Below, piece after piece: positions 1 to 64,000 of a stretch of DNA of 64,000 bases. Positions within the stretch are counted from its first letter, which is position 1. Each line of letters opens with the position of its first letter. The notes beneath the pieces were generated by a model. That model was not told where the DNA came from. It made no database searches and worked only from the letters and a program-made list of their open reading frames with translations. Source of the DNA: Pseudanabaena sp. lw0831 (GTDB taxonomy: Bacteria > Cyanobacteriota > Cyanobacteriia > Pseudanabaenales > Pseudanabaenaceae); contig NZ_BBJB01000078.1 of NCBI RefSeq assembly GCF_016584665.1, forward strand, positions 1 to 64,000. The letters run 5' to 3'. A program made the translations under genes and the position numbers.

Positions 1-331
1 CAATATTTTGCAGCACTCGCTTGAGTTGTTTCGGTGATTGATTCACCCATTGTTTTATTTGTTCTTGCTGCTCAAGGGTAAACGTGGATTTACGACCTCG
101 CCCTGCTCGGTCACATAATCCCACCAACTTGAGCCTTTCCCAAGCCACAAACCAGTTATGAATCGTTTTGCGACTCACCCCAAAAATTTGCATCAGTTGC
201 GCTATCCTTATCCCTTGAGCGCTCAAAAGAATACAGTGTGCTCGTTGACGGATTGCAAAGCGGTGACTTTGACGATAGATTCTCCACAGTAGCTTTGTCG
301 TTTCAGGGGAAAGTGGAGCAATTAATCTCAC
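1..331 (-). CDS. IS630-type transposase, N-terminal part (cut by window edge)
   Basis: The minus strand is open from a GTG at 331 to the window edge, giving 110 residues. The reading shows an early IAPLSPETTKLL segment, then a helix-turn-helix stretch (IRIAQLMQIFGVSRKTIHNW, about residues 46-65) and the linker RAGRGRKSTFTLEQ typical of the first DNA-binding domain of IS630/Tc1-mariner transposases. The DDE catalytic domain lies outside the window, so activity cannot be judged. No terminal inverted repeat is obvious between 331 and the next gene. The start is chosen because the similarity begins right after it; a start further upstream is possible. Confidence 0.75.
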   Translation of the reverse strand, partial: MRLIAPLSPETTKLLWRIYRQSHRFAIRQRAHCILLSAQGIRIAQLMQIFGVSRKTIHNWFVAWERLKLVGLCDRAGRGRKSTFTLEQQEQIKQWVNQSPKQLKRVLQNI

Positions 332-409
332 AGTAATTAGATCACAATTAAGTAATCCTTAGAATCTTCCCATTACTATGAATATGTGTAAATAATTCTG
401 CATATCTAC

Positions 410-1726
410 TTATTTCGCGATTTCGTTGCGATCGCTATCTTTCCAAGGTGTTTCTACAAAGCTAGCGTTTGGTAATTTTGGTAAACCCCATTTAGCAACT
501 AAAGTTTGTAATACGCGATCCTGCGATCGATGAAAAGCATCAATATCGCCATCACCACGATTGACGATCGCGAACCAAATTGCGCCATGCTCTTGAGTTT
601 GGACAACTCCTGATAGAGAGCTTACATCTGAGAGCGTTCCAGTTTTGACGATCGCCCCTTTCGGCATTTTCCGCCCCTCGATCGTGCCGCAGTTGCAATT
701 ACTACTTGGGTAGAGATCCGCAAGGGTTAACCCCTCGACTTGGGCGCGATTATGAATCGCCATCAGGATCGCCACCGTAGCACGAGGGGAAATTTGATTG
801 GCTTGCCCTAAGCCAGAGCCGTTAATTAACCTTATTTCTGAAATTGGTATACCTGTCGCATTAGCCGCGATCGCCGCAACTTGTTTCCCTCCCCCCATTT
901 GCGTGGCAAGAGTTTCAGACATCTCATTATTGCTAAAGGTATTCATGCGTTTTAGGATTTGCCAAAGCGGTAACGATGCATGGCGAATCAGTAAGTTACT
1001 AGTGGAAATATTTGCTACAGCAAGATTTGGCACAATTCGCACATTACCAAGAATTACTAGTTGCGGTTTGGCCGTTCCTGCGGGCATCGTCGCATATTGC
1101 TCTGCAACTTCACCCTGCCATTGGCTGCTATCAAAGGCTAGGCGGAGAAAGTTTGCTGATTCTTGCAGGTCAGGCTCGAAGTTCATGGAGAACCGACCTG
1201 TAACGATCAGATTGCCTTGAATGCGCTTAATACCTAGTTGATTGAGTTTATTGCCAAGCCCGATCGCCTCTTCCCATACAAAAAACGGATCGCCACTGCC
1301 TTCAATAATCAGATCCCCTTTGAGCGTATCGCCTGTAAGTTTGCCTGTGGTGCTGATATTGGTGATAAAGCGATGGTTTGATCCCCAAGTTTGCAATGCT
1401 GCCAAGGTGGTGACATTTTTGGTGAGTGAAGCTGAGGGCAATGGGCGACTCGATAGACGACCTGAGGCGATCGCGCCATCATGGGACTGAATCCATACAC
1501 CTTGATCGGGATTAGTTAGCCCCGCTTGTTTAAGATCGTTGAGCATCGTTGCGATCGCTTGCTTCACGACGGGATCGGACTGATTATTGGCGATCTCTTC
1601 TGAGGCTAGGACTGGGCGATTGGCATAGCTCATCACTGACCGAGGCACTGCGGCTACTTCACGACCATCGAGAACTTGAGTCGAAACCGATAACAGCAAA
1701 GCACCAACGAGACTCCACGTAGTCAT
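410..1726 (-). CDS. dacB: D-alanyl-D-alanine carboxypeptidase/endopeptidase, PBP4 (peptidase S13) family
   Basis: Penicillin-binding protein acting in the periplasm on peptidoglycan cross-links. All three serine acyl-transferase motifs are visible in the 438-residue product: SLTK near residues 100-103, SNN near 265-267 and KTGT near 361-364. An N-terminal hydrophobic stretch after MTTWS is a plausible signal peptide. A longer frame reaches 1828 but would overlap gmk and add an artificial hydrophobic leader encoded by a palindrome, so the ATG at 1726 is preferred. It lies downstream of gmk, separated by that palindrome. The family assignment is firm; the symbol is by family. Confidence 0.88.
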   Translation of the reverse strand: MTTWSLVGALLLSVSTQVLDGREVAAVPRSVMSYANRPVLASEEIANNQSDPVVKQAIATMLNDLKQAGLTNPDQGVWIQSHDGAIASGRLSSRPLPSASLTKNVTTLAALQTWGSNHRFITNISTTGKLTGDTLKGDLIIEGSGDPFFVWEEAIGLGNKLNQLGIKRIQGNLIVTGRFSMNFEPDLQESANFLRLAFDSSQWQGEVAEQYATMPAGTAKPQLVILGNVRIVPNLAVANISTSNLLIRHASLPLWQILKRMNTFSNNEMSETLATQMGGGKQVAAIAANATGIPISEIRLINGSGLGQANQISPRATVAILMAIHNRAQVEGLTLADLYPSSNCNCGTIEGRKMPKGAIVKTGTLSDVSSLSGVVQTQEHGAIWFAIVNRGDGDIDAFHRSQDRVLQTLVAKWGLPKLPNASFVETPWKDSDRNEIAK

Positions 1727-1745
1727 AAACAAAACCACAATTAGT

Positions 1746-1790
1746 AATGATTGTGCTTGTGTTGGCAAAGCCAACACAAGCACAATCATT
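1746..1790. repeat. Perfect intergenic palindrome (21-bp arms, AAA apex)
   Basis: Two 21-base arms are exact reverse complements around AAA, with apex GGC-AAA-GCC. It sits between the gmk stop and the dacB start and has no T-run after it on the minus strand, so it looks less like a classical terminator than like a member of the hairpin family described in the findings. Confidence 0.9.
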
Positions 1791-2414
1791 CTAATCAAAC
1801 ATGGCGCTTTCAAGTTGCTGCAAAGCAATTTCTAGATCATCATTAATGATTGTGATATCAAACTCATTTGCCGCAGCTACTTCCAATTTGGCATGGTGCA
1901 AGCGCTTGATAATTTGTTCATTACTATCGGTACTGCGATCGCGCAAACGGCTTTCTAAAACTTCCATCGAAGGTGGGGCAATGAAAATTCGTTGAGCGCT
2001 AGGAAAAGACTGAGCAACTTGCCGCGCACCCTCTAATTCGATTTCTAGCAACACTATTTGCCCCAAGGCGATCGCTTGATCGATTGCTTGGCGCGGCGTA
2101 CCGTAAAGATTTCCCGCATATTCTGCCCATTCAAGAAATTCGCCTGAATCGCGCTTTTGCTCAAATTCAGACCGATCCCAAAAGAAATATTCTCGACCAT
2201 GTTCTTCCCCTGTACGGGGCGATCGAGTTGTTGCCGAGATCGAAAAGAGAATGCGATCGGGATAGCGCTCTAGGAGCCTATGCAATAGAGTGCCTTTGCC
2301 GACACCGCTTGGGCCCGTTACAACTATTAATTTGCCTTCGCTCAATTTATCTTGGCTCAACGTTTCGTAATTCCCTATAGAGATAGAGTTGATAGCACTT
2401 TGCCCGTTAACCAA
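1791..2414 (-). CDS. gmk: Guanylate kinase
   Basis: Converts GMP to GDP with ATP in the cytoplasm. The P-loop GPSGVGKGT starts near residue 34, followed by the GMP-binding region with TTRSPRTGEEHGREYFF, as in all bacterial guanylate kinases. The 207-residue length is normal, with a short non-conserved leader of about 25 residues, so an internal start is possible. The RemA/DUF370 gene lies just upstream in the same direction, a pairing also seen as remA-gmk in Firmicutes. Confidence 0.95.
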   Translation of the reverse strand: MVNGQSAINSISIGNYETLSQDKLSEGKLIVVTGPSGVGKGTLLHRLLERYPDRILFSISATTRSPRTGEEHGREYFFWDRSEFEQKRDSGEFLEWAEYAGNLYGTPRQAIDQAIALGQIVLLEIELEGARQVAQSFPSAQRIFIAPPSMEVLESRLRDRSTDSNEQIIKRLHHAKLEVAAANEFDITIINDDLEIALQQLESAMFD

Positions 2415-2428
2415 ATGTCAAATTACAT

Positions 2429-2459
2429 TTAAAAATCCTTGCTTTGCAAGGATTTTTAA
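2429..2459. terminator. Hairpin with A/T flanks after the RemA-like gene
   Basis: Perfect 14-bp inverted repeat around TTT (arm ends ...CCTTGC, apex GC-TTT-GC). It ends in a T-run on either strand, so it can act as an intrinsic terminator for the RemA-like gene. It also belongs to the GC-NNN-GC palindrome family. Confidence 0.7.
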
Positions 2460-2465
2460 GTTGGT

Positions 2466-2726
2466 TTAATCTGTAGCGCCTTCTTTACTGATGACAAAAC
2501 GATTAGCAACAGTTTCAGGTTGAATTGCAGATAGAACTACATGGCTAGAGTCGGTAACAATTACCGCTCTTGTGCGTCTACCATAGGTAGCATCAACTAA
2601 CTTACCATGTTCACGCGCGTCACTAATGATACGCTTGATTGGAGCAGATTCGGGGCTAACGATCGCTACAACTCGGTTTGCCGAAACAATGTTACCAAAG
2701 CCGATGTTGATGAGCTTAATATCCAT
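2466..2726 (-). CDS. RemA/DUF370 family protein
   Basis: Small 86-residue protein of the DUF370 family. The Bacillus member RemA is an oligomeric DNA-binding activator of matrix genes. The conserved N-terminal pattern [20 protein letters not shown] and the central [16 protein letters not shown] are both present. The cyanobacterial role is not established, so no symbol is given. Its placement directly upstream of gmk repeats the arrangement in other phyla. A divergent gap of 260 bases separates it from trxB. Confidence 0.88.
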
Positions 2727-2901
2727 AATTTTATCGATCTAAAATCGATTTAGAGTTGATGTAGCTTCATTTTTGTAGGTATTATCACATTATCCAACAA
2801 AAATCGACCAGATGCGATATATTTTGTCACGTATAGTGAAAAATATCTTAATTAAGCAGATATACCCAGTGGATTACTATACGCAATCAGCACGAATTTA
2901 T

Positions 2902-2958
2902 TTGATTTTAGGTAGTTTTGGCGCGGGCTTTGCTTGCGCTAAAACTACCTAAAATCAA
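2902..2958. repeat. Intergenic palindrome upstream of trxB
   Basis: 18-bp perfect arms (2902-2919 and 2941-2958) enclose a GC-rich centre that contains GGGCTTTGCTT and a second short pair GCGC/GCGC. It lies in the divergent interval between the RemA-like gene and trxB, about 30 bases before the trxB start. Confidence 0.85.
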
Positions 2959-2986
2959 GTCTAAAATTTAAAATTTTGCAAGCCAA

Positions 2987-3934
2987 ATGATTATGTCAGA
3001 CATCAGAAATGTAGTGATTATTGGTTCAGGACCCGCAGGCTATACTGCTGCAATTTATGCTGGACGCGCTAGCCTTAATCCACTTGTATTTGAGGGATTC
3101 CAGAAGGGAGGTATCCCTGGTGGGCAATTGATGACGACGACGGAAGTAGAGAACTTTCCTGGGTTTCCCACTGGAGTGATGGGACCACAGTTGATGAGCT
3201 ATATCAAGAAACAAGCTATCAATTGTGGCGCGGAATTGATAATGGAAGATGTGACTTCTGTTGATTTCAGCGATCGCCCTTTTACGATTAAATACTCATC
3301 TCACCAAATCCAAACCCACAGCGCGATCATCGCCACAGGTGCAACTGCGAAAAGGCTCCATTTACCCAGTGAAACAAAGTATTGGAATCGTGGAATTTCG
3401 GCATGTGCTATTTGTGATGGGGCTGCGCCAATCTTTCGTGGTGTGGAGTTAGCGGTAGTCGGCGGCGGTGATACGGCTGCGGAAGAATCAATTTTCTTAA
3501 CTAAATATGGCTCGAAGATCCATTTGCTCGTGCGTGGCGATCGCATGAGAGCCAGTAAAATTATGCAAGATCGGGTATTAGCACATCCAAAAATTACGGT
3601 GCATTGGCAATCTATTCCGATTGATGTTTATGGTGAAGAGATTGTTAAAGGAGTAAAAATTCGCCATGCTGTCACTAATGAGGAGAGTGATTTAGCCGTG
3701 GGTGGACTGTTTTATGCGATCGGGCATAGTCCGAATACAGATTTATTTGCAGGACAGATAGAACTCGATGCGACGGGTTATATCATCACAGAAGGAAAGT
3801 CAACAGCTACTAATATTGCAGGTGTCTATGCCTGTGGCGATGTCCAAGACCACGAATATCGTCAAGCAGTCACTGCCGCAGGAACTGGATGCATGGCAGC
3901 ACTAGAAGCAGAGCGATGGCTGTCAGCGATTTAA
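2987..3934 (+). CDS. trxB: Thioredoxin reductase (NADPH)
   Basis: Flavoprotein that reduces thioredoxin with NADPH. It has the FAD motif [16 protein letters not shown] near residues 13-28, the redox pair CAIC (residues 140-143) in the form [11 protein letters not shown], and the NADPH motif [10 protein letters not shown] near 159-168. [11 protein letters not shown] is the form found in plant and cyanobacterial NTRs. The 315 residues end after the second FAD segment, so there is no fused thioredoxin domain as in NTRC. The third codon is also ATG (2993) and may be the true start. The stop codon lies inside the palindrome that follows. Confidence 0.95.
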
Positions 3935-3963
3935 TCAACGCCGCGCTTTGCGCGGCGTTGATT
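3933..3963. terminator. Bidirectional hairpin between convergent trxB and trpB
   Basis: Perfect 14-bp arms AATCAACGCCGCGC and its complement around TTT. The trxB stop overlaps its first bases and the trpB stop lies 5 bases past it, so it fits a shared transcription end, although T-runs are weak. Confidence 0.65.
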
Positions 3964-3967
3964 ATTG

Positions 3968-5200
3968 TTAAAGATGCAAATGCTGAATTACGGTGTTTAC
4001 ATCTTTGTCACCACGACCAGAGCAGTTGATGATAATGCGCTGATCGGCAGTTAGTTGTGGGCAGAGAGTTTCCAGATAGGCGATCGCATGGGATGTCTCC
4101 AAAGCTGGAATAATGCCTTCCAAACGTGAGAGTCGTTGAAATGCATCGAGAGCTTCTTGATCCGTGACGCTGTAATATTCAGCACGACCTAAATCCTTGA
4201 GATAGCTATGCTCTGGCCCAACTCCTGGATAGTCCAAGCCAGCACTGATAGAATGCGCTTCTTGGACTTGTCCTTCCGAATCTTGCAATAGATAACTCAT
4301 TGCGCCATGTAGTACCCCAACGCGCCCAAGCGTTAAAGTTGCGGCATGGAACTCCGTATTTGTCCCTTTACCTGCGGCTTCCACACCGATCAAGCGAACG
4401 CTTGGCTCATCGACGAACTCATGAAATAGACCCATCGCATTGGAGCCACCACCAACACAAGCAAGCAAAATATCTGGTAAACTACCCCATTTCTCTTGAC
4501 TCTGGTGACGACTCTCCTTACCAATCACGGCATGAAAATCTCGCACAATCATTGGGTAAGGATGGGGGCCAGCAACGGAGCCGAGAATGTAATGGGTATC
4601 CACTACATTTGTTACCCAGTCACGAATTGCTTCAGATGTAGCATCTTTGAGCGTACCAGTACCAGCCTCAACGGGACGCACTTCTGCACCCATGAGTTTC
4701 ATACGAAATACATTCAGTGATTGGCGCTCCATATCTTGCACGCCCATATAAATCACACAATCTAGACCAAAACGGGCGCAAACAGTTGCCGTAGCCACAC
4801 CATGCTGTCCTGCACCTGTTTCGGCAATGACGCGCTTTTTGCCCATGCGGATAGCGAGGAGAACTTGTGCTAGGGCATTATTGATTTTGTGCGCACCCGT
4901 ATGGTTGAGGTCTTCACGCTTGAGGTAAATCTGAGCTGTTCCATAGTGCTGCGTCAATCTCTCCGCAAAATATAGGGGGCTGGGTCTTCCCACATAGTCA
5001 CGCAAATAGCCGTCTAGCTCGTTATTAAAATCTGGATCGTTTTTGTAATGATAAAAGGCAGTTTCCAGTTCAGCAAGGGCGCTCATAAGGGTTTCGGGGA
5101 CATATTTGCCCCCGAAAATGCCAAACCGTCCTAATGAGTCGGGACGATTGACGAGTGTGGGTTGTGTAGTTGTTTTGGGTGCGATCGGCGTTGTGGTCAT
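3968..5200 (-). CDS. trpB: Tryptophan synthase beta chain
   Basis: PLP enzyme making tryptophan from indole and serine. The PLP lysine is in HKINNALAQ (K105), and the phosphate-binding loop GGGSNAMG is present. The 410-residue length is normal; the first 20 residues are variable. trpA is not adjacent, as is usual in cyanobacteria. Confidence 0.96.
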
Positions 5201-5277
5201 TGCGGTGGGTCTTGACTGATGAGTTAGCTACTATTAAAACTTGCTTGTGGTGCTTGTGGCACTGTATTTAGGATAAC

Positions 5278-5316
5278 AAATTTTGAAAGTGCCGCGAAGC
5301 GGCACTTTCAAAATTT
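5278..5316. repeat. Perfect intergenic palindrome between trpB and rnhB
   Basis: 18-bp arms are exact complements around GAA (apex CCGC-GAA-GCGG). It lies between the divergent trpB and rnhB genes, so it is not a terminator for either. Confidence 0.9.
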
Positions 5317-5376
5317 TCACTGAGTTTTAAGTCAGCGCAAAGCGCTGTAACATATACCAAAAGATGAACCGTTTCC

Positions 5377-5994
5377 ATGAATCAAGAAGACATCCGATCA
5401 CTAGAAATTGCAAATTACCCTGTAGCAGGAGTTGACGAAGTTGGAAGGGGTTGTCTTTTTGGTGAAGTTGTGGCGGCAGCTGTGATTTTGCCTATGGATA
5501 AATTTGCTTATTTAGAAGATTTAGGTGTGACTGATAGCAAAAAGCTGTCACCCCAACGGCGCGAAAAGTTAGATCGGATCATTCGTGAAGTCGCGATCGC
5601 CTGTGAAATTGGTAAGGCAACGGTTAATGAAATTGATGAAATGAATATCCTCGCAGCGAGTTTACTAGCGATGGAAAGGGCGATCGCAAAGCTAAATCCA
5701 CAACCCAAGCATTGCCTCATTGATGGTAATCAACTTTTACGATTTAAACTAATTGCGCCGATTCCGCAAACTACAGTAATTAAGGGGGATTTTCTATCAA
5801 TATCAATTGCGGCGGCAAGTATTGTCGCGAAAGTATGGCGCGATCGTAGAATGGTGGAGCTGGCAGAAATCTATACAGGCTATGATCTTGCCACAAATAA
5901 AGGCTATGGTACGATTAAGCATAGAGATGCAATCTTCAAGCTGGGCTACACCGATTTACATCGGCAAACCTTTAAAGTTAAGATTCGAGACTAG
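5377..5994 (+). CDS. rnhB: Ribonuclease HII
   Basis: Cleaves RNA embedded in DNA, including single ribonucleotides. The type 2 RNase H signature GVDEVGRGCLFGE carries the first catalytic acids (D20, E21), and SIAAASIVAKVWRD is the conserved segment near residue 150. The 205-residue length is standard. Confidence 0.95.
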   Translation: MNQEDIRSLEIANYPVAGVDEVGRGCLFGEVVAAAVILPMDKFAYLEDLGVTDSKKLSPQRREKLDRIIREVAIACEIGKATVNEIDEMNILAASLLAMERAIAKLNPQPKHCLIDGNQLLRFKLIAPIPQTTVIKGDFLSISIAAASIVAKVWRDRRMVELAEIYTGYDLATNKGYGTIKHRDAIFKLGYTDLHRQTFKVKIRD

Positions 5995-6037
5995 TATCTT
6001 TAGCACAATCAAAGATGGTTCAATGTGGTGAAACAAG

Positions 6038-7222
6038 ATGAAATATGTAGTGTATCGCTACGCCATCTCAATAGGATTTTTGAGCTTTTATCGTACTTCT
6101 CGCCCGTATCGAGTGTCGAACCAAATTGAAGCTATATTGAAGGGTTTGCCATACTCATTATTATCACTAATTTTAGGCTGGTGGGGGTTGCCTTGGGGAC
6201 CAATTTGGACGATTCAATCTATTTCTATTAATCTTAGTGGCGGCTCATCTGTTAATGATCAAAACCAATCTTCATCTAACGTTAAAACAGGAGACTCACT
6301 TGTTTACCCAAATATGAGACGTATCAAAGAGTCAATAAAAGCTTTGTATAAACATTTGTCTTCTGAAGGCATCCAATCATTTTCTAGGAGTATTTCTCCT
6401 AAGCAAATATTGATTAATCCTAAGGAAGATTCTGTGATTGCTACTCATCAACTGGCAAGCTTGATTGTAAACCATCTAATGCTTCCAGACGGTTCAATTC
6501 TCGTTAACTACCGCAAAAGCCTAGAACATGCTGGTCAAGTAGAACTGACACCAGAAAATGAATACTTAGTAGAGATAAACGCACGATATAAAGATAGCTA
6601 TCGTGATGTTATAGCAATTTTATCCCATGAAATTACGCATGTTTTCTTATACCGTGCAAAACTATTCTTCCCTGATCAATATGACAATGAAATTCTTACG
6701 GATACTACCTCTGTTTATTTAGGTGTTGGATGGCTAAGCTTAAATGCCTTCCGACTTACAGAAACCAGAGAAAGTAATAGCTATGGACAATCATATGTTC
6801 GATATCAAGAGCAAAGGTTAGGATATCTCACGCCAGAAGAATTTGGGTATGTACTTGGTAAACGGTCAATTGTTTTTAAAGAGAAAGTGAATAATTATAT
6901 TAAAAGTTCTGCGGCAAAAGATGCTTTTCGCAGAGGTTTACAAAGAGCAAGAATTGAGAGTAAACAGGCTCCATTAAAAAACTGTGGCTTGTTCAAGCGC
7001 ATTCTTTATCAATGGCATCAAAAGCGTATTATTGATCTAAGTCATGCTGGCAATTTAAAGGGATCTACATGTTCATTTGATGGATATCAATTTGATATCT
7101 CTGATGAGATAAAAGTTGTATTTGAATGTCCAGTATGTTCCCAAAAGCTACGTCTTCCTATTAAGAAAAATATTGTAGCTCATTGTAATATCTGTCAAGC
7201 AAATTTGAATTGTAAAACATAG
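6038..7222 (+). CDS. Membrane-anchored putative zinc metallopeptidase with C-terminal zinc ribbon
   Basis: Not assigned to a named family. Three parts are visible in 394 residues: an N-terminal module (about 30-70) with one hydrophobic segment and the pattern GLPYSLLSLILGWWGLPWGP, a module I recall on other bacterial membrane proteins; a central domain with HEITH (197-201) and a downstream acidic cluster NEILTD (about 217-222) that could complete a gluzincin-type zinc site; and a C-terminal zinc ribbon CPVC...CNIC. The catalytic assignment rests on motifs only. It follows rnhB by 43 bases in the same direction. Confidence 0.6.
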   Translation: MKYVVYRYAISIGFLSFYRTSRPYRVSNQIEAILKGLPYSLLSLILGWWGLPWGPIWTIQSISINLSGGSSVNDQNQSSSNVKTGDSLVYPNMRRIKESIKALYKHLSSEGIQSFSRSISPKQILINPKEDSVIATHQLASLIVNHLMLPDGSILVNYRKSLEHAGQVELTPENEYLVEINARYKDSYRDVIAILSHEITHVFLYRAKLFFPDQYDNEILTDTTSVYLGVGWLSLNAFRLTETRESNSYGQSYVRYQEQRLGYLTPEEFGYVLGKRSIVFKEKVNNYIKSSAAKDAFRRGLQRARIESKQAPLKNCGLFKRILYQWHQKRIIDLSHAGNLKGSTCSFDGYQFDISDEIKVVFECPVCSQKLRLPIKKNIVAHCNICQANLNCKT

Positions 7223-7237
7223 TGAGTATTGCTAAAT

Positions 7238-8284
7238 ATGCGATCGCAAATATATATTCCATTTATCCTACTAAACATCATTTTTTAAGCCACTGCTTGT
7301 AGTCAACAACCTGCTGTCAATAACGAAAAAGAAAACTTAGCTAAACCTCAGGCAACAACAGCAGAATCAACCACGCCACAGCCAACAATAAAAGTGGAGG
7401 CAATCGATTCGAGATCTTCAGTTAAGCAAATTCTGCTACCTACAGGTGTATACAACTCAGGCTCAAGATACATTACGATCGCAGCTAAGGGAGACCGAAC
7501 CTGTTATCAAGGTGTTTCTATGCCATCTGGACGCTATGCCGTAGCCGTTGGCGAGACTACTGGCACTTTATCTTCTGAGAAGGATTATTTTGTTGTTGAT
7601 GGCTGGAAAAAACATGGAAGAACTGTCACTTTAAGTCAGAATGGTAAGAATCTCTCTATATCAGTAGATGGTGGCTCTCCCTCTGAATATAATTTCTTTC
7701 AAAAAGATAGTGGAGAGAAATATTCTGAATCACTAATGAATTGTTTGAATAGTACTGGCGAGTTTTTTGAAACCGAGCCTAATTATACTATCTCTACTTC
7801 AACTGGAAGTCAGTCAAAGAAAGAAACTGGGAATTTATTGACTTCAGAACAAAAGGCATTACTTCTGCAATTGCCAATCCCAATTGTTGCGCCAAATTTT
7901 ATTCCAGAAGGGTTTCGCTTAGTTTATGCCAAGGGAGAAGCGAACAAATATGCTAATGGTGATGATGACTCTGGTTACACGATCGCTTATCAAGGAGAAA
8001 ACAATACCTGTATTAGTATCAGCTCATCTAGCTCTGGCTCACGAGGATTGCAAAGAGCAAATGAAGTCCAGACGGAATTTGGCTCAGTGGTAGTTTATAC
8101 AGATAATGCTCGTGACAACAGCATCAGGAGTATTTCGAGCTTTTTAGTGCTAAAAGGAAATCCAGCACTCATCTCAGGTGGAAGTATTCCAGATAGTAGT
8201 GCAGATGGTGGGTTTAGGCGTTGTGAACCTGTGGGAATGGGAGTCTATATGCAAGTGCTAAAGTCGCTAACATTGGTGAAATGA
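7238..8284 (+). pseudogene. Lipoprotein gene with an in-frame stop codon in the signal peptide
   Basis: Reading from the ATG at 7238 gives MRSQIYIPFILLNIIF, then TAA at 7286-7288, then ATACSQQP and the rest of the protein in the same frame with no other stop until 8284. The combination of basic start, hydrophobic run and ..ATAC fits a lipobox, so the intact product would be a lipoprotein of about 348 residues. One base change (TTA to TAA) explains the break. A GTG at 7394 could start a 296-residue product lacking the export signal. The body has no domain I recognise. Confidence 0.7.
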
Positions 8285-8353
8285 TTGGATATGGCTTGCG
8301 CTACAGAATTCCTTAAGTTGCCTAATCGCCATGTTTATGCTATTTCTCATCTA

Positions 8354-8400
8354 TAAAGCAATATTCTCGGAACGTTTTACGTTCTAAAAATATTGCTTTA
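8354..8400. repeat. Inverted repeat upstream of sbcD
   Basis: 12-bp arms TAAAGCAATATT / AATATTGCTTTA enclose a second small hairpin GAACG-TTTTA-CGTTC. It could terminate transcription from the broken lipoprotein gene, or be another intergenic palindrome. Confidence 0.65.
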
Positions 8401-8431
8401 TTAAGTTGTTCTGATGGGTAAAACCCAAAAT

Positions 8432-9598
8432 ATGCGTTTAATCCATACCTCTGATTGGCATTTGGGTAGAAAATTAAAAGGAGTCGATCGCACTCCCGAA
8501 ATTGCCTTAGCATTAGAAGAAATTCTCAAATATGCTCAGGAATTTGAAGTTGATGCTGTACTTGTAGCGGGGGATATTTTTGATGTGCCGAATCCTACGA
8601 CTGAGTCAGAACGTATTGCCTATGAATTTTTTTATAAGCTTAATCAGTTAAGTATTCCTTCAGTTGCGATCGCAGGAAATCATGACTCAGCCAATCGGAT
8701 TGATAGTCTTGCGCATTTGCTATCTCTTGCAGGAGTGAGAGCTTTAGGTAGACCGAGAATTGCCGAAGAAGGGGGCGTTGTTAATATTGATACTGCTAAT
8801 GGAAAGCTTTGTGTCGGCGCAATGCCTTTTGCCTCAGAGCGGCGCTTATTAGCTGCCGAGGATGTTTGGAATAAGGATGCTGTTGAGCAACGCAATGATT
8901 ATAAAACCTTAGTAACCTATGTTTTGCAAGATCTGGCTACTGCATTTAAAACCGATGCCGTGAATGTGATGATGGCACATATGACCGTTGATGGCGCGAA
9001 GTTTACAGGCTCAGAGGCTGCCTTTTATAGTGGTGCTGTCTATAGTCTTTCAGGACAATCAATCCCTTCAGAATGTCAGTATGTAGGCTTAGGTCATATC
9101 CATCGTCCTCAACAGATTGCCAATGCCGCACCGACCTATTATGCAGGATCATTAATTCAAGTAGATTTTGGCGAAGTGGGCGAAGAGAAGGGATTTAATT
9201 TGATTGAAGTGGAAGTGGGTAGACCTGCGAAAGTGCAATTTCAGCCCCTTGCTTGCCAAAAGCCACTTAAAAGAGTGGAATGTCATATCGATCAGCTTGA
9301 TGAGCAATTAGAAGCGCATCGCGATTATGTCGGCTATTTGAAATTTGCGATCGCTGTCGATACGCCGCCCATCGGACTGGCGGATCGGGTGCGAAAAGTC
9401 TGTCCTCAAGCGGTAATGGTGGAAACAAAGTTAATCGTGAATGAATCGGTACAGGTTCCAGAACCTAAAGATTACGATCGCTTTGATCCGATCGCTGAGT
9501 TTCAAAAATTTTATAGCGATCGGGAAAAAAACTTGTCGCCTGATGTGATTAATGCATTTAAAGAGTTATATATGGAGTTTAGTGATGCGTCCAATTGA
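8432..9598 (+). CDS. sbcD: DNA repair exonuclease subunit SbcD (Mre11 family)
   Basis: Metal-dependent nuclease subunit of SbcCD, which processes hairpins and DNA ends. Phosphoesterase motifs appear in order: HTSDWHLGR, GDIFD, GNHDS, GLGHIH. The ATG at 8432 places the first motif at the usual distance; an upstream ATG at 8414 adds six residues. sbcC starts 14 bases before its stop, so the two genes are co-translated. Notable in a genome so rich in long palindromes, which are SbcCD substrates. Confidence 0.93.
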   Translation: MRLIHTSDWHLGRKLKGVDRTPEIALALEEILKYAQEFEVDAVLVAGDIFDVPNPTTESERIAYEFFYKLNQLSIPSVAIAGNHDSANRIDSLAHLLSLAGVRALGRPRIAEEGGVVNIDTANGKLCVGAMPFASERRLLAAEDVWNKDAVEQRNDYKTLVTYVLQDLATAFKTDAVNVMMAHMTVDGAKFTGSEAAFYSGAVYSLSGQSIPSECQYVGLGHIHRPQQIANAAPTYYAGSLIQVDFGEVGEEKGFNLIEVEVGRPAKVQFQPLACQKPLKRVECHIDQLDEQLEAHRDYVGYLKFAIAVDTPPIGLADRVRKVCPQAVMVETKLIVNESVQVPEPKDYDRFDPIAEFQKFYSDREKNLSPDVINAFKELYMEFSDASN

Positions 9599-12596
9599 GT
9601 TAATTGTCGAAGGATTCACCAGTTTTCGCACTCGTCAAACGCTAGATTTTTCTAGCCTCGATTTATTTGCGATTACAGGCGCTACGGGGGCGGGGAAAAC
9701 TTCGCTATTGGATGCAATTACCTTTGCGCTTTATGACAAAGTGGCTCAAAAGCCCAATTCATCGAGAGAACTAGTTAGCCAAGGTTCAACCCAGTTAAAA
9801 GTAGAATTTCGGTTTGTGATGCGGCAGACTGAATATAGAGTGGTGCGAACATGGCGCAATCGAGGCAAAACTGACATAAAGAACTTTCTGCTAGATGAAT
9901 TAGTAGGAGAAGAATGGGAAAGATGTGCCACGCAAAAGGTGGAAGAAATCATTGGCATGGATTTCGAGACCTTTACCCGTGTAATCATTTTGCCGCAAGG
10001 GCAGTTTGATGAATTCCTCAAGGGTGAAGCTGGTAAACGTCGCGAGATTTTGCGGCAGTTGGCAGGATTTCAAATATTCGAGCAAATGAGGAAAGAAGCA
10101 AGCGATCGCACTAGTCGTTTTAAAGCTGAGCGTGAAGGTTTAGATAAAGTCCTTGAAGGGATGCAAGCGCCAACTATTGAAGAGGTGAATGCTCAACAAA
10201 CAGAATTAGAAAATCTTGAAGTTTCGATTCCTGAATTAGATGTCAAATCGAAAAATAGCCGCAAGCTATTAGAATCCGAAGAAAGATTGTTTACTCAACT
10301 CCAGCAATACAGACAGTTATCAGTAAAATTAGAGCAGCTTCAGCAAGATGCGCCAAAAGTCCAAGCTTTAGAAGTTCAATTCCGTAATGCTCAGTTAGCT
10401 AACTCGATTGTAGGAACTTGGACAATTTTGCAAACTACTCGCAAGCGCGTAGAAAATGCGATCGCAGATCTGACAACTGCCAATAAACAGTTAGAAATAG
10501 CTAAGGTTGATCTTGAAAAGCAACAACAAATTTTGGAGCAATCTCGCACCGACCAAATTGAAGCTCAAAGCCATATAGAATCCCAAGAGCGTAGTCTTGC
10601 TCTAGCAGAAGCTCTACATGCGCAACAGCAGCAATGCGAGTCAGAGCTAGAACGTGCTAATAAGAATGCTCTAGAGCGATCGCAGCAGCTTGAAAAAGCA
10701 ACAAAAGCAACAAAACAAGCTGAACTAGAATTGCAGAATTCAACTCAGCAATTACAAAAAATTGCAACAGCGATCGCTAATTCCCATAACGATCCTCATC
10801 GTCTCGAAAATCTACGCCTAGTTGCGGAACCGCTCGCTCAGCAGCAAATGTTGCAAGATGGGCTTGTGAAACTAACGCAAAAATCTACACAATTACATAC
10901 AGAAATCATTAACCTCACGCAGCAATTAGAGAAATCCAAACAGGCGATCGCTAAAGCAGAAAATGAATTTCAAACCGCAAATATCGCCCTGACTAAAGCC
11001 GAAGCCTCAAATTTGCAAGCCTTACAAAGTAGCCATGTCAATGCTTTGCGCGCTGAACTCCATGATGGTGACAACTGCCCCGTTTGTAATAATCTTTATG
11101 TTGTAGAGGGATTGCCAGAGATTCTTACAATTGAACTGATCGATACAGATGCTCTCAAGAAACAGCGAGATGTCAGCGAGAGACAGTTAGCAAAACTACG
11201 TGAAGTCAGGGCAAAACTTGAGGCGAATTTTGAGACATCGCAACTGCAATTGCAAACCCAAACCCAGGAAATTATGGAGTTAGAAACTGAGGTTGCAAAA
11301 TTTCAAAAACAGATCGATCTCATTCTCCAAACTGCATGGACAGCCGCAGATATTATTCGCGATCGCCAAGAATTAGAAAGACAAGAATTAGCCTATCAAA
11401 AACTGATTAACGAGCAAAAAGAAATTGCGATCGCTTCTCGCAATGCTGCAAGCAAGCTAAATATCAACCAAGAAAATCTACAATTAGCCCAAACAGAATT
11501 TCAAAAAGCCGCACAAGAGAAAGTACATCGTCAATCCCAACTACAAGAAATATCACAACGGCTGCAAGAAATTACCGCAGGCAAAAGTTATGAATCATTG
11601 CGCCAAAGTATCTTCCAAGCAAAATCTGAACTAAGCGATCGCCTCCAAGCTATAGAAAAATCCTATCAAAAAGCTCGTGAAAACTTTGTAAAACGAGAAG
11701 AGACTGCCACAAAAACTCAAGAAAATCATGATATCGCAATTGCTGAACGCACTCAACAAGAGACAAACTGGCACAATGAACTACAATCTATCAACTTTAC
11801 TGAATCAGAATTTCTGGCTGCTCAAACTACGCGATCGCAAATGGAGTCATGGCAAAAAGAAATCGAAACCTATCAACGCCAAGAACAGGACTTAACCACT
11901 CGTCGGCAAATGTTTGCGGAGGCGATCGCGGATCAACATACTGATGAAATTGCGATCGCAAATCTTCGCGTAGAATTACAACAAATAGAACGGGATCTCC
12001 AACTAGCTAGTGAAAAGCGGGCAGCGATCAAAGCATGGCTAGAACAAGCACAGCAAAGGCGGCAGGAATCACAAGATTTAGAAGAACGGAAAGTTGCTCT
12101 ACAGGCTCAAGAGCAGATTTACCATACCCTCTCCCAAGATCTGCAATCCAACAAATTCCAAGAATATATTCTCGATAGTCTCCAACAAGAACTCGCTAAC
12201 CGTGCTTCTGTTTTATTACAACAACTTTCTGAAGATCGTTATATTCTCCAAATTGAAAGTGGCGATTATTGGGTGTCTGACAATTGGAATGGTGGCGAAA
12301 AACGGCGTATTCGCACACTCTCAGGTGGTGAAACCTTTGCTGCTTCGCTCTCAATGGCATTGGCTTTATCAGAAAAATTATCAATGGGAATAGAGCTTGG
12401 CAGCCTCTTCTTAGATGAAGGTTTTGGCACGCTCGATAGCGAAACCCTCGAGTCTGTCACCCAAATCCTCGAATCCCTGCGCCAACAGGATCGTCTCATC
12501 GGTGTAATTACACATATTCAATCGTTAGCCGAGAGATTGCCCACACAAATCCATGTCCGTAAGTCTATCAATGGTTCAGAATTAGTGAGAATTTAG
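9585..12596 (+). CDS. sbcC: DNA repair ATPase SbcC (Rad50 family)
   Basis: ATPase subunit of SbcCD, about 1003 residues. The N-terminal Walker A is GATGAGKTS, long coiled coils flank a zinc-hook CPVC (in GDNCPVCNN) near the middle, and the C-terminal half has the ABC signature LSGGETFAASLSM and the Walker B region LFLDEGFGTLD. The ATG at 9585 overlaps the end of sbcD and gives the conserved start MRPIELIVEGFTSF; an ATG at 9552 is less likely. The 3' end overlaps the convergent nucleotidyltransferase gene by 4 bases. Confidence 0.94.
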   Translation: MRPIELIVEGFTSFRTRQTLDFSSLDLFAITGATGAGKTSLLDAITFALYDKVAQKPNSSRELVSQGSTQLKVEFRFVMRQTEYRVVRTWRNRGKTDIKNFLLDELVGEEWERCATQKVEEIIGMDFETFTRVIILPQGQFDEFLKGEAGKRREILRQLAGFQIFEQMRKEASDRTSRFKAEREGLDKVLEGMQAPTIEEVNAQQTELENLEVSIPELDVKSKNSRKLLESEERLFTQLQQYRQLSVKLEQLQQDAPKVQALEVQFRNAQLANSIVGTWTILQTTRKRVENAIADLTTANKQLEIAKVDLEKQQQILEQSRTDQIEAQSHIESQERSLALAEALHAQQQQCESELERANKNALERSQQLEKATKATKQAELELQNSTQQLQKIATAIANSHNDPHRLENLRLVAEPLAQQQMLQDGLVKLTQKSTQLHTEIINLTQQLEKSKQAIAKAENEFQTANIALTKAEASNLQALQSSHVNALRAELHDGDNCPVCNNLYVVEGLPEILTIELIDTDALKKQRDVSERQLAKLREVRAKLEANFETSQLQLQTQTQEIMELETEVAKFQKQIDLILQTAWTAADIIRDRQELERQELAYQKLINEQKEIAIASRNAASKLNINQENLQLAQTEFQKAAQEKVHRQSQLQEISQRLQEITAGKSYESLRQSIFQAKSELSDRLQAIEKSYQKARENFVKREETATKTQENHDIAIAERTQQETNWHNELQSINFTESEFLAAQTTRSQMESWQKEIETYQRQEQDLTTRRQMFAEAIADQHTDEIAIANLRVELQQIERDLQLASEKRAAIKAWLEQAQQRRQESQDLEERKVALQAQEQIYHTLSQDLQSNKFQEYILDSLQQELANRASVLLQQLSEDRYILQIESGDYWVSDNWNGGEKRRIRTLSGGETFAASLSMALALSEKLSMGIELGSLFLDEGFGTLDSETLESVTQILESLRQQDRLIGVITHIQSLAERLPTQIHVRKSINGSELVRI

Positions 12597-13816
12597 ATAA
12601 GCGCTTTTACAAACTCGATCGCTTCTTGTTTTGATGAAATCTTGCCTTCGACTTGAGCAATTTTCACATTCTCTAATAGTTCGCCAATTTTAGGACTAGG
12701 CGAAATCCCCAATTCTTTTCGCAAATCATCGCCAGTAATTAACGCTACAGGATAAGCGATCGCATCTTGGGGATTGAGCCAGCGCTCCAACCAAGGTGCG
12801 ATCGCTTCCAGTTCACAATCACTAGCCATAGCCAAAGCCGCGATCGCAGGGAAAAACTCTAACGTTGGTTGAAAAAATTTATATTGTTCTGTGCGTGAAG
12901 CTTGATCTAAAAGCTTGATGAATTGAGGCAGATAACGCAAAATCCCGACGAGCCAGCGTTGCTCAGCGCGGCTTAGTCCCAGAGATTCCAAGGCTGTCGT
13001 GCTATTGGTCAATGCAGCCAATTTGATAATCACCAGAGTATAGCGATCGCCTGATAATTGCTTACTAAAAAATGATTCTAGATTCGGGAATTTGGCTATT
13101 AAGCTCGAAATCACATTCTCAATTTTGGCAAATCGTTCTAGATTCAAATGTTGGCTTGGCAACCAATCCTCTAAAATGCGATCGCTGATGGCAGCCATCA
13201 TCCCTTGACTACCATTCCCGATTGATAGCAAATAGCCTAGTTCTGTCCGCACCCGTTCAGCAGCCATAGACTTTAATTTTGGCGCAAGTTTAATCAAAAC
13301 CTGCCGAGTTAAACTTTCAATCTCAAAGCCTAACTGAGCTGCCTGTCGATATCCCCGCAAAATTCGCAAAGGATCGTCGGCAAGGTTCTCAGGAGCAACC
13401 ATCCTGATTAGCTTAGCTTTTAAATCGCTAATTCCATCAAATGGATCTACAAACTGATTTTGCGCCTTTGGCGCAAAATCAGTTTTATTTAGTTCATGGC
13501 ATTCTAAAGCGATCGCATTCATACAAAAGTCGCGCCGCCCCAAATCGGCTTCTAAACTGTGCCCCATTTGCTGAGCAAAATCTGCCGTTCCATTTTTAAA
13601 GACAACTCGCGCAATTTGACGCTCTGCGTCTAAAATCACAAATCCTGCTTTATACTTACGGGCGATCGCATTAGCTATTTCAACTGCTTTCTCTGGCAAA
13701 ACAAAATCTAGATCAAGATATTTACCTTGACGATTTAGAATGCGATCTCGTACCCATCCACCCACCAAATAAGCAGGAGTTGGTAAATCATTAAAATCAA
13801 ATGGGAACTGTTGCAA
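12593..13816 (-). CDS. CCA tRNA nucleotidyltransferase / poly(A) polymerase family protein
   Basis: Class II nucleotidyltransferase that adds CCA, or only A in some cyanobacterial paralogues, to tRNA 3' ends. The motif VGGWVRDRIL and the metal-binding LDLDFVL are at residues 18-40, and the RNA-binding region DDPLRILRGYRQAAQLGF is near 160. Sequence alone does not separate CCA- from A-adding forms. A palindrome lies in frame within the coding region (13451-13485), encoding part of a stretch between TDFAPK and QNQFVDP. Confidence 0.88.
   Translation of the reverse strand: MQQFPFDFNDLPTPAYLVGGWVRDRILNRQGKYLDLDFVLPEKAVEIANAIARKYKAGFVILDAERQIARVVFKNGTADFAQQMGHSLEADLGRRDFCMNAIALECHELNKTDFAPKAQNQFVDPFDGISDLKAKLIRMVAPENLADDPLRILRGYRQAAQLGFEIESLTRQVLIKLAPKLKSMAAERVRTELGYLLSIGNGSQGMMAAISDRILEDWLPSQHLNLERFAKIENVISSLIAKFPNLESFFSKQLSGDRYTLVIIKLAALTNSTTALESLGLSRAEQRWLVGILRYLPQFIKLLDQASRTEQYKFFQPTLEFFPAIAALAMASDCELEAIAPWLERWLNPQDAIAYPVALITGDDLRKELGISPSPKIGELLENVKIAQVEGKISSKQEAIEFVKALI
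13451..13485. repeat. Palindrome inserted in frame within the nucleotidyltransferase gene
   Basis: 16-bp perfect arms around TTT (arm end TTTTGCGCC, apex CC-TTT-GG). It resembles the intergenic palindromes but is inside an open gene. It encodes about 12 residues at the junction before the conserved QFVDPFDG segment, a position that can tolerate an insertion. Confidence 0.8.
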
Positions 13817-13890
13817 AATCTATTTTTAGCCCACTTTGTTAAAGGTTTTGACTACTAAGAATATGTTATATGATTTTATATAAAATTTAC

Positions 13891-13923
13891 CCCACCCTAA
13901 CCCTCCCTTTGCAAAGGGGAGGG
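13891..13923. repeat. CCCTCC...GGAGGG interspersed repeat
   Basis: A C-rich stretch CCCTCCCTTTG followed by its near complement CAAAGGGGAGGG. The same kind of unit occurs at 43052-43074, and a related one is inside the methyltransferase gene near 17350-17388. It lies in the 307-base interval 13817-14123, in which I see no gene, only this repeat and the palindrome at 14034-14084. Confidence 0.6.
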
Positions 13924-14033
13924 AATAAGATTTCTAGTGTTTCCCCTAAGCAAGAATTATGGGTTAGCGATCGCTTAATCCATCCTACGTTTAATTGCAC
14001 CACCCCACTTACAGCAATTTTTGAGTTGAAATA

Positions 14034-14084
14034 CAATAAAATCATTGAAAGTGTTGCAAGACAGAGCTTTCAATGATTTTATTG
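14034..14084. repeat. Inverted repeat before the SDR gene
   Basis: 18-bp arms (14034-14051 and 14067-14084) are exact complements enclosing 15 bases. A short AGCGC-AAA-GCGCT hairpin follows at 14096-14108. Confidence 0.75.
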
Positions 14085-14123
14085 GTTCGGGGTTGAGCGC
14101 AAAGCGCTGTAGTACGGTTACAC

Positions 14124-14864
14124 TTGTTAAGTAGGGTTTTGGATTCAGCCTTGTCACTTAAAGATAAAAGCATTGCGATTACAGGCGCTTCAGGCACAAT
14201 GGGTCGAGCATTAGCATCTGAGTTTTCTAAGCAGGGGGCAAGGATCATTGCACTAACAACTTCGCCTAATCCTAATTTTCAAATTACGGACAGCGACAAT
14301 CAACACAATCAAGCAGTAGAAGTCTTGACTTGGCAACTCGGCAATGAAACTGAACTACGCGATCGCTTACAACAAGTCGATATTCTCATTCTTAATCATG
14401 GTGTAAATGTATTAGGAGCAAGAGATTCTATATCAATTTATAAATCCTACGAAGTCAATACTTTTTCTGTTTCCCGTTGGATCGATTTATTCTTAGAAAC
14501 TGTAACTGATTCTCAACCAATCACCACCAAAGAGATTTGGGTGAATACTTCCGAAGCCGAAGTCAATCCTGCCTTTAGTCCATTGTATGAACTCTCAAAA
14601 CGCGCGATCGGGGATTTGGTGACATTACGCCGCCTTGATGCACCTTGCAAAATTCGCAAATTAATTTTAGGTCCATTCAAAAGCGATCTCAACCCCTATG
14701 GTGTAATGTCAGCAAATTTTGTAGCTTGGGCGATCGTCGCTTTAGCTAAACTTGGTTTCCGCGATATTATTGTTACGATTAATCCGATTACATTTATTGC
14801 TTATCCGCTTAAAGAATTTTGGCGATCGCTATACTTTCGCGCATTTTCTCGTTCTCTCAAATAG
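14124..14864 (+). CDS. Short-chain dehydrogenase/reductase family protein
   Basis: Rossmann-type oxidoreductase. The cofactor motif TGASGTMG is near residue 20, an NHG segment follows, and a YxxxK pair occurs in LYELSK. It resembles the SDR half of cyanobacterial proteins in which an SDR is joined to a sterol-desaturase-like domain; here only the SDR part is present (246 residues from a TTG). The C-terminus has a hydrophobic segment. Substrate unknown. The exact start is uncertain because only TTG codons are available upstream of the motif. Confidence 0.7.
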   Translation: MLSRVLDSALSLKDKSIAITGASGTMGRALASEFSKQGARIIALTTSPNPNFQITDSDNQHNQAVEVLTWQLGNETELRDRLQQVDILILNHGVNVLGARDSISIYKSYEVNTFSVSRWIDLFLETVTDSQPITTKEIWVNTSEAEVNPAFSPLYELSKRAIGDLVTLRRLDAPCKIRKLILGPFKSDLNPYGVMSANFVAWAIVALAKLGFRDIIVTINPITFIAYPLKEFWRSLYFRAFSRSLK

Positions 14865-14879
14865 CTAGAACTCATGCAG

Positions 14880-14922
14880 TGGATAGATATAATGTGGGCA
14901 AAGCCCACACCATATCTATCCA
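14880..14922. repeat. Palindrome between the SDR and phosphatase genes
   Basis: Arms TGGATAGATAT...TGTGGGC and complement around AAA, with a two-base internal mismatch. The apex GGGC-AAA-GCCC has the family form. Confidence 0.8.
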
Positions 14923-14963
14923 AAATCCCAAAAAGTTACTTAAGTTTATTCTCTTTAGTTATT

Positions 14964-15812
14964 ATGAATCCTGCATTACAAACAGAAATTTGTCAGTTTA
15001 TTCGTGAAATCGGTCAAAAGGCAATTCATTTGAGAGAGTTGGGTTTTCAAGTGGATGAAAAAGGTTTTGATGATTATGTAACAAATGTCGATCGCGAACT
15101 TGATCACCTCTTAAGTCAAAGGTTTCAGGCGTGGTTTCCTAATGATGGAATAATTAGCGAAGAAAATACGCGATCGCTAGAACTCTGGCAACAAAAATCA
15201 GAAATTGCTCAAAAATTCTGGTTTATCGATCCCATTGATGGCACTGATGACTTTATTCATGGGCGGGAGTTCTACTCAGTTATGGTAGGTGTTTTAGAGT
15301 CATTTCAGCCAGTTCTTGGCTGGGTATATGCTCCCAAGAGCGATCGCTTATATTTCGGCGGAACTGCCATCAATGGCTTATTTATCGCTACTAATGGAAA
15401 TGTCCCTGAGGTTTTATATCCCCATGAACCAATTGGCACAAGTCGCGATCGCATAATTGTGAGCAAAAAAGATGATCTCGCCTATGGCGATGCGATTCGC
15501 ACTGCTGTTCCCAATGTCGAGTTTTATAGTCTCGGTAGTTTTGGCTTAAAGGTAATGGAAGTTGTCCAAGGTCGGGCAAGCGCTTATATCTATCTCAATC
15601 GTCGCGTTAAGCTTTGGGATACTGTTGGTCCCTTAGCGATCGCAAGAGCCGCAGGTTTAATTTGTTGCGATCTCGAAGGTCGCGAAATTGGATTTGGATA
15701 CGATGATATTAATCCTGAAAAGCTGACTCACAATCAATTAATCGTGATTGGCTGGTCAAAATTTATCGATGAATATCTTGTTGCGATCGCCAAAGAATTT
15801 CATGATATTTAA
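14964..15812 (+). CDS. Inositol monophosphatase family protein (3'(2'),5'-bisphosphate nucleotidase-like)
   Basis: Mg2+-dependent sugar or nucleotide phosphatase. Motif A appears as WFIDPIDGTDDFIHG, with an upstream EEN metal site, and motif B near WDTVGPLAIARAAG. The product is 282 residues from the ATG at 14964; an upstream ATG at 14874 adds a leader encoded by the preceding palindrome and is unlikely. The family includes CysQ-type nucleotidases; substrate specificity cannot be read from sequence. Confidence 0.85.
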   Translation: MNPALQTEICQFIREIGQKAIHLRELGFQVDEKGFDDYVTNVDRELDHLLSQRFQAWFPNDGIISEENTRSLELWQQKSEIAQKFWFIDPIDGTDDFIHGREFYSVMVGVLESFQPVLGWVYAPKSDRLYFGGTAINGLFIATNGNVPEVLYPHEPIGTSRDRIIVSKKDDLAYGDAIRTAVPNVEFYSLGSFGLKVMEVVQGRASAYIYLNRRVKLWDTVGPLAIARAAGLICCDLEGREIGFGYDDINPEKLTHNQLIVIGWSKFIDEYLVAIAKEFHDI

Positions 15813-15826
15813 GTTCTAAAAGTAGT

Positions 15827-17905
15827 TTATGAACTGCTTGTGTGGGATTTTATTTTTCTCTGAGCTTTCAGTAACTTAATTGTATTAGGATCGGCATCTT
15901 TACGCCAGATGACTCTATGTCCTTGAAGTTCGACATAATTCTGATCGAGAATCTGTTGCCAATCTTGCATATGACAAGTTTCTGTAATATTGTCTATTAG
16001 TGCCCAACTTTCCTCCTGTTGGGTGAGCTTAGCAAACTTCTCGTACTGCGGATAGCTAGGCATCAAGTAAGATTCTTTGCGATGTAAGATCGGCGGGTTG
16101 GTCGAGCTACGGCGATCGTGGTAGCGAACTTGCAGATCTCGCAAATCAATTTGCATTGATGTCTGTAACTTGGGGTGTGGATCTATATCAAAGTCTGGAT
16201 AAAATAGATAGGATATTTTGGGGTTATGCAAATGGAACTTGACTAAGGTTGCGCCATCCATTCTGCCAATTGTACGACTGACACATCCTTCATATAGTCT
16301 CAACATAATATCCAAATTATCAAGTGCCGAGACATGCACATAGAGCGCTTGACTATCTAATCTACCAATCTTACTGTTTTGGCAACAGGTTGCGATGAAT
16401 CCAGATTTTCCTAAATTAAATAACATCAAAGCAGAAGTAGTACTTGCCCCTTGGTATGACCCAAATAGAACTTTGATATCGGTTTGATATAGTGGCGAAA
16501 GCTGACTAAGTTTAAGCCTTTTGTCTGGATTATCAAAATTGCTGAGTGCAAGAAATACAAGAATATCTTGGCGGCGCTTATCGGAGATCGCATCCCATTC
16601 ATCTTGATTGGTAGCACTAACAATTAAGTTAAAGGCGCGGCGTACCGTTCCAAATTCCGTCAGTAACGGCTCGAAGTTTTGCAATTCATCTCCAGTTGGC
16701 AATCTGCCCCGCTCTGTGAAGAAATCCATCAAGGGAGTAAGTAATTTGCGATAGTCTTCAAATCGTTTGGAGACTAGTCGGATTCTGGGTGTTGTCGCTC
16801 TCGAACGAAAGCGTGATGCTCTGAAGCTTTGCGCTTGCATCTCGTCGCGAAATACAAAATAAATGCCGAGAGCGACAGGCACAGAATCTACGCCTAACAC
16901 TTGATCGATATAGAGTTTGAGTTCTTCTTGTTCGTAATACTTCTGGAAAGTGTTACGGCTACTCACCACACCGTCACTGTAGGCGATTTGTCCTTTGCCC
17001 ACATCACCGATTAAAACTTGTGCGGAGACAATCAAAACTTTCTGAGTTAATTCCCATGCTTTGATGAGGGCTTCTCTTCTTTCGATCTGCGATTCAATGA
17101 CGTTGAGAATATAGCCGAGGTTGACGATTTCGGCACTTGTGCGATCGCATTGTGGTCGATAGTATGGGTCCCAACCTGAGCTAGTGAATCCGCGATCGCT
17201 AATTCTTTTGATATCTTCGCCATGCCCACAGCCATAGTCAAAGAAGGTTGAGCTTTCTGTAAAGAGTCCCGCTTCTAGGGCAAGTCGAACAGGCTTGGAT
17301 AGATCGGGGCGATGAATGGCAGCTTTATGGCGATCAATTTTGATGTTGCCTTCACCCTCAGTCCCTTTCCCAGAGGGCGAGGGGAGCAAGATGACCTGAT
17401 GACCTTTAAGTTTGACATTGTATTCCTGTAAACGTTGCTCCCATCCTTTACGAGTGCCGATGGTGCGCGTCTCATGAAATAAGCCGATCGCTTCTTCTTG
17501 TTTGGTTAATTGGGCAAATAGTTGATAGTTGGGGTAATCTGGGTTTACAAAGGTTTCTTTGCGATGCAGGATTGGAGGATTAGGTGGGTTTTGATAGTCT
17601 CGCTGCTGAACTATTTGGGCTTTTAGGTCAACTTGAATACTGTGATGTAATGCAGGATGTGGATCTGTGTCAAAGTTTGGATAAAACAAATAAGAAATCT
17701 TGGGTTGTTCGTAATTAAATTTGATCAGAGTAAATTCACTTTCTTCTGGAAGTAGTAATCTGGCTTGGCTATCGCATTCTTGTAATTGTGGAGAGAGATA
17801 GGCGATCGCAGAGATATGCACATAAAGCGCAGTTGGCAACTTTTTGCCAATAGAACTCTGCTGACACATAGTAATGATTTGGCTATGGTTGCTCTCTGTA
17901 ATCAT
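15827..17905 (-). CDS. DNA phosphorothioation-associated putative methyltransferase with duplicated flanking domain
   Basis: Last gene of the dnd modification operon, matching the Dnd-associated methyltransferase family. The SAM-binding motif is FFDYGCGHGEDI (about residues 221-232), preceded by the family segment RHKAAIHRPDLSKPVRLALE. Residues 14-173 and 507-667 are two copies of one domain: both contain ALYVH, KISYLFYP, DPHP, PPILHRKE and an LT-QEE stretch. A GC-rich repeat encodes residues 174-187, at the junction of copy 1 and the methyltransferase. It overlaps dndE by 23 bases, or starts at the ATG at 17869. Function in phosphorothioation is not established for the family. Confidence 0.82.
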   Translation of the reverse strand: MITESNHSQIITMCQQSSIGKKLPTALYVHISAIAYLSPQLQECDSQARLLLPEESEFTLIKFNYEQPKISYLFYPNFDTDPHPALHHSIQVDLKAQIVQQRDYQNPPNPPILHRKETFVNPDYPNYQLFAQLTKQEEAIGLFHETRTIGTRKGWEQRLQEYNVKLKGHQVILLPSPSGKGTEGEGNIKIDRHKAAIHRPDLSKPVRLALEAGLFTESSTFFDYGCGHGEDIKRISDRGFTSSGWDPYYRPQCDRTSAEIVNLGYILNVIESQIERREALIKAWELTQKVLIVSAQVLIGDVGKGQIAYSDGVVSSRNTFQKYYEQEELKLYIDQVLGVDSVPVALGIYFVFRDEMQAQSFRASRFRSRATTPRIRLVSKRFEDYRKLLTPLMDFFTERGRLPTGDELQNFEPLLTEFGTVRRAFNLIVSATNQDEWDAISDKRRQDILVFLALSNFDNPDKRLKLSQLSPLYQTDIKVLFGSYQGASTTSALMLFNLGKSGFIATCCQNSKIGRLDSQALYVHVSALDNLDIMLRLYEGCVSRTIGRMDGATLVKFHLHNPKISYLFYPDFDIDPHPKLQTSMQIDLRDLQVRYHDRRSSTNPPILHRKESYLMPSYPQYEKFAKLTQQEESWALIDNITETCHMQDWQQILDQNYVELQGHRVIWRKDADPNTIKLLKAQRKIKSHTSSS
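17347..17388. repeat. Interspersed GC-rich repeat inside the methyltransferase gene
   Basis: The stretch containing CCCTCAGTCCCTTTCCCAGA and GGGCGAGGGG reads in frame as LPSPSGKGTEGEGN. This is the type of CCCTC/GAGGG repeat seen between genes in many cyanobacteria. Here it forms the linker between the first domain copy and the methyltransferase domain. Confidence 0.65.
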
Positions 17906-18287
17906 GGTTGTTAGCCAATAAAATTAGATCTTCTAACTTTTTGATATTACGATCACCTGCAAGATAGCCAATACCACGATGCAAGTGAAGGCGAAATTGG
18001 GTGGCTAGGGTTTCTTTGTCGGTGGCTAGTCCATCGTTATAACAGCGTTGTTTGAGGGCAACAATTAGAATATCTGACAGATTACCAGCAAAAACTTGCC
18101 AAGTCATCTCCACATTGCTATCTGTGACAATATTAATCATTGATGGAGGAGTTGGTTCAGCAAGAGATTTACATAACGCCCAACGACAGAGGATGTTCCA
18201 ATATTCAATACGAGTAGCACGTTTGAGTTTGAGTAGTTGCTCTCTGGCATTTTGAGAGAGGCGAATGCGATCAATAGGTGGTTCCAT
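17883..18287 (-). CDS. dndE: DNA sulfur modification protein DndE
   Basis: Small subunit of the Dnd phosphorothioation machinery, reported to bind nicked DNA. The 134-residue product has the family opening DRIRLSQNAREQLLKLKRAT and the central block GNLSDILIVALKQRCYNDG followed by FRLHLHRGIGYLAGD. It lies 37 bases downstream of dndD and overlaps the methyltransferase, so the four genes are probably one transcript. It shows no truncation. Confidence 0.93.
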   Translation of the reverse strand: MEPPIDRIRLSQNAREQLLKLKRATRIEYWNILCRWALCKSLAEPTPPSMINIVTDSNVEMTWQVFAGNLSDILIVALKQRCYNDGLATDKETLATQFRLHLHRGIGYLAGDRNIKKLEDLILLANNHDYREQP

Positions 18288-18324
18288 AGGATTAGATGAT
18301 TGGTAATTGGTAATTGGTGATTGG

Positions 18325-20316
18325 TTACCAGAAGTATCCTGATCGCACGGAGGTGCGGTTGGTTGATTCGTCGTAGTCTAGGAGATATTCGTGTGCGAGT
18401 AGTTGATTTTGGCGGAGGCGAGTTACTTCTTCTTTGCCGATTTCGGTATCGGTTGAGAGTAGGATGACTTGCTGACTGGCGTTGGGGAAATAGCGATCTA
18501 GAAGGTTGAGTCGGTGGGATGAGTCCAAACGACCGAGAGGGGTATCGATCACGACAGGTAACTGGCAACCTGAGACACGGGCTAATCCCCATAAAAAGGC
18601 GATCGCTAACATTTGTTTTTCACCTGCGGAAAGGCGATGTTTGGGGATAGCTTTACCTTCAGCGTTGTATAGCTCTAATCGAAATGTATCGGGGGCGATC
18701 GTGATGCGATGCACAAGGCGCGATTTGTGTAAAAGGTGGAGAAAGCATTCTGTGACGCTGTTTTCTAGTTGAGCGATTTTATGGGCGGTGAGTTCTTTTC
18801 TAAACGAATCCATTGTAAATTGTACTTTAACAACTGACTGGAAGAAAAATTCTAGATTGCCCCTTGCGACTATGGTAGTTCCATAGTTTTCTAGTTCTTT
18901 TTTGCTGGAGATTAACTTGCGTTCTAAAAGGGCTAAGTTACGCTGAGCATCGTCTAGCTGATTGGCTAAAGATTCGCAAACCGCTTCGGATTCTTCTTTC
19001 TTTTGCAAGAGTTGCTGATAGATTTCTGGACTTGCGGCAGAGGCAATCACATTTTGGATTTGGGTACTTTCGCGATCGCAAGATTCCAATTTTTGCGCTG
19101 CGGTACTTGCTAAAGCAACGGTTTTAGGTAAATCATGCGCTAAAAGATTTGAGAGTGATTTCACCAGCTCTATATCGCTACCAAGCCATATTTCTCCGTG
19201 CTGCGATTCATCTTCGAGTTGAGCGAGTTCGGTTTCCAAAAACTCTTGGACTAAGCGGTTATATTTTTTAGGGAAGTTCTGGTCTATAAATTCTGACAGT
19301 TTGCGATCTCGCTCTTTAATTAGATCTAGAGCAGCTTTAGCTTTTTGCAAATGTATCTCTTTTTGGCTTTGGGAAAGCGCTTGTTCTAACAGAGGTGATT
19401 TAATCAACATCATGGGTAAACAAGTTTCTGCTAAATCTAGCAATGCTTTTCTTTGCTGATCAGATTCTTCTTTGAGTCTGTGATAGCTTTGTTCTAACTC
19501 TTGCTTATCTCCTGCGGCTTTCCCGCCTTTACGCATAAATTCACGTTCAGCTTCTGCAAAAGTAGCTTTAGCTTGTTCGAGGTCGGCTTCCAGTTGGGTT
19601 TTATGTGCTTCTTCTAATTCAATCTCTGCGGATTGTTGCGCGATTTGGGTCTCAATCTCTGTGAGTTTATTAAAAGCTTCTGTGTCAGATGATTCACGCC
19701 GTTTTTTGCTGGCTAATACTTCTAAATCAATTTCTAAGCGATCGACTAGCTCTAGTCCGAGAATTGTGCGAATAGCATCGACAATACCCTGTGTGGGAGT
19801 GTCTTGCAGAGCAAGTTCTCGAACTTGTTCACCATCAAATAGAAATAAGCCCGAAATGCCTATAGGCATGATCTCTTCGATAAACTCATCCCATGTGTTA
19901 GTCAGGGTTTCGTTATTCCAACTATCGACACGCACCTCTAGAATGTCACGACCATTTTTTGGTTGCTGTGTCCAACGACGGGAGATCGAGATCGGAACTT
20001 GGCGCAGTTCGGATTTATTGAAGCTGGCTTGTTCAAAGACTAATTCGATCGCAGCTTCTTCGCCGATTTTGGCTTCGCGATTGACGCTTTGAGATAAAAA
20101 TTCGCCATAGCTTAAGTTGCCTCGCGTGGAGCATTGGGCTTTTGCGCCATATAGGACAAGGCGGAGGGCATCGATAAAGGTCGTTTTTCCACCGCCATTT
20201 AAGCCACCTAACAGGACAATTGGTGGATGGTCTTGATTGACATCGACAGAAAGATTAATCGTGTGCTTTCCTTGATAAGCACCGAAATTTTGCAGAGTTA
20301 GTTCGCGAAAAATCAA
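18325..20316 (-). CDS. dndD: DNA sulfur modification protein DndD (SMC-like ATPase)
   Basis: ATPase of the Dnd complex, thought to expose DNA for sulfur incorporation. Walker A GGLNGGGKTTF is near residue 38, a long coiled coil with charged heptads follows, then a signature LSAGEKQMLAIAFLWG and Walker B VVIDTPLGRLD. A TTG at 20316 gives the start LIFRELTLQNFGAY and overlaps the dndC stop as TTGA, implying coupled translation; an ATG at 20361 would sit inside dndC. Length is about 663 residues, normal for DndD. Confidence 0.93.
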   Translation of the reverse strand: MIFRELTLQNFGAYQGKHTINLSVDVNQDHPPIVLLGGLNGGGKTTFIDALRLVLYGAKAQCSTRGNLSYGEFLSQSVNREAKIGEEAAIELVFEQASFNKSELRQVPISISRRWTQQPKNGRDILEVRVDSWNNETLTNTWDEFIEEIMPIGISGLFLFDGEQVRELALQDTPTQGIVDAIRTILGLELVDRLEIDLEVLASKKRRESSDTEAFNKLTEIETQIAQQSAEIELEEAHKTQLEADLEQAKATFAEAEREFMRKGGKAAGDKQELEQSYHRLKEESDQQRKALLDLAETCLPMMLIKSPLLEQALSQSQKEIHLQKAKAALDLIKERDRKLSEFIDQNFPKKYNRLVQEFLETELAQLEDESQHGEIWLGSDIELVKSLSNLLAHDLPKTVALASTAAQKLESCDRESTQIQNVIASAASPEIYQQLLQKKEESEAVCESLANQLDDAQRNLALLERKLISSKKELENYGTTIVARGNLEFFFQSVVKVQFTMDSFRKELTAHKIAQLENSVTECFLHLLHKSRLVHRITIAPDTFRLELYNAEGKAIPKHRLSAGEKQMLAIAFLWGLARVSGCQLPVVIDTPLGRLDSSHRLNLLDRYFPNASQQVILLSTDTEIGKEEVTRLRQNQLLAHEYLLDYDESTNRTSVRSGYFW

Positions 20317-21929
20317 GACTGTACCTCTGCAATTGGGGAGCCAAATTTCATCGATGCCCAACTATTGACTTTTTTGGGAGACTCTGAGTCGTCAGGTTTG
20401 GTTGGCTGTCCTAGTGCAAGTTGACGCACTTTATCAGCATCTCCTGCTTGGGCAGCATCTCGAAGATCTTTAAATCGATGGGCGTTTTGAATTGCTTCTT
20501 CTTGCGATCGCGAACTGGTTTCAAAGCATTTTTCGAGGGCTTCATAGATACCGACACGGCGCATTTTGCCATAATGTTGCTTTTCAACGCTGAGCAGTTT
20601 GGTGGTGAGTTCGAGGTGCATGGCATTTTCGCCACAGAGTCGAGCAAGAATTTCCCATTCATCGGCTCCTAACAGGCTTTGATTGTTGGGATTGTTGATA
20701 TCTTGGAATTTTTGACCTGTTAGATCGAGATAAATATGTGGCAGTGCGTCATCAAATTCATGTTTATCTTCACGCCAAATCCGCCGAATTTCGCTAAGTT
20801 CAGCTTGAGTAATTAGTTCAATTTCTTGCATTTCAGGAGGTGCATTTTTACGCGCTTCGGTTTGTGCTTTGAGTAATTCCCTCAGCCAATGTTCGCGCCA
20901 TTTTTTGGTGTAAGGTCCTGGGATCGGCTTGACTTCTTGTTTGCCGTCGCTGTTGTGGGTAAATAGCTGTACGTTGCCACTCATTCGCCTAAAGTCACGT
21001 TTGTCCCAGTCATCGGGGCTATCGAGGGCATTGCGTAGATCTAGCATGGGCTGCATCCATTCTTTTTCGTCATCATTGAGGATCATCGCTTCCATAGATT
21101 TGTCTTTGTTGACGAGGGTGCAGACCCAGCAACCAAAGCGAGAGTCACCACAGCTAGGGGTGTTGCTGTCGATCACCAGAGGGCATTCATTGTCGGCAGT
21201 TGCGCCGCGATACATGGTGAAGAGGTCTTGATTGCTATTGCCCCAAGGGTTGGGATATTGCATGAGGTATAGCCATACTTCGCTGTTGCTCCAGTCGGCG
21301 ATTGGGCTATAGATTAAGGAATTGGGTAGGCTGCCGCTATAGAGCAGGGATGTGAGATTGCTGTCACCAAGGCGATCGCCGATGCTGCCCATTTCGTGAT
21401 CGGTCATCGATCGCGATCGCCTAGAGCTTTCGGCTTTGCGTGTGCCAAGGACGATGATTACTTCACCTTTTGCCCTGACGACGTTTTGGACAAATTGGTT
21501 AGATGGTTTAATTTTGAGGCGTTCGGTACACCATCTAAAGCCGTTGCGGGGGGCGGGGTAGCCTTTGCCAATCAAGTTGACCCAGAAGGTGTCTTTGACA
21601 TCAGGGACTAGCAGATTTGCAGAAATTGGTAAGCCTTGCTCGATGGCGGCGGCTTGCATATTCGCGATCGATCGCTTCACCCATGCGGCGACGATGGGGT
21701 TTTCAACGCGGGTGTCGGTGGTGATGACGTAAATCTGTTTGGTGCGGCGATCGCTTGGTAGTTGTTGGATGGCTTGCCAAACGAGTTGCAGGGTGGCGGT
21801 GGAGTCTTTGCCGCCTGAATAGCCAATAATCCAAGGGATTTCGTCATGGCAATACAACTGCTGGATCTCAATTATCAGCGCTTTGATGTCTTCAATTAAC
21901 TGGGGTGCAGTGCGTTGTGGTTCAGTCAT
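20313..21929 (-). CDS. dndC: DNA sulfur modification protein DndC (PAPS reductase-like)
   Basis: PP-loop ATPase with a probable Fe-S cluster that activates the DNA backbone for sulfur insertion. The PP-loop SGGKDST is at residues 38-44 of the 538-residue product, and cysteines in CGDSRFGCWVCT suit cluster binding. The ATG at 21929 (MTEPQRTAPQ) is preferred over one at 22001, which would read through the palindromic operator. It is the first gene of the operon dndC-dndD-dndE-methyltransferase; dndB and the cysteine desulfurase gene dndA are not in the window, so a general IscS/SufS would have to supply sulfur. Confidence 0.94.
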   Translation of the reverse strand: MTEPQRTAPQLIEDIKALIIEIQQLYCHDEIPWIIGYSGGKDSTATLQLVWQAIQQLPSDRRTKQIYVITTDTRVENPIVAAWVKRSIANMQAAAIEQGLPISANLLVPDVKDTFWVNLIGKGYPAPRNGFRWCTERLKIKPSNQFVQNVVRAKGEVIIVLGTRKAESSRRSRSMTDHEMGSIGDRLGDSNLTSLLYSGSLPNSLIYSPIADWSNSEVWLYLMQYPNPWGNSNQDLFTMYRGATADNECPLVIDSNTPSCGDSRFGCWVCTLVNKDKSMEAMILNDDEKEWMQPMLDLRNALDSPDDWDKRDFRRMSGNVQLFTHNSDGKQEVKPIPGPYTKKWREHWLRELLKAQTEARKNAPPEMQEIELITQAELSEIRRIWREDKHEFDDALPHIYLDLTGQKFQDINNPNNQSLLGADEWEILARLCGENAMHLELTTKLLSVEKQHYGKMRRVGIYEALEKCFETSSRSQEEAIQNAHRFKDLRDAAQAGDADKVRQLALGQPTKPDDSESPKKVNSWASMKFGSPIAEVQS

Positions 21930-21972
21930 GGTTGGTAAATTTGCCTTGTTTTTCGGGATATCCCTACTACTG

Positions 21973-21994
21973 TTGTAGTCCAAATGGACGACAA
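21973..21994. promoter_or_regulatory. Palindromic operator candidate in front of dndC
   Basis: 22-bp near-palindrome: half-site TTGTAGTCCA, two A bases, then TGGACGACAA. It lies 44 bases upstream of the dndC start. The same half-site occurs in the region between the XRE gene and its divergent neighbour (24278-24363), which makes the XRE protein the natural candidate to bind both. A convincing -35/-10 pair around it was not identified. Confidence 0.7.
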
Positions 21995-22049
21995 ATGGCA
22001 AGATGAAAGCTAAAGCCTGTGAATTGGCAAATTAGAATTGACAAATTAT

Positions 22050-23597
22050 TTATCCCCGAATCACGGTAATATTTCGTCCTGCGGGACTAATTGCCATCTC
22101 AGTCGTTGTCCGATCGCTAAGCATCGGTAACCGCTCACGGCGATCAAATATTACCAACCAGCCCGTATCTAAATTCAATCCCGATAGATATTTATCCAAT
22201 TGCTTTAAACCTTCATTGAGTGGGTCTGGCTTGCGATCGCGCCATACTTTTAACTCCATTCCCAAAGTCACTTTGCCATAGCGTAAACATAAATCCATTC
22301 TTCCTGAACCGATCGCATATTCGCGTTCCAAAGTCCCTTTACCATTGACCACCCGATGCAAAAATGCCATCAGCACTAGATGTGGCGCAATCTCTGGATA
22401 GGGGGTACTTTTAAACAATGGTTCTCCATGCTGTCGCCAAAATCCTAGAAATGACTCTAACAAGCGTTCAGGTAGAAATTCACCCTGTTCACTTAGCCAA
22501 ATTGGTTGAATATATCCCATTGAGGCTGATGTCACATAGGCAAGCACTCTGGGCAGTACCTCTTGATAAATGGGATTAGCGATCGCTAATCCATTCTCGT
22601 TACTACATAAACCTAAATCCAAAACATAGCGCACGTCATCCTGTGGCACATCTGGTAATTCCTGCCCTGCAAGGATTGGCTGAATGATCGCTCTTACTCG
22701 TTCTTCTCGCAATCGCTCAGCTAGGCTATCTAAATGAGTATCTTGTCTTTGAATCAAAATCTCTTTGGCTTGGTTGACGAATTCAGGTGTAATTGGAGTA
22801 TTGGTATCTTTGGCGATATATTCGGTGATTTCTTTGGCGATCGCATTGACGAGCCAAGGCTGACCTTGTGTTAAATGAAATGCTAAATCTATTGCTTCTG
22901 GTGTAAATATTTGTTCTGTGGCTTCTGTATGTTGTTGATAGAGATTTCTCACTTCTTCAAGAGTGAAGTTACTAAGCGTGAAGGAACGCACTTTGATGTT
23001 AAAGGGGCTTGAGGTATTGAGTCTCTCACCGCCTCCTGATGCATATTTATAATCGCGGACATCGCGCATTCCCACTAGGGCAACTGACTGTGGAAAGCCT
23101 TGCGGACGTAGTGGAAAGCCATCTCTTAGCTGTCGCAATACTGTAATTAAAGTTTGATTTTGTAAAGAGTCTATTTCGTCAATAAATAGAACTATTGGTC
23201 GAGGTGAAATTTCTGCCCAAGCAGATAATACGGCGTTTATACGCTGCCCTGATTCTGCTTCTGGTGCGCTGGGTGGATGTAGTTCTTTAGGCAGCCAAAA
23301 GCGTGCATTTTTGTACCAAGCTCCTAAGATTGCTTTTTCAGCTATTTCTGGTTGATCGGGGAATGCTGATCCTACTTCTACTGAAACCATGACGGCGCAG
23401 TATTTGCCACTGGCTGTTAGTTCTTGCGCTAATGCCATCATCGCTGTGGTTTTGCCAGTTTGCCTTGGGGCGTGAATGACAAAGTAATTTTCTTGGGCGA
23501 TCAACTGCTCTAGCTCTGGCAGGCGATCGCTTGCGGGTAGCATATAGTGAATATTTGGCTTACAAGGACCTGCGGTATTAAACCATTTCTTCATCAT
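22050..23597 (-). CDS. AAA-like ATPase with C-terminal PD-(D/E)XK nuclease-like domain
   Basis: 515 residues in two parts. The N-terminal STAND/AAA-like ATPase has Walker A APRQTGKTTAMMA near residue 44 and Walker B IVLFIDEIDSL. The C-terminal segment SGRMDLCLRYGKVTLGMELK has the D...ExK pattern of PD-(D/E)XK nucleases. This architecture is common in cyanobacteria and its function is unknown. It lies between dndC and the regulator block; whether it belongs to the Dnd system or is a passenger cannot be told from context. Confidence 0.78.
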   Translation of the reverse strand: MMKKWFNTAGPCKPNIHYMLPASDRLPELEQLIAQENYFVIHAPRQTGKTTAMMALAQELTASGKYCAVMVSVEVGSAFPDQPEIAEKAILGAWYKNARFWLPKELHPPSAPEAESGQRINAVLSAWAEISPRPIVLFIDEIDSLQNQTLITVLRQLRDGFPLRPQGFPQSVALVGMRDVRDYKYASGGGERLNTSSPFNIKVRSFTLSNFTLEEVRNLYQQHTEATEQIFTPEAIDLAFHLTQGQPWLVNAIAKEITEYIAKDTNTPITPEFVNQAKEILIQRQDTHLDSLAERLREERVRAIIQPILAGQELPDVPQDDVRYVLDLGLCSNENGLAIANPIYQEVLPRVLAYVTSASMGYIQPIWLSEQGEFLPERLLESFLGFWRQHGEPLFKSTPYPEIAPHLVLMAFLHRVVNGKGTLEREYAIGSGRMDLCLRYGKVTLGMELKVWRDRKPDPLNEGLKQLDKYLSGLNLDTGWLVIFDRRERLPMLSDRTTTEMAISPAGRNITVIRG

Positions 23598-23681
23598 GAC
23601 AGCTATTTAACAGGGCAATACTCTTTCAATATATAGCAACGAGCTAAGCAAACCTAATCCTGTAAATGAGGAGATCGTGAA

Positions 23682-24017
23682 ATGGATAAAGTAGGTAAAT
23701 ATCGGGAGTATGTTCAAAGTTTGTTGTCTCGATATGTGAGTGGTGATGTGTCAGATGATGAGGTTGAGGTGCAACTGATTTTTGATGTAGAAAGGGATCA
23801 TTATCAGTGGCTCAATATTGGCTGGCAAGAGTTAACTCGTGTGTATCGATGTGTTATGCATTTTGATATTAAGGATGGCAAGATTTGGCTGCAACAGAAT
23901 TTGACCGATCAAAATCCTGCGGAGGAGTTAGTTGCTATGGGTGTGGAAAGGCAGGATATTGTGTTGGGTTTGCAACCACCATATAAGCGTCCATATACAG
24001 ATTATGGAGTCGCATAA
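23682..24017 (+). CDS. XisI-like protein (fdxN element excision controlling factor family)
   Basis: 111-residue protein matching the XisI family throughout (YREYVQSLLSRY, then VERDHYQWLNIGW, ending IVLGLQPPYKRPYTDYGVA). In Anabaena XisI and XisH control excision of the fdxN element. No xisH is next to it and no excision element is visible, so it is a solitary copy with unknown role. It reads against the surrounding dnd genes. A possible ribosome site GAGGAG lies 11 bases before the ATG. Confidence 0.88.
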   Translation: MDKVGKYREYVQSLLSRYVSGDVSDDEVEVQLIFDVERDHYQWLNIGWQELTRVYRCVMHFDIKDGKIWLQQNLTDQNPAEELVAMGVERQDIVLGLQPPYKRPYTDYGVA

Positions 24018-24040
24018 AATCGGGGTTTTGAGAAATGATT

Positions 24041-24250
24041 TTACCTGCTGTTATTCTGCGGCAGTACCAACTGATCTATTTGGCAGTCAAAAACAATAAA
24101 AAAATTAACCGTAGGGATGCGCCGCCGTAAAAACTTCAAATGTTCTTCCGCATCTACTCTGCGTCGAAATCTTCCTACAATTACGCTTTGAATATTATTG
24201 GGGAGAGGACGAGCGATCGCCCAAGGGTGGAGCATTTCTTGGTAGCTCAT
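24041..24250 (-). CDS. Small conserved hypothetical protein divergent from the XRE regulator
   Basis: 69 residues starting MSYQEMLHPWAIARPLP, followed by VGRFRRRVDAEEHLKFLRRRIPTVNFFIVFD, a pattern I recall in short cyanobacterial hypotheticals. The frame can be extended to a TTG at 24397, but that extension reads through the operator cluster and is unlikely to be translated. Its promoter region is shared with the XRE gene, so the two are probably controlled together. Function unknown. Confidence 0.6.
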   Translation of the reverse strand: MSYQEMLHPWAIARPLPNNIQSVIVGRFRRRVDAEEHLKFLRRRIPTVNFFIVFDCQIDQLVLPQNNSR

Positions 24251-24277
24251 GGCATTAGCAATTAAATAGTGAAAGTT

Positions 24278-24363
24278 TTGTAGTCCAATTAGTCTACGAA
24301 TTGATCGTATGAATCCAAATGGACTACAAGGGTGTATAATTTTGTAGTCCATTTGGACACATT
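24278..24363. promoter_or_regulatory. Operator cluster between the divergent small gene and the XRE gene
   Basis: Three related sites. Site A (24278-24300) is TTGTAGTCCAATT followed by AGTCTACGAA, itself nearly palindromic. Sites B (24314-24329) and C (24342-24357) are perfect 16-bp inverted copies, TCCAAATGGACTACAA and its complement, 12 bases apart. A perfect -10 hexamer TATAAT (24335-24340) lies between B and C, oriented toward the XRE gene. This is the layout expected for autorepression. Site C contains the same TTGTAGTCCA half-site as the dndC operator. Confidence 0.75.
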
Positions 24364-24401
24364 TCTTTACAGGCTTAACATCCTCTGACACGATCAAAGG
24401 T

Positions 24402-24623
24402 ATGGGTAAAGCAGGTAAAACACTCGGACAAGTTCTTGAAAAATATAGTATTAGCCAAACAAATCTGGCTAATGCTTTAGGTGTAGGTCGTTCAAATATT
24501 TATCGTTGGATCAATGAAGTTAGAGATCCTAACTCTGAAACGGTTTTGCGGATTGTTGCAGCGTTAGAAAAAATTAATCCCACCGCAGCAAAAGAATTTA
24601 AGAATCTGTACATGAGTGACTAG
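24402..24623 (+). CDS. XRE-type helix-turn-helix regulator
   Basis: 73-residue single-domain protein of the Cro/CI type. The helix-turn-helix is SQTNLANALGVGRSNIYRW (about residues 17-35), followed by the usual N..RDPNSETVLRIVAALE. There is no sensor domain. It starts 39 bases after site C. Its stop overlaps the stop of the convergent HNH gene in a shared CTAG. The operator pattern suggests it represses itself, the divergent 69-residue gene and dndC; this is inference. Confidence 0.88.
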   Translation: MGKAGKTLGQVLEKYSISQTNLANALGVGRSNIYRWINEVRDPNSETVLRIVAALEKINPTAAKEFKNLYMSD

Positions 24624-25591
24624 TACTCTAGAAAAAGTTGATCGCATTGATTAAAAACATTTTCTTGATGCCATCGTAAAGCTTCGATTCTTGGCAAATA
24701 GCTTTGTTGTGCTGGCAAAACGATATTCTGACCGTGAAAATCTCGCATTGTCTGAGCGTGAGGTGATTCTTCCCTAAGATCGTTAGAGACAATAATTTTG
24801 TAATCATCATCAACGGTAAACCAACCGCGATCAAAAGCCCAGTGATGATTTTTGCAAAGGGAAAGCCCATTATCAAAGCGATCGTCTCGAAATTGGGAGA
24901 ACGGCTTGATATGCGCTCCATCGACAATATGTTGGTTTAGTGAATTGAGAACCTGTAACTCACAAAATGCACATCGATATTCATAAGCAGAGACAACTAT
25001 TCTACGGAAGGCAGCATCTCGCACAATTAATTTAGATTCATCTTCTACTTCACCAACTGAATAGACAGCCCCACCTCTCTCTCGTAAGCGATCTTGAAAT
25101 TCTTGAAAGGAATTGATTTGAAAAAGTTGCTCAATTTGTGATGATTTATCAGAAAACCAATTATTTACTAGGATATCAATTAAACTATTTCTTGATGATA
25201 AATTCTGAATTAACTCAAAAAGTTCATCATCAAAGTAAGCATACTGCACCGAATCTCTTAACCCACTTAAAGTTTTGATTTTCACTTTGGAGTTAATTAC
25301 AGGTTCAAATCCAGCCTTTGCTTTTAGATGCCAAAAGCCTTCACTTTGAAGATGAAAGAATGGCTGGGCAATATCCGAACGATGGGATTCTGAACCCAAA
25401 AAGCTCCAGTATTTGAGAAATGTGGCGATTAATTCAGGTGATAAAAATATTCGGTTTTGTCTGATTATTCCCTGCTGAATTAGCGCGATCGCAGATAAAA
25501 GTAATATTGGCTTATGTGGTGCAATTCCCCGCACACGGTCTACACGCAACTTCGCAAACTTTTTGGAATAGTACAGTAAGTCTTTGCTCAT
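24620..25591 (-). CDS. HNH endonuclease with N-terminal segment resembling sulfur-binding domains
   Basis: 323 residues. The C-terminal half is an HNH nuclease with CAFC, DGAHIKP, NGLSLCKNHH, the arrangement of zinc-stabilised HNH enzymes. The N-terminal part has APHKPILLLSAIALIQQG (about residues 24-41) and QPFFHLQSEGFWHL (76-89), which match by memory the APHKPLLLL and YPFWxLQxDGxW motifs of phosphorothioate-DNA-dependent restriction enzymes (SBD-HNH, ScoMcrA type). The tyrosine of the YP pair is replaced by Q76 while P77 is kept. No SRA domain is evident. It overlaps the preceding Dnd-associated gene by 4 bases (ATGA). Confidence 0.72.
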   Translation of the reverse strand: MSKDLLYYSKKFAKLRVDRVRGIAPHKPILLLSAIALIQQGIIRQNRIFLSPELIATFLKYWSFLGSESHRSDIAQPFFHLQSEGFWHLKAKAGFEPVINSKVKIKTLSGLRDSVQYAYFDDELFELIQNLSSRNSLIDILVNNWFSDKSSQIEQLFQINSFQEFQDRLRERGGAVYSVGEVEDESKLIVRDAAFRRIVVSAYEYRCAFCELQVLNSLNQHIVDGAHIKPFSQFRDDRFDNGLSLCKNHHWAFDRGWFTVDDDYKIIVSNDLREESPHAQTMRDFHGQNIVLPAQQSYLPRIEALRWHQENVFNQCDQLFLEY

Positions 25592-26046
25592 AGAAATCTA
25601 CTCAAATCAAAATCTTCTAACGATTCTTGATCTTTTTCCGCTAGCAGCATCAACAAAATTGCGTCGGTATAATCCACGCTTCCTTGTAAAGTGTTCTGTA
25701 AAACTTCAAGCCCTCCATTGGCATACTCTTCAAAAATTTGAACGCGGATATTTCCAGATTCTTCGTCAAGGGCAAGACTTTTAGGATCTTTGGTATGGGC
25801 GATCGCAATTAAATTGATTACAGGCTCATAGCCTCTAGCTACAAACTGATCTTGAGGAATTGGATCGGGTTCTTTTCTGGATGTTTTACCGAGAGGAATC
25901 TTCTTTCCTCGCTTAGCCCCAAGGACAGCCGCAAAAGTCATCACGTCAGCATAGGTCTGAAACGGCGCAGTAGGATTTTCAGCAGATCTTAAAGACCGTA
26001 CAAGTTCAGCTTTGTCTTCAGCAATATAGATTCTACGAATACTCAT
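25588..26046 (-). CDS. DNA phosphorothioation-associated protein 4
   Basis: 152-residue protein matching the Dnd-associated protein 4 family: it begins RRIYIAEDKAELVRSL and contains YADVMTFAAVLGAKRGKK, with an acidic C-terminus. Function unknown; the family occurs with dnd restriction-type modules. Its stop overlaps the HNH start as ATGA, implying that the two are expressed together. A decayed copy of its own 5' end lies directly upstream. Confidence 0.85.
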   Translation of the reverse strand: MSIRRIYIAEDKAELVRSLRSAENPTAPFQTYADVMTFAAVLGAKRGKKIPLGKTSRKEPDPIPQDQFVARGYEPVINLIAIAHTKDPKSLALDEESGNIRVQIFEEYANGGLEVLQNTLQGSVDYTDAILLMLLAEKDQESLEDFDLSRFL

Positions 26047-26122
26047 TATTTGCCCCTAACTCCGCCTTATCTTTCGCGATCTTTACCCTTGCATCAGCCA
26101 TTCTTACTTATTCCTCAATACC
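26033..26122 (-). pseudogene. Remnants of a second YhcG 3' end and a second Dnd-associated protein 4 5' end
   Basis: Reading the minus strand from 26122, DVFRLGIEE-stop mirrors the end of the YhcG-type gene (LLNGIEE-stop), with GGTATTGAGGA shared. Eight bases later an ATG at 26101 opens MADARVKIAKDKAELG, which matches RRIYIAEDKAELV at the start of the intact protein 4 gene; the frame stops after 22 codons at 26033. This looks like the junction of an older copy of the same two genes. Confidence 0.55.
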
Positions 26123-26224
26123 CAATCTAAAAACATCTTACACACAAGCGATCGATTCATTAACTTCAGTCACCATCAAACCAGTCATCATCAACAAGCG
26201 ATCGCGCTCACATCAATGATCACA

Positions 26225-27253
26225 TTACTCCTCAATACCATTTAACAACATCGCCACCTGCTCAGGCGCAGGTAACTGATCTCTCAACTCCTTCGGCAGT
26301 GTTGACAACCGATAAGTCGCCACCCCAATTGGCTTACTCGCATCCTTCAAAGCATATTCCACAATCATCTGATCCTTTGACTTACAGAGAATAATTCCAA
26401 TTGATTGCCTCTCATCGATCATCCGCACCTTGTCATCCAACACAGCTAAATAAAACTGCATCTTACCCACATACTCAGGCTTAAACTTCCCAATCTTCAA
26501 CTCAACCGCCACCAAACAGCGCAAATGTCGATGGTACAGCAGCAAATCGATAAAATACTCATCATCCCCCACCTCTAAACGATACTGACTACCCACAAAC
26601 GCAAACATCCCACCCATTTCTCGCAAAAACGGCTCCACCTGAGCCAAAATCGCCGTCTCAAGCTGCCTCTCACTATGTTCATCACTCAATTCTAGAAAAT
26701 CAAAGGTGTATTCGTCCTTAATCGCCAACTTTGCGCGATCGCGAATATCATCGGATAGAGTCACATCAAAATTTGTCTGGTTCAGCAAAGTCTTTTCATA
26801 GGTTTGATTCTCGATTTGGTGAATCAACACATTTTTTGTCCAGCCAAACTTGCGCGTCATCCGCAAATAAAACTCCCGCTCCAAATTATCTTTGCATTTC
26901 TCCATAATTACTAAATTATGCGACCATCCAATTTCTCGCACCATTGGCGCGAGTTTTTCATTGTCACCATAAGTTTGATAAAAAAGTCTCATTCGCCAAA
27001 GGTTAGCCGCAGAAAACCCACTTACACCTTGAAACTCAGCTTGCAAATCTTTAGCCAATTGCTCCACCACCGACTTTCCCCAAGTTTCCCCCTGTTGACG
27101 AGTCATAATCATCTTGCCAAGATCCCAATAGAGCATCACTAGCTCCCGATTGACTGCCCTCAAAGCCTCATATTGAGCAGCCCGAATCCGTTGCTTTACC
27201 GCAATTAATAACTCATTATAGGTGTCAGATAAACTTACAGAATCGACTGCCAT
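26225..27253 (-). CDS. YhcG-type PDDEXK nuclease family protein (DUF1016)
   Basis: Two domains: an N-terminal DUF1016 helical domain (YNELLIAVKQRIRAAQYEAL, then GWSHNLVIMEK) and a C-terminal PD-(D/E)XK nuclease fold with YFIDLLLYHRHLRCLVAVELK. About 342 residues from the ATG at 27253, which is 4 bases past the Uma2 stop; starts at 27265 or 27304 would overlap. YhcG-like proteins are often found near restriction or mobile genes. Its exact role is unknown. Confidence 0.85.
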   Translation of the reverse strand: MAVDSVSLSDTYNELLIAVKQRIRAAQYEALRAVNRELVMLYWDLGKMIMTRQQGETWGKSVVEQLAKDLQAEFQGVSGFSAANLWRMRLFYQTYGDNEKLAPMVREIGWSHNLVIMEKCKDNLEREFYLRMTRKFGWTKNVLIHQIENQTYEKTLLNQTNFDVTLSDDIRDRAKLAIKDEYTFDFLELSDEHSERQLETAILAQVEPFLREMGGMFAFVGSQYRLEVGDDEYFIDLLLYHRHLRCLVAVELKIGKFKPEYVGKMQFYLAVLDDKVRMIDERQSIGIILCKSKDQMIVEYALKDASKPIGVATYRLSTLPKELRDQLPAPEQVAMLLNGIEE

Positions 27254-27257
27254 ACCC

Positions 27258-27914
27258 CTACCCATTAAAAGTCTGTAATAACCATCTCGCGATCGCGCTA
27301 TCATCTTCTGTCAAACTTCGTTTAAGTGCTTCTTCAACTATGGCAATACTCAAACCCTCTAAAACCTGTGACTCCTTAATTGTGCCACTGCGCCCCCCTG
27401 ACATTTCAAAAGCATAAACCTGTGACTCGCCGCCATTCACTACCCAATATTCCTTTACTCCCAACTGCTCATACAAAATCCGCTTGCGCCCCAAGTCATC
27501 ATTAAGGGATGTCGTAGCGATTTCTACCACCAAATGTGGAACCTCAAATTGATCGAGATCTATAGAGCTATTATTTTGAGGCGTTAAGAGAAATTGATTG
27601 CCAATATAAAAAGAACAATCAGGCTGACATTCTTGAATACCTGTTTTCCGAAAGCTAGTATTTGTCAACTTAAGAATACGAATATTTTTAGCGATCGCAT
27701 ACAAACTAATCACATCATAAACAACCGAATTATTGCGCCCATGCAAAGCACCTAAAGCCGCCATCTCAATCCTCATAGTATCGTGATCGTAATAAAATCT
27801 AGCCATTTCTGCATAGGCAGGATCTTCAGATAAAGTTTGAAACTCATCCCAAGTTGCCCTAACCCAGCGATCGCTGACAATCTCTGCTTTAGGAGTCGCA
27901 GTTGTATTAACCAT
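27258..27914 (-). CDS. Uma2 family endonuclease (DUF820)
   Basis: 218 residues with the Uma2 pattern: TWDEFQTL, MRIEMAALGALHGRNN, QPDCSFYIG, then PHLVVEIATTS...KRILYEQLGVKEYWVV. The fold is of the PD-(D/E)XK class. These genes are very abundant in cyanobacteria and most have no known function. It overlaps the upstream ATPase gene by 8 bases, so it is translated with the Dnd-associated block even if it arrived as a passenger. Confidence 0.87.
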   Translation of the reverse strand: MVNTTATPKAEIVSDRWVRATWDEFQTLSEDPAYAEMARFYYDHDTMRIEMAALGALHGRNNSVVYDVISLYAIAKNIRILKLTNTSFRKTGIQECQPDCSFYIGNQFLLTPQNNSSIDLDQFEVPHLVVEIATTSLNDDLGRKRILYEQLGVKEYWVVNGGESQVYAFEMSGGRSGTIKESQVLEGLSIAIVEEALKRSLTEDDSAIARWLLQTFNG

Positions 27915-29982
27915 GATTCACCTCCAAGACTTCGGTATATTCATAATCATAGGCACTCTTTCGCACTAGCGGATAGCTCTTGCCATAGAGAATTATGTCA
28001 TCGGTTTGCGTATCAGGCTTATTAGAGTTAAAGACAAACACATATTCTTTACCAATGCGGGGAGTCATTTCCTCCTCAACCTCAACGCGCCACTGGGTTT
28101 TGGAAACCATCACCACAAGCTGATTTGCCAATTGAGGAATCAATCTTGCCACCTGCCGACGGTAAATTTCATCAAGACTCCCAAAGGGCGAATCCATCAC
28201 GATTGGGAAAGTACTACTATCTGGCCCCATCACCAAACCAGATTTGCTCCATTCCCTCACGCGATCGATGATGCTACCAATAAAAGACAAACTGAGAATC
28301 TGATTCTCTCCCGTCGAAGCACCAGATTGAACCTCTTGTCCAGCCACAGTTTCTACTAAGCTCAACTCATACTTTTCACTCAGTCTCGGTATTTGCGCTT
28401 TGAACGAGATCTGGCTAAAGATTTCATCGATCCGAGTTTCCAATTGTTTACGAAATAGCTCATTACGATTAGTTTTTAACTCAATCAGGAGATCGATCGC
28501 TTGTTGTGCAGCATCAATACGCTTTTGAGCAAGCTTTTGCTTACCTTCATTTTGCTTACTGCTCTTAATTTGCTTCTGAAGATTTTCAATTTGACCTTGA
28601 TAATCAGTCCATTTCTGAAGCTTCTTGCCCTTCTCTAAATTTAAGTCCTCAACCTTGCGATCGATCTCATCAAGGCGGGTTTGCATCTGGCGAATATCCT
28701 CAACAGGACTCTTGCGTAGCTGTTCGCTAATTGATTCTAATTCTAACTCAAGTCGAGAAAGAGTGTTTTTAACATGACTGATACTTGCTTGCTTCGTATC
28801 AATGCCCTGCCAAAAATCTGTGGCTTGTTTCTCTACCTCATCGACAAAACCTTCTAGCTTCAAAGTTGCAGTTTCCACATCTGCTAAACCTGCTTTCTCT
28901 AGCCAAGACCTGACCTGCTCATAGTTAGGAGAGTCATCATGCAATGCTGCACCACAAATGCATTTGCGGCGTTCCAATAGATCTAGGACAAAGGTCTGTT
29001 TGATATCCGCAGGCAATTCGCCGCGTTCATGCAATCCGCCAACTAACTCACGAAAATTTGCGATCGCCTGAGGCAAAAATACACTATAACCTTGCTTAGA
29101 AATCGCCTCCTTAAGTTCATTTTTTACACCTCGCAAATTACTTCGGGTTTCTTTTTCTTGCAATTCAAGATTCTCACGCCGCTTTTGGATTTCATCAATA
29201 CCACCCAATTCCGTCAAGCGTTGATTACAAGATGCTTTTAGTTGATTTTGCGAGTCTAGTTCCTGTTCGATTTCCTTAATTCTGACTTCACATTCAGCAC
29301 TATCGTTCTCCAGCTTTTGTTTTTGAGAAATCAAGGTTTTAGTTTGGGCATCACCAATGTTTTTAAGTTCATCCTCAAGGGACTTTCTTGCTTCCTTAAG
29401 ATGCTTAATCGCATTATCTAAAACCTGCACACCCAAAAGCTTTTTTGTCGCTTCCGCAATCTCATTGCGATTATCCGATCGCACAATTTGCTCGATTCGC
29501 TCACCATCAAAAAAGAAATACTGATGCAAGCTTCTAGGCAAAATGCCATTAATTACGGCTTCAGGATGATTTTGGGTAACCCAACGTCCATCATCACCCG
29601 CCACTTGTAAAAACAACTCACTTTTGCAGTACTGAATATTTTTCTCACCATTATTAGCAAGCTTATAGGCCCGGGTTAGCCGCCGCACCCGATAGCGCTT
29701 AGCATCATGCTCAAATAAAACTTCTGCCCAGCATTCCACGGGCTGATTCAGTTGGGATTCAGCGATCGCTTGACGGTTGACAAGCTGCTCAGGATCGCCA
29801 AAAGCAGATGTAAATTTCTCGTATAGCACCCATGTAAAAGCATTTAGCAGCGAGGTTTTACCAGTGCCATTGTTGCCATGCATGATCGTAATGTTGCGAT
29901 CGTCCAGTCTCGCTAACATGATTTCAGGCGTTTGCTGATAAAAACAGCGAAAATTAAACAGCTTGATCGAGATCAGCTTCAT
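27907..29982 (-). CDS. Rad50/SMC-like AAA ATPase of the Dnd island
   Basis: 691 residues. N-terminal Walker A is GNNGTGKTSLLNAF in a RecF/Rad50-type start (MKLISIKLFNFRCFY). Long coiled coils surround a central CICGAALHD, which could form a zinc hook. The C-terminal part has STGENQILSLSFIGSI and Walker B PIVMDSPFGSLDE. It is distinct in sequence from the DndD encoded at 18.3-20.3 kb. Its ATG overlaps the stop of the 57-residue gene as ATGA. It probably works with the adjacent helicase in restriction (inference). Confidence 0.83.
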   Translation of the reverse strand: MKLISIKLFNFRCFYQQTPEIMLARLDDRNITIMHGNNGTGKTSLLNAFTWVLYEKFTSAFGDPEQLVNRQAIAESQLNQPVECWAEVLFEHDAKRYRVRRLTRAYKLANNGEKNIQYCKSELFLQVAGDDGRWVTQNHPEAVINGILPRSLHQYFFFDGERIEQIVRSDNRNEIAEATKKLLGVQVLDNAIKHLKEARKSLEDELKNIGDAQTKTLISQKQKLENDSAECEVRIKEIEQELDSQNQLKASCNQRLTELGGIDEIQKRRENLELQEKETRSNLRGVKNELKEAISKQGYSVFLPQAIANFRELVGGLHERGELPADIKQTFVLDLLERRKCICGAALHDDSPNYEQVRSWLEKAGLADVETATLKLEGFVDEVEKQATDFWQGIDTKQASISHVKNTLSRLELELESISEQLRKSPVEDIRQMQTRLDEIDRKVEDLNLEKGKKLQKWTDYQGQIENLQKQIKSSKQNEGKQKLAQKRIDAAQQAIDLLIELKTNRNELFRKQLETRIDEIFSQISFKAQIPRLSEKYELSLVETVAGQEVQSGASTGENQILSLSFIGSIIDRVREWSKSGLVMGPDSSTFPIVMDSPFGSLDEIYRRQVARLIPQLANQLVVMVSKTQWRVEVEEEMTPRIGKEYVFVFNSNKPDTQTDDIILYGKSYPLVRKSAYDYEYTEVLEVNHG

Positions 29983-30152
29983 TGCACTTCTTCCTTAACA
30001 ATTGTCAAAATATCTTCATTAATCCGCCCCAACTCATTCTTGTCGAGCCGATCTTTTTCTATTTTGATTACTTGAGTAACAATTCGCTGAATTTCAGGCG
30101 GAGCGTTTTTAAATGGCTCGTCGATGCTACTTAGACTTGGTACTTTGCTCAT
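29979..30152 (-). CDS. Small 57-residue protein translationally coupled to the Rad50-like ATPase
   Basis: Starts at an ATG at 30152, reads MSKVPSLSSIDEPFKNAPPE and continues with a charged, probably helical region containing VTQVIKIEKDRLDKNELGR, ending KEEVQ-stop. The stop shares bases with the ATPase start (ATGA). The coupling, the amphipathic composition and the absence of alternative frames support a real gene. No family recognised; perhaps a small subunit bridging helicase and ATPase. Confidence 0.7.
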   Translation of the reverse strand: MSKVPSLSSIDEPFKNAPPEIQRIVTQVIKIEKDRLDKNELGRINEDILTIVKEEVQ

Positions 30153-30255
30153 GGTCAATCACCCCATACGTTTATTAATTTTATCTTAAATATCTCTTAG
30201 ATCCCCCCAGATCCCCGCCTTTTTCTTTAAAACCCACTCTCTGGGGTAAATATAG

Positions 30256-32376
30256 CTATAAATCCAGTAGCCCGTAGCGTTGCTGTAAGTCCACCAACTT
30301 TAGTCTCGCTTCACCGCCGTTATCAGCCAAGTTTGCAAATTCCACAAAACGTTGTAACTCTTTTCTCAGTAAATTGCGTTCCACATCCAAAGTCTCGCGC
30401 CCCAAATCAGGCGGTAATACAATCATGTCAAACAAAGTTGCCCGTCTTTTATCAGGATGCGATCGCAAAATCCTGCCCCGACGCTGAATAAATTGACGGG
30501 GATTGCTACTGCTCGCCAGCATAATTGCCGTTTGGATTGCAGGAATATCCACACCTTCATCTAAACATCGAATCGCCACTAGTCCCTGTAATTCACCAGT
30601 TTCAAACCACAACCTCAAATTTTCGCGCTCATCCAAAGATGTCTCGGCTGTATAGGTGTTAACGCGATATCCCAATTCCGAGCCTAGTAACTGCGCCACC
30701 GCATCTAACTGACGAGTGCTCTCAGTTGTCACCTCATCCTCGACCGAGCCATCACCGCAATAAATCAATGTATGTGTTGTCTCCAGACGTTGCTGCATCA
30801 ATTCTCGTAAAGCGACTAGCTTATTCGCCGCCGCCCCCAATAGCCTCGCCCGTTGCATCAATAAAGCCGCTACCATCTCGTTATCATTGCGATCGCTATC
30901 AAATGCGATCGCTCGACCAATTTTTTTCGTCAGATCAGCATATTTCTCAGTCTCAGAATCCGTCAGTTCCACCAAAATCGGATAGTAGAGATAATGCACA
31001 AGCGCTCCCGCTTTGATGGCATCCGCTAGTGTAAATTCTGGCTGAATTACTGCACCAAAATACTCAAATATTGCTTCTGTTCCATCCTCATCAAAATAGC
31101 GTTCTGGAGTTGCTGATAAAGCTAGCCTTAGTCCCACATTACGTGGCAAACTCTCCACTAAACGTTTTGCACCTAAGTTATGAGCCTCATCACCAATAAT
31201 TAAAGTTTTCTCAGGAAGATATCGCAACTGCGACTGTAATCCCTGACCAATCAGCGTCGCATTTGTAGTGATTATGGTCAAAAATTTCTGATTTCCCGAT
31301 CGCACGTTATAAAGTTGCGTAGACAGCCGATCTTGCCAATTATGAACACTTTCAAAAGCCAAGATTGGTTTCAGTCCAAATTTCTGACATTCCCTTGACC
31401 ATTGAATTACCAGATGGCGATAGGGACAAACGATCAGTAAAACCTGCAATCCAATCTTTTGATAAAGTTCAGTAGCGATCGCCAGCGCCGTAATCGTCTT
31501 ACCGCTACCCGTCGCCATCTTTAGCGTACCGCGTCCATTATTCTTAAACCAATTCGCGATCGCCTCTTTTTGATAATCCCGCAGTTCTAAATTAGAAGGC
31601 AATATCGGTAAACCATGATCTTGTTGAATGATAATGGGCATATATTCTTTATTTGCCTCTGACATCACAGGATTTCTTTTCTTGATTTCATCAATAGGAA
31701 ATTGATCAGGTCGTAAACGCAACAGCGATCGCTTGGCGGCTTCAGGAAAATCGAGAATGTCAAGCAATGGGGTTCGATTTTCCCATAACCGTCTAAAGTT
31801 CTCAGCCTTGCTCAAAGCTCTTTCCCTTATGCCTTCCTCCCAAGAGCAAAAAACATCAATACACTCAAAATTATCCATCAAAGCACTAGAACTCTCATTT
31901 GCCGATCCTGTAAAGGCAACAAGATTACCCGCTTCGTCAGAGAAAATCCCTAGCTTCTCATGATAGATCCCTCTTTGATTGCGAATATCCTTACGAATAG
32001 CAAGCTTAATCTCTAAAATATTTTTACTCAAAAGCCACGCCAGACAGGCTAAACGATCTTTGACAACCTCTTCAAACTCTTGATCTAATTCCTTTAACAA
32101 ACTCTGCGTAATAACTTCATCTCGCTGTTTGAGTCCCAGTGCGATCGCTTCAGCATCCTGCTCTGACAAACATGGTGAAGCAATCAAACGCATCTTACCG
32201 CCAGAGCGAAGTAATGACATTAGCCCCTTGGCGACTGTTGCCATTGAGGTACTAGAAAAAAATCCCACCGCTCGACTGTAGAGAATCGAGTTTTCTAAAC
32301 AAGGAATGTAAAAATCTTGCACTAAATCGCAGACATCGCTGCGATATTCACTTTGAAGATTTAGATCGCTCAGCAC
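30256..32376 (-). CDS. DNA phosphorothioation system restriction enzyme (PLD nuclease-helicase)
   Basis: About 706 residues. An N-terminal phospholipase D-type nuclease domain has HEKLGIF...FTGSANESSSA, and an SF2 helicase follows with MATGSGKT, GDEAHNLG, SATPER and QRRGRILRS. This is the architecture named as a Dnd-linked restriction enzyme in cyanobacteria. The GTG at 32376 follows AGGAGATGCAAA, a good ribosome site, so it is preferred over a TTG at 32409 inside a palindrome. It is the first gene of the restriction-side block. Confidence 0.85.
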   Translation of the reverse strand: MLSDLNLQSEYRSDVCDLVQDFYIPCLENSILYSRAVGFFSSTSMATVAKGLMSLLRSGGKMRLIASPCLSEQDAEAIALGLKQRDEVITQSLLKELDQEFEEVVKDRLACLAWLLSKNILEIKLAIRKDIRNQRGIYHEKLGIFSDEAGNLVAFTGSANESSSALMDNFECIDVFCSWEEGIRERALSKAENFRRLWENRTPLLDILDFPEAAKRSLLRLRPDQFPIDEIKKRNPVMSEANKEYMPIIIQQDHGLPILPSNLELRDYQKEAIANWFKNNGRGTLKMATGSGKTITALAIATELYQKIGLQVLLIVCPYRHLVIQWSRECQKFGLKPILAFESVHNWQDRLSTQLYNVRSGNQKFLTIITTNATLIGQGLQSQLRYLPEKTLIIGDEAHNLGAKRLVESLPRNVGLRLALSATPERYFDEDGTEAIFEYFGAVIQPEFTLADAIKAGALVHYLYYPILVELTDSETEKYADLTKKIGRAIAFDSDRNDNEMVAALLMQRARLLGAAANKLVALRELMQQRLETTHTLIYCGDGSVEDEVTTESTRQLDAVAQLLGSELGYRVNTYTAETSLDERENLRLWFETGELQGLVAIRCLDEGVDIPAIQTAIMLASSSNPRQFIQRRGRILRSHPDKRRATLFDMIVLPPDLGRETLDVERNLLRKELQRFVEFANLADNGGEARLKLVDLQQRYGLLDL

Positions 32377-32400
32377 TTTGCATCTCCTAATCGTTATACC

Positions 32401-32433
32401 AAAACACAAAATGGCGTAGCCATTTTGTGTTTT
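32401..32433. repeat. Perfect palindrome upstream of the helicase gene
   Basis: 15-bp arms AAAACACAAAATGGC and complement around GTA (apex GGC-GTA-GCC). An almost identical arm pattern (AAAGCACAAAATTGC around GTA) occurs at 43786-43818, one of the few cases where two family members resemble each other. Confidence 0.88.
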
Positions 32434-32503
32434 TAAAACCCTTACAGGGTTTGGTTTTTAATTCACAGCAGTGTCGTCACACTTTTGTGGATTGGTATTA
32501 AAT

Positions 32504-32548
32504 CCAGTCATAGAGTTGCGACGCAAAGCGCTGCAACTCTATGACTGG
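32504..32548. repeat. Palindrome between folC and the Dnd island
   Basis: 16-bp perfect arms CCAGTCATAGAGTTGC and complement enclose GACGCAAAGCGCT, which has its own CGC-AAA-GCG core. With the preceding palindrome it marks the right edge of the Dnd island. Positioned after the folC stop, it may also serve as a transcription end. Confidence 0.82.
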
Positions 32549-32581
32549 GCTTTGGCTTTGTCCTCATATTGCTAACTATAG

Positions 32582-33859
32582 CTAGAATTTTTGACCAAGA
32601 AACTCACCAACTAAATATAGTGAGCCGCAGAGAATCACAATATCATGCGATCGCTGATCATCAAAAGCAGCTTCCAGTCCTAATTGCAGATGCTCATAAG
32701 CATGAGGCTCAGTCTTGAGGATTGCAGAGGCAATCTTAGCTAAATCCTGCGGCGATGTTGTTGCGGGATTAGGAACAGGCACTGGATAAAGTAAATCATT
32801 AGGATGCAGCAGTGCTTTGAGAATTCCAGATTGATCCTTTGTATTCAGAATTCCCATTACCCACCGTTTACGTTGATTTGGAAAAGACTCATCCACAAAT
32901 TGTCTGAGATATTCTGCTGCCGCGACATTGTGCGCTCCATCAACTAAGATTTTGCACGACTTTCCATTCAAGTTAAATTCTATCCATTGCAATCGACCTG
33001 CCCATTCTGTATTCGCCATGCCTGTACGCAACGCATCATCGCTAATTTGCCAACCTTGCGTTCTCAACGATTGAACTACAGCGATCGCGATCGCTGAATT
33101 AATTAATTGATGGTTTCCCAGTAACGGGAAAGGATATGCGAAACTTTGCCATATCGCGCCTGTATCTGTGCGAGTAGCAGCATTGACCCAAGTTATGGGC
33201 GCATCACATTCTGTTGATTTTGCTTGCAAAGCCGCGATCGCTTCAGGATGATTCTTGGCAATGACTACAGGACATTTAGGTTTAATAATTCCTGCTTTTT
33301 CGGATGCGATCGCACCTAAGGTATTTCCCAATTGCTGACAATGATCTAGCCCAATTGAGGTAATTGCACAAACTAAAGGGCGATCGCATACATTGGTTGC
33401 GTCTAATCTACCGCCCAAACCTGTTTCAATAATCGCAATATCTAGATTTCGCTGTGATTTTTGTTGAGCGAAATACCACCACATCGCCGCCGTGATCACT
33501 TCAAACTGCGTTGGTGGGAACTCTGACGCGATCGCCGCATCGACTTGATCCAAAGCCTCAAATAAATTCTCATTACTAATCCATTCGCCATTAATCGTAA
33601 TTCGTTCGCGCCAATCAATTAGATGTGGCGAAGTATAACGCCCAACGCGATAGCCTGAGGCTCGTAAAATTGACAGCAAAAAAGCACAAACGGAACCTTT
33701 TCCATTTGTGCCAGCGACATGAATCACGGGAATTTGTTGATGGGGATTTCCTAAAGTATTGAGCAGTTGTTGAATGCGCTCTAGACCAAGGTGAATGCCA
33801 AATTTATCAAAACTGGCAAGATACTCTTCGATGGATGGATTAATTTGCTTTGGATACAT
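32582..33859 (-). CDS. folC: Bifunctional folylpolyglutamate synthase/dihydrofolate synthase
   Basis: Mur-ligase family enzyme adding glutamate to folates. The P-loop AGTNGKGSVCAFL is at residues 49-61, with SPHLIDWRERI and ETGLGGRLDATN following. 425 residues is normal. It overlaps the upstream NTF2-like gene by 20 bases in a different frame. Confidence 0.94.
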   Translation of the reverse strand: MYPKQINPSIEEYLASFDKFGIHLGLERIQQLLNTLGNPHQQIPVIHVAGTNGKGSVCAFLLSILRASGYRVGRYTSPHLIDWRERITINGEWISNENLFEALDQVDAAIASEFPPTQFEVITAAMWWYFAQQKSQRNLDIAIIETGLGGRLDATNVCDRPLVCAITSIGLDHCQQLGNTLGAIASEKAGIIKPKCPVVIAKNHPEAIAALQAKSTECDAPITWVNAATRTDTGAIWQSFAYPFPLLGNHQLINSAIAIAVVQSLRTQGWQISDDALRTGMANTEWAGRLQWIEFNLNGKSCKILVDGAHNVAAAEYLRQFVDESFPNQRKRWVMGILNTKDQSGILKALLHPNDLLYPVPVPNPATTSPQDLAKIASAILKTEPHAYEHLQLGLEAAFDDQRSHDIVILCGSLYLVGEFLGQKF

Positions 33860-34196
33860 GAACTTCTAAGGCGTAGATTTTGCCTTGGGCATCGACTTCG
33901 GCAATATGTCTGCCTTGCATCGCGAATAGTTCACCACTATCACGCTTACCTGCGATCGCCCAAATAGCTTCTAGTCCATTCTCTGTCTTTCTGGTCGTCC
34001 AAACTCGTTGCATCCCAGAATAAGATTGAAAAAATTTACGATATAGTTGTGCGATTTCATCTTTGCCAACTACTTTTTTTGCTCCTGATGGATGGACTTC
34101 GGCTTGCTCAGCGAATAACTCTACCAATTCGTTGAATGCTTGCTCGTCATCATTAGCGCGATCGGAAAGTTTAAAATATTGGTCTAAAACAGTCAT
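33840..34196 (-). CDS. NTF2/SnoaL-like domain protein
   Basis: 118-residue single cone-shaped NTF2-like domain (LDQYFKLSDRANDDEQAFNE start, VGKDEIAQLYRKFF in the middle, then W and IAGKRDSGELFAMQGRHIAEVD). Such proteins are often small enzymes or ligand-binding folds; no catalytic residues can be assigned. It lies just upstream of folC and overlaps its start. Confidence 0.75.
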   Translation of the reverse strand: MTVLDQYFKLSDRANDDEQAFNELVELFAEQAEVHPSGAKKVVGKDEIAQLYRKFFQSYSGMQRVWTTRKTENGLEAIWAIAGKRDSGELFAMQGRHIAEVDAQGKIYALEVHVSKAN

Positions 34197-34410
34197 ATTC
34201 CCTTACCTCAATTTGTTTCAAGCCCAAAACTTCGTTAAATGTAACTAAGCACGCTCTGTTGAAGTTTTGCTGCACATGTAATTCACTTGTAAACATATGT
34301 TAAGTCTTATTTTGCAAAACTAACTTCACCCTATAGGGCATAAAAAAGCAAAAAAGTGGGATTCGCTTTTCTTTGGGTGATTTCTACTAAAAACTTCCCC
34401 CAACCTAGGA

Positions 34411-34435
34411 GTAGGGCGGACATTGCCCACCCTAC
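34411..34435. repeat. GTAGGG...CCCTAC interspersed palindrome
   Basis: Imperfect 25-base palindrome GTAGGGCGGACATTGC followed by CCACCCTAC. It belongs to the GTAGGGTGGGC type of repeat widespread in cyanobacteria and lies just beyond the end of the membrane protein gene. Confidence 0.55.
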
Positions 34436-34441
34436 ATGTTT

Positions 34442-34924
34442 TTATGAAATATTTAAAACCCAAAAACTAAGCGCAAGAAATCCGATGATTCCCAAAAGTG
34501 TTTTTTGCAATCTACTTAAAACGGGTTTAATCTCATAGGCTACTAACAAACGATCTTTGACTAAATCCGCTTCTGGCTTTTCCCAAGTTTGTCCGTCATA
34601 CCAGCCCGACTCTTCATAAAAAATCTTAGCGCTATCAAGCCTTTGCTTTACATGACTCCATCCTGACAATAATAATAACACTGGCAAAATTAGCCCCACA
34701 GCGCCGCCAATACTAGCCACACAGATAAATTGCCACAAGTGTCGGTTTGGCGACTCAATGCTCATCGCTACTGGCGAAAAAATAACTGTGAATCCTAGCC
34801 ACATGAGCAACAACATTCGCAAATATTGCGATCGCGCAAGCTTTGCCCAGCGATAAAAGAAAGCTTCCTTAAGCTCGACATATTCATTGAGTGGTTGTTG
34901 CTCTTTGGGAACTGGACAGGTCAT
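34442..34924 (-). CDS. CGLD27-type or similar conserved membrane protein (function unknown)
   Basis: 160 residues with a conserved-looking start CPVPKEQQPLNEYVELKEAFFYRWA, two hydrophobic segments (about 37-57 and 68-90), a soluble loop with IFYEESGWYDGQTWEKP, and a C-terminal hydrophobic segment. The pattern resembles a cyanobacterial/plastid membrane family (CGLD27/ycf36-like), recalled from memory. It has no catalytic motif. Confidence 0.6.
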   Translation of the reverse strand: MTCPVPKEQQPLNEYVELKEAFFYRWAKLARSQYLRMLLLMWLGFTVIFSPVAMSIESPNRHLWQFICVASIGGAVGLILPVLLLLSGWSHVKQRLDSAKIFYEESGWYDGQTWEKPEADLVKDRLLVAYEIKPVLSRLQKTLLGIIGFLALSFWVLNIS

Positions 34925-34966
34925 TAGTTATATGATGATCAAATATTCTGTCAGTGTAACTCGTTT

Positions 34967-35077
34967 CAATTCTTATTATGAAACCGATTTTGCGGCACTG
35001 AGAACCCCAAAATCGGTTTTGACGCAAGTCCGCCGTCGGCGGATTTGCATCAAAACTGATTTTTATAATGAGAATTG
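34967..35077. repeat. Composite palindromic element before queE
   Basis: Outer inverted repeat CAATTCTTATTAT (34967-34979) and ATAATGAGAATTG (35065-35077); inner 27-bp arms at 35009-35035 and 35037-35063 with few mismatches and one central base. The outer motif recurs at 48483-48525 and 52003-52017. It fills much of the 310-base interval 34925-35234, where I see no gene; no preQ1 riboswitch pattern was found in front of queE. Confidence 0.75.
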
Positions 35078-35234
35078 ATGCAAAGTTATGCCAATTCCGT
35101 AAGTGTAATGCCATTTTGAGAATTAGTATTGGGCTGAAACTTGACTTTCAGCACATATACCTTATATAAATTGATCATCAAATATTCATTTGCCGCTTAA
35201 TTTAATTTCAGTTTGTTTTTAGTAATATCCCAAA

Positions 35235-35867
35235 ATGTCAATACATCAGGAGGTACTCCAAGTGCCTATCCATGAGACTTTTCAGAGTACTGTGCAGGGG
35301 GAAGGTTTTTGGATAGGCACTCTGGTGGATTTTATCCGTCTTTCAGGTTGTCCAGTTCGTTGTAGTTGGTGTGACACAGGCTACAGTGATGGGGGTGTTA
35401 ATGCACCTAGAGAGATGAAATCATTCACAGAATTACTCAAGGAATTAAAATCTCCTAGAGTTGTGATTAGCGGAGGAGAACCGTTTATCCATAAGCAGTT
35501 GCCACAAATGGTACAAGCATTATTGGATACAGATAGACAGGTTAATATTGAAACATCTGGAGCTTTCTGGCAAGAGATTCCATCATCAGCTTGGATTACT
35601 CTTTCTCCTAAACAACATATCAGTCCAACCTACCCAGTCAAAGAGCTGTTTTGGGAACGTGCAAACGAAATCAAATTTGTAATTAGTACGGGTCAGGAAT
35701 TGGAGTTTTACAAGGATTATTTAACAACAGTCCAAGATCGCCCTATATTTTTACAGCCAGAATGGAATGTACGCGATCGCGCCGTTTCAATTATTTTAGA
35801 GTTACTTCAACAAAACCCAAACTACAGACTCTCTCTACAAACTCATAAATATATAGGTGTTGCATGA
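35235..35867 (+). CDS. queE: 7-carboxy-7-deazaguanine synthase
   Basis: Radical SAM enzyme in the queuosine/preQ0 pathway. The cluster cysteines are C39, C43 and C46 in SGCPVRCSWCDTGY, after the family segment ETFQSTVQGEGFWIG. 210 residues, normal. It overlaps queC by 4 bases (ATGA), so the two form one operon. A RBS GGAGG lies internally near an alternative start but the first ATG is supported by alignment. Confidence 0.94.
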   Translation: MSIHQEVLQVPIHETFQSTVQGEGFWIGTLVDFIRLSGCPVRCSWCDTGYSDGGVNAPREMKSFTELLKELKSPRVVISGGEPFIHKQLPQMVQALLDTDRQVNIETSGAFWQEIPSSAWITLSPKQHISPTYPVKELFWERANEIKFVISTGQELEFYKDYLTTVQDRPIFLQPEWNVRDRAVSIILELLQQNPNYRLSLQTHKYIGVA

Positions 35868-36577
35868 AAAAAGCATTATGTGTTCTTAGCGGAGGACAGG
35901 ATTCAACAACCTGTGCTGCTCTTGCTTGTCAACAGTTTGATGAAGTCCATGCGATTACATTTGATTATGGACAACGCCATGTGGTTGAACTGGAAAGTGC
36001 GATCGCGATCGCCAAATCTCTTAACCTCGCGAGTCATGAAATTATTCAATTAGGTCCTATTTTAAAAGGGACATCTCCCCTAGTTTCAGATACTCCTTTA
36101 GGACAATATGATTCCACAGAAGAATTGCCAGGAGGAGTTGAACCAACGTTTGTGCCAGCACGTAATATCTTGTTTCTTACCTTGGCAGGAAACCGGGCTG
36201 CTGTCCTTGGTATTAAAGATATTTTTATAGGGGTCTGTGAAGCAGATTTCGCAGGTTACTATGATTGCCGCCAAGTATTTATCGATTTCATGGCGAAGGC
36301 GATCGGCGAAGGGATATGGGGCGTTCCTGATTCCTTTATTATCCATACTCCCTTGATGCAATTAACCAAAGCTGAGAGCGTCAATCTTGCGGTTGAGGTA
36401 TTAGGCGATCGCTTCGAGGAAATTCTTGCATTAACTCATACTTGTTATGCTGGAATCAAGGGTGGTTGCGGCAAATGCCATGCCTGTCTGATACGCGATC
36501 GCGGTTTTTCCCAAGCAGGAGTTGAAGATCCAATTTGGAAATTTCGTCAAACTGAACTTGGTCAAGAGCAACCATGA
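35864..36577 (+). CDS. queC: 7-cyano-7-deazaguanine synthase
   Basis: ATP-dependent ligase converting CDG to preQ0. PP-loop LSGGQDSTTC is at the N-terminus, and the zinc cysteines are in C-x8-CGKCHAC near residues 199-213. 237 residues, normal. The product feeds queuosine in tRNA; no DNA-deazaguanine (dpd) genes are nearby. Its stop overlaps the ATG of a short transporter remnant. Confidence 0.95.
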   Translation: MKKALCVLSGGQDSTTCAALACQQFDEVHAITFDYGQRHVVELESAIAIAKSLNLASHEIIQLGPILKGTSPLVSDTPLGQYDSTEELPGGVEPTFVPARNILFLTLAGNRAAVLGIKDIFIGVCEADFAGYYDCRQVFIDFMAKAIGEGIWGVPDSFIIHTPLMQLTKAESVNLAVEVLGDRFEEILALTHTCYAGIKGGCGKCHACLIRDRGFSQAGVEDPIWKFRQTELGQEQP

Positions 36578-36729
36578 TAATCCACCATCAGAAGGATTTT
36601 CGCATTATCTACATTGCGGCTGTAATTTCTGCTCTGGTTAGTACTTGGGTGCTAGTCTTTTTTCTGGTTCCAGAAACAAAAGGGCTTACTCTTGAGGAGA
36701 TTGAAATCCGTTGGGCAAAAGCCCGTTAG
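36574..36729 (+). pseudogene. C-terminal remnant of an MFS sugar transporter
   Basis: An open frame of 51 codons begins at an ATG overlapping the queC stop. It reads one transmembrane helix (IIYIAAVISALVSTWVLVFF) followed by LVPETKGLTLEEIE, the signature end of MFS sugar porters. The remaining 11 helices are absent; upstream DNA in the same frame is queC. It is therefore a fragment left by a deletion or transfer, although it might still be translated by coupling to queC. Confidence 0.75.
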
Positions 36730-36763
36730 AATAAGTGTCTTAAATATTGTAATTAGACTTGAC

Positions 36764-38386
36764 ATGCAAAAAACTGTTGGTATCGTTCGTCAAACCCTTC
36801 GCCAAACATTGGTTGTAACTATTTGTTCGTTCACGCTAACGGCTGGCGAAATTGTGCAAGCTCAAGTTGACTCTAACCCAATCCTGAAAATTGGTATTGT
36901 GCAACGTTTTGGCGAAAGACCACAGGATAGGCTCACACTCAAGGCAACATCAGGTGGCAATTTAACTCTCTCATTTCCATCGGCGGATGGTAAAAGCACG
37001 CAAACGCTAACAACCGATCGCTTAGTCATCGAAATCGCGCTACAACCATTAACACAACCAGTTCTTGAAGAGAAATTAGTCCTCAGTAATCATCGTAGTT
37101 TTGAGAATGCGGCGGCGAGCGCTTTCCATTGGAACGAGAAAGGCATCCAGACTGAAATTGCTCAACCAAGGCGTTGGCAAGTATGGGCAAAGCGCGATAT
37201 GTATGACTCGATGCTGCTGCGTTATTTGATGTTTTACACCCTGCGATCGCAAGGAAATCTGACCGTACAGCTCGATCGGCGGATCTTGCCCCAAAAAACG
37301 ATCGCGTCATGGACAGTGGGAGATTTTCGGTATAACCGCGATCGCCTTGATGTTAGTAGCAGTACAGGACTGGTTGAAGTTAGCTATCAAAGAGAGAATA
37401 AAGCTGAGATTAGCAATCGTGCTTATGCAGGTAGTTTGAGGTTGCAGCCTAATGCTCATCAAAGTTTTACCGTAGTCAATAACGTTCCCTTAGAAACTTA
37501 TGTGCGTGGCGTAGTTCCCCATGAAATTGGTTACAATGCCCCTTATGCGTCAGTGCAGGCCCAAGCGATCCTAGCTCGTACTTATGTGCTGGCTAGTTTA
37601 CATCGCTTTAAGGTAGATGAATATGAGCTTTGTGCTGATACCCAGTGCCAAGTATATCGAGGCTTAGAAGATACTACAGAAGTCGCCGATCGCGCGATCG
37701 CAGATACCAGAGGCTTGGTTCTCACCTACAACAATAAGGCGATCGACGCGCTCTATTCATCAACAACGGGTGGCATTACCGCAGACTACAATGATATTTG
37801 GGATGGAACGCCACGTCCCTATTTGCAATCGGTACTGGATCTTGCAAATCGTCCTGAAAATCAGCGATCGGCAAATATTGCTGACGATAAAAATCTCAAA
37901 GCATTTTTAGAACGTCAGATGGGATTTAATGAGGCGGGGTGGAAAAATCTTCGTTGGCGTAGAATCGGCTCATTAGAAGAATTGCAAACTTCTTTGAAAA
38001 AGTTTTTGCGATTTTCTGGAGATAGTACAACTAATTTTAGTGCGATTAAACAGTTGCAAGTCTCAAAAAGAGCGGCTTCAGGACGAGTTTTAGAAATGGA
38101 AGTAACCACTGATACTGGCAAAATCTTCGTCAAAAAAGATGAAATCATCGATGCTTTCGATCCACCTGATAGCACTTTCTTTAAACTAGAGCCAATTTAT
38201 CAAGATAAAGTATTGACTGGATATGCTTTTGTTGGTGGTGGCTTGGGGCATGGCGTGGGCATGAGCCAAACAGGTTCTTATAATTTAGCTCGTATGGGTT
38301 GGACTTACGATCGCATTCTCAACTTTTATTACACAAACGCGCAGTTACAAAAACTGCGTGCTGAATACTACACGCCGAGACAGTAA
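36764..38386 (+). CDS. SpoIID/LytB domain protein
   Basis: Exported protein with a SpoIID domain, known in sporulation as a lytic transglycosylase; cyanobacterial members have unclear roles in the cell wall. Signal peptide is within residues 1-34 (TLVVTICSFTLTAGEIVQAQ). Domain motifs are NVPLETYVRGVVPHE, QAQAILARTYVLAS, SSTTGGIT and the C-terminal GLGHGVGMSQTG. The start at 36764 gives 540 residues; an in-frame ATG at 36692 would lie inside the transporter remnant. Confidence 0.87.
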   Translation: MQKTVGIVRQTLRQTLVVTICSFTLTAGEIVQAQVDSNPILKIGIVQRFGERPQDRLTLKATSGGNLTLSFPSADGKSTQTLTTDRLVIEIALQPLTQPVLEEKLVLSNHRSFENAAASAFHWNEKGIQTEIAQPRRWQVWAKRDMYDSMLLRYLMFYTLRSQGNLTVQLDRRILPQKTIASWTVGDFRYNRDRLDVSSSTGLVEVSYQRENKAEISNRAYAGSLRLQPNAHQSFTVVNNVPLETYVRGVVPHEIGYNAPYASVQAQAILARTYVLASLHRFKVDEYELCADTQCQVYRGLEDTTEVADRAIADTRGLVLTYNNKAIDALYSSTTGGITADYNDIWDGTPRPYLQSVLDLANRPENQRSANIADDKNLKAFLERQMGFNEAGWKNLRWRRIGSLEELQTSLKKFLRFSGDSTTNFSAIKQLQVSKRAASGRVLEMEVTTDTGKIFVKKDEIIDAFDPPDSTFFKLEPIYQDKVLTGYAFVGGGLGHGVGMSQTGSYNLARMGWTYDRILNFYYTNAQLQKLRAEYYTPRQ

Positions 38387-38417
38387 AAAATGCCCGCTAT
38401 GCGGGCATTTTTTACTG
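38381..38417. terminator. Bidirectional terminator carrying both stop codons
   Basis: Perfect 17-bp arms starting CAGTAAAAAATGCCCGC around TAT. The stop of the SpoIID-like gene (38384-38386) is in the left arm and that of chlD (38412-38414) in the right arm; each gene therefore ends CAG-TAA. T-runs occur on both strands, so it should terminate both transcripts. Confidence 0.9.
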
Positions 38418-40460
38418 TCTCAGATCCGCGATCGCACTCAGCGCGACATTTGCGATCGCTTGATCAGTTGCCTTGGGTAAATGGTAATATTTGCCACCAC
38501 CTGCGGCGGCGAGTTCCTTGGCAAAGCCAGTAGACACGAATTTATTTTCGGTATCAATTACTAAAAGCCCTAAGTTCAAGGCGCGAATTTTGCGACAAAT
38601 ATCGATCAACTCGGCTTTGATATCAGGCTTATTTTCAGGATCAATCGGCTCACCCATCGATCGCGCTAATGGCACATTGCCACGACCATCAGTAATCGCC
38701 ACAATGGTCACCGAACCAACATCGCCCGACTGTCTAGCATTAATCGCCACTCTTACCGCCTGAGTCAAACCATGCGCTAGTGGCGAACCACCACCACAGG
38801 GCATCGTATCCAAGCGACGACGTGCTGCTTCGATGGAACGGGTGGGCGGTAACAATACATCGGCTTTTTCACCTCGAAATGGAATCAAAGAAATTTGGTC
38901 GCGGTTTTGATAGCTATCAGTTAACATCCGCAAAGCCGCACCCTTAGCCGACTGCATCCGATTCAATGCCATTGATCCAGAAGCATCTACTAAGAAAATT
39001 GTCAGCGCTCCCGCCTTCCGAGCCAACTTCTTCGCTCTGATATCCACATCTTCAACGATGACCTTACGATGCGGTTGGCGCAATCTTCTCGCCTTCTGAT
39101 AGGGAGCCGAAGCACGGAGAGTGGCATCGACAGCAATGCGATCGCTCTTTCCTTGAGGCAAAATTGGCTTGATATAACGCCCTCGCTCTTGGGAATAAAT
39201 CACGTTGCGCGTGCCCGATCGCCCTTGCTTCTGCATTGACTGAGCAAAGAAGAGAACTTCAGGATCAAGAATTACACCTTCAGGATCGAAGACAAACTCT
39301 TCAGGAATTTCAGGGGATTCATCCTGCTCTTGTTCTTGTTCCTGATCCTCTTGATCTTCATTCTGTTCTTGTTCTCCTTCATCTTGATCTGGCGGCGGCG
39401 GCGGTGCTTGCTGCTGCTGTTGCTGTTCGGGTTGTTGTTGTTCGGGTTGTAAAGGCGATCGCGGCACAATTACCAACTCCACGGCCTGACGTAAGTCATC
39501 AGCATTAACTTGAGTGCGACTTTCCAAAGCCGCCGCCGCTTTCGCCACTCGCAAGGCAAATAACTCAGCGCGATGTCCTTGGACTCCACCCCTCACTGCT
39601 TCAGCAACTAAATATTGAATCTGCGCCCTCGAAATTGTGATGTCTTTCAGCCATTCCCGCGCCAAAATAATTTGTGTCCGCAAGTCATCAATATCAGAGT
39701 CATAACTACTTAAAAAGGCTTCAGGAGAATTGGCATAACCCAACACCATATCCACTGCTTCCACTCGCTGATCGAGAGACAGAACTCCATCGGCTGATAG
39801 ATTAATCGCAATCCGATCCATCAGATGTTCGCCTAAGATGCCCTCTTCTGGATTATAGGTCGCAATTAGCAATGGGTTACAAGGATGTTGATAGCTAATA
39901 CCTTCGCGTTCGACTTGGTTATAGCCTGTAGAGAGAACCGAAAGCAGTAAATTAGAAATCTGAGGATCGAGTAAATTAATTTCGTCAATATACAGAACAC
40001 CGCGATGGGCTTCTGCTAAAATCCCTGGCTGAAATACGGTTTGCCCCTCGCGCACAGACCGACTCACATCTACCGAGCCAATCAGCCGATCTTCAGTAAT
40101 TCCCAAAGGAATCTGAATGAACGGCGCAGGAATTACTTTAGTTTCGATCTCGCTAAGCTCTCTTCCCTGCATCGCTTCAACCAAAGCATCATCCCATTCA
40201 TCAGGATTAGTCGGATCGCAGTTACTTAGAGAGGCGATCGCAACTTCAATGGGAGGCAGTAAGGCATGAATACCACGCGCAAGGACAGATTTGGCTGTGC
40301 CACGTCTACCTGCGAGGGCGATGCCACCTATGCAAGGATCGATCGCAGCTAGCAATAAAGCGGTTTTAATCGCTTCTTGACCGACCACGGCCGCAAGGGG
40401 AAATGTGATGGGAGTATAAGATATGTTTGTGATTGGGTTGGCGGGTGGCGAAGAGACCAT
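38412..40460 (-). CDS. chlD: Magnesium chelatase ATPase subunit D
   Basis: Subunit of Mg-chelatase, the first committed step of chlorophyll synthesis. Three parts in 682 residues: an AAA+ domain ([13 protein letters not shown] near 52, then [11 protein letters not shown]), a Gln/Pro/acidic linker with [17 protein letters not shown], and a C-terminal integrin-I domain with a MIDAS motif DASGSM. chlH and chlI are not in the window. Confidence 0.96.
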
Positions 40461-40591
40461 GCGATCAAGTTATGGGTTGAAAAATATAAAAATTTTAGGA
40501 AGTGAAATTTTAAGCTTCAGGTCAATTATAGCGTTTAGTAGTCTAAGCTAAGATTTAGATCTGGCTCACTTAGTTAAGAATATAAGCAGTC

Positions 40592-41044
40592 ATGACAAAA
40601 ACAACATGGGAAAATCTGGTGTTTGAGTCGCCATATTTAGCGGTGGTGACAGCAAAGCAATTGTTGCAAGAGGGACAGATGACTGAAGCCTACAGCCTTT
40701 TGGAGAGTTTAGAGGAGTCAATGGGGCGATCGGAAAAAAGGGGCGTAAGCAGTCAGCTAACTCGACTGATGTTGCATGTGATCAAGTGGAAATGTCAACC
40801 TGAAAAACGCAGTGCTAGTTGGGTAATTTCAATTCGTTCGGCGCGGCGTGAGATTGCGGAAAGTCAGCAAGAGATGCCAAGTTTGAATCGAGATTTTCTA
40901 AGTTCGATTTGGGACAAATGTTTTGCGGCGGCGAAACAGGATGCTAGGGATGAGATGGGCAAGAAAGCAGAAATCACGGCGCTAAGTTGGGATGAGGTCT
41001 TTGAACAAAGATATACAATTTGGGAAGATGATGATTTAACATAA
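40592..41044 (+). CDS. DUF29-like family protein
   Basis: 150-residue protein with an N-terminal helical segment, LLHVIKWKCQPEKRSASW-type centre and ending EQRYTIWEDDD. Centre and length match DUF29 proteins, which are numerous in cyanobacteria and have no known function. It stands just upstream of a defence-type gene pair in the same direction with a 74-base gap. Confidence 0.7.
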   Translation: MTKTTWENLVFESPYLAVVTAKQLLQEGQMTEAYSLLESLEESMGRSEKRGVSSQLTRLMLHVIKWKCQPEKRSASWVISIRSARREIAESQQEMPSLNRDFLSSIWDKCFAAAKQDARDEMGKKAEITALSWDEVFEQRYTIWEDDDLT

Positions 41045-41118
41045 TTAGCTACTTTTAAGTTGCTACAATAGTATTTACGTGATTTATTCACATGTTTTTG
41101 CCTCTTGAGTGAAAAATT

Positions 41119-42414
41119 ATGCTTTTAGACTTTACTGTAGAGAACTTTCGCTCGATTAAGGGTGCGGAAACGTTAAGTGCTGTGGCAGCAAGTAAGAGCA
41201 AGGCTAAACCCAGTAATAGTGAAAGCAGTCGTCGAGTTAAGTCTGATGATGAAATTGCCCAGCCTTTTCACGTTGAGGGTTGGGATATTGATATTTTGCC
41301 AGTAATTTCGATCTTCGGTGCTAACGCTTCAGGCAAAAGTAATATTTTAAAAGCTCTTAATTACCTACTTAATTTTTTGGTTGTTGGGGATTATGATCAT
41401 GGAGCAGACTTAATACCTTTTAAGCTCGATCATCAGTGTGTATTACTGCCAAGCCATTTTTATCTTCGTACAGCATTTAATGGAAATATATACATATATT
41501 CTTTAGTTCTAAACAGCACTAGGATACTTTCCGAAAAACTTGAATATTCTCCATTATCTACAAAGAGATCACGATTACTATATAGTCGAATTTGGAACGA
41601 AGAAAACAAAAAATTTGATTGGAAAAATGGTTCAGATTTTTCTGGTTCGCATATTCAACTTGAAAAAAGCTTAAAAGAGCGTGAACCTTTTATAGATCTT
41701 CTCTCCAAATTAGAAGTTTCAGTAGTTCAACCTCTTATTAACTGGTTAAGTTTAAATCGATTTGGAAGCTATTGTGGAGAATTTGACACCAAGATCATCA
41801 ATTTGTTATGGCTTGAACAGTCTCCTAGCAATACATTCACCGTGATCTTGCCTATAGCTTTAAAAAAAGGTAGAGATATTTTACTTAAGTTTGATACAGG
41901 CTTATATGACATTGAAATCAGAAAGACTAAAGATGCTGAGAATAGTTATCAAATATACGCTTTGCATAAAACAGAAGACGCAAAAATTATCTCGTGGAAA
42001 TTTGAAGAAGAGTCTATGGGAACGCAAAAACTATTCGATTTAGCTTGCAGGGTTCAGCTTATGTTTCTATTAGGTTCTCTAGTTATAGCGGATGAATTGG
42101 GTTCAAACATACACCCAAATATTACTCGTGAGATAGTCAAACTATTCCAAAATCCTGAGACTAATCCCAATCGTACTCAACTCATTTTTACTAGTCACGA
42201 TAATACTTTGCAGAGAAATAATTTGCTGCGAAGAGATCAGATTTGGTTTACGCAGAAACGTCCTGACCAAAGTACAGAGCTATATTCACTTAGTGATTTT
42301 AAAGTGCGTAATGATTTAGCGATTGACAAAGCGTATCTAGATGGAAGATTTGGAGCAGTTCCATTTATTTCTGATGAAGATGACTTTATGCCAGTAGGTG
42401 AGGATAATGGCTAA
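41119..42414 (+). CDS. AAA family ATPase, AbiL/RloA-like, of a two-gene defence module
   Basis: OLD/ABC-type ATPase of 431 residues. It begins MLLDFTVENFRSIKGAETLS, with Walker A GANASGKSNILKALN near residue 69 and a C-terminal ADELGSNIHPNITREIVKLF and TSHDNTL that stand for Walker B and the switch histidine. It is followed by an RloB gene that overlaps it by 8-17 bases. This pair corresponds to AbiL-type/RloAB abortive infection modules, so a phage-defence role is likely but untested here. Confidence 0.83.
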   Translation: MLLDFTVENFRSIKGAETLSAVAASKSKAKPSNSESSRRVKSDDEIAQPFHVEGWDIDILPVISIFGANASGKSNILKALNYLLNFLVVGDYDHGADLIPFKLDHQCVLLPSHFYLRTAFNGNIYIYSLVLNSTRILSEKLEYSPLSTKRSRLLYSRIWNEENKKFDWKNGSDFSGSHIQLEKSLKEREPFIDLLSKLEVSVVQPLINWLSLNRFGSYCGEFDTKIINLLWLEQSPSNTFTVILPIALKKGRDILLKFDTGLYDIEIRKTKDAENSYQIYALHKTEDAKIISWKFEEESMGTQKLFDLACRVQLMFLLGSLVIADELGSNIHPNITREIVKLFQNPETNPNRTQLIFTSHDNTLQRNNLLRRDQIWFTQKRPDQSTELYSLSDFKVRNDLAIDKAYLDGRFGAVPFISDEDDFMPVGEDNG

Positions 42415-43039
42415 ACCTTCTTTTAAAAGAAATGCTCCTAAAAAAGAGGTTGCCAAAAAGATTCTAATTGCTTGCGAAGGCAAATATACAGAGCCTTTAT
42501 ATCTCAAAGCAATCAAACAAGATTTGCGTTTATCTACAGTAAAAATTACTATCCTCCCCCATGATGGAACTGATCCACTTAGTGTGGTGAATAAAGTATT
42601 AGACAAGAGGCAAGATGTAAAACGAGAAGGGACTTGGGAAAAGGAAGATTTAGCTTGGGCTGTTTTTGATGGTGACGAGCATATTCAGAAAGATCCAAAT
42701 AATTGGTATCAAGCTATTCAGAAAGCGAAAAAAGAAAACGTCAGGCTGGCGGTCACCAATCCTAGCATTGAGTTTTGGTTTCTTGTCCATTTCCAAGATT
42801 ACTCAGCAAATATTGCACCAGATAAGGCTGAAAAACTATTAAAGAAGCATATTCCAAATTACGATAAATCTGGATGCTATTATCCAGAACTACTCAACAA
42901 CGCACGAACTAATAATGCGATCGCAAGAGCAAAAGATCTTGATAACTTAGCCAAACAAAATAAACTACCTGAATATGCAAATCCCTGCTGTAGCGGTATC
43001 TCTCAATTAGTCGATATGCTTTTGGGAATGGGCAACTGA
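42407..43039 (+). CDS. rloB: RloB-like protein
   Basis: 210-residue partner of the upstream ATPase. RloB-type features are ILIACEGKYTEPLYLKAIK at the start, AVFDGDEH in the middle and NPSIEFWFLVHFQDY, consistent with a Toprim-like nuclease fold with acidic residues E and D-x-D-x. The ATG at 42407 follows GAGGATA; an in-frame GTG at 42398 adds three residues. The overlap with the ATPase suggests coupled translation. Confidence 0.83.
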   Translation: MAKPSFKRNAPKKEVAKKILIACEGKYTEPLYLKAIKQDLRLSTVKITILPHDGTDPLSVVNKVLDKRQDVKREGTWEKEDLAWAVFDGDEHIQKDPNNWYQAIQKAKKENVRLAVTNPSIEFWFLVHFQDYSANIAPDKAEKLLKKHIPNYDKSGCYYPELLNNARTNNAIARAKDLDNLAKQNKLPEYANPCCSGISQLVDMLLGMGN

Positions 43040-43051
43040 TTTTTCTTATTC

Positions 43052-43074
43052 CCCTCTCCTTTGCAAGGAGAGGG
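43052..43074. repeat. CCCTCTCC...GGAGAGGG interspersed repeat
   Basis: 10-bp arms CCCTCTCCTT and complement around TGC, followed by GATTAGGGGTGAGG. Same type as the repeat near 13901. It lies between the RloB gene and the porin remnant. Confidence 0.65.
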
Positions 43075-43094
43075 ATTAGGGGTGAGGTTTTTAT

Positions 43095-43722
43095 CTAGAA
43101 CGAGAATACAGTTCTCAATGTACCGACAGTGATTGTGCTATTGCCACTGTTGTTATTGGGATTGAAGATTAACTGCAAATCAGGAGTGATGCTGATATTG
43201 TCAGAGATAGGGAAGCGATAGAACAACTCCACATTGGTTTGAGTAGCATTACCAACATTACTCTCGATGAAAGGTTGTCCAACTGCGATCGCAGCCATTG
43301 CGCCTTCCTTAAACAAATCAGGGAACGCGAAACCCGCAGACCAAGTTTGAGGACTCAGAGAGGCATTACCTGAAACCGTGTAGCTAGGGAGTGCTGCGGA
43401 AATAGCATTGCTGCGATTGCTGATATTGCCAAATCCATAGCGACCAAAAAGCGCCACAGATTTATTGAAAGCCCACTCAAGGTTCACACCACCTGTGTTG
43501 TAATCCAGATTATTTACTGAGGCGCGAGTATATTGCAGACGGATCGCAAAGGGACTAGCATCTTCGGAATTCTTCGGTACAAATTCTAGCTCAACCGTAC
43601 TCTGATAAGGATCACCAATAAGCCACGGTTGTTCGTGCCGTTAGAGGTCGGGCTACTGGCATTCTGGGATACAGCCAGCCGAGAAAGTTTCTGTTGGTGT
43701 GATACATCCATTTAGCTTTGAT
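43095..43722 (-). pseudogene. Truncated, frameshifted outer-membrane porin (OprB/iron uptake porin type)
   Basis: Only the C-terminal barrel part remains. The last frame reads WLIGDPYQSTVELEF through the final strand LRTVFSF, with beta-strand alternation typical of porins. Upstream, KAKWMYHTNRNF is in a second frame and AVSQNASSPTSNGTNN in a third, so two frameshifts (near 43680 and 43627) separate the pieces. No signal peptide or SLH domain is present. The 5' boundary at 43722 lies next to a 34-base palindrome. Confidence 0.8.
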
Positions 43723-43725
43723 ACC

Positions 43726-43759
43726 AATTCATGAAAGTGTTGCAACACTTTCATGAATT
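43726..43759. repeat. Perfect 34-base palindrome without loop
   Basis: Arm AATTCATGAAAGTGTTG and its exact complement directly abut. It forms the 5' boundary of the porin remnant. Confidence 0.9.
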
Positions 43760-43785
43760 AAGACTAAAACCCATTCAGGTCTTTA

Positions 43786-43818
43786 AAAGCACAAAATTGC
43801 GTAGCAATTTTGTGCTTT
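43786..43818. repeat. Perfect palindrome upstream of zwf
   Basis: 15-bp arms AAAGCACAAAATTGC and complement around GTA. It is similar to the one at 32401-32433. The rest of the interval to zwf holds no evident gene. Confidence 0.88.
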
Positions 43819-44012
43819 ATCATTACCAAGATCTTTTCTGACGTTTGAAAATTTAATTGTCATGTTTTCATTAAACTCAGTTTTGTGGGGTTTAGCGCCT
43901 GCAAACCAGAAAACTCCACAATTAGCCCAGTGATCCTAAAGGAAAATAGACGATATTGTTAGAAAAATGAATATATTGGCTAGAATCTACCTAGCGTTCA
44001 ACAAACGAGCCT

Positions 44013-45542
44013 GTGGTACAAATACTCGAAAATCCCTTACGGGTTGGTTTACAGCAAGAAAGAACACCTGAACCTCTGATCCTTGTAATCTTTGGTGCGT
44101 CGGGTGATTTGACTATTCGCAAGCTAGTTCCAGCGATCTATCATCTCAAACAGCAGCGTCGGCTCCCGCCCGAACTCACAATCGTAGGAGTGGCTCGAAG
44201 ACCTTGGAGTCATGACTACTTTCGCGAGCAAATGCGTGAGGGCGTGGAAAAGTTCTCCGTGGGTATTGGCGCTGAAGCAATTTGGCAAGATTTTGCTGAA
44301 GGCTTATATTACCAATCCCTCGATATGAGCAATCTTGAGGATTATAAAAAGCTTGATGAGTTTCTCAATCAAATTGATAAAGAAAGGGGTACTCGCGGTA
44401 ATCGAGTCTTTTATTTAGCCGTTTCACCCAATTACTTTACCGATGCGATCGAGAAGTTGGGGCAAGCTGGGATGATCAAGAACGCCGAAAAGACTCGACT
44501 AGTAATTGAGAAACCCTTTGGGCGCGATTTGTCATCATGTCAAGATCTCAACCGAGTAGTTCAGAAAGCTTGTGACGAAAAACAGATTTATCGGATCGAT
44601 CATTATTTGGGCAAAGAAACCGTTCAGAATCTTTTGGTGCTGCGATTTGCCAATGCGATTTTTGAACCACTATGGAATCGCCAGTTTATCGACCATATCC
44701 AAATTACGGTTGCAGAAACCGTTGGTGTTGAAGATCGAGCTGGTTATTATGAAAACTCTGGGGCGCTCAGGGATATGTTGCAAAATCATTTGATGCAACT
44801 TTTTTGCTTGACAGCAATGGAACCACCTAACGCCATGGATGCAGACTCTCTGCGAAATGAGAAAGTGAAGGTGATTCAGGCAACCCGACTCGCCGATACA
44901 CGCCGCCTTGAGCGATCATGTGTACGAGCGCAATATGGACAGGGCTGGATGAAGGGTAAACAGGTGGAAGGCTATCGCCGTGAACCTAATGTTAATCCTG
45001 ATTCTTTAGTGCCAACCTATGTAGCCATGAAGTTTGAAGTAAATAACTGGCGTTGGCAAGGTGTTCCTTTCTATTTACGAACTGGCAAACGGATGCCCAA
45101 AAAAGTCAGCGAAATTGCGATTCAGTTTCGTGATGTGCCTTATTTACTATTTCAGTCAGCAGCAAAGCAGGTCTCACCTAACGTACTGACACTCAGGATT
45201 CAGCCTAATGAGGGTGTGGCTCTGAAGTTTGAGGCAAAGATGCCAGGAGCTGACCTGCGATCGCGATCGGTAGAGATGGACTTTGGCTATGGCAAAACCT
45301 TTGGTATCGAAGGCTCCGATGCTTACGATCGCCTATTGCTAGACTGTATGTTGGGCGATCAGACACTATTTACACGCGGTGACGAAGTGGAAGCCGCTTG
45401 GAAAGTGGTAACACCTGCGCTTACTGCATGGGAAATGCCCAATGATCCCAGCGTCGTTCCACAATACGAAGCTGGAACTTGGGGCCCATCTGAAGCCGAG
45501 CAACTGATCGAACGTGATGGACGACAGTGGCGACGACTTTGA
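44013..45542 (+). CDS. zwf: Glucose-6-phosphate 1-dehydrogenase
   Basis: First enzyme of the oxidative pentose phosphate pathway, important for night metabolism in cyanobacteria. The cofactor motif [11 protein letters not shown] is near residue 29 and the active-site segment RIDHYLGKE near 195. 509 residues, normal; start codon GTG. opcA follows 101 bases downstream, the usual cyanobacterial pairing. Confidence 0.96.
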
Positions 45543-45640
45543 TCAATTAGGAATTACGAATTATGAATTAATCATCCTTAAATTTGTAATTCGTAATTCC
45601 CAATTCGTAATTCCCAATTCGTAATTTGTAATTCTTAATT
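45543..45640. repeat. AATTCGTAATTCCC short tandem repeats
   Basis: The zwf-opcA spacer is built of units such as CGTAATTCCCAATT repeated in tandem, with an inverted copy (GGAATTACGAATT) at its left end. Such AT-rich heptamer-like repeats are common between cyanobacterial genes. It ends 3 bases before the opcA start, where no clear ribosome site is seen. Confidence 0.7.
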
Positions 45641-45643
45641 CCT

Positions 45644-46765
45644 ATGAATACCCAAGCAACTTCCGTTGTATCTTTGCAAGCTCCCAAAGATGTCTCGGTA
45701 TCTCAAGTCGAAGCAGAGCTAAGCAAAATCTGGTTGTCCTATGGTGAAAATTCAGCTGCTCGCGCTACAACATTTAATCTTTTGGTGTACGAACCAGAAA
45801 ATATGGATGTAGTGTCACGGATGGCTTCCGTTGATGCGATCGTCTCTCAGAGTCCATGCCGAGTAGTCGATTTGGTAACTCTTGATGAAGAGGATCAAGG
45901 CATATCGGCACAGGTCGCAGCCTATTGTCCGATCCAAAAAAGCCGCAGCTCCTTGGTTTGTGGTGAATATATCACCCTGACTGGGGCGAAACGCGCCTTC
46001 GATCGCGTACATAGTATTCTTCCAGAATTACTGATCCCCGACTTACCTGTATTTTTGTGGTGGAAAGATAGCCCTGCACCGAATACACGCATGTTTGAGA
46101 AGCTGGTTAATTTAAGCGATCGCTTAATTATGGACTCAGCTACATTTGCTAATTCAGAGTCAGATTTACTCAAAGTTCAAGGGATGATCCAAGCAAGTAC
46201 GCAAATTGCAGACTTGAATTGGCAACGCCTTGGACCTTGGCAAGAACTTACTGCCCAAGCCTTTGACCAACCCGATCGCCGATCTGCTGTTTGGGAAATT
46301 GATGGGATCACCATCGACTACGAACGTGGCAACAGCACCCAAGCTCTAATGTTTCTCGGCTGGATCGCCAGTCGTCTGGAATGGGAACCAATCGAACGCA
46401 GTTCTGAGGGTGGTGATTACGATATCCAGCATATTATTTTTGAAGGTCGAAACAATATCAAAATTAAGGCTGAATTGGCTGCTATCCCCCTCAGCGATGC
46501 AGGTGAGGTGATTGGCGATCTGATTGGGTTACGCTTGACCGCCTCTAACCAAAATACCGACGCTTGCAACGTATTCTGTTCGGAGTCTACAGGCTGTATG
46601 CGGATGGAAGCTGGAGGCGGAGCGCAAAACTATCGCGTTCATCAAGTATCGCCTTTGTCAGATCAAAGTGCTGACACTCTTCTTGGACAACAATTGCAGC
46701 GCTGGGGACGAGAATCTCTTTACGAAGAAAGTCTTGCACTAGTAGCAAAAGTACTAGCACTATAA
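45644..46765 (+). CDS. opcA: Glucose-6-phosphate dehydrogenase assembly protein OpcA
   Basis: Allosteric partner of G6PDH, found with zwf. The 373-residue sequence has the family features SQSPCRVVDL, CGEYITLTG and LLIPDLPVFLWWKD. Position after zwf confirms the assignment. OpcA links the enzyme to thioredoxin-dependent regulation; trxB is also in this window. Confidence 0.94.
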   Translation: MNTQATSVVSLQAPKDVSVSQVEAELSKIWLSYGENSAARATTFNLLVYEPENMDVVSRMASVDAIVSQSPCRVVDLVTLDEEDQGISAQVAAYCPIQKSRSSLVCGEYITLTGAKRAFDRVHSILPELLIPDLPVFLWWKDSPAPNTRMFEKLVNLSDRLIMDSATFANSESDLLKVQGMIQASTQIADLNWQRLGPWQELTAQAFDQPDRRSAVWEIDGITIDYERGNSTQALMFLGWIASRLEWEPIERSSEGGDYDIQHIIFEGRNNIKIKAELAAIPLSDAGEVIGDLIGLRLTASNQNTDACNVFCSESTGCMRMEAGGGAQNYRVHQVSPLSDQSADTLLGQQLQRWGRESLYEESLALVAKVLAL

Positions 46766-46796
46766 AAAAAGGCTCGCTAGTGCGAGCCTTTTTTAA
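46764..46796. terminator. Terminator between opcA and the convergent small gene
   Basis: Stem GGCTCGC-TAGT-GCGAGCC with A-run before and T-run after, so it can act on both strands. Confidence 0.88.
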
Positions 46797-47113
46797 AATT
46801 CTTCGATTTCTAGTTGTCCGACAATAAAGGCGACACAGCCGAAAGCACAGGTAATTGGTACGGGATTTTTTAAAATAAAGCTAAATATTGATGCTATGCA
46901 GGAAATTGCGATCGCGGCAAATGTCCAAGACCTCTCGTCATCGCTCATACCTTTGGCACTTTTGATTTTGCGAAGGGTGTCATTCGGTATTGGCAATGGC
47001 ATCACTGAACTTGGCGGAAATGCCCAATAATTGCAGCATCGTTCAACAAATAGGTCAGTCCAACCATTTTCCTGACACCATTCATCAATCCATTCATCCC
47101 GAAAACGCTTCAT
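46793..47113 (-). CDS. Small membrane protein of unknown function
   Basis: 106 residues: an N-terminal charged/aromatic part (FRDEWIDEWCQENGWTDLF, CCNYWAFPP), then two hydrophobic segments (about 66-82 and 86-100). The Trp- and Cys-rich start suggests a conserved small domain I cannot name. It ends in the terminator shared with opcA. Confidence 0.6.
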   Translation of the reverse strand: MKRFRDEWIDEWCQENGWTDLFVERCCNYWAFPPSSVMPLPIPNDTLRKIKSAKGMSDDERSWTFAAIAISCIASIFSFILKNPVPITCAFGCVAFIVGQLEIEEF

Positions 47114-47136
47114 ATGCCCAAATTATCAGTAGTTCT

Positions 47137-47186
47137 GTAAAAGAGAAACATGAGCGGCGCTTGAGTGCTACTCATGTTTCTTTTAC
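47137..47186. repeat. Imperfect palindrome upstream of the small membrane gene
   Basis: Arms of about 20 bases, GTAAAAGAGAAACATGAGC and GCTACTCATGTTTCTTTTAC, with few mismatches. It lies between two minus-strand genes. Confidence 0.7.
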
Positions 47187-47270
47187 TTAGATTAACAGGA
47201 TATCTATTGATCGGGGCATACGTTACAAAAACTTAAAGATGCTCTGCATATTGCGTTTACTATCTTGCTT

Positions 47271-48368
47271 TTACTTTATTGAAACTTCGGTGTGAGCTTC
47301 GGGGATCGCCTCAACTTTGACAGAACCATTCACGCCACGAATTGTGTCAAAAGTACCCTTGATAAAACCTGCGATCGGGACAGCAACTAATAGCCCTAAA
47401 ACTCCATTTAGCTTAAAGCCAATATCGAGGGAAATTAACATCCATACTGGATTTAACCCTGTTAACTCACCGACAATACGAGGACCTAGTACATTCTCCA
47501 CAATTTGAATGATTGCCACTGCGACTAGTAAAACCTTCACCCCAAGCCAGAAATTCTGCAAGGCAATTAATAGGCTAACGGTGATAATTGTGCTAGAGCC
47601 GCCAAGGGGAATTAAACTGGCAATGCCAATACCAAAGCCAAAAAGCTGGGCAAGGGGAACCCCCAAGATTAACATGGCTGTAGTTTGCGAAACACCAAGG
47701 ATTGTTGCTAAAGTAACCTGTCCGACGATAAAGCGCTCAAAATTGCGTGGCAGTAAATTACGAACCTGATCATTCCATTTCTGAGGTAGCCAACTTAGCA
47801 AACCATTCCATAGAAATGAGCCGCGCAGGACGAGGAAAATTGAAAATATCAAGGTCAAAAAGATATTTACCAGACTACCGATCGCCCCAAAGACAATGCT
47901 AAAAAGCTGGCTGGTTATCGATCTCAGGACACCCGTTAACTTTTCGATCACTTGATTGAATGTGCCACTAATGTCAATCGGTAATTGCTGAGCGATCGCC
48001 CAAGTCTCAAAAATTTGCAACTGTTGCTGCCCCGACTTAATCCATTCAGGCAGACGTACAATGAGTTCATTCGCCTGAGCCAAAATTAAAGGCACTAGAA
48101 AAATCGCTAATGTCCCCAGCACCATGAAAAATATGAGAATTACTAATCCCGCAGCAATACCACGCTGAACCTTCAATTTGATCAGAAAGCGGATCGGATA
48201 ATCTAACAAAAACGAAATCACTGTCGCAGTGATCAGAATACTGACTAATGGTTGCAATTCTCGACCAAGCAATAGCAATAACCACCCGTTCAGAAAAATT
48301 AGCGGGAAAGTTAAGCCCAGTGAAAACCAACGAGGCAACTTATTGAGGGTCTCAATCATACGAAACAA
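47271..48368 (-). CDS. AI-2E family transporter (TqsA/PerM type)
   Basis: Integral membrane protein of 365 residues with about seven or eight hydrophobic segments and the family end GVLGLLVAVPIAGFIKGTF. The central region contains LPRNFERFIVGQ and GIASLIPLGGSS, typical of the family. Members export diverse small solutes or act as ion antiporters; the substrate is unknown. Confidence 0.88.
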   Translation of the reverse strand: MFRMIETLNKLPRWFSLGLTFPLIFLNGWLLLLLGRELQPLVSILITATVISFLLDYPIRFLIKLKVQRGIAAGLVILIFFMVLGTLAIFLVPLILAQANELIVRLPEWIKSGQQQLQIFETWAIAQQLPIDISGTFNQVIEKLTGVLRSITSQLFSIVFGAIGSLVNIFLTLIFSIFLVLRGSFLWNGLLSWLPQKWNDQVRNLLPRNFERFIVGQVTLATILGVSQTTAMLILGVPLAQLFGFGIGIASLIPLGGSSTIITVSLLIALQNFWLGVKVLLVAVAIIQIVENVLGPRIVGELTGLNPVWMLISLDIGFKLNGVLGLLVAVPIAGFIKGTFDTIRGVNGSVKVEAIPEAHTEVSIK

Positions 48369-48458
48369 TGTGACGCGCTAGGTATCTACTTAAAATTGTG
48401 CGCTAAAAGTGTTGGTTAAAACACAAATTTACTAAAATTTTCCCACAAAGCTTAAAAA

Positions 48459-48565
48459 ATGAAACCCAACAGACGAGTAGCTAGCAATTCTCATTATAAA
48501 AATCGGTTTCATAATGAGAATTGCTGACGAGTGGCGGTGCCAAGCACCGCCACTCGTCTTTTGGG
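48459..48565. repeat. Composite palindromic element between the permease and livF-like genes
   Basis: Nested structure: perfect 15-bp inverted repeat AGCAATTCTCATTAT / ATAATGAGAATTGCT (48483-48525), then a perfect 15-bp hairpin GACGAGTGGCGGTGC-CAA-complement (48526-48558). Flanks GAAACCCAACAGACGAG (left) and CTCGTCTTTTGGGTTTT (right) are also inverted. It shares its first motif with the elements at 34967 and 52003. Confidence 0.75.
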
Positions 48566-48567
48566 TT

Positions 48568-49269
48568 TTATCCTAGATATGCTTCTCGGACTCTTTGATC
48601 GACTAATAAATCCGATGCTTGTCCTGCGATCGTAATTACTCCAGACTCCATCACATATCCACGATTAGCGTGCTGCAAAGCTAAGGTCGCGTTTTGCTCA
48701 ACTAATAAAATCGTTACCCCAGATTGATTGAGATTCACAATGGTTTTAAAAATTTCTCTGACAATCTGTGGGGCTAGCCCCAAACTTGGTTCATCAAGTA
48801 ATAACAATCTAGGGCGACTCATCACCGCACGGGCGATCGCTAACATTTGCTGTTCACCACCGCTTAATGTCCCTGCCAATTGATCGCGCCGTTCACCGAG
48901 CCTCGGAAAAATCTGAAACTGCTTTTCGATATCAGCTTTAATCCCCCAGCGATCGCTTCGCAAAAAAGCCCCTAATTCCAAATTATCTAGCACAGTCTGT
49001 CTTGCTAATACTCGCCGCCCCTCTGGGCTATGGGCAATCCCAATTTTGACTATTTGATCTGGTCGTAGATTGGTAACGTTTTTACCGTTGTAAATAATCT
49101 GTCCCGATCTCGGTGAAACAAGACGAGAAATAGTTCGTAAAGTGGTCGTTTTACCTGCTCCATTGGAGCCAATCAAGGTCACGATTTCGCCTTCATTGAC
49201 CCTTAAATTAATATCCTGTAAAGCCTGAATGCCACCATAGTTAACACTAAGGTTGTTAATCTCTAACAC
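48568..49269 (-). CDS. ABC transporter ATP-binding protein, LivF type
   Basis: ATPase of 233 residues of the branched-chain amino acid/urea importer group. Walker A GSNGAGKTTTLR, signature LSGGEQQMLAIARAV and Walker B LLLDEPSLGLAP are present. No permease, LivG or binding-protein gene is adjacent, so the substrate (neutral amino acids or urea) cannot be decided. Confidence 0.9.
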   Translation of the reverse strand: MLEINNLSVNYGGIQALQDINLRVNEGEIVTLIGSNGAGKTTTLRTISRLVSPRSGQIIYNGKNVTNLRPDQIVKIGIAHSPEGRRVLARQTVLDNLELGAFLRSDRWGIKADIEKQFQIFPRLGERRDQLAGTLSGGEQQMLAIARAVMSRPRLLLLDEPSLGLAPQIVREIFKTIVNLNQSGVTILLVEQNATLALQHANRGYVMESGVITIAGQASDLLVDQRVREAYLG

Positions 49270-49384
49270 TTAATAATTTCCTCCTACGCTATAAAATCTT
49301 ACCTATAAATTGACGTTAACTATAATTAACGATTTAAAGTCATACTAAAGTAAATATTGCTTAAAAGTTTAATTTATACCATTA

Positions 49385-50710
49385 ATGAAATTCAGTATAT
49401 TTTTAATATCAATTTTCATCACATTAGGGTTTATTCTTTGCACAGTCATTGCCATCATTATAAATCCACATATTTTTACAAGCTTTTTCTCTAACTCTCC
49501 CACCAAGCTTTTTTATGATATTGAGCATTATTCAAATTTAGCAATATATCAAACTTGTAATGCTTTTTATCCCCTATGGCCATGGTTAATTAATAAATTA
49601 GCAAAACCACAAATAGTAGATGATGCAGCACTATATTTCCGTGTTTTTGGTGGCTTATTATCTTTAATTAGTATTCCCCTATTTTTATTTCTTCTAGTAC
49701 AAAATATCAAAAGCTATAAAATAATATCTTTAGTTACAGCAATCTATGCAATGAATCCTCTTTCAGTCTTTAGAATGATTGGCTATACAGAAGGGATTTT
49801 TTCTTTTTTAAGCTTGATTTTTTTGATTATTCTAAACAATTTTAAAGTAACTTCAAAAACACCTATTAAACATGTTAAATCAATATATCTATTAACACCT
49901 ATATTTATTTTGTCTTTGATGCTTTCATTAACAAGACCTTTTCTTATACAAGCAGCATTTGCATCTATATTTGCATTGGTCTCAATTTTAGTAATAAATA
50001 GATTTCAGAATAGTACAGACTCTTTAAAAATACTTAAAATCTATGGCATAGCAACCCTAATAATTTGCCTTGGCGCGACTGTTGGTTATTGTATCTATGG
50101 ATATTATTGCTTAGAATCAAGAGGAGATTTTTTCGCCCCTTTTCATGATCAGGAAAATTGGAGAAAGCAATTGGGATTTTATCCTCATTTATTTTTTGTC
50201 CCAATAACTTACGCTGATTTTATATCAATATATTTACCATTCATAGCATTAATTACATCATGGTTAATTTCTATATCTACTAATATTAGAAAGCTAATTT
50301 TTGTAATTCCTAACCTTTGGCAATGGATATTACTTTTTGCCTATCCACCAGCTTTTTTAGCATTTTATGGCTTGGACTTTAAAACGAGTAATTTTACAAG
50401 TAAAACAAATAATTTAAGGGGGATTAACTTAACTCAATCTGCCAAAAAATTATCCACCAGTTATGTGTTTTGGTTCTGTATATATTTTGCTCTAATACAT
50501 ACAGCTATTATTGTTTTTAGCGATCAAAAGTTAACTAGCTTAAGACGTTTTATATTTGGAACTCCTTATTTCTTTTTTGCGATCGCCTATATAAGTCAAT
50601 GTTTTCCATCGCGAAAAGTGAGTAAATTGCTTTTGTGGATACTAGGAATATCAAGTATATGGTTAGTGCAGTATTGGTTAGACTATGCTAACGGTGTTTG
50701 GATTGGCTGA
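49385..50710 (+). CDS. PIG-V-like membrane glycosyltransferase (GT-C fold), putative
   Basis: 441 residues with about nine to ten hydrophobic segments. The first loop has YDIEHYSNLAIY, and a later segment NPLSVFRMIGYTEGIFSFLS resembles the NP-S-F...YTE/SES-F motif of PIG-V mannosyltransferases. This suggests a lipid-linked sugar donor; acceptor unknown. The gene is markedly more AT-rich than its neighbours, with few GCGATCGC sites, which may mark transfer. Confidence 0.65.
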   Translation: MKFSIFLISIFITLGFILCTVIAIIINPHIFTSFFSNSPTKLFYDIEHYSNLAIYQTCNAFYPLWPWLINKLAKPQIVDDAALYFRVFGGLLSLISIPLFLFLLVQNIKSYKIISLVTAIYAMNPLSVFRMIGYTEGIFSFLSLIFLIILNNFKVTSKTPIKHVKSIYLLTPIFILSLMLSLTRPFLIQAAFASIFALVSILVINRFQNSTDSLKILKIYGIATLIICLGATVGYCIYGYYCLESRGDFFAPFHDQENWRKQLGFYPHLFFVPITYADFISIYLPFIALITSWLISISTNIRKLIFVIPNLWQWILLFAYPPAFLAFYGLDFKTSNFTSKTNNLRGINLTQSAKKLSTSYVFWFCIYFALIHTAIIVFSDQKLTSLRRFIFGTPYFFFAIAYISQCFPSRKVSKLLLWILGISSIWLVQYWLDYANGVWIG

Positions 50711-50716
50711 TTAATC

Positions 50717-50752
50717 AATAAAAAAGCACCCCGTGCGGGGTGCTTTTTTATT
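50717..50752. terminator. Terminator between the PIG-V-like gene and hemF
   Basis: Stem GCACCCCG-TG-CGGGGTGC flanked by A-run and T-run; works for both convergent genes. The hemF stop is at its right end. Confidence 0.9.
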
Positions 50753-51773
50753 AGGCTTTCCAGTTAATCCAGTCTTGAGGCTTCAAGAATGTTTCATTTA
50801 GTTCAGCTTCAGGAGTATTTGGCTCAGGGTGATAGTCATAGTCCCAACGAACTAGGGGAGGTAAAGACATCAGAATTGATTCGGTGCGCCCATTTGTTTG
50901 TAGACCAAAGATAGTACCGCGATCGTAGACGAGGTTGAATTCTACATAGCGTCCACGACGATATAGTTGCCATTGCTTCTCGCGATCGCCATATTCCATG
51001 TTGCGGCGAAGATTTGCGATCGGGGTATAGGCAGGCAAGAAAGAATTACCACAACTATTGACAAAGGCAAAGATCTCTTCCCAAGTCCGAGGTACATCAC
51101 CGACTTCGTCACTCATGACTTGAGCGGTTGTTGAATCATTACTATTTTTGTAAAGTCCATCTTCGCCATTTTGATAGTCAAAGAAAATACCACCTACGCC
51201 GCGAGTTTCACCGCGATGCTTGAGGAAAAAGTAGTCATCACACCATTGCTTGAACACAGGATAGTAGTGAGGATTGTGGCGATCGCAAGCATCTTTAAGT
51301 GTAGTGTGCAGATGTTTTGCATCCTCGCCAAAGCCGTAGTAAGGGGTAAGATCAAGTCCGCCACCAAACCACCAGATTGTGCCTGCTTCAAAATAACGGT
51401 AGTTGAAATGAACTGTTGGTGCGTAAGGATTCTTTGGATGCAACACCATCGATGTCCCAGTTGCGTAAAATGTTTCGCCTGCAACTTCTGGGTGATGCCG
51501 CAAAATAGCTGGGGGCAACTGGGAGCCAAACACCTCAGAAAAATTTACGCCGCCCTTATCAAAATAATCGCCATCGGTAATTACACGCGATCTGCCACCG
51601 CCGCCTTCAGGACGTTCCCACTCGTCTTGTTTAAACTTGGCTTTGCCGTCTAGTTCTTCTAAACCTTGGCAAACTTTGTCTTGCAAGCTCTGCATGAACT
51701 GTTTTACGCGAGTCTTAGAGTCAACAGGAACTTTGAGTAAAACCTTACTAGGAGCGACAGGGGCGATAGTCAT
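50751..51773 (-). CDS. hemF: Oxygen-dependent coproporphyrinogen III oxidase
   Basis: Oxidative decarboxylation of coproporphyrinogen III in heme and chlorophyll synthesis. Family segments are GTSMVLHPKNPYAPTVHFNY, WWFGGGLDLTPYY and HRGETRGVGGIFFDYQ, with the end NPPRRGRYVEFNLVYDRGT-type stretch. 340 residues, normal. chlD, hemF and chlNBL all lie within 20 kb but are in separate units. Confidence 0.95.
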   Translation of the reverse strand: MTIAPVAPSKVLLKVPVDSKTRVKQFMQSLQDKVCQGLEELDGKAKFKQDEWERPEGGGGRSRVITDGDYFDKGGVNFSEVFGSQLPPAILRHHPEVAGETFYATGTSMVLHPKNPYAPTVHFNYRYFEAGTIWWFGGGLDLTPYYGFGEDAKHLHTTLKDACDRHNPHYYPVFKQWCDDYFFLKHRGETRGVGGIFFDYQNGEDGLYKNSNDSTTAQVMSDEVGDVPRTWEEIFAFVNSCGNSFLPAYTPIANLRRNMEYGDREKQWQLYRRGRYVEFNLVYDRGTIFGLQTNGRTESILMSLPPLVRWDYDYHPEPNTPEAELNETFLKPQDWINWKA

Positions 51774-52002
51774 AATCGTTTCGTATTAGTTTTTAGATGT
51801 TGGACTTAAAAATTTTATAAGAGTTTGTGAGTTTAAGAAGGCGTACCCGCAGGCTGAGACTCCTTAAGCTCGTTAAGAGTTGCTATATCACTGTTAAATA
51901 CTTTACATTTAGTCTGTGTTGACTGGAGCAAATGTAAAGCATTGTGTAGCAAAATATCGCGATCGCTATCCTTGTAGCAATCTATAGAGTTGGTAAAAAT
52001 CA

Positions 52003-52027
52003 GCAATTCTCATTATAAAAAACCCAA
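52003..52027. repeat. Single copy of the CAATTCTCATTAT repeat
   Basis: AGCAATTCTCATTATAAAA followed by AACCC repeats the left half of the element at 48483. It lies directly in front of the acetyltransferase start, so it may supply part of its leader. The 256-base interval 51774-52029 otherwise holds a weak inverted repeat TTTACATTT/AAATGTAAA (about 51900-51935) and no gene. Confidence 0.6.
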
Positions 52028-52029
52028 CT

Positions 52030-52584
52030 ATGCTAGATCTGCCAGATCAATTTTTAACTTTGCAAACACCACGTCTGATTCTTCGTAAATTGGAGATCAC
52101 TGACGCTGAGGATATTTTTGCCTATGCTCATGATCCACAAGTAAGTACTTACACTTTATGGGAAGCACATCAGTCAATTAATGCGACTTACGAATATTTG
52201 AACAACTTTGTTTTTAAAATGTATCGTGATGGAACAGGAATGACTTGGGGAATAGTAGAAAGAGAGAGTGGCAAATTAATTGGAACTTGTGGCTTGCATG
52301 TTACGCCTGTTCATCGAAGGGCAGAACTAGGATACACACTGTCAAGGGATTATTGGGGACAAGGCTTGATGCCTGAGGCAGTAAATGTGGCGATCGCCTT
52401 TGGCTTTCATGTTATGCATTTGCTAAGAATTCAGGCGTTTTGTGCTGTGGAGAATATTAGCTCAGCAAGAGTTTTAGAAAAATCAGGAATGGAGTTTGAA
52501 GGGATTTTGCATAATTATGTTTTCACGAAAGAACGTCCTTGGGATGTAAAGATGTATGCAATTACGCGATCGCATGATTTCTAA
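52030..52584 (+). CDS. GNAT family N-acetyltransferase (RimJ/RimL-like)
   Basis: 184 residues. It begins LQTPRLILRKLEITDAEDIF and contains ELGYTLSRDYWGQGLMPEA, where the acetyl-CoA-binding Q/R-x-x-G-x-G/A motif appears as RDYWGQG, and ENISSARVLEKSGMEFEG near the end. Likely acetylates a protein N-terminus or small molecule; target unknown. Confidence 0.88.
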   Translation: MLDLPDQFLTLQTPRLILRKLEITDAEDIFAYAHDPQVSTYTLWEAHQSINATYEYLNNFVFKMYRDGTGMTWGIVERESGKLIGTCGLHVTPVHRRAELGYTLSRDYWGQGLMPEAVNVAIAFGFHVMHLLRIQAFCAVENISSARVLEKSGMEFEGILHNYVFTKERPWDVKMYAITRSHDF

Positions 52585-52615
52585 AAAAAAGCCCTCGATT
52601 AACGAGGGCTTTTTT
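52585..52615. terminator. Terminator shared by the acetyltransferase and chlL
   Basis: Stem AAGCCCTCG-ATTAA-CGAGGGCTT with A-run and T-run on the two sides, between convergent genes. It ends 5 bases before the chlL stop. Confidence 0.9.
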
Positions 52616-52620
52616 GATGA

Positions 52621-53532
<912 letters not shown>

Positions 53533-53592
53533 CTATTAAAAATAATTGTTTATTTTAAGATTGTTGCTAAGCGACAACCTTAATTTGTGTTT

Positions 53593-55263
53593 CTATTGAC
53601 CAATCTGGGCTTTTGCATCGTAGAGAGTTTCTACGGTGATCGAAGTGATGCCGCGATCGCTAGCAAATTTCTCGGTATTACGTTTGATTTTGCCGCGAAC
53701 AAAGAAGGGAATCTTCTTCAGCTCAGCTTCACCATCAGCACTCCAAGTAACCCCCTCAATTGCTTGAGCAACAGGTGTGAGAACGGCTTGATTAGAGCTG
53801 TTTGTTGAGGAGATCGCATGATCAGTTGCTACAGATTCACGACGAGATTCTTGTGATGGTACGGTATGCAAATGGCTCATATGCCCTTCTGCAAACTCGA
53901 AGTCTTCTTTGAACATTCCAATCAAATGCTCTTCTAGCCCCATCATCAAAGGATGTATCCAGCTATCAAAAATCACATTTGCGCCTTCCCAGCCCATTTG
54001 TGGTGAATAACGAGCAGGTACATCTTGAACGTGAATTGGTGCAGAAATTACCGCGCAAGGTATACCCAAGCGTTTGGCAATATGTCGTTCCATCTGAGTG
54101 CCAAGCACTAGTTCTGGAGCGGCTTCAGCAATTTTGGCTTCCACGGCAAGATAGTCATCACTAATCACGGCTTCAATTCCATGCTTCTTGGCAACTTCGC
54201 GTACTTCCCGTGCAAACTCACGGCTATAGGTTCCAATACCAACGAGGGTAAATCCTAATTCTTCAGTTGCCATCCGCGCCGCCGCCAGAACATGAGTCGC
54301 ATCCCCAAAGATGAAAACTCGCTTACCTGTGAGATATGTGGAGTCAACTGATTTGGAATACCAAGGAAGTCTCGAAGCACCTGCCTCGGCTGACGATGAT
54401 ACTCTCGCTGCATCCCAATTACCAAGAGTATCGGCATGCGATCGCGCTAGAGCTTGACTAACATCGATGTCGGCAACTTTGCCAATTTCAGCAATAAAGT
54501 CGCGAGTCGCGCCGACTCCGATAGGAACGGTTTTAATGATTGGTTGCCCAAAACTACGACTGAGCCAAGTGCAAGTTGTCAGCGCAATTTCAGGATAAAG
54601 GCAAATATTAAAATCTGCGTTTGGAATCCGTAACAAATCATCGGGTGTTGATCCCATAGGAGCTACGACATTTACATCTACGCCGATCTCCGCCAATAAC
54701 TTGAGCACTTCGCGAATATCATCACGGCAGCGGAAGCCTAATGCAGTTGGTCCAATTATGTTTGCTTTCGGACGGATATTAGGATCGCGCTTGGGACGTG
54801 GTGTGTTTGGAGCTGGAACAACTGGTAATAGGAGTGTCCGAACTAGATGATATAGAGTTTCGCTTGCACCCCAATTTTCTTTCTTAGAATAAGCGGGCAG
54901 CTCTAAACTCACAACTGGGATCGGCAGTCCCATACTCTTGGCTAAGCCACCTGGTTGATCTTGAATTAACTCAGCTGTGCAGCTCTCGCCAACAAGCATG
55001 ACTTGAGGCTTAAATCTGTCATAAGCTTCGCGCACCGAAGTTTTCACCATTTCAGCGGTGTCTCCACCGAGATCGCGAGCCTGAAAGGTGGTGTAAGTAA
55101 CAGGCGGACGGCGATCGCGACGCTCGATCATCGTAAATAGCAAGTCGGCGTATGTATCGCCCTGCGGTGCATGAAGCACATAATGCACGCCTTCCATGGC
55201 GGTGGCAATTCTCATTGCCCCCACATGGGGAGGGCCTTCGTAAGTCCAGAGAGTCAATTCCAT
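53593..55263 (-). CDS. chlB: Light-independent protochlorophyllide reductase subunit B
   Basis: NifK-like subunit of dark-operative protochlorophyllide oxidoreductase. It starts [20 protein letters not shown], contains [15 protein letters not shown], and ends with the small DPOR-specific domain [20 protein letters not shown]. 556 residues, somewhat longer than usual because of a variable segment near 480-500. It lies between chlN and chlL on one strand. Confidence 0.96.
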
Positions 55264-55298
55264 AAGTTATATCGTCATGAGTTTAAGTAGCAAGAGCA

Positions 55299-55329
55299 GA
55301 TTTAGTAGAGCGCGAAGCGCTCTACTAAA

Positions 55330-55331
<2 letters not shown>
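55299..55331. repeat. Palindrome at the chlN stop codon
   Basis: 15-bp perfect arms GATTTAGTAGAGCGC and complement around GAA (apex CGC-GAA-GCG). Its right arm contains the chlN stop. It lies inside the operon, so a role in processing or stability of the transcript is possible. Confidence 0.85.
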
Positions 55332-56640
<1,309 letters not shown>

Positions 56641-56788
56641 TTAACAAGCTATGCCCTAATTCTTTAAGGGGCAAAGCTATAACATTCAAAAAGGCGTCTG
56701 ATTGCTGAGCAATCGATAAGTTAATTCCCTTCACTATATTTAGTAAAGTCAAGAGAGGGGGCAAAAAGTTGCAAAGGTTTACAGGACT

Positions 56789-56809
56789 ATAAGGATCTAC
56801 AATCCTTAT
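56789..56809. promoter_or_regulatory. Inverted repeat upstream of chlN (operator candidate)
   Basis: Perfect 8-bp arms ATAAGGAT and ATCCTTAT, 5 bases apart, 180 bases upstream of the chlN start in the 299-base interval between chlN and the divergent DUF554 gene. Size and symmetry suit a dimeric regulator; the regulator is unknown and no -10 box is assigned. Confidence 0.45.
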
Positions 56810-56906
56810 TATGGGAATTCTATGGGGATCGCAAGTAAATATACTTATTACAAGCTTGCTCAGAAATTCTATGGCTTGCTCATCACCACAAAATAACCGT
56901 AACTAA

Positions 56907-57647
56907 ATGCTAGATTTTTGGACAAAAACCAGTGGGACTTGGATTAATGTTTTGGCGATCGCCTTCGGAACATTTTTAGGGCTAATCTTGCGTGGACGAT
57001 TCCTGTCTCAGGTTTTACCAATTCTCAAACAAGCGATCGGACTTATTACCATGTTTGTGAGCCTTAATATGGCTAATAGCCTGCTTAAAGTTAAAGCAGG
57101 TGCTCTTGACGGCGTGATCTTGTCACTGATTTCGCTAATTATTGGCGGCATAATCGGAGAGTTAGGACAAATTGAGAAGCGATTAGAATCAGTTGGTGAT
57201 TGGCTAAAAGCGAAATTTAAGGGCAAAGGTAAATTTACTGAAGGGTTTGTCGCTGCAAGTTTATTATTTTGCATTGGACCGATGGCAATTATCGGCAGTC
57301 TCAATAATGGGCTGAGAGGCGATGATAATCTTTTGGCGCTCAAGTCAGCTCTAGATGGGTTTATTTCAATTGTATTTGCTAGTACTTACGGGATCGGTGT
57401 TGGTTTCTCGGCTTTACCTGTTGCCCTATACCAAGGCAGTTTGTCACTTTTAGCAGGAAAGTTAGCTCAAAGCTTACCTGATCCAGCTAATGCCCCATCG
57501 GTCTTAATTATTACTGGTGTCGGTGGCTTGATGTTATTGGGACTGGGCTTAAATTTATTAGAGCTAGCTAAAGTAAGGGTTGCCTCTTTTTTACCCGCTT
57601 TAGCGATCGCGCCTTTAGTGTACTGGTTAGCAGATAGTCTCAAATAA
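56907..57647 (+). CDS. DUF554 family membrane protein
   Basis: 246 residues with six or more hydrophobic segments. The family start GTWINVLAIAFGTFLGLILRG, IGGIIGELGQIEKRLE, and FCIGPMAIIGSLNNGLRGD are all present. Possibly a transporter (a YdfK/YqgA-like group); function unknown. Confidence 0.88.
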   Translation: MLDFWTKTSGTWINVLAIAFGTFLGLILRGRFLSQVLPILKQAIGLITMFVSLNMANSLLKVKAGALDGVILSLISLIIGGIIGELGQIEKRLESVGDWLKAKFKGKGKFTEGFVAASLLFCIGPMAIIGSLNNGLRGDDNLLALKSALDGFISIVFASTYGIGVGFSALPVALYQGSLSLLAGKLAQSLPDPANAPSVLIITGVGGLMLLGLGLNLLELAKVRVASFLPALAIAPLVYWLADSLK

Positions 57648-57671
57648 TTCAACAAGCGATCGCTTAAGCTG

Positions 57672-57720
57672 AAACCAAAAAGTAGGCCTGTCGCTTTGCG
57701 ACAGACCTGCTTTTTGGTTT
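57672..57720. terminator. Hairpin after the DUF554 gene
   Basis: 23-bp arms with two mismatches around TTT (apex CTGTCGC-TTT-GCGACAG); the 3' arm ends in TTTTTGGTTT. A probable terminator and a member of the palindrome family. Confidence 0.75.
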
Positions 57721-57729
57721 TTAGATTGC

Positions 57730-57735
57730 TATAAT
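57730..57735 (+). promoter_or_regulatory. -10 element of the 6S RNA candidate
   Basis: Perfect TATAAT; transcription would start near 57742, exactly where the closing stem of the RNA candidate begins. The -35 region (about 57707-57712) is poor. Confidence 0.6.
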
Positions 57736-57741
57736 TAGTAC

Positions 57742-57931
57742 AAGCTCCTCTGTGGCGTGCGTGACTACCGATAATGTGTCTTGATCGATAATTGTTTTCT
57801 AGGAGTCTTTGGCAGTCTTCGCCGCAGTATACCAGACATGCATCTGGGAACTTAAGTTAGGCGTTGCGCCTCGTCTCCACCTGGTTTTACCGGGTCAAAC
57901 AACTGAGGTAAGACGGCGTTGCGGAGGGGTG
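57742..57931 (+). ncRNA. ssaA: Probable 6S RNA
   Basis: A 190-base region with a strong -10 in front and no open frame of its own. Ends pair: CTCCTCTGTGGCG near 57745-57757 with CGTTGCGGAGGGG near 57917-57929, 13 pairs counting G-U. Inside are hairpins CCAGACATGCATCTGG and GGCG-TT-GCGCC and a segment CACCTGGTTTTACCGGGT. Length, long closing helix and the CATCTGGGAACTTAAG stretch resemble cyanobacterial 6S RNA as I remember it. Another structured RNA is possible. 6S RNA binds RNA polymerase and mimics an open promoter. Confidence 0.55.
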
Positions 57932-57938
57932 AAATCCT

Positions 57939-57993
57939 AAAGTTTTTTAAAAGTGTCTCTGTGCCTTGCATAGAGACACTTTTAAAAAACTTT
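57939..57993. repeat. Long palindrome after the RNA candidate
   Basis: 22-bp perfect arms (57939-57960 and 57972-57993) enclosing 11 bases with a TGC-CTT-GCA apex. It may be the terminator or 3' processing signal of the preceding RNA. Confidence 0.75.
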
Positions 57994-58046
57994 AGCCAAG
58001 TGCTTGCAATTACATAAAACCATGCTATATTAACTAAGCGAAACAA

Positions 58047-58120
<74 letters not shown>

Positions 58121-58130
58121 TTTAATAATA

Positions 58131-58163
58131 AAAGATAAGCCGCACATAATGCGGCTTATCTTT
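58131..58163. terminator. Terminator downstream of tRNA-fMet
   Basis: Stem AAAGATAAGCCGCA-CATAA-complement with A/T ends, 10 bases after the tRNA. It also serves the convergent small membrane gene. Confidence 0.85.
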
Positions 58164-58441
58164 TATGAATTGGTAATACTTCTAAAGAGGTATCCTACTA
58201 CAACACCGATAATCAAAGCCCAAATTTGACCAGATTTTACAAAACTATTCCAACCTTTTCCTAAGTCACCCATTACGTCTCCCTTAAATTGTTGGGCAAG
58301 TAAATCCATATTTATATGTGAATGCAGATCGGCAATATTGAAATGTAAATTCATAGGAACATCGATCGCTGAAAGATGAAACGATAAATCAGCGCTAGTC
58401 ACACTAGTTAACAAATGCTGGGCTTGGGCTAAGTCAAACAT
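58163..58441 (-). CDS. Small membrane protein of unknown function
   Basis: 92 residues; a His/Asp-rich N-terminal half and one C-terminal transmembrane helix (IWALIIGVVVGYLFRSI). It lies 17 bases downstream of the phosphatase gene in the same direction, so it may be co-transcribed. No family recognised. Confidence 0.6.
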   Translation of the reverse strand: MFDLAQAQHLLTSVTSADLSFHLSAIDVPMNLHFNIADLHSHINMDLLAQQFKGDVMGDLGKGWNSFVKSGQIWALIIGVVVGYLFRSITNS

Positions 58442-58458
58442 AATATTTTAGTCTTGGG

Positions 58459-59844
58459 TTAATTTACTAGAGCTTTATCTTTTATGTGCAGAACCACTAG
58501 GGTCATGTCATCAGTATGAGTATGCCCTTCTCCAATAAAGTTTTGCACTTCTTGGAAGATGTAGTCAAGAATCATCTGTGGGCGAGTCACATCATCAGAA
58601 AGGGGAAAACAATTCTGACATGCCCAGTCTAGAGCCTTGCGAAGGTTTTCTTCGTCAAAGCGATCGCCATCAGGACTAGCCGCCTCTGTAAAGCCATCTG
58701 TGTAGTAGATAACGACATCTCCTGAATTTAGACGAGTGCTACTTTCTTCATATTTTGAGCCAGCCTCCAAACCAATTAAAGCGCCCATAGTATCGAGGGC
58801 ATGTACAGATCGGGTCTTGGCTCGCCAATGCAATGCAGGCGTATGAGCGGCATTACTAAAAGAAAGGATTTTGGTTTCGGGATCGTATTCCGAATAAAAC
58901 ATGGTCACAAAGCGATGGGATTTCTCCAGATCCTCATACATCACCTCGTTGAGATGTTCCAAAATTTTACTGGGCGAATGGTTATTTAATACTTCTGCTC
59001 GTAACATGCCCCTTGTCATGGTCATGATTAAGCCTGCGGGAACACCTTTACCCATGACATCGCCGACTACAAAGCTCCAGCGATCGCCTTTTTGCATCGG
59101 GATGAAATCATAGTAGTCTCCACCAACTCGACTCGCGGTAGAACACTTAGCAGAGATCTCAATGCCTTGAATTTTCGGGCAATTGCGAGGCAAGAGTTGG
59201 CGTTGAATTTCTGCGCCAATTTCCATCTCGCGATCTTGACGCTCTTTTTTGATTAATTCGGTTGTGAGTTCATGATTTTCTAAACCCACCGAAGTTTGAT
59301 CGGCGACTAGGCGCATCAAAGTGCGCTTATTATCTGTCCAAATATAATCGGGTTTGCGACTAAATATATAAAGACGACCGCGCACAGCATTTTTGACTAA
59401 AACCGATGTGCCGTACAAATGGACATCTGCGCCAAGATAACGGCTGACCATTTCATCAAGAGCGGTCGGACTACCTGTTAAGACCTGTTGGATGGCGCGT
59501 TCGATCGCAGTTCTCACTTGTTGCGCTTTCATGCCGCCTTGGTTGCGCTCAGGACAATGCAGAGACTCTAGCCGCATCTGTCCACTCGCTTTAAACAAAA
59601 TTAGCGCACCACCATCAGAGTCAGTCACACGACTGGCGATTAGGGGAATTAATTCTAAAAATTGGTTGAGGTTACTAAAGCTGCGGAGAGCGTAACCCAA
59701 AAAGCTAAGCAGCTCATGGATTTTGTTTTGATCCTGACTCATCCGTCTGAGCAGGTCTTTGAGATCTTTCATCACCATCACAGACGTATTGTCTATGTCT
59801 TGTGGTGGGAGCGATCTATTTCTAGGTGGCAATGATAGAGACAT
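58459..59844 (-). CDS. GAF domain-SpoIIE type protein phosphatase (RsbU-like)
   Basis: 461 residues. An N-terminal helical and GAF-like region (about 45-195) precedes a PP2C/SpoIIE domain with EIQRQLLPRN, VGGDYYDFIPM, GDVMGKGVPAGLIMT, YTDGFTEAASPDGDRF and DDMTLVVL, which supply the metal-binding aspartates. Likely a partner-switching phosphatase acting on an anti-sigma-factor antagonist; no partner is adjacent. Confidence 0.88.
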   Translation of the reverse strand: MSLSLPPRNRSLPPQDIDNTSVMVMKDLKDLLRRMSQDQNKIHELLSFLGYALRSFSNLNQFLELIPLIASRVTDSDGGALILFKASGQMRLESLHCPERNQGGMKAQQVRTAIERAIQQVLTGSPTALDEMVSRYLGADVHLYGTSVLVKNAVRGRLYIFSRKPDYIWTDNKRTLMRLVADQTSVGLENHELTTELIKKERQDREMEIGAEIQRQLLPRNCPKIQGIEISAKCSTASRVGGDYYDFIPMQKGDRWSFVVGDVMGKGVPAGLIMTMTRGMLRAEVLNNHSPSKILEHLNEVMYEDLEKSHRFVTMFYSEYDPETKILSFSNAAHTPALHWRAKTRSVHALDTMGALIGLEAGSKYEESSTRLNSGDVVIYYTDGFTEAASPDGDRFDEENLRKALDWACQNCFPLSDDVTRPQMILDYIFQEVQNFIGEGHTHTDDMTLVVLHIKDKALVN

Positions 59845-59964
59845 ACCAATGCTGCAACGCTAGGTGGTTTGAACGAAAGCTAATTTAGTCAAACAGTTTA
59901 GCCTTAGTTGGACAAAAATTAACATGTGATTTCAGTAATTTCCAAAAATAAATGCTCCAAATAA

Positions 59965-60015
59965 AACCTAAAAATTGGTGAGGTGGGTTATGCCCACCTC
60001 ACCAATTTTTAGGTT
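59965..60015. repeat. Long palindrome upstream of the ftsY end
   Basis: 23-bp perfect arms around TTATG (apex GGG-TTATG-CCC). First of two hairpins in tandem, in the 352-base interval 59845-60196, which holds no gene. Confidence 0.88.
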
Positions 60016-60058
60016 AACTAGTTTTAGTGGCGCCTAGCGCCGCTAAAACTAGTTAACC
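60012..60058. repeat. Second long palindrome, partly overlapping the MITE end
   Basis: 16-bp arms GGTTAACTAGTTTTAG and complement, with an inner pair GGCGC-CTA-GCGCC set off by one-base bulges. Confidence 0.85.
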
Positions 60059-60199
60059 CAAGTTGCTATCTATCAAAAATCGTCTCAAAACAAGTTGAAA
60101 ACAGCCTCGCTAAGTGCTAAATAACGCTATTTTTATATAAAAACCTAGCATTTTTTGTTTTAACTTTAGTTTTGGATGAATAGGTAGCAACTTGGGTTA
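60054..60199. mobile_element. MITE-like element ending at the ftsY stop codon
   Basis: 146 bases bounded by 18-bp terminal inverted repeats TAACCCAAGTTGCTATCT (60054-60071) and AGGTAGCAACTTGGGTTA (60182-60199), 17 of 18 paired. Each end has TA, the target used by IS630/Tc1-type elements. There is no open frame. The ftsY stop (TAA) is the first triplet of the right repeat read on the minus strand. Confidence 0.6.
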
Positions 60200-61864
60200 G
60201 TTACTTAATAATGCTTCGACAAATTCGTAGCTTGAGAATGGGCGCAAATCTTCGATACCTTCACCAGCACCGATAAATCTAATCGGTAGACCAAGCTGCT
60301 GCACTACAGCGATCGCCACACCACCCTTTGCCGTCCCATCTAGTTTCGTGAGAATTACGCCCGTAATCCCTGCGGATTTGGAAAAGATTTCGGCTTGTTT
60401 CAGTCCGTTTTGTCCGAGGGTGGAGTCGAGGACTAATAAAGATTCGATTTTTGCCTCGACGGATTTTTTATCGATAATGCGGCGAATTTTGCTGAGTTCA
60501 TCCATCAGATTTTTCTTGTTTTGCAATCTGCCTGCAGTATCTACTAGTAGTAGTTCAGTGCCTCTGGCTTGAGCTGCCGAGATCGCATCAAACACAACAG
60601 CGGCAGGATCAGCATTTTGGGCTGGGTTACAAATTACATCTACGTTAGATCTTTGTCCCCAACTCTTGACTTGCTCAACTGCCGCAGCCCGAAACGTATC
60701 GGCTGCTGCGATTAGGGTTTTATAGCCAGACTTCACACTAAGATGGGAAAGTTTACCAATGGTCGTAGTTTTACCAGCACCATTGACTCCTGTAATCAAC
60801 CAAATATTCAGTTGGTTTTTTTCAGGGATCAGCATGGGAATTGGTTCGCCACCCTTTTGCGCTGATACATCGAGCATCTCACGCAAAATTTGTTTGAGAT
60901 AGGCGATCGCCTCTTCTGGTGGTAAAACTTCTTTGCGAAGCTTGTCTTGAAGCTTTGAAATAATTTGATCAGTTGCCTTTACCCCAACATCTGCTTGCAA
61001 GAGTAATGCTTCAATATCATCAACTGAGTCAGCACTGAGGGGTCCTTGTCCAACAATTGCCTTGAGTTGATTGACCAGAGATAAACGAGTTTTGTCTAAG
61101 CCTTGACGTAGACGGTTGAGCCATGTGATTTCTTCGACGGAGATTTCTTCGGGACGACGACCTTGCGAGGCGAGAACTTCGGCTGACCAGATGAAATCAT
61201 CATCAAATTTGATGGTTGCTTTGCGTCTAGATTGAACTGCGGGTTTAACTTCTGGCTCTGGCTCAATAATTGCTGTAGCTTCAAGGGCGGCAACACGGGC
61301 GAGGCGATCGCTTTCTGACTGCATCCAAAAAGGAACTGCCGCAGTTTCAGGTTCAATTTCAGGAGCAGTTTCTACTGGCGTGAATGTTTCGGGTTCTGAA
61401 AATATTTCTAAAGGTGACTCAGCGGCGATCGGTTCAACTGATTCAGCAGGTTCGGCTATCGTTTCAACGATTGCAGGTTCAGAAACCTGTGATTCGATGA
61501 CAATAACTTCAGGTTCGCTAATTTTTAGCTCAACTTCTAACTCTGCTATTTCAGGTTGAGCAATTTCAGGTTCATCAGTCTTAGCTTCTAGCTCAATAAT
61601 TTCTGGTGTAGCCTCAACAATCTCAGGTTCAGCAATTTCTGCTTCAGATGCTTTTTCCTCAGCAACTTCTGCCTGAAGTTGTACATTGGCGTAGGCTGCC
61701 TTAGCCCAATTTAATAAATCTTGAGATGCTCGCGATGCGATCGGGCTAGTATCGTCAACAGATGTAGATTCAGGCGTTTTTTCTTCAGTTTGGGCTGGCT
61801 CTACAGGTTGATTAGTTGCATCTTTGTCATCATCAAACTTTCGCCGAAACCAGTTAAACACCAT
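60197..61864 (-). CDS. ftsY: Signal recognition particle receptor FtsY
   Basis: GTPase docking SRP-ribosome complexes at the membrane. A long acidic A-domain (about 15-190) made of repeated EPEIxE-type units precedes the NG domain with GVNGAGKTTTIGKLS, DTAGRLQNKKNL and TKLDGTAKGG. The ATG at 61864 (MVFNWFRRKF) gives 555 residues; an upstream start at 61882 is unlikely. The 3' end coincides with the MITE-like repeat, which supplies the stop codon after ALLSN. Confidence 0.95.
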   Translation of the reverse strand: MVFNWFRRKFDDDKDATNQPVEPAQTEEKTPESTSVDDTSPIASRASQDLLNWAKAAYANVQLQAEVAEEKASEAEIAEPEIVEATPEIIELEAKTDEPEIAQPEIAELEVELKISEPEVIVIESQVSEPAIVETIAEPAESVEPIAAESPLEIFSEPETFTPVETAPEIEPETAAVPFWMQSESDRLARVAALEATAIIEPEPEVKPAVQSRRKATIKFDDDFIWSAEVLASQGRRPEEISVEEITWLNRLRQGLDKTRLSLVNQLKAIVGQGPLSADSVDDIEALLLQADVGVKATDQIISKLQDKLRKEVLPPEEAIAYLKQILREMLDVSAQKGGEPIPMLIPEKNQLNIWLITGVNGAGKTTTIGKLSHLSVKSGYKTLIAAADTFRAAAVEQVKSWGQRSNVDVICNPAQNADPAAVVFDAISAAQARGTELLLVDTAGRLQNKKNLMDELSKIRRIIDKKSVEAKIESLLVLDSTLGQNGLKQAEIFSKSAGITGVILTKLDGTAKGGVAIAVVQQLGLPIRFIGAGEGIEDLRPFSSYEFVEALLSN

Positions 61865-61902
61865 ACTAATAACCTCGCGCAATGCCTCAATCTACAACAA
61901 AT

Positions 61903-61951
61903 TCAATAGTAGTTTTAGAAAGCGCTAAGCTTTCTCTGAAACTACTATTGA
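61903..61951. repeat. Palindrome upstream of ftsY
   Basis: 13-bp outer arms TCAATAGTAGTTT and complement, then inner GAAAGC/GCTTTC around GCTAA. It lies in the leader of ftsY. Confidence 0.75.
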
Positions 61952-62030
61952 GTCTATTATCAGCTTACTAAGATAGTTTACGGTGTCTGGGTTATTAGCA
62001 CTGAATCAGATCTAGACGGTTTTCCGAAGT

Positions 62031-62075
62031 CCATAAAAAAAGAAGCGACGCTTTGCGTCGCTTCTTTTTTTATGG
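62031..62075. terminator. Terminator after the 117-residue gene
   Basis: 21-bp perfect arms around TTT (apex GACGC-TTT-GCGTC) with A7 and T7 runs at the base; placed 3 bases after the gene's stop. Confidence 0.9.
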
Positions 62076-62077
62076 GT

Positions 62078-62431
62078 TTATTTCTTTTTGATATCTTTTG
62101 CCATGTTTAGAAAGATATCCATACTCGAATCTACACGAGTATTGAGTTTCTTTGGCTCAAATGTAGATTGAGGAATTGGCTCAGAAGACTGATTGTTCTT
62201 GGGCTCAATTTTAGCATCTTCTACTTTTTCAGTTGCAGTGAAAGCACTGGTAATGTCAGCACCCTTGACCCCATTAACGGTAGGGAAAGTTTTTCTGACA
62301 GCTTTGGGTGTCCGCATGTAGTCAATGTCACCAAAGGTTTTTGCCGAGTCTTGATCTAAGAAGTAAGAAGATTCCGTATTGTCAGATTTGTCTTTTTTAT
62401 CCTTTTTGCCAAATAAGCCGAAAAGAGCCAT
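62078..62431 (-). CDS. Conserved cyanobacterial hypothetical protein
   Basis: 117 residues: a Lys/Asp-rich start MALFGLFGKKDKKDKSDN, the block YFLDQDSAKTFGDIDYMRTP followed by KAVRKTFP, and a helical C-terminus. The DIDYMRTPKAVRKTFP block is a conserved-looking short motif I recall in cyanobacterial proteins of unknown role. No signal peptide or membrane segment. Confidence 0.7.
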   Translation of the reverse strand: MALFGLFGKKDKKDKSDNTESSYFLDQDSAKTFGDIDYMRTPKAVRKTFPTVNGVKGADITSAFTATEKVEDAKIEPKNNQSSEPIPQSTFEPKKLNTRVDSSMDIFLNMAKDIKKK

Positions 62432-62530
62432 GTATTTATACCTATTTTTCTAAAATCTGGTCGAACTTATCTTTATATTACGTTGTGTAACATTTTAGCA
62501 ACATATAGCGCGATCGCAATGATGTTCAAC

Positions 62531-62564
62531 AATAAAAAAGCAGCACATCGTGCTGCTTTTTTTA
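62531..62564. terminator. Terminator after psbU
   Basis: 15-bp arms ATAAAAAAGCAGCAC and complement around ATC, with A- and T-runs. Confidence 0.9.
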
Positions 62565-62589
62565 TTAACTTCGCAAAGCGCCTACTTAC

Positions 62590-62973
62590 CTACAACCTGT
62601 AGTTAGCATTGTTAATGCGATCACGAACCATGGACTCATCAGGTTTTTTGAGAGTGAACTTGTCAGCATTTGCTTTGATCAGTTCTTTTTGTGATTCATT
62701 CAAACCAGCTATGCTCAGCACCTCATCTAGTGATTTGTAAGGTGCATTTTCGATGATGATCCGACCTAATGTGGGATACATACCGCGTACTTGACGGAAA
62801 GTGTTGATATTAGCGTTATTTAGGTCGATTTTGCTAAGATCTTGTGTGTAAAAATTGGTGGCAGGTAATTCTTCGGCAAATGCAGCGTTACTGCCAAAAG
62901 AACCTAAAAAGCCAGTTGTCAAAATTGACGCGATCGCCACTAATAAAACAGAAAAGCGTATAAGTGCTTTCAT
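62590..62973 (-). CDS. psbU: Photosystem II extrinsic protein PsbU (12 kDa)
   Basis: Lumenal protein stabilising the oxygen-evolving cluster. 127 residues: signal peptide of about 33 residues ending AFAEE, then KIDLNNANINTFRQVRGMYP and the helix-hairpin-helix-like YKSLDEVLSIAGL. Normal length. The gene is divergent from ndhD. Confidence 0.95.
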   Translation of the reverse strand: MKALIRFSVLLVAIASILTTGFLGSFGSNAAFAEELPATNFYTQDLSKIDLNNANINTFRQVRGMYPTLGRIIIENAPYKSLDEVLSIAGLNESQKELIKANADKFTLKKPDESMVRDRINNANYRL

Positions 62974-63301
62974 GCCTAAAATCTCTCTATTAAAAAAATA
63001 ATTTATTCACTTTCGAGATTAGCAGAAAAGTGGAAACCCAAAACCTTAGGGCTTGCAAATAGAGTATATGTAAATAATTGTTTCTATTTGTTAATCTCTC
63101 TTTACAAATCTTTAAATGGATTTGTAATCAATAAATGATGATGTAATACCTTTCACTGTAATGATCCCAGCCTTAGTTTCGCGATTTATTGCGATCGCAT
63201 AGGTTTAAGTAACTATAAACAACTACAGAGTCGGTAAGTGAGCATAGGTAAAATGACTGTCTAGAAAATGGGTGGGTAATTACAACGGTTACTTTTTGAA
63301 T
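62974..63301. other. Divergent promoter region of psbU and ndhD
   Basis: 328 bases with no open frame of note. It is AT-rich and contains TTTACA-like and TATAAA-like hexamers on both strands, as well as one GCGATCGC site. Exact promoters cannot be assigned. Confidence 0.5.
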
Positions 63302-64000
63302 ATGTTAAGTCTCGAAAACTTCCCTTGGCTCACGTTTATCATTGCCTTTCCCATAGTTATGTCCCTCGCGATCGCCTTTGTGCCAGACAAAGGTGACGGC
63401 AAAACCATTCGCTGGTTTGCACTCGTCGTTGGACTGATTGACTTTGCGGCGATCGCCTATGCCTTCTGCACAAAGTATGACTACAGCAACCCAAACCTCC
63501 AGCTCGCTGAGAGCTATGCGTGGGTTCCGCAACTGGGGCTAAATTGGTCAGTGGGTGTTGATGGACTCTCGATGCCTTTGGTCTTGCTGACTGGATTTAT
63601 CACCACATTAGCAATCTTGGCATCCTGGCCCGTCACCCTGAAGCCGCGCTTATTTTACTTTTTGTTACTATCGATGTACGGCGCACAAATCGCCGTATTC
63701 GCTGTACAGGACATGTTGCTATTTTTCCTAACATGGGAATTAGAGCTAATCCCTGTCTACCTCTTGCTGTCGATCTGGGGGGGCTATAAGCGACTATATG
63801 CCGCCACAAAGTTTATTCTTTACACAGCGATCGGTTCTCTGTTTATCCTTGTTGCTGGGCTTGCCATGGCTTTCTATGGTGATACTGTCACCTTTGATAT
63901 GACAGCTCTAGCCAATAAAGACTATCCCCTTACCTTCCAATTGCTAGCCTACGGTGCATTCTTGATTTCCTATGGAGTCAAACTGCCGATCTTCCCATTG
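63302..64000 (+). CDS. ndhD: NAD(P)H-quinone oxidoreductase subunit 4 (NdhD), cut by window edge
   Basis: Proton-pumping membrane subunit of the NDH-1 complex, for respiration and cyclic electron flow. The first 233 residues read [35 protein letters not shown], and the conserved [18 protein letters not shown] with the proton-pathway glutamate. Several transmembrane helices are seen; the gene continues beyond 64000. Confidence 0.95.

Follow-up and report, generated by a model that had tools for sequence, protein, structure and literature searches.

What restrains DNA phosphorothioation in a dnd locus that encodes no DndB? This protein, described as a member of the ParB/DGQHR superfamily (PMC10853773), regulates dnd transcription, in Salmonella via TACG-N10-CGTA palindromes situated before the operon (PMC4507180, PMC5005934). 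The 64,000-nucleotide stretch of Pseudanabaena sp. lw0831 analyzed here (the window) harbors a dnd locus, and the absence of dndB that a first-pass annotation had reported for the window extends to the whole genome, in which neither a DGQHR domain nor a match to TIGR03187 was found. The same annotation had proposed that a small XRE protein represses itself and the dnd operon. Our analysis suggests that this 73-residue protein is likely a regulator dedicated to the locus, which would bind palindromes in its own leader and before dndC, most likely repress dndC, and tune its own expression.

Gene content and operator sites of the dnd locus

The locus comprises dndC (20313-21929; TIGR03183, 685 bits for a cut-off of 290), dndD (18325-20361; TIGR03185, 590 bits) and dndE (17883-18287; TIGR03184, 128 bits; PF08870), together with genes for a dnd-associated methyltransferase (15827-17905; TIGR04096, 831 bits), the dnd-associated protein 4 (25588-26046; TIGR04062, 163 bits), a dnd-associated restriction enzyme (30256-32409; TIGR04095, 665 bits), and an HNH protein of the PT-DNA-binding restriction family (24620-25591; PF13391, and NF045808 with an E-value of 2.2e-44 that lies below the cut-off of the model), all on the minus strand. 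The putative regulator is encoded on the plus strand (24402-24623) and belongs to the XRE type based on its HTH_3 domain (PF01381, E-value 1.6e-8, 34.9 bits for a cut-off of 23). It matches HTH models only in profile searches, and its structural model displays a helix-turn-helix with helices at residues 19-26 and 30-39 (mean pLDDT 83). Its gene lies tail-to-tail with the HNH gene, the two overlapping by 4 bp, and this pair is conserved in relatives. Upstream of the XRE gene are found a divergent small ORF (24041-24250, minus strand, 69 aa from its ATG), homologues of which adjoin other XRE genes, a xisI-like gene (23682-24017, plus strand; PF08869, E-value 1.7e-43), and a gene for an AAA ATPase of 515 aa (22050-23597, minus strand), located between both operator regions described below. 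In relatives (four loci), the interval from the XRE region to dndC contains anything from none to three copies of the ATPase gene in tandem. An ORF of about 70-110 aa usually separates the XRE leader from the dnd genes, as seen in five further loci besides the window, and outside the genus these small ORFs share an EPVK...EW(S/T) pattern.

The first-pass annotation had pointed out a 22-bp near-palindrome in the dndC leader, which we recover at 21973-21994, 43 nt before the dndC ATG. This site, TTGTAGTCCAAATGGACGACAA, is a perfect palindrome (TTGTAGTCCA-WW-TGGACTACAA) but for one mismatch and can be read as TTGTAGTCCA-AA-TGGACGACAA; it is conserved in all dndC leaders read in the genus. A 10-bp palindrome, GGGATATCCC, lies in the same leader (21955-21964) and is identical in every dndC leader listed for the genus. 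Three related sites had also been claimed between the XRE gene and its divergent neighbor, and they too are present: O1 (24278-24299), which precedes the divergent small ORF by 28 bp, O2 (24308-24329), the right half of which is perfect, and O3 (24342-24363), which abuts the -35 element of the XRE gene and ends two bases before it. Two of the three are only half-perfect, and the segments 24314-24329 and 24342-24357 form perfect 16-bp inverted copies, as described earlier, that flank GGGTGTATAATT. The TATAAT between O2 and O3 was considered as a promoter element and set aside: it is not conserved in relatives, and therefore is probably not one. The predicted XRE promoter is rather the element TTTACA-N17-CACGAT (24366-24394, plus strand), which a generic scan did not detect, but which is found in homologues as well and belongs to a leader with 35 of 38 columns invariant. 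Since it ends 7 nt before the XRE ATG, we infer that the XRE mRNA would be leaderless or nearly so, with its start at or beside the ATG.

Specificity, conservation and taxonomic spread of the sites

When up to three mismatches were allowed, the palindrome matched twice in the window and not once in 100 dinucleotide shuffles, so that chance does not account for the dndC site. The whole genome (5.26 Mb) contains the same two palindrome sites alone, and the reversed control gave none. Across 26 genomes of the genus, all matches with at most two mismatches fall at dndC or XRE leaders, again with no match of the reversed control, and those of the 26 that lack a dnd locus have no match at this threshold. 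A motif serving a genome-wide regulon was ruled out, there being no further operator sites in the genome, and lone half-sites elsewhere were likewise rejected as a regulon, as they occur at the frequency of the control. The operator was not found in the viral contigs searched, nor were phage genes seen at the dnd locus.

The XRE leaders of eight genus genomes display a marked footprint of conservation: 20 of 22 columns are invariant in O3 and 10 of 10 in the right half of O2, versus one of 12 columns kept in the spacer separating them. At the dndC site of genome G014, both ends are altered jointly (CTGTAG..CTACAG), preserving the symmetry. A related genome with this XRE gene and no palindrome before dndC would have spoken against a shared operator, and we met no such case: the palindrome precedes dndC in the XRE-bearing genomes with an intact dndC G000, G012, G014 and G023, while in G008, where the dndC leader is lost, dndC follows the small ORF directly behind the three XRE-leader operators. 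In G005, the dndC operator lies beside a broken dndC, inside a longer inverted duplication, ATATCCCTATTACTG-TTGTAGTCC...GGACTACAA-CAGTAATAGGGATAT (about 8110-8200 of locus L069).

Beyond the genus, the XRE-HNH pair adjoins dnd genes in several cyanobacterial families. In a separate collection of the 80 closest XRE homologues, dnd genes are found no more than 8 kb away in 43 cases and a convergent HNH gene in 16. Wherever dndC, dndD or dndE lies on the upstream side, it is divergent from the XRE gene (39 of 39 loci), at less than 2 kb in 35 of them; this divergent upstream gene is dndD in Nostoc relatives and mostly dndC elsewhere, and in G126 the XRE gene and dndC are immediate divergent neighbors, separated by a region with half-sites. 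Also divergent from XRE genes (four loci) are short ORFs whose match to DndC is limited to its 100-130 C-terminal residues. For the remaining 37 homologues, some of them on short contigs, no dnd gene was seen nearby, which indicates that dnd is not the sole partner and that the wider family serves other genes too. No second operator was found near distant dndC or dndD genes outside the genus, where operators occur solely in the XRE leader. The conserved switch common to the XRE and dnd genes, together with the relatives encoded beside dnd, suggests that XRE is probably a dedicated dnd regulator, in which case the link would be broader than first proposed and extend to dnd loci across cyanobacteria.

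The strongest evidence that XRE reads these sites comes from the covariation between its recognition helix and the operator. Homologues in other cyanobacteria have palindromes of their own at the same place, immediately upstream of a conserved promoter TTTACN-N17-CACGAT. Using a Mantel-type comparison, we related operator similarity to the similarity of successive nine-residue windows of XRE, with the rest of the protein partialled out. The correlation peaks at residues 28-36 (partial r 0.463, p 2e-4, n = 41 homologues), the highest of all windows tested, although relatedness is corrected only approximately by this procedure and shared ancestry is not fully removed. These residues overlap helix 30-39 of the model, i.e., the recognition helix. 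The comparison tolerates offsets; with a fixed register the partial correlation is weaker (0.165), because the distance from operator to -35 shifts between subgroups. In terms of sequence, recognition helices of the form GRSN[IVL]YRW pair with TTGTAGTCCA half-sites, also in other families at 63-75% identity, whereas GASN/GSSN proteins pair with CACAGTCCA sites and ERNN proteins with AACCACTAGGA sites. Based on this covariation and on the conservation footprint, XRE likely binds O1-O3 and the dndC site.

Loci without the XRE gene

Four genomes of the genus (G015, G017, G024, and G025) possess a dndC palindrome that is perfect or has one mismatch, yet lack the XRE gene, and a hidden copy sought across these genomes was not found (best E-value 0.007). 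The operator alone is thus no proof of XRE control. Exactly these four among the genus genomes carry genes of the DGQHR (DndB) superfamily, each with one at its dnd locus. The alternation between XRE and DGQHR has a Fisher p of 0.008 for intact loci and of 0.002 when remnant loci are included, both uncorrected for kinship. It is a tendency at the level of the class, where among 76 genomes with dndC at least eight have XRE without a nearby DGQHR gene and at least four have both (Fisher p 0.007), the XRE counts being lower bounds. The DGQHR proteins of the XRE-less loci are of at least three kinds, and both of those tested fall below the DndB cut-off.

The accessory slot between dndC and the gene of dnd-associated protein 4 (four loci) is occupied either by XRE and HNH or by a DGQHR cassette. 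At least three such cassettes occur, with a partner protein encoded alongside that measures 166, 324 or about 450-510 aa, and the content of the slot is apparently swapped as a unit. The dndC genes of G025, with a DGQHR cassette, and G023, with XRE and HNH, differ at one of 229 four-fold sites. Such near-identity in spite of different cassettes implies that the exchange can be very recent, and that the operator of G025 may be a relic. With the exception of this pair, the dndC genes of the four XRE-less genomes differ from the others at 21-38% of four-fold sites. In other cyanobacteria, 13 of 20 DGQHR-dndC intergenic regions, mostly from genomes of one family, contain a different palindrome, GTTTTTAAAAAC, with at most one mismatch (about 0.01 expected per region), and in six of the 20 it is present twice, 64-66 bp apart. 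It is possibly the operator of a DGQHR/DndB-type circuit; a search for the Salmonella DndB box in the same 20 regions returned just two matches, each with one mismatch.

Two other readings of the dndC site have to be weighed against these loci. XRE might control only itself and the promoter of the divergent small ORF, the dndC palindrome being a relic or the target of another factor, such as a host protein present in strains with and without XRE. The retention of an almost intact palindrome in XRE-less strains, most of which have well-separated dndC genes, agrees with this. A host factor would hardly explain that the palindrome matches the XRE-leader sites and is absent elsewhere in the genomes, the G025/G023 pair indicates that losses of XRE can be very recent, and dndC of G008 sits right under the XRE leader; we therefore judge such a restricted role of XRE unlikely. 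It could also be envisioned that in XRE-less strains the dndC operator is read by the DGQHR proteins instead. Cyanobacterial dnd loci would then exchange regulator-plus-effector cassettes (XRE with HNH, or varied DGQHR) in which unrelated regulators recognize one conserved site. This would account for the strict alternation within the genus and has a parallel in the palindromes bound by Salmonella DndB (PMC4507180), but we find it quite improbable, as the DGQHR proteins concerned are of several different kinds, the DGQHR-dndC regions elsewhere carry GTTTTTAAAAAC without a good XRE-type site, and the cassettes may encode effectors and not regulators.

Proposed mode of control and comparison with known regulators

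We propose that XRE would bind the 22-bp palindrome as a dimer, both at the three copies that separate its gene from the divergent small ORF and at a fourth that lies across the dndCDE promoter region, at a distance of 2.3 kb. Whichever of the two plausible -10 elements is taken (TAATAG or TATCCC, read from the leader sequences), the dndC palindrome would overlie the -35 region, a position that fits repression: XRE bound there would cover the -35 region and block the polymerase, and from O1 it would repress the divergent promoter in the same manner. Such repression would keep modification low, matched to the restriction genes. The sites in the XRE leader lie upstream of the XRE -35 and fit self-activation as well as self-repression, or both; like C proteins, XRE could possibly activate its own promoter when scarce and repress it when abundant. 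Of the circuit originally suggested, the reading of the sites by XRE and the linkage to dnd are thus sustained by covariation and conservation, whereas repression is deduced from site position and, at the XRE gene itself, is matched by self-activation. We consider control of dndC by XRE probable, and repression of dnd plausible given where the site lies.

Alternatively, XRE might activate both dnd and itself from an upstream operator, in the way of a C protein. In most homologues the operator indeed abuts the XRE -35 from upstream, which is where an activator site is expected, and C proteins exert both activation and repression on the promoters of their own genes (PMC4824078). The location of the dndC palindrome suits repression with either -10, and dndC has a single site instead of an activator/repressor pair, which makes activation of dnd somewhat unlikely in our view. 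As for the 18-bp inverted repeat made by O2 and O3, it could act as an RNA hairpin or terminator and not as protein-binding sites, and a terminator-like match is found at 24314-24357. Yet both arms belong to palindromes of their own, conservation does not extend to the loop, the dndC site lacks a second arm to pair with, the sites covary with the recognition helix of XRE, and the inferred start of XRE transcription is downstream of O2 and O3, all of which renders a hairpin most improbable.

The proposed repression of dndC by XRE resembles in its logic the C proteins of restriction-modification systems. As in C.Esp1396I, a small HTH protein has palindromic operators before its own gene, its transcript may have little or no leader, and a modification gene, here dndC, is preceded by an additional operator, which C.Esp1396I has before its methyltransferase gene (PMC4824078). 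XRE is nevertheless not a C protein by homology, none appearing among its phmmer matches at E ≤ 0.1 and C.BclI, C.AhdI, and C.Esp1396I being among the weak fold matches of its model only (E ≥ 0.05), nor by gene arrangement, as the HNH nuclease gene converges on XRE instead of following it in one transcript. Moreover, phosphorothioation is the modification concerned, and the operator sequence is unrelated. With DndB, XRE shares its predicted target, dnd transcription through palindromes before the operon, as demonstrated for DndB in Salmonella, but it is a 73-aa XRE protein with a different operator from those of the DndB proteins of Salmonella and Streptomyces. Like RptR, BrxR/CapW and other repressors of defense islands (PMC12255303, PMC9122589, PMC9122601), it is a putative regulator conserved beside defense genes, with an operator in the promoter of the island, although these belong to other protein families, have other operators, and are partners of type I restriction, BREX, and CBASS rather than dnd. 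The HTH fold and the several operators in a divergent promoter region are also reminiscent of P22 c2, lambda cI, and the Xre protein of ICEBs1; unlike for such cI/Cro-like repressors of phages and ICEs, no phage genes were seen at the locus and the operator does not occur in the viral contigs searched. The literature covered, which is incomplete and makes the novelty provisional, yielded no description of an XRE protein regulating dnd, nor was such a regulator seen in the available parts of a study of Dnd neighborhoods (PMC10853773) and of another on the origin of dnd (PMC8569181).

DndB is encoded in 52% of the taxa with Dnd modification, as given in the former of these studies (PMC10853773), and cyanobacteria have been proposed as the origin of dnd in the latter (PMC8569181). 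Were XRE dedicated to dnd, it would, with its operator mapped, offer a testable answer for many cyanobacteria to how phosphorothioation is restrained in the absence of DndB. The loci of G023 and G025, nearly identical in dndC and carrying an XRE cassette in one case and a DGQHR cassette in the other, constitute a natural experiment in this respect.
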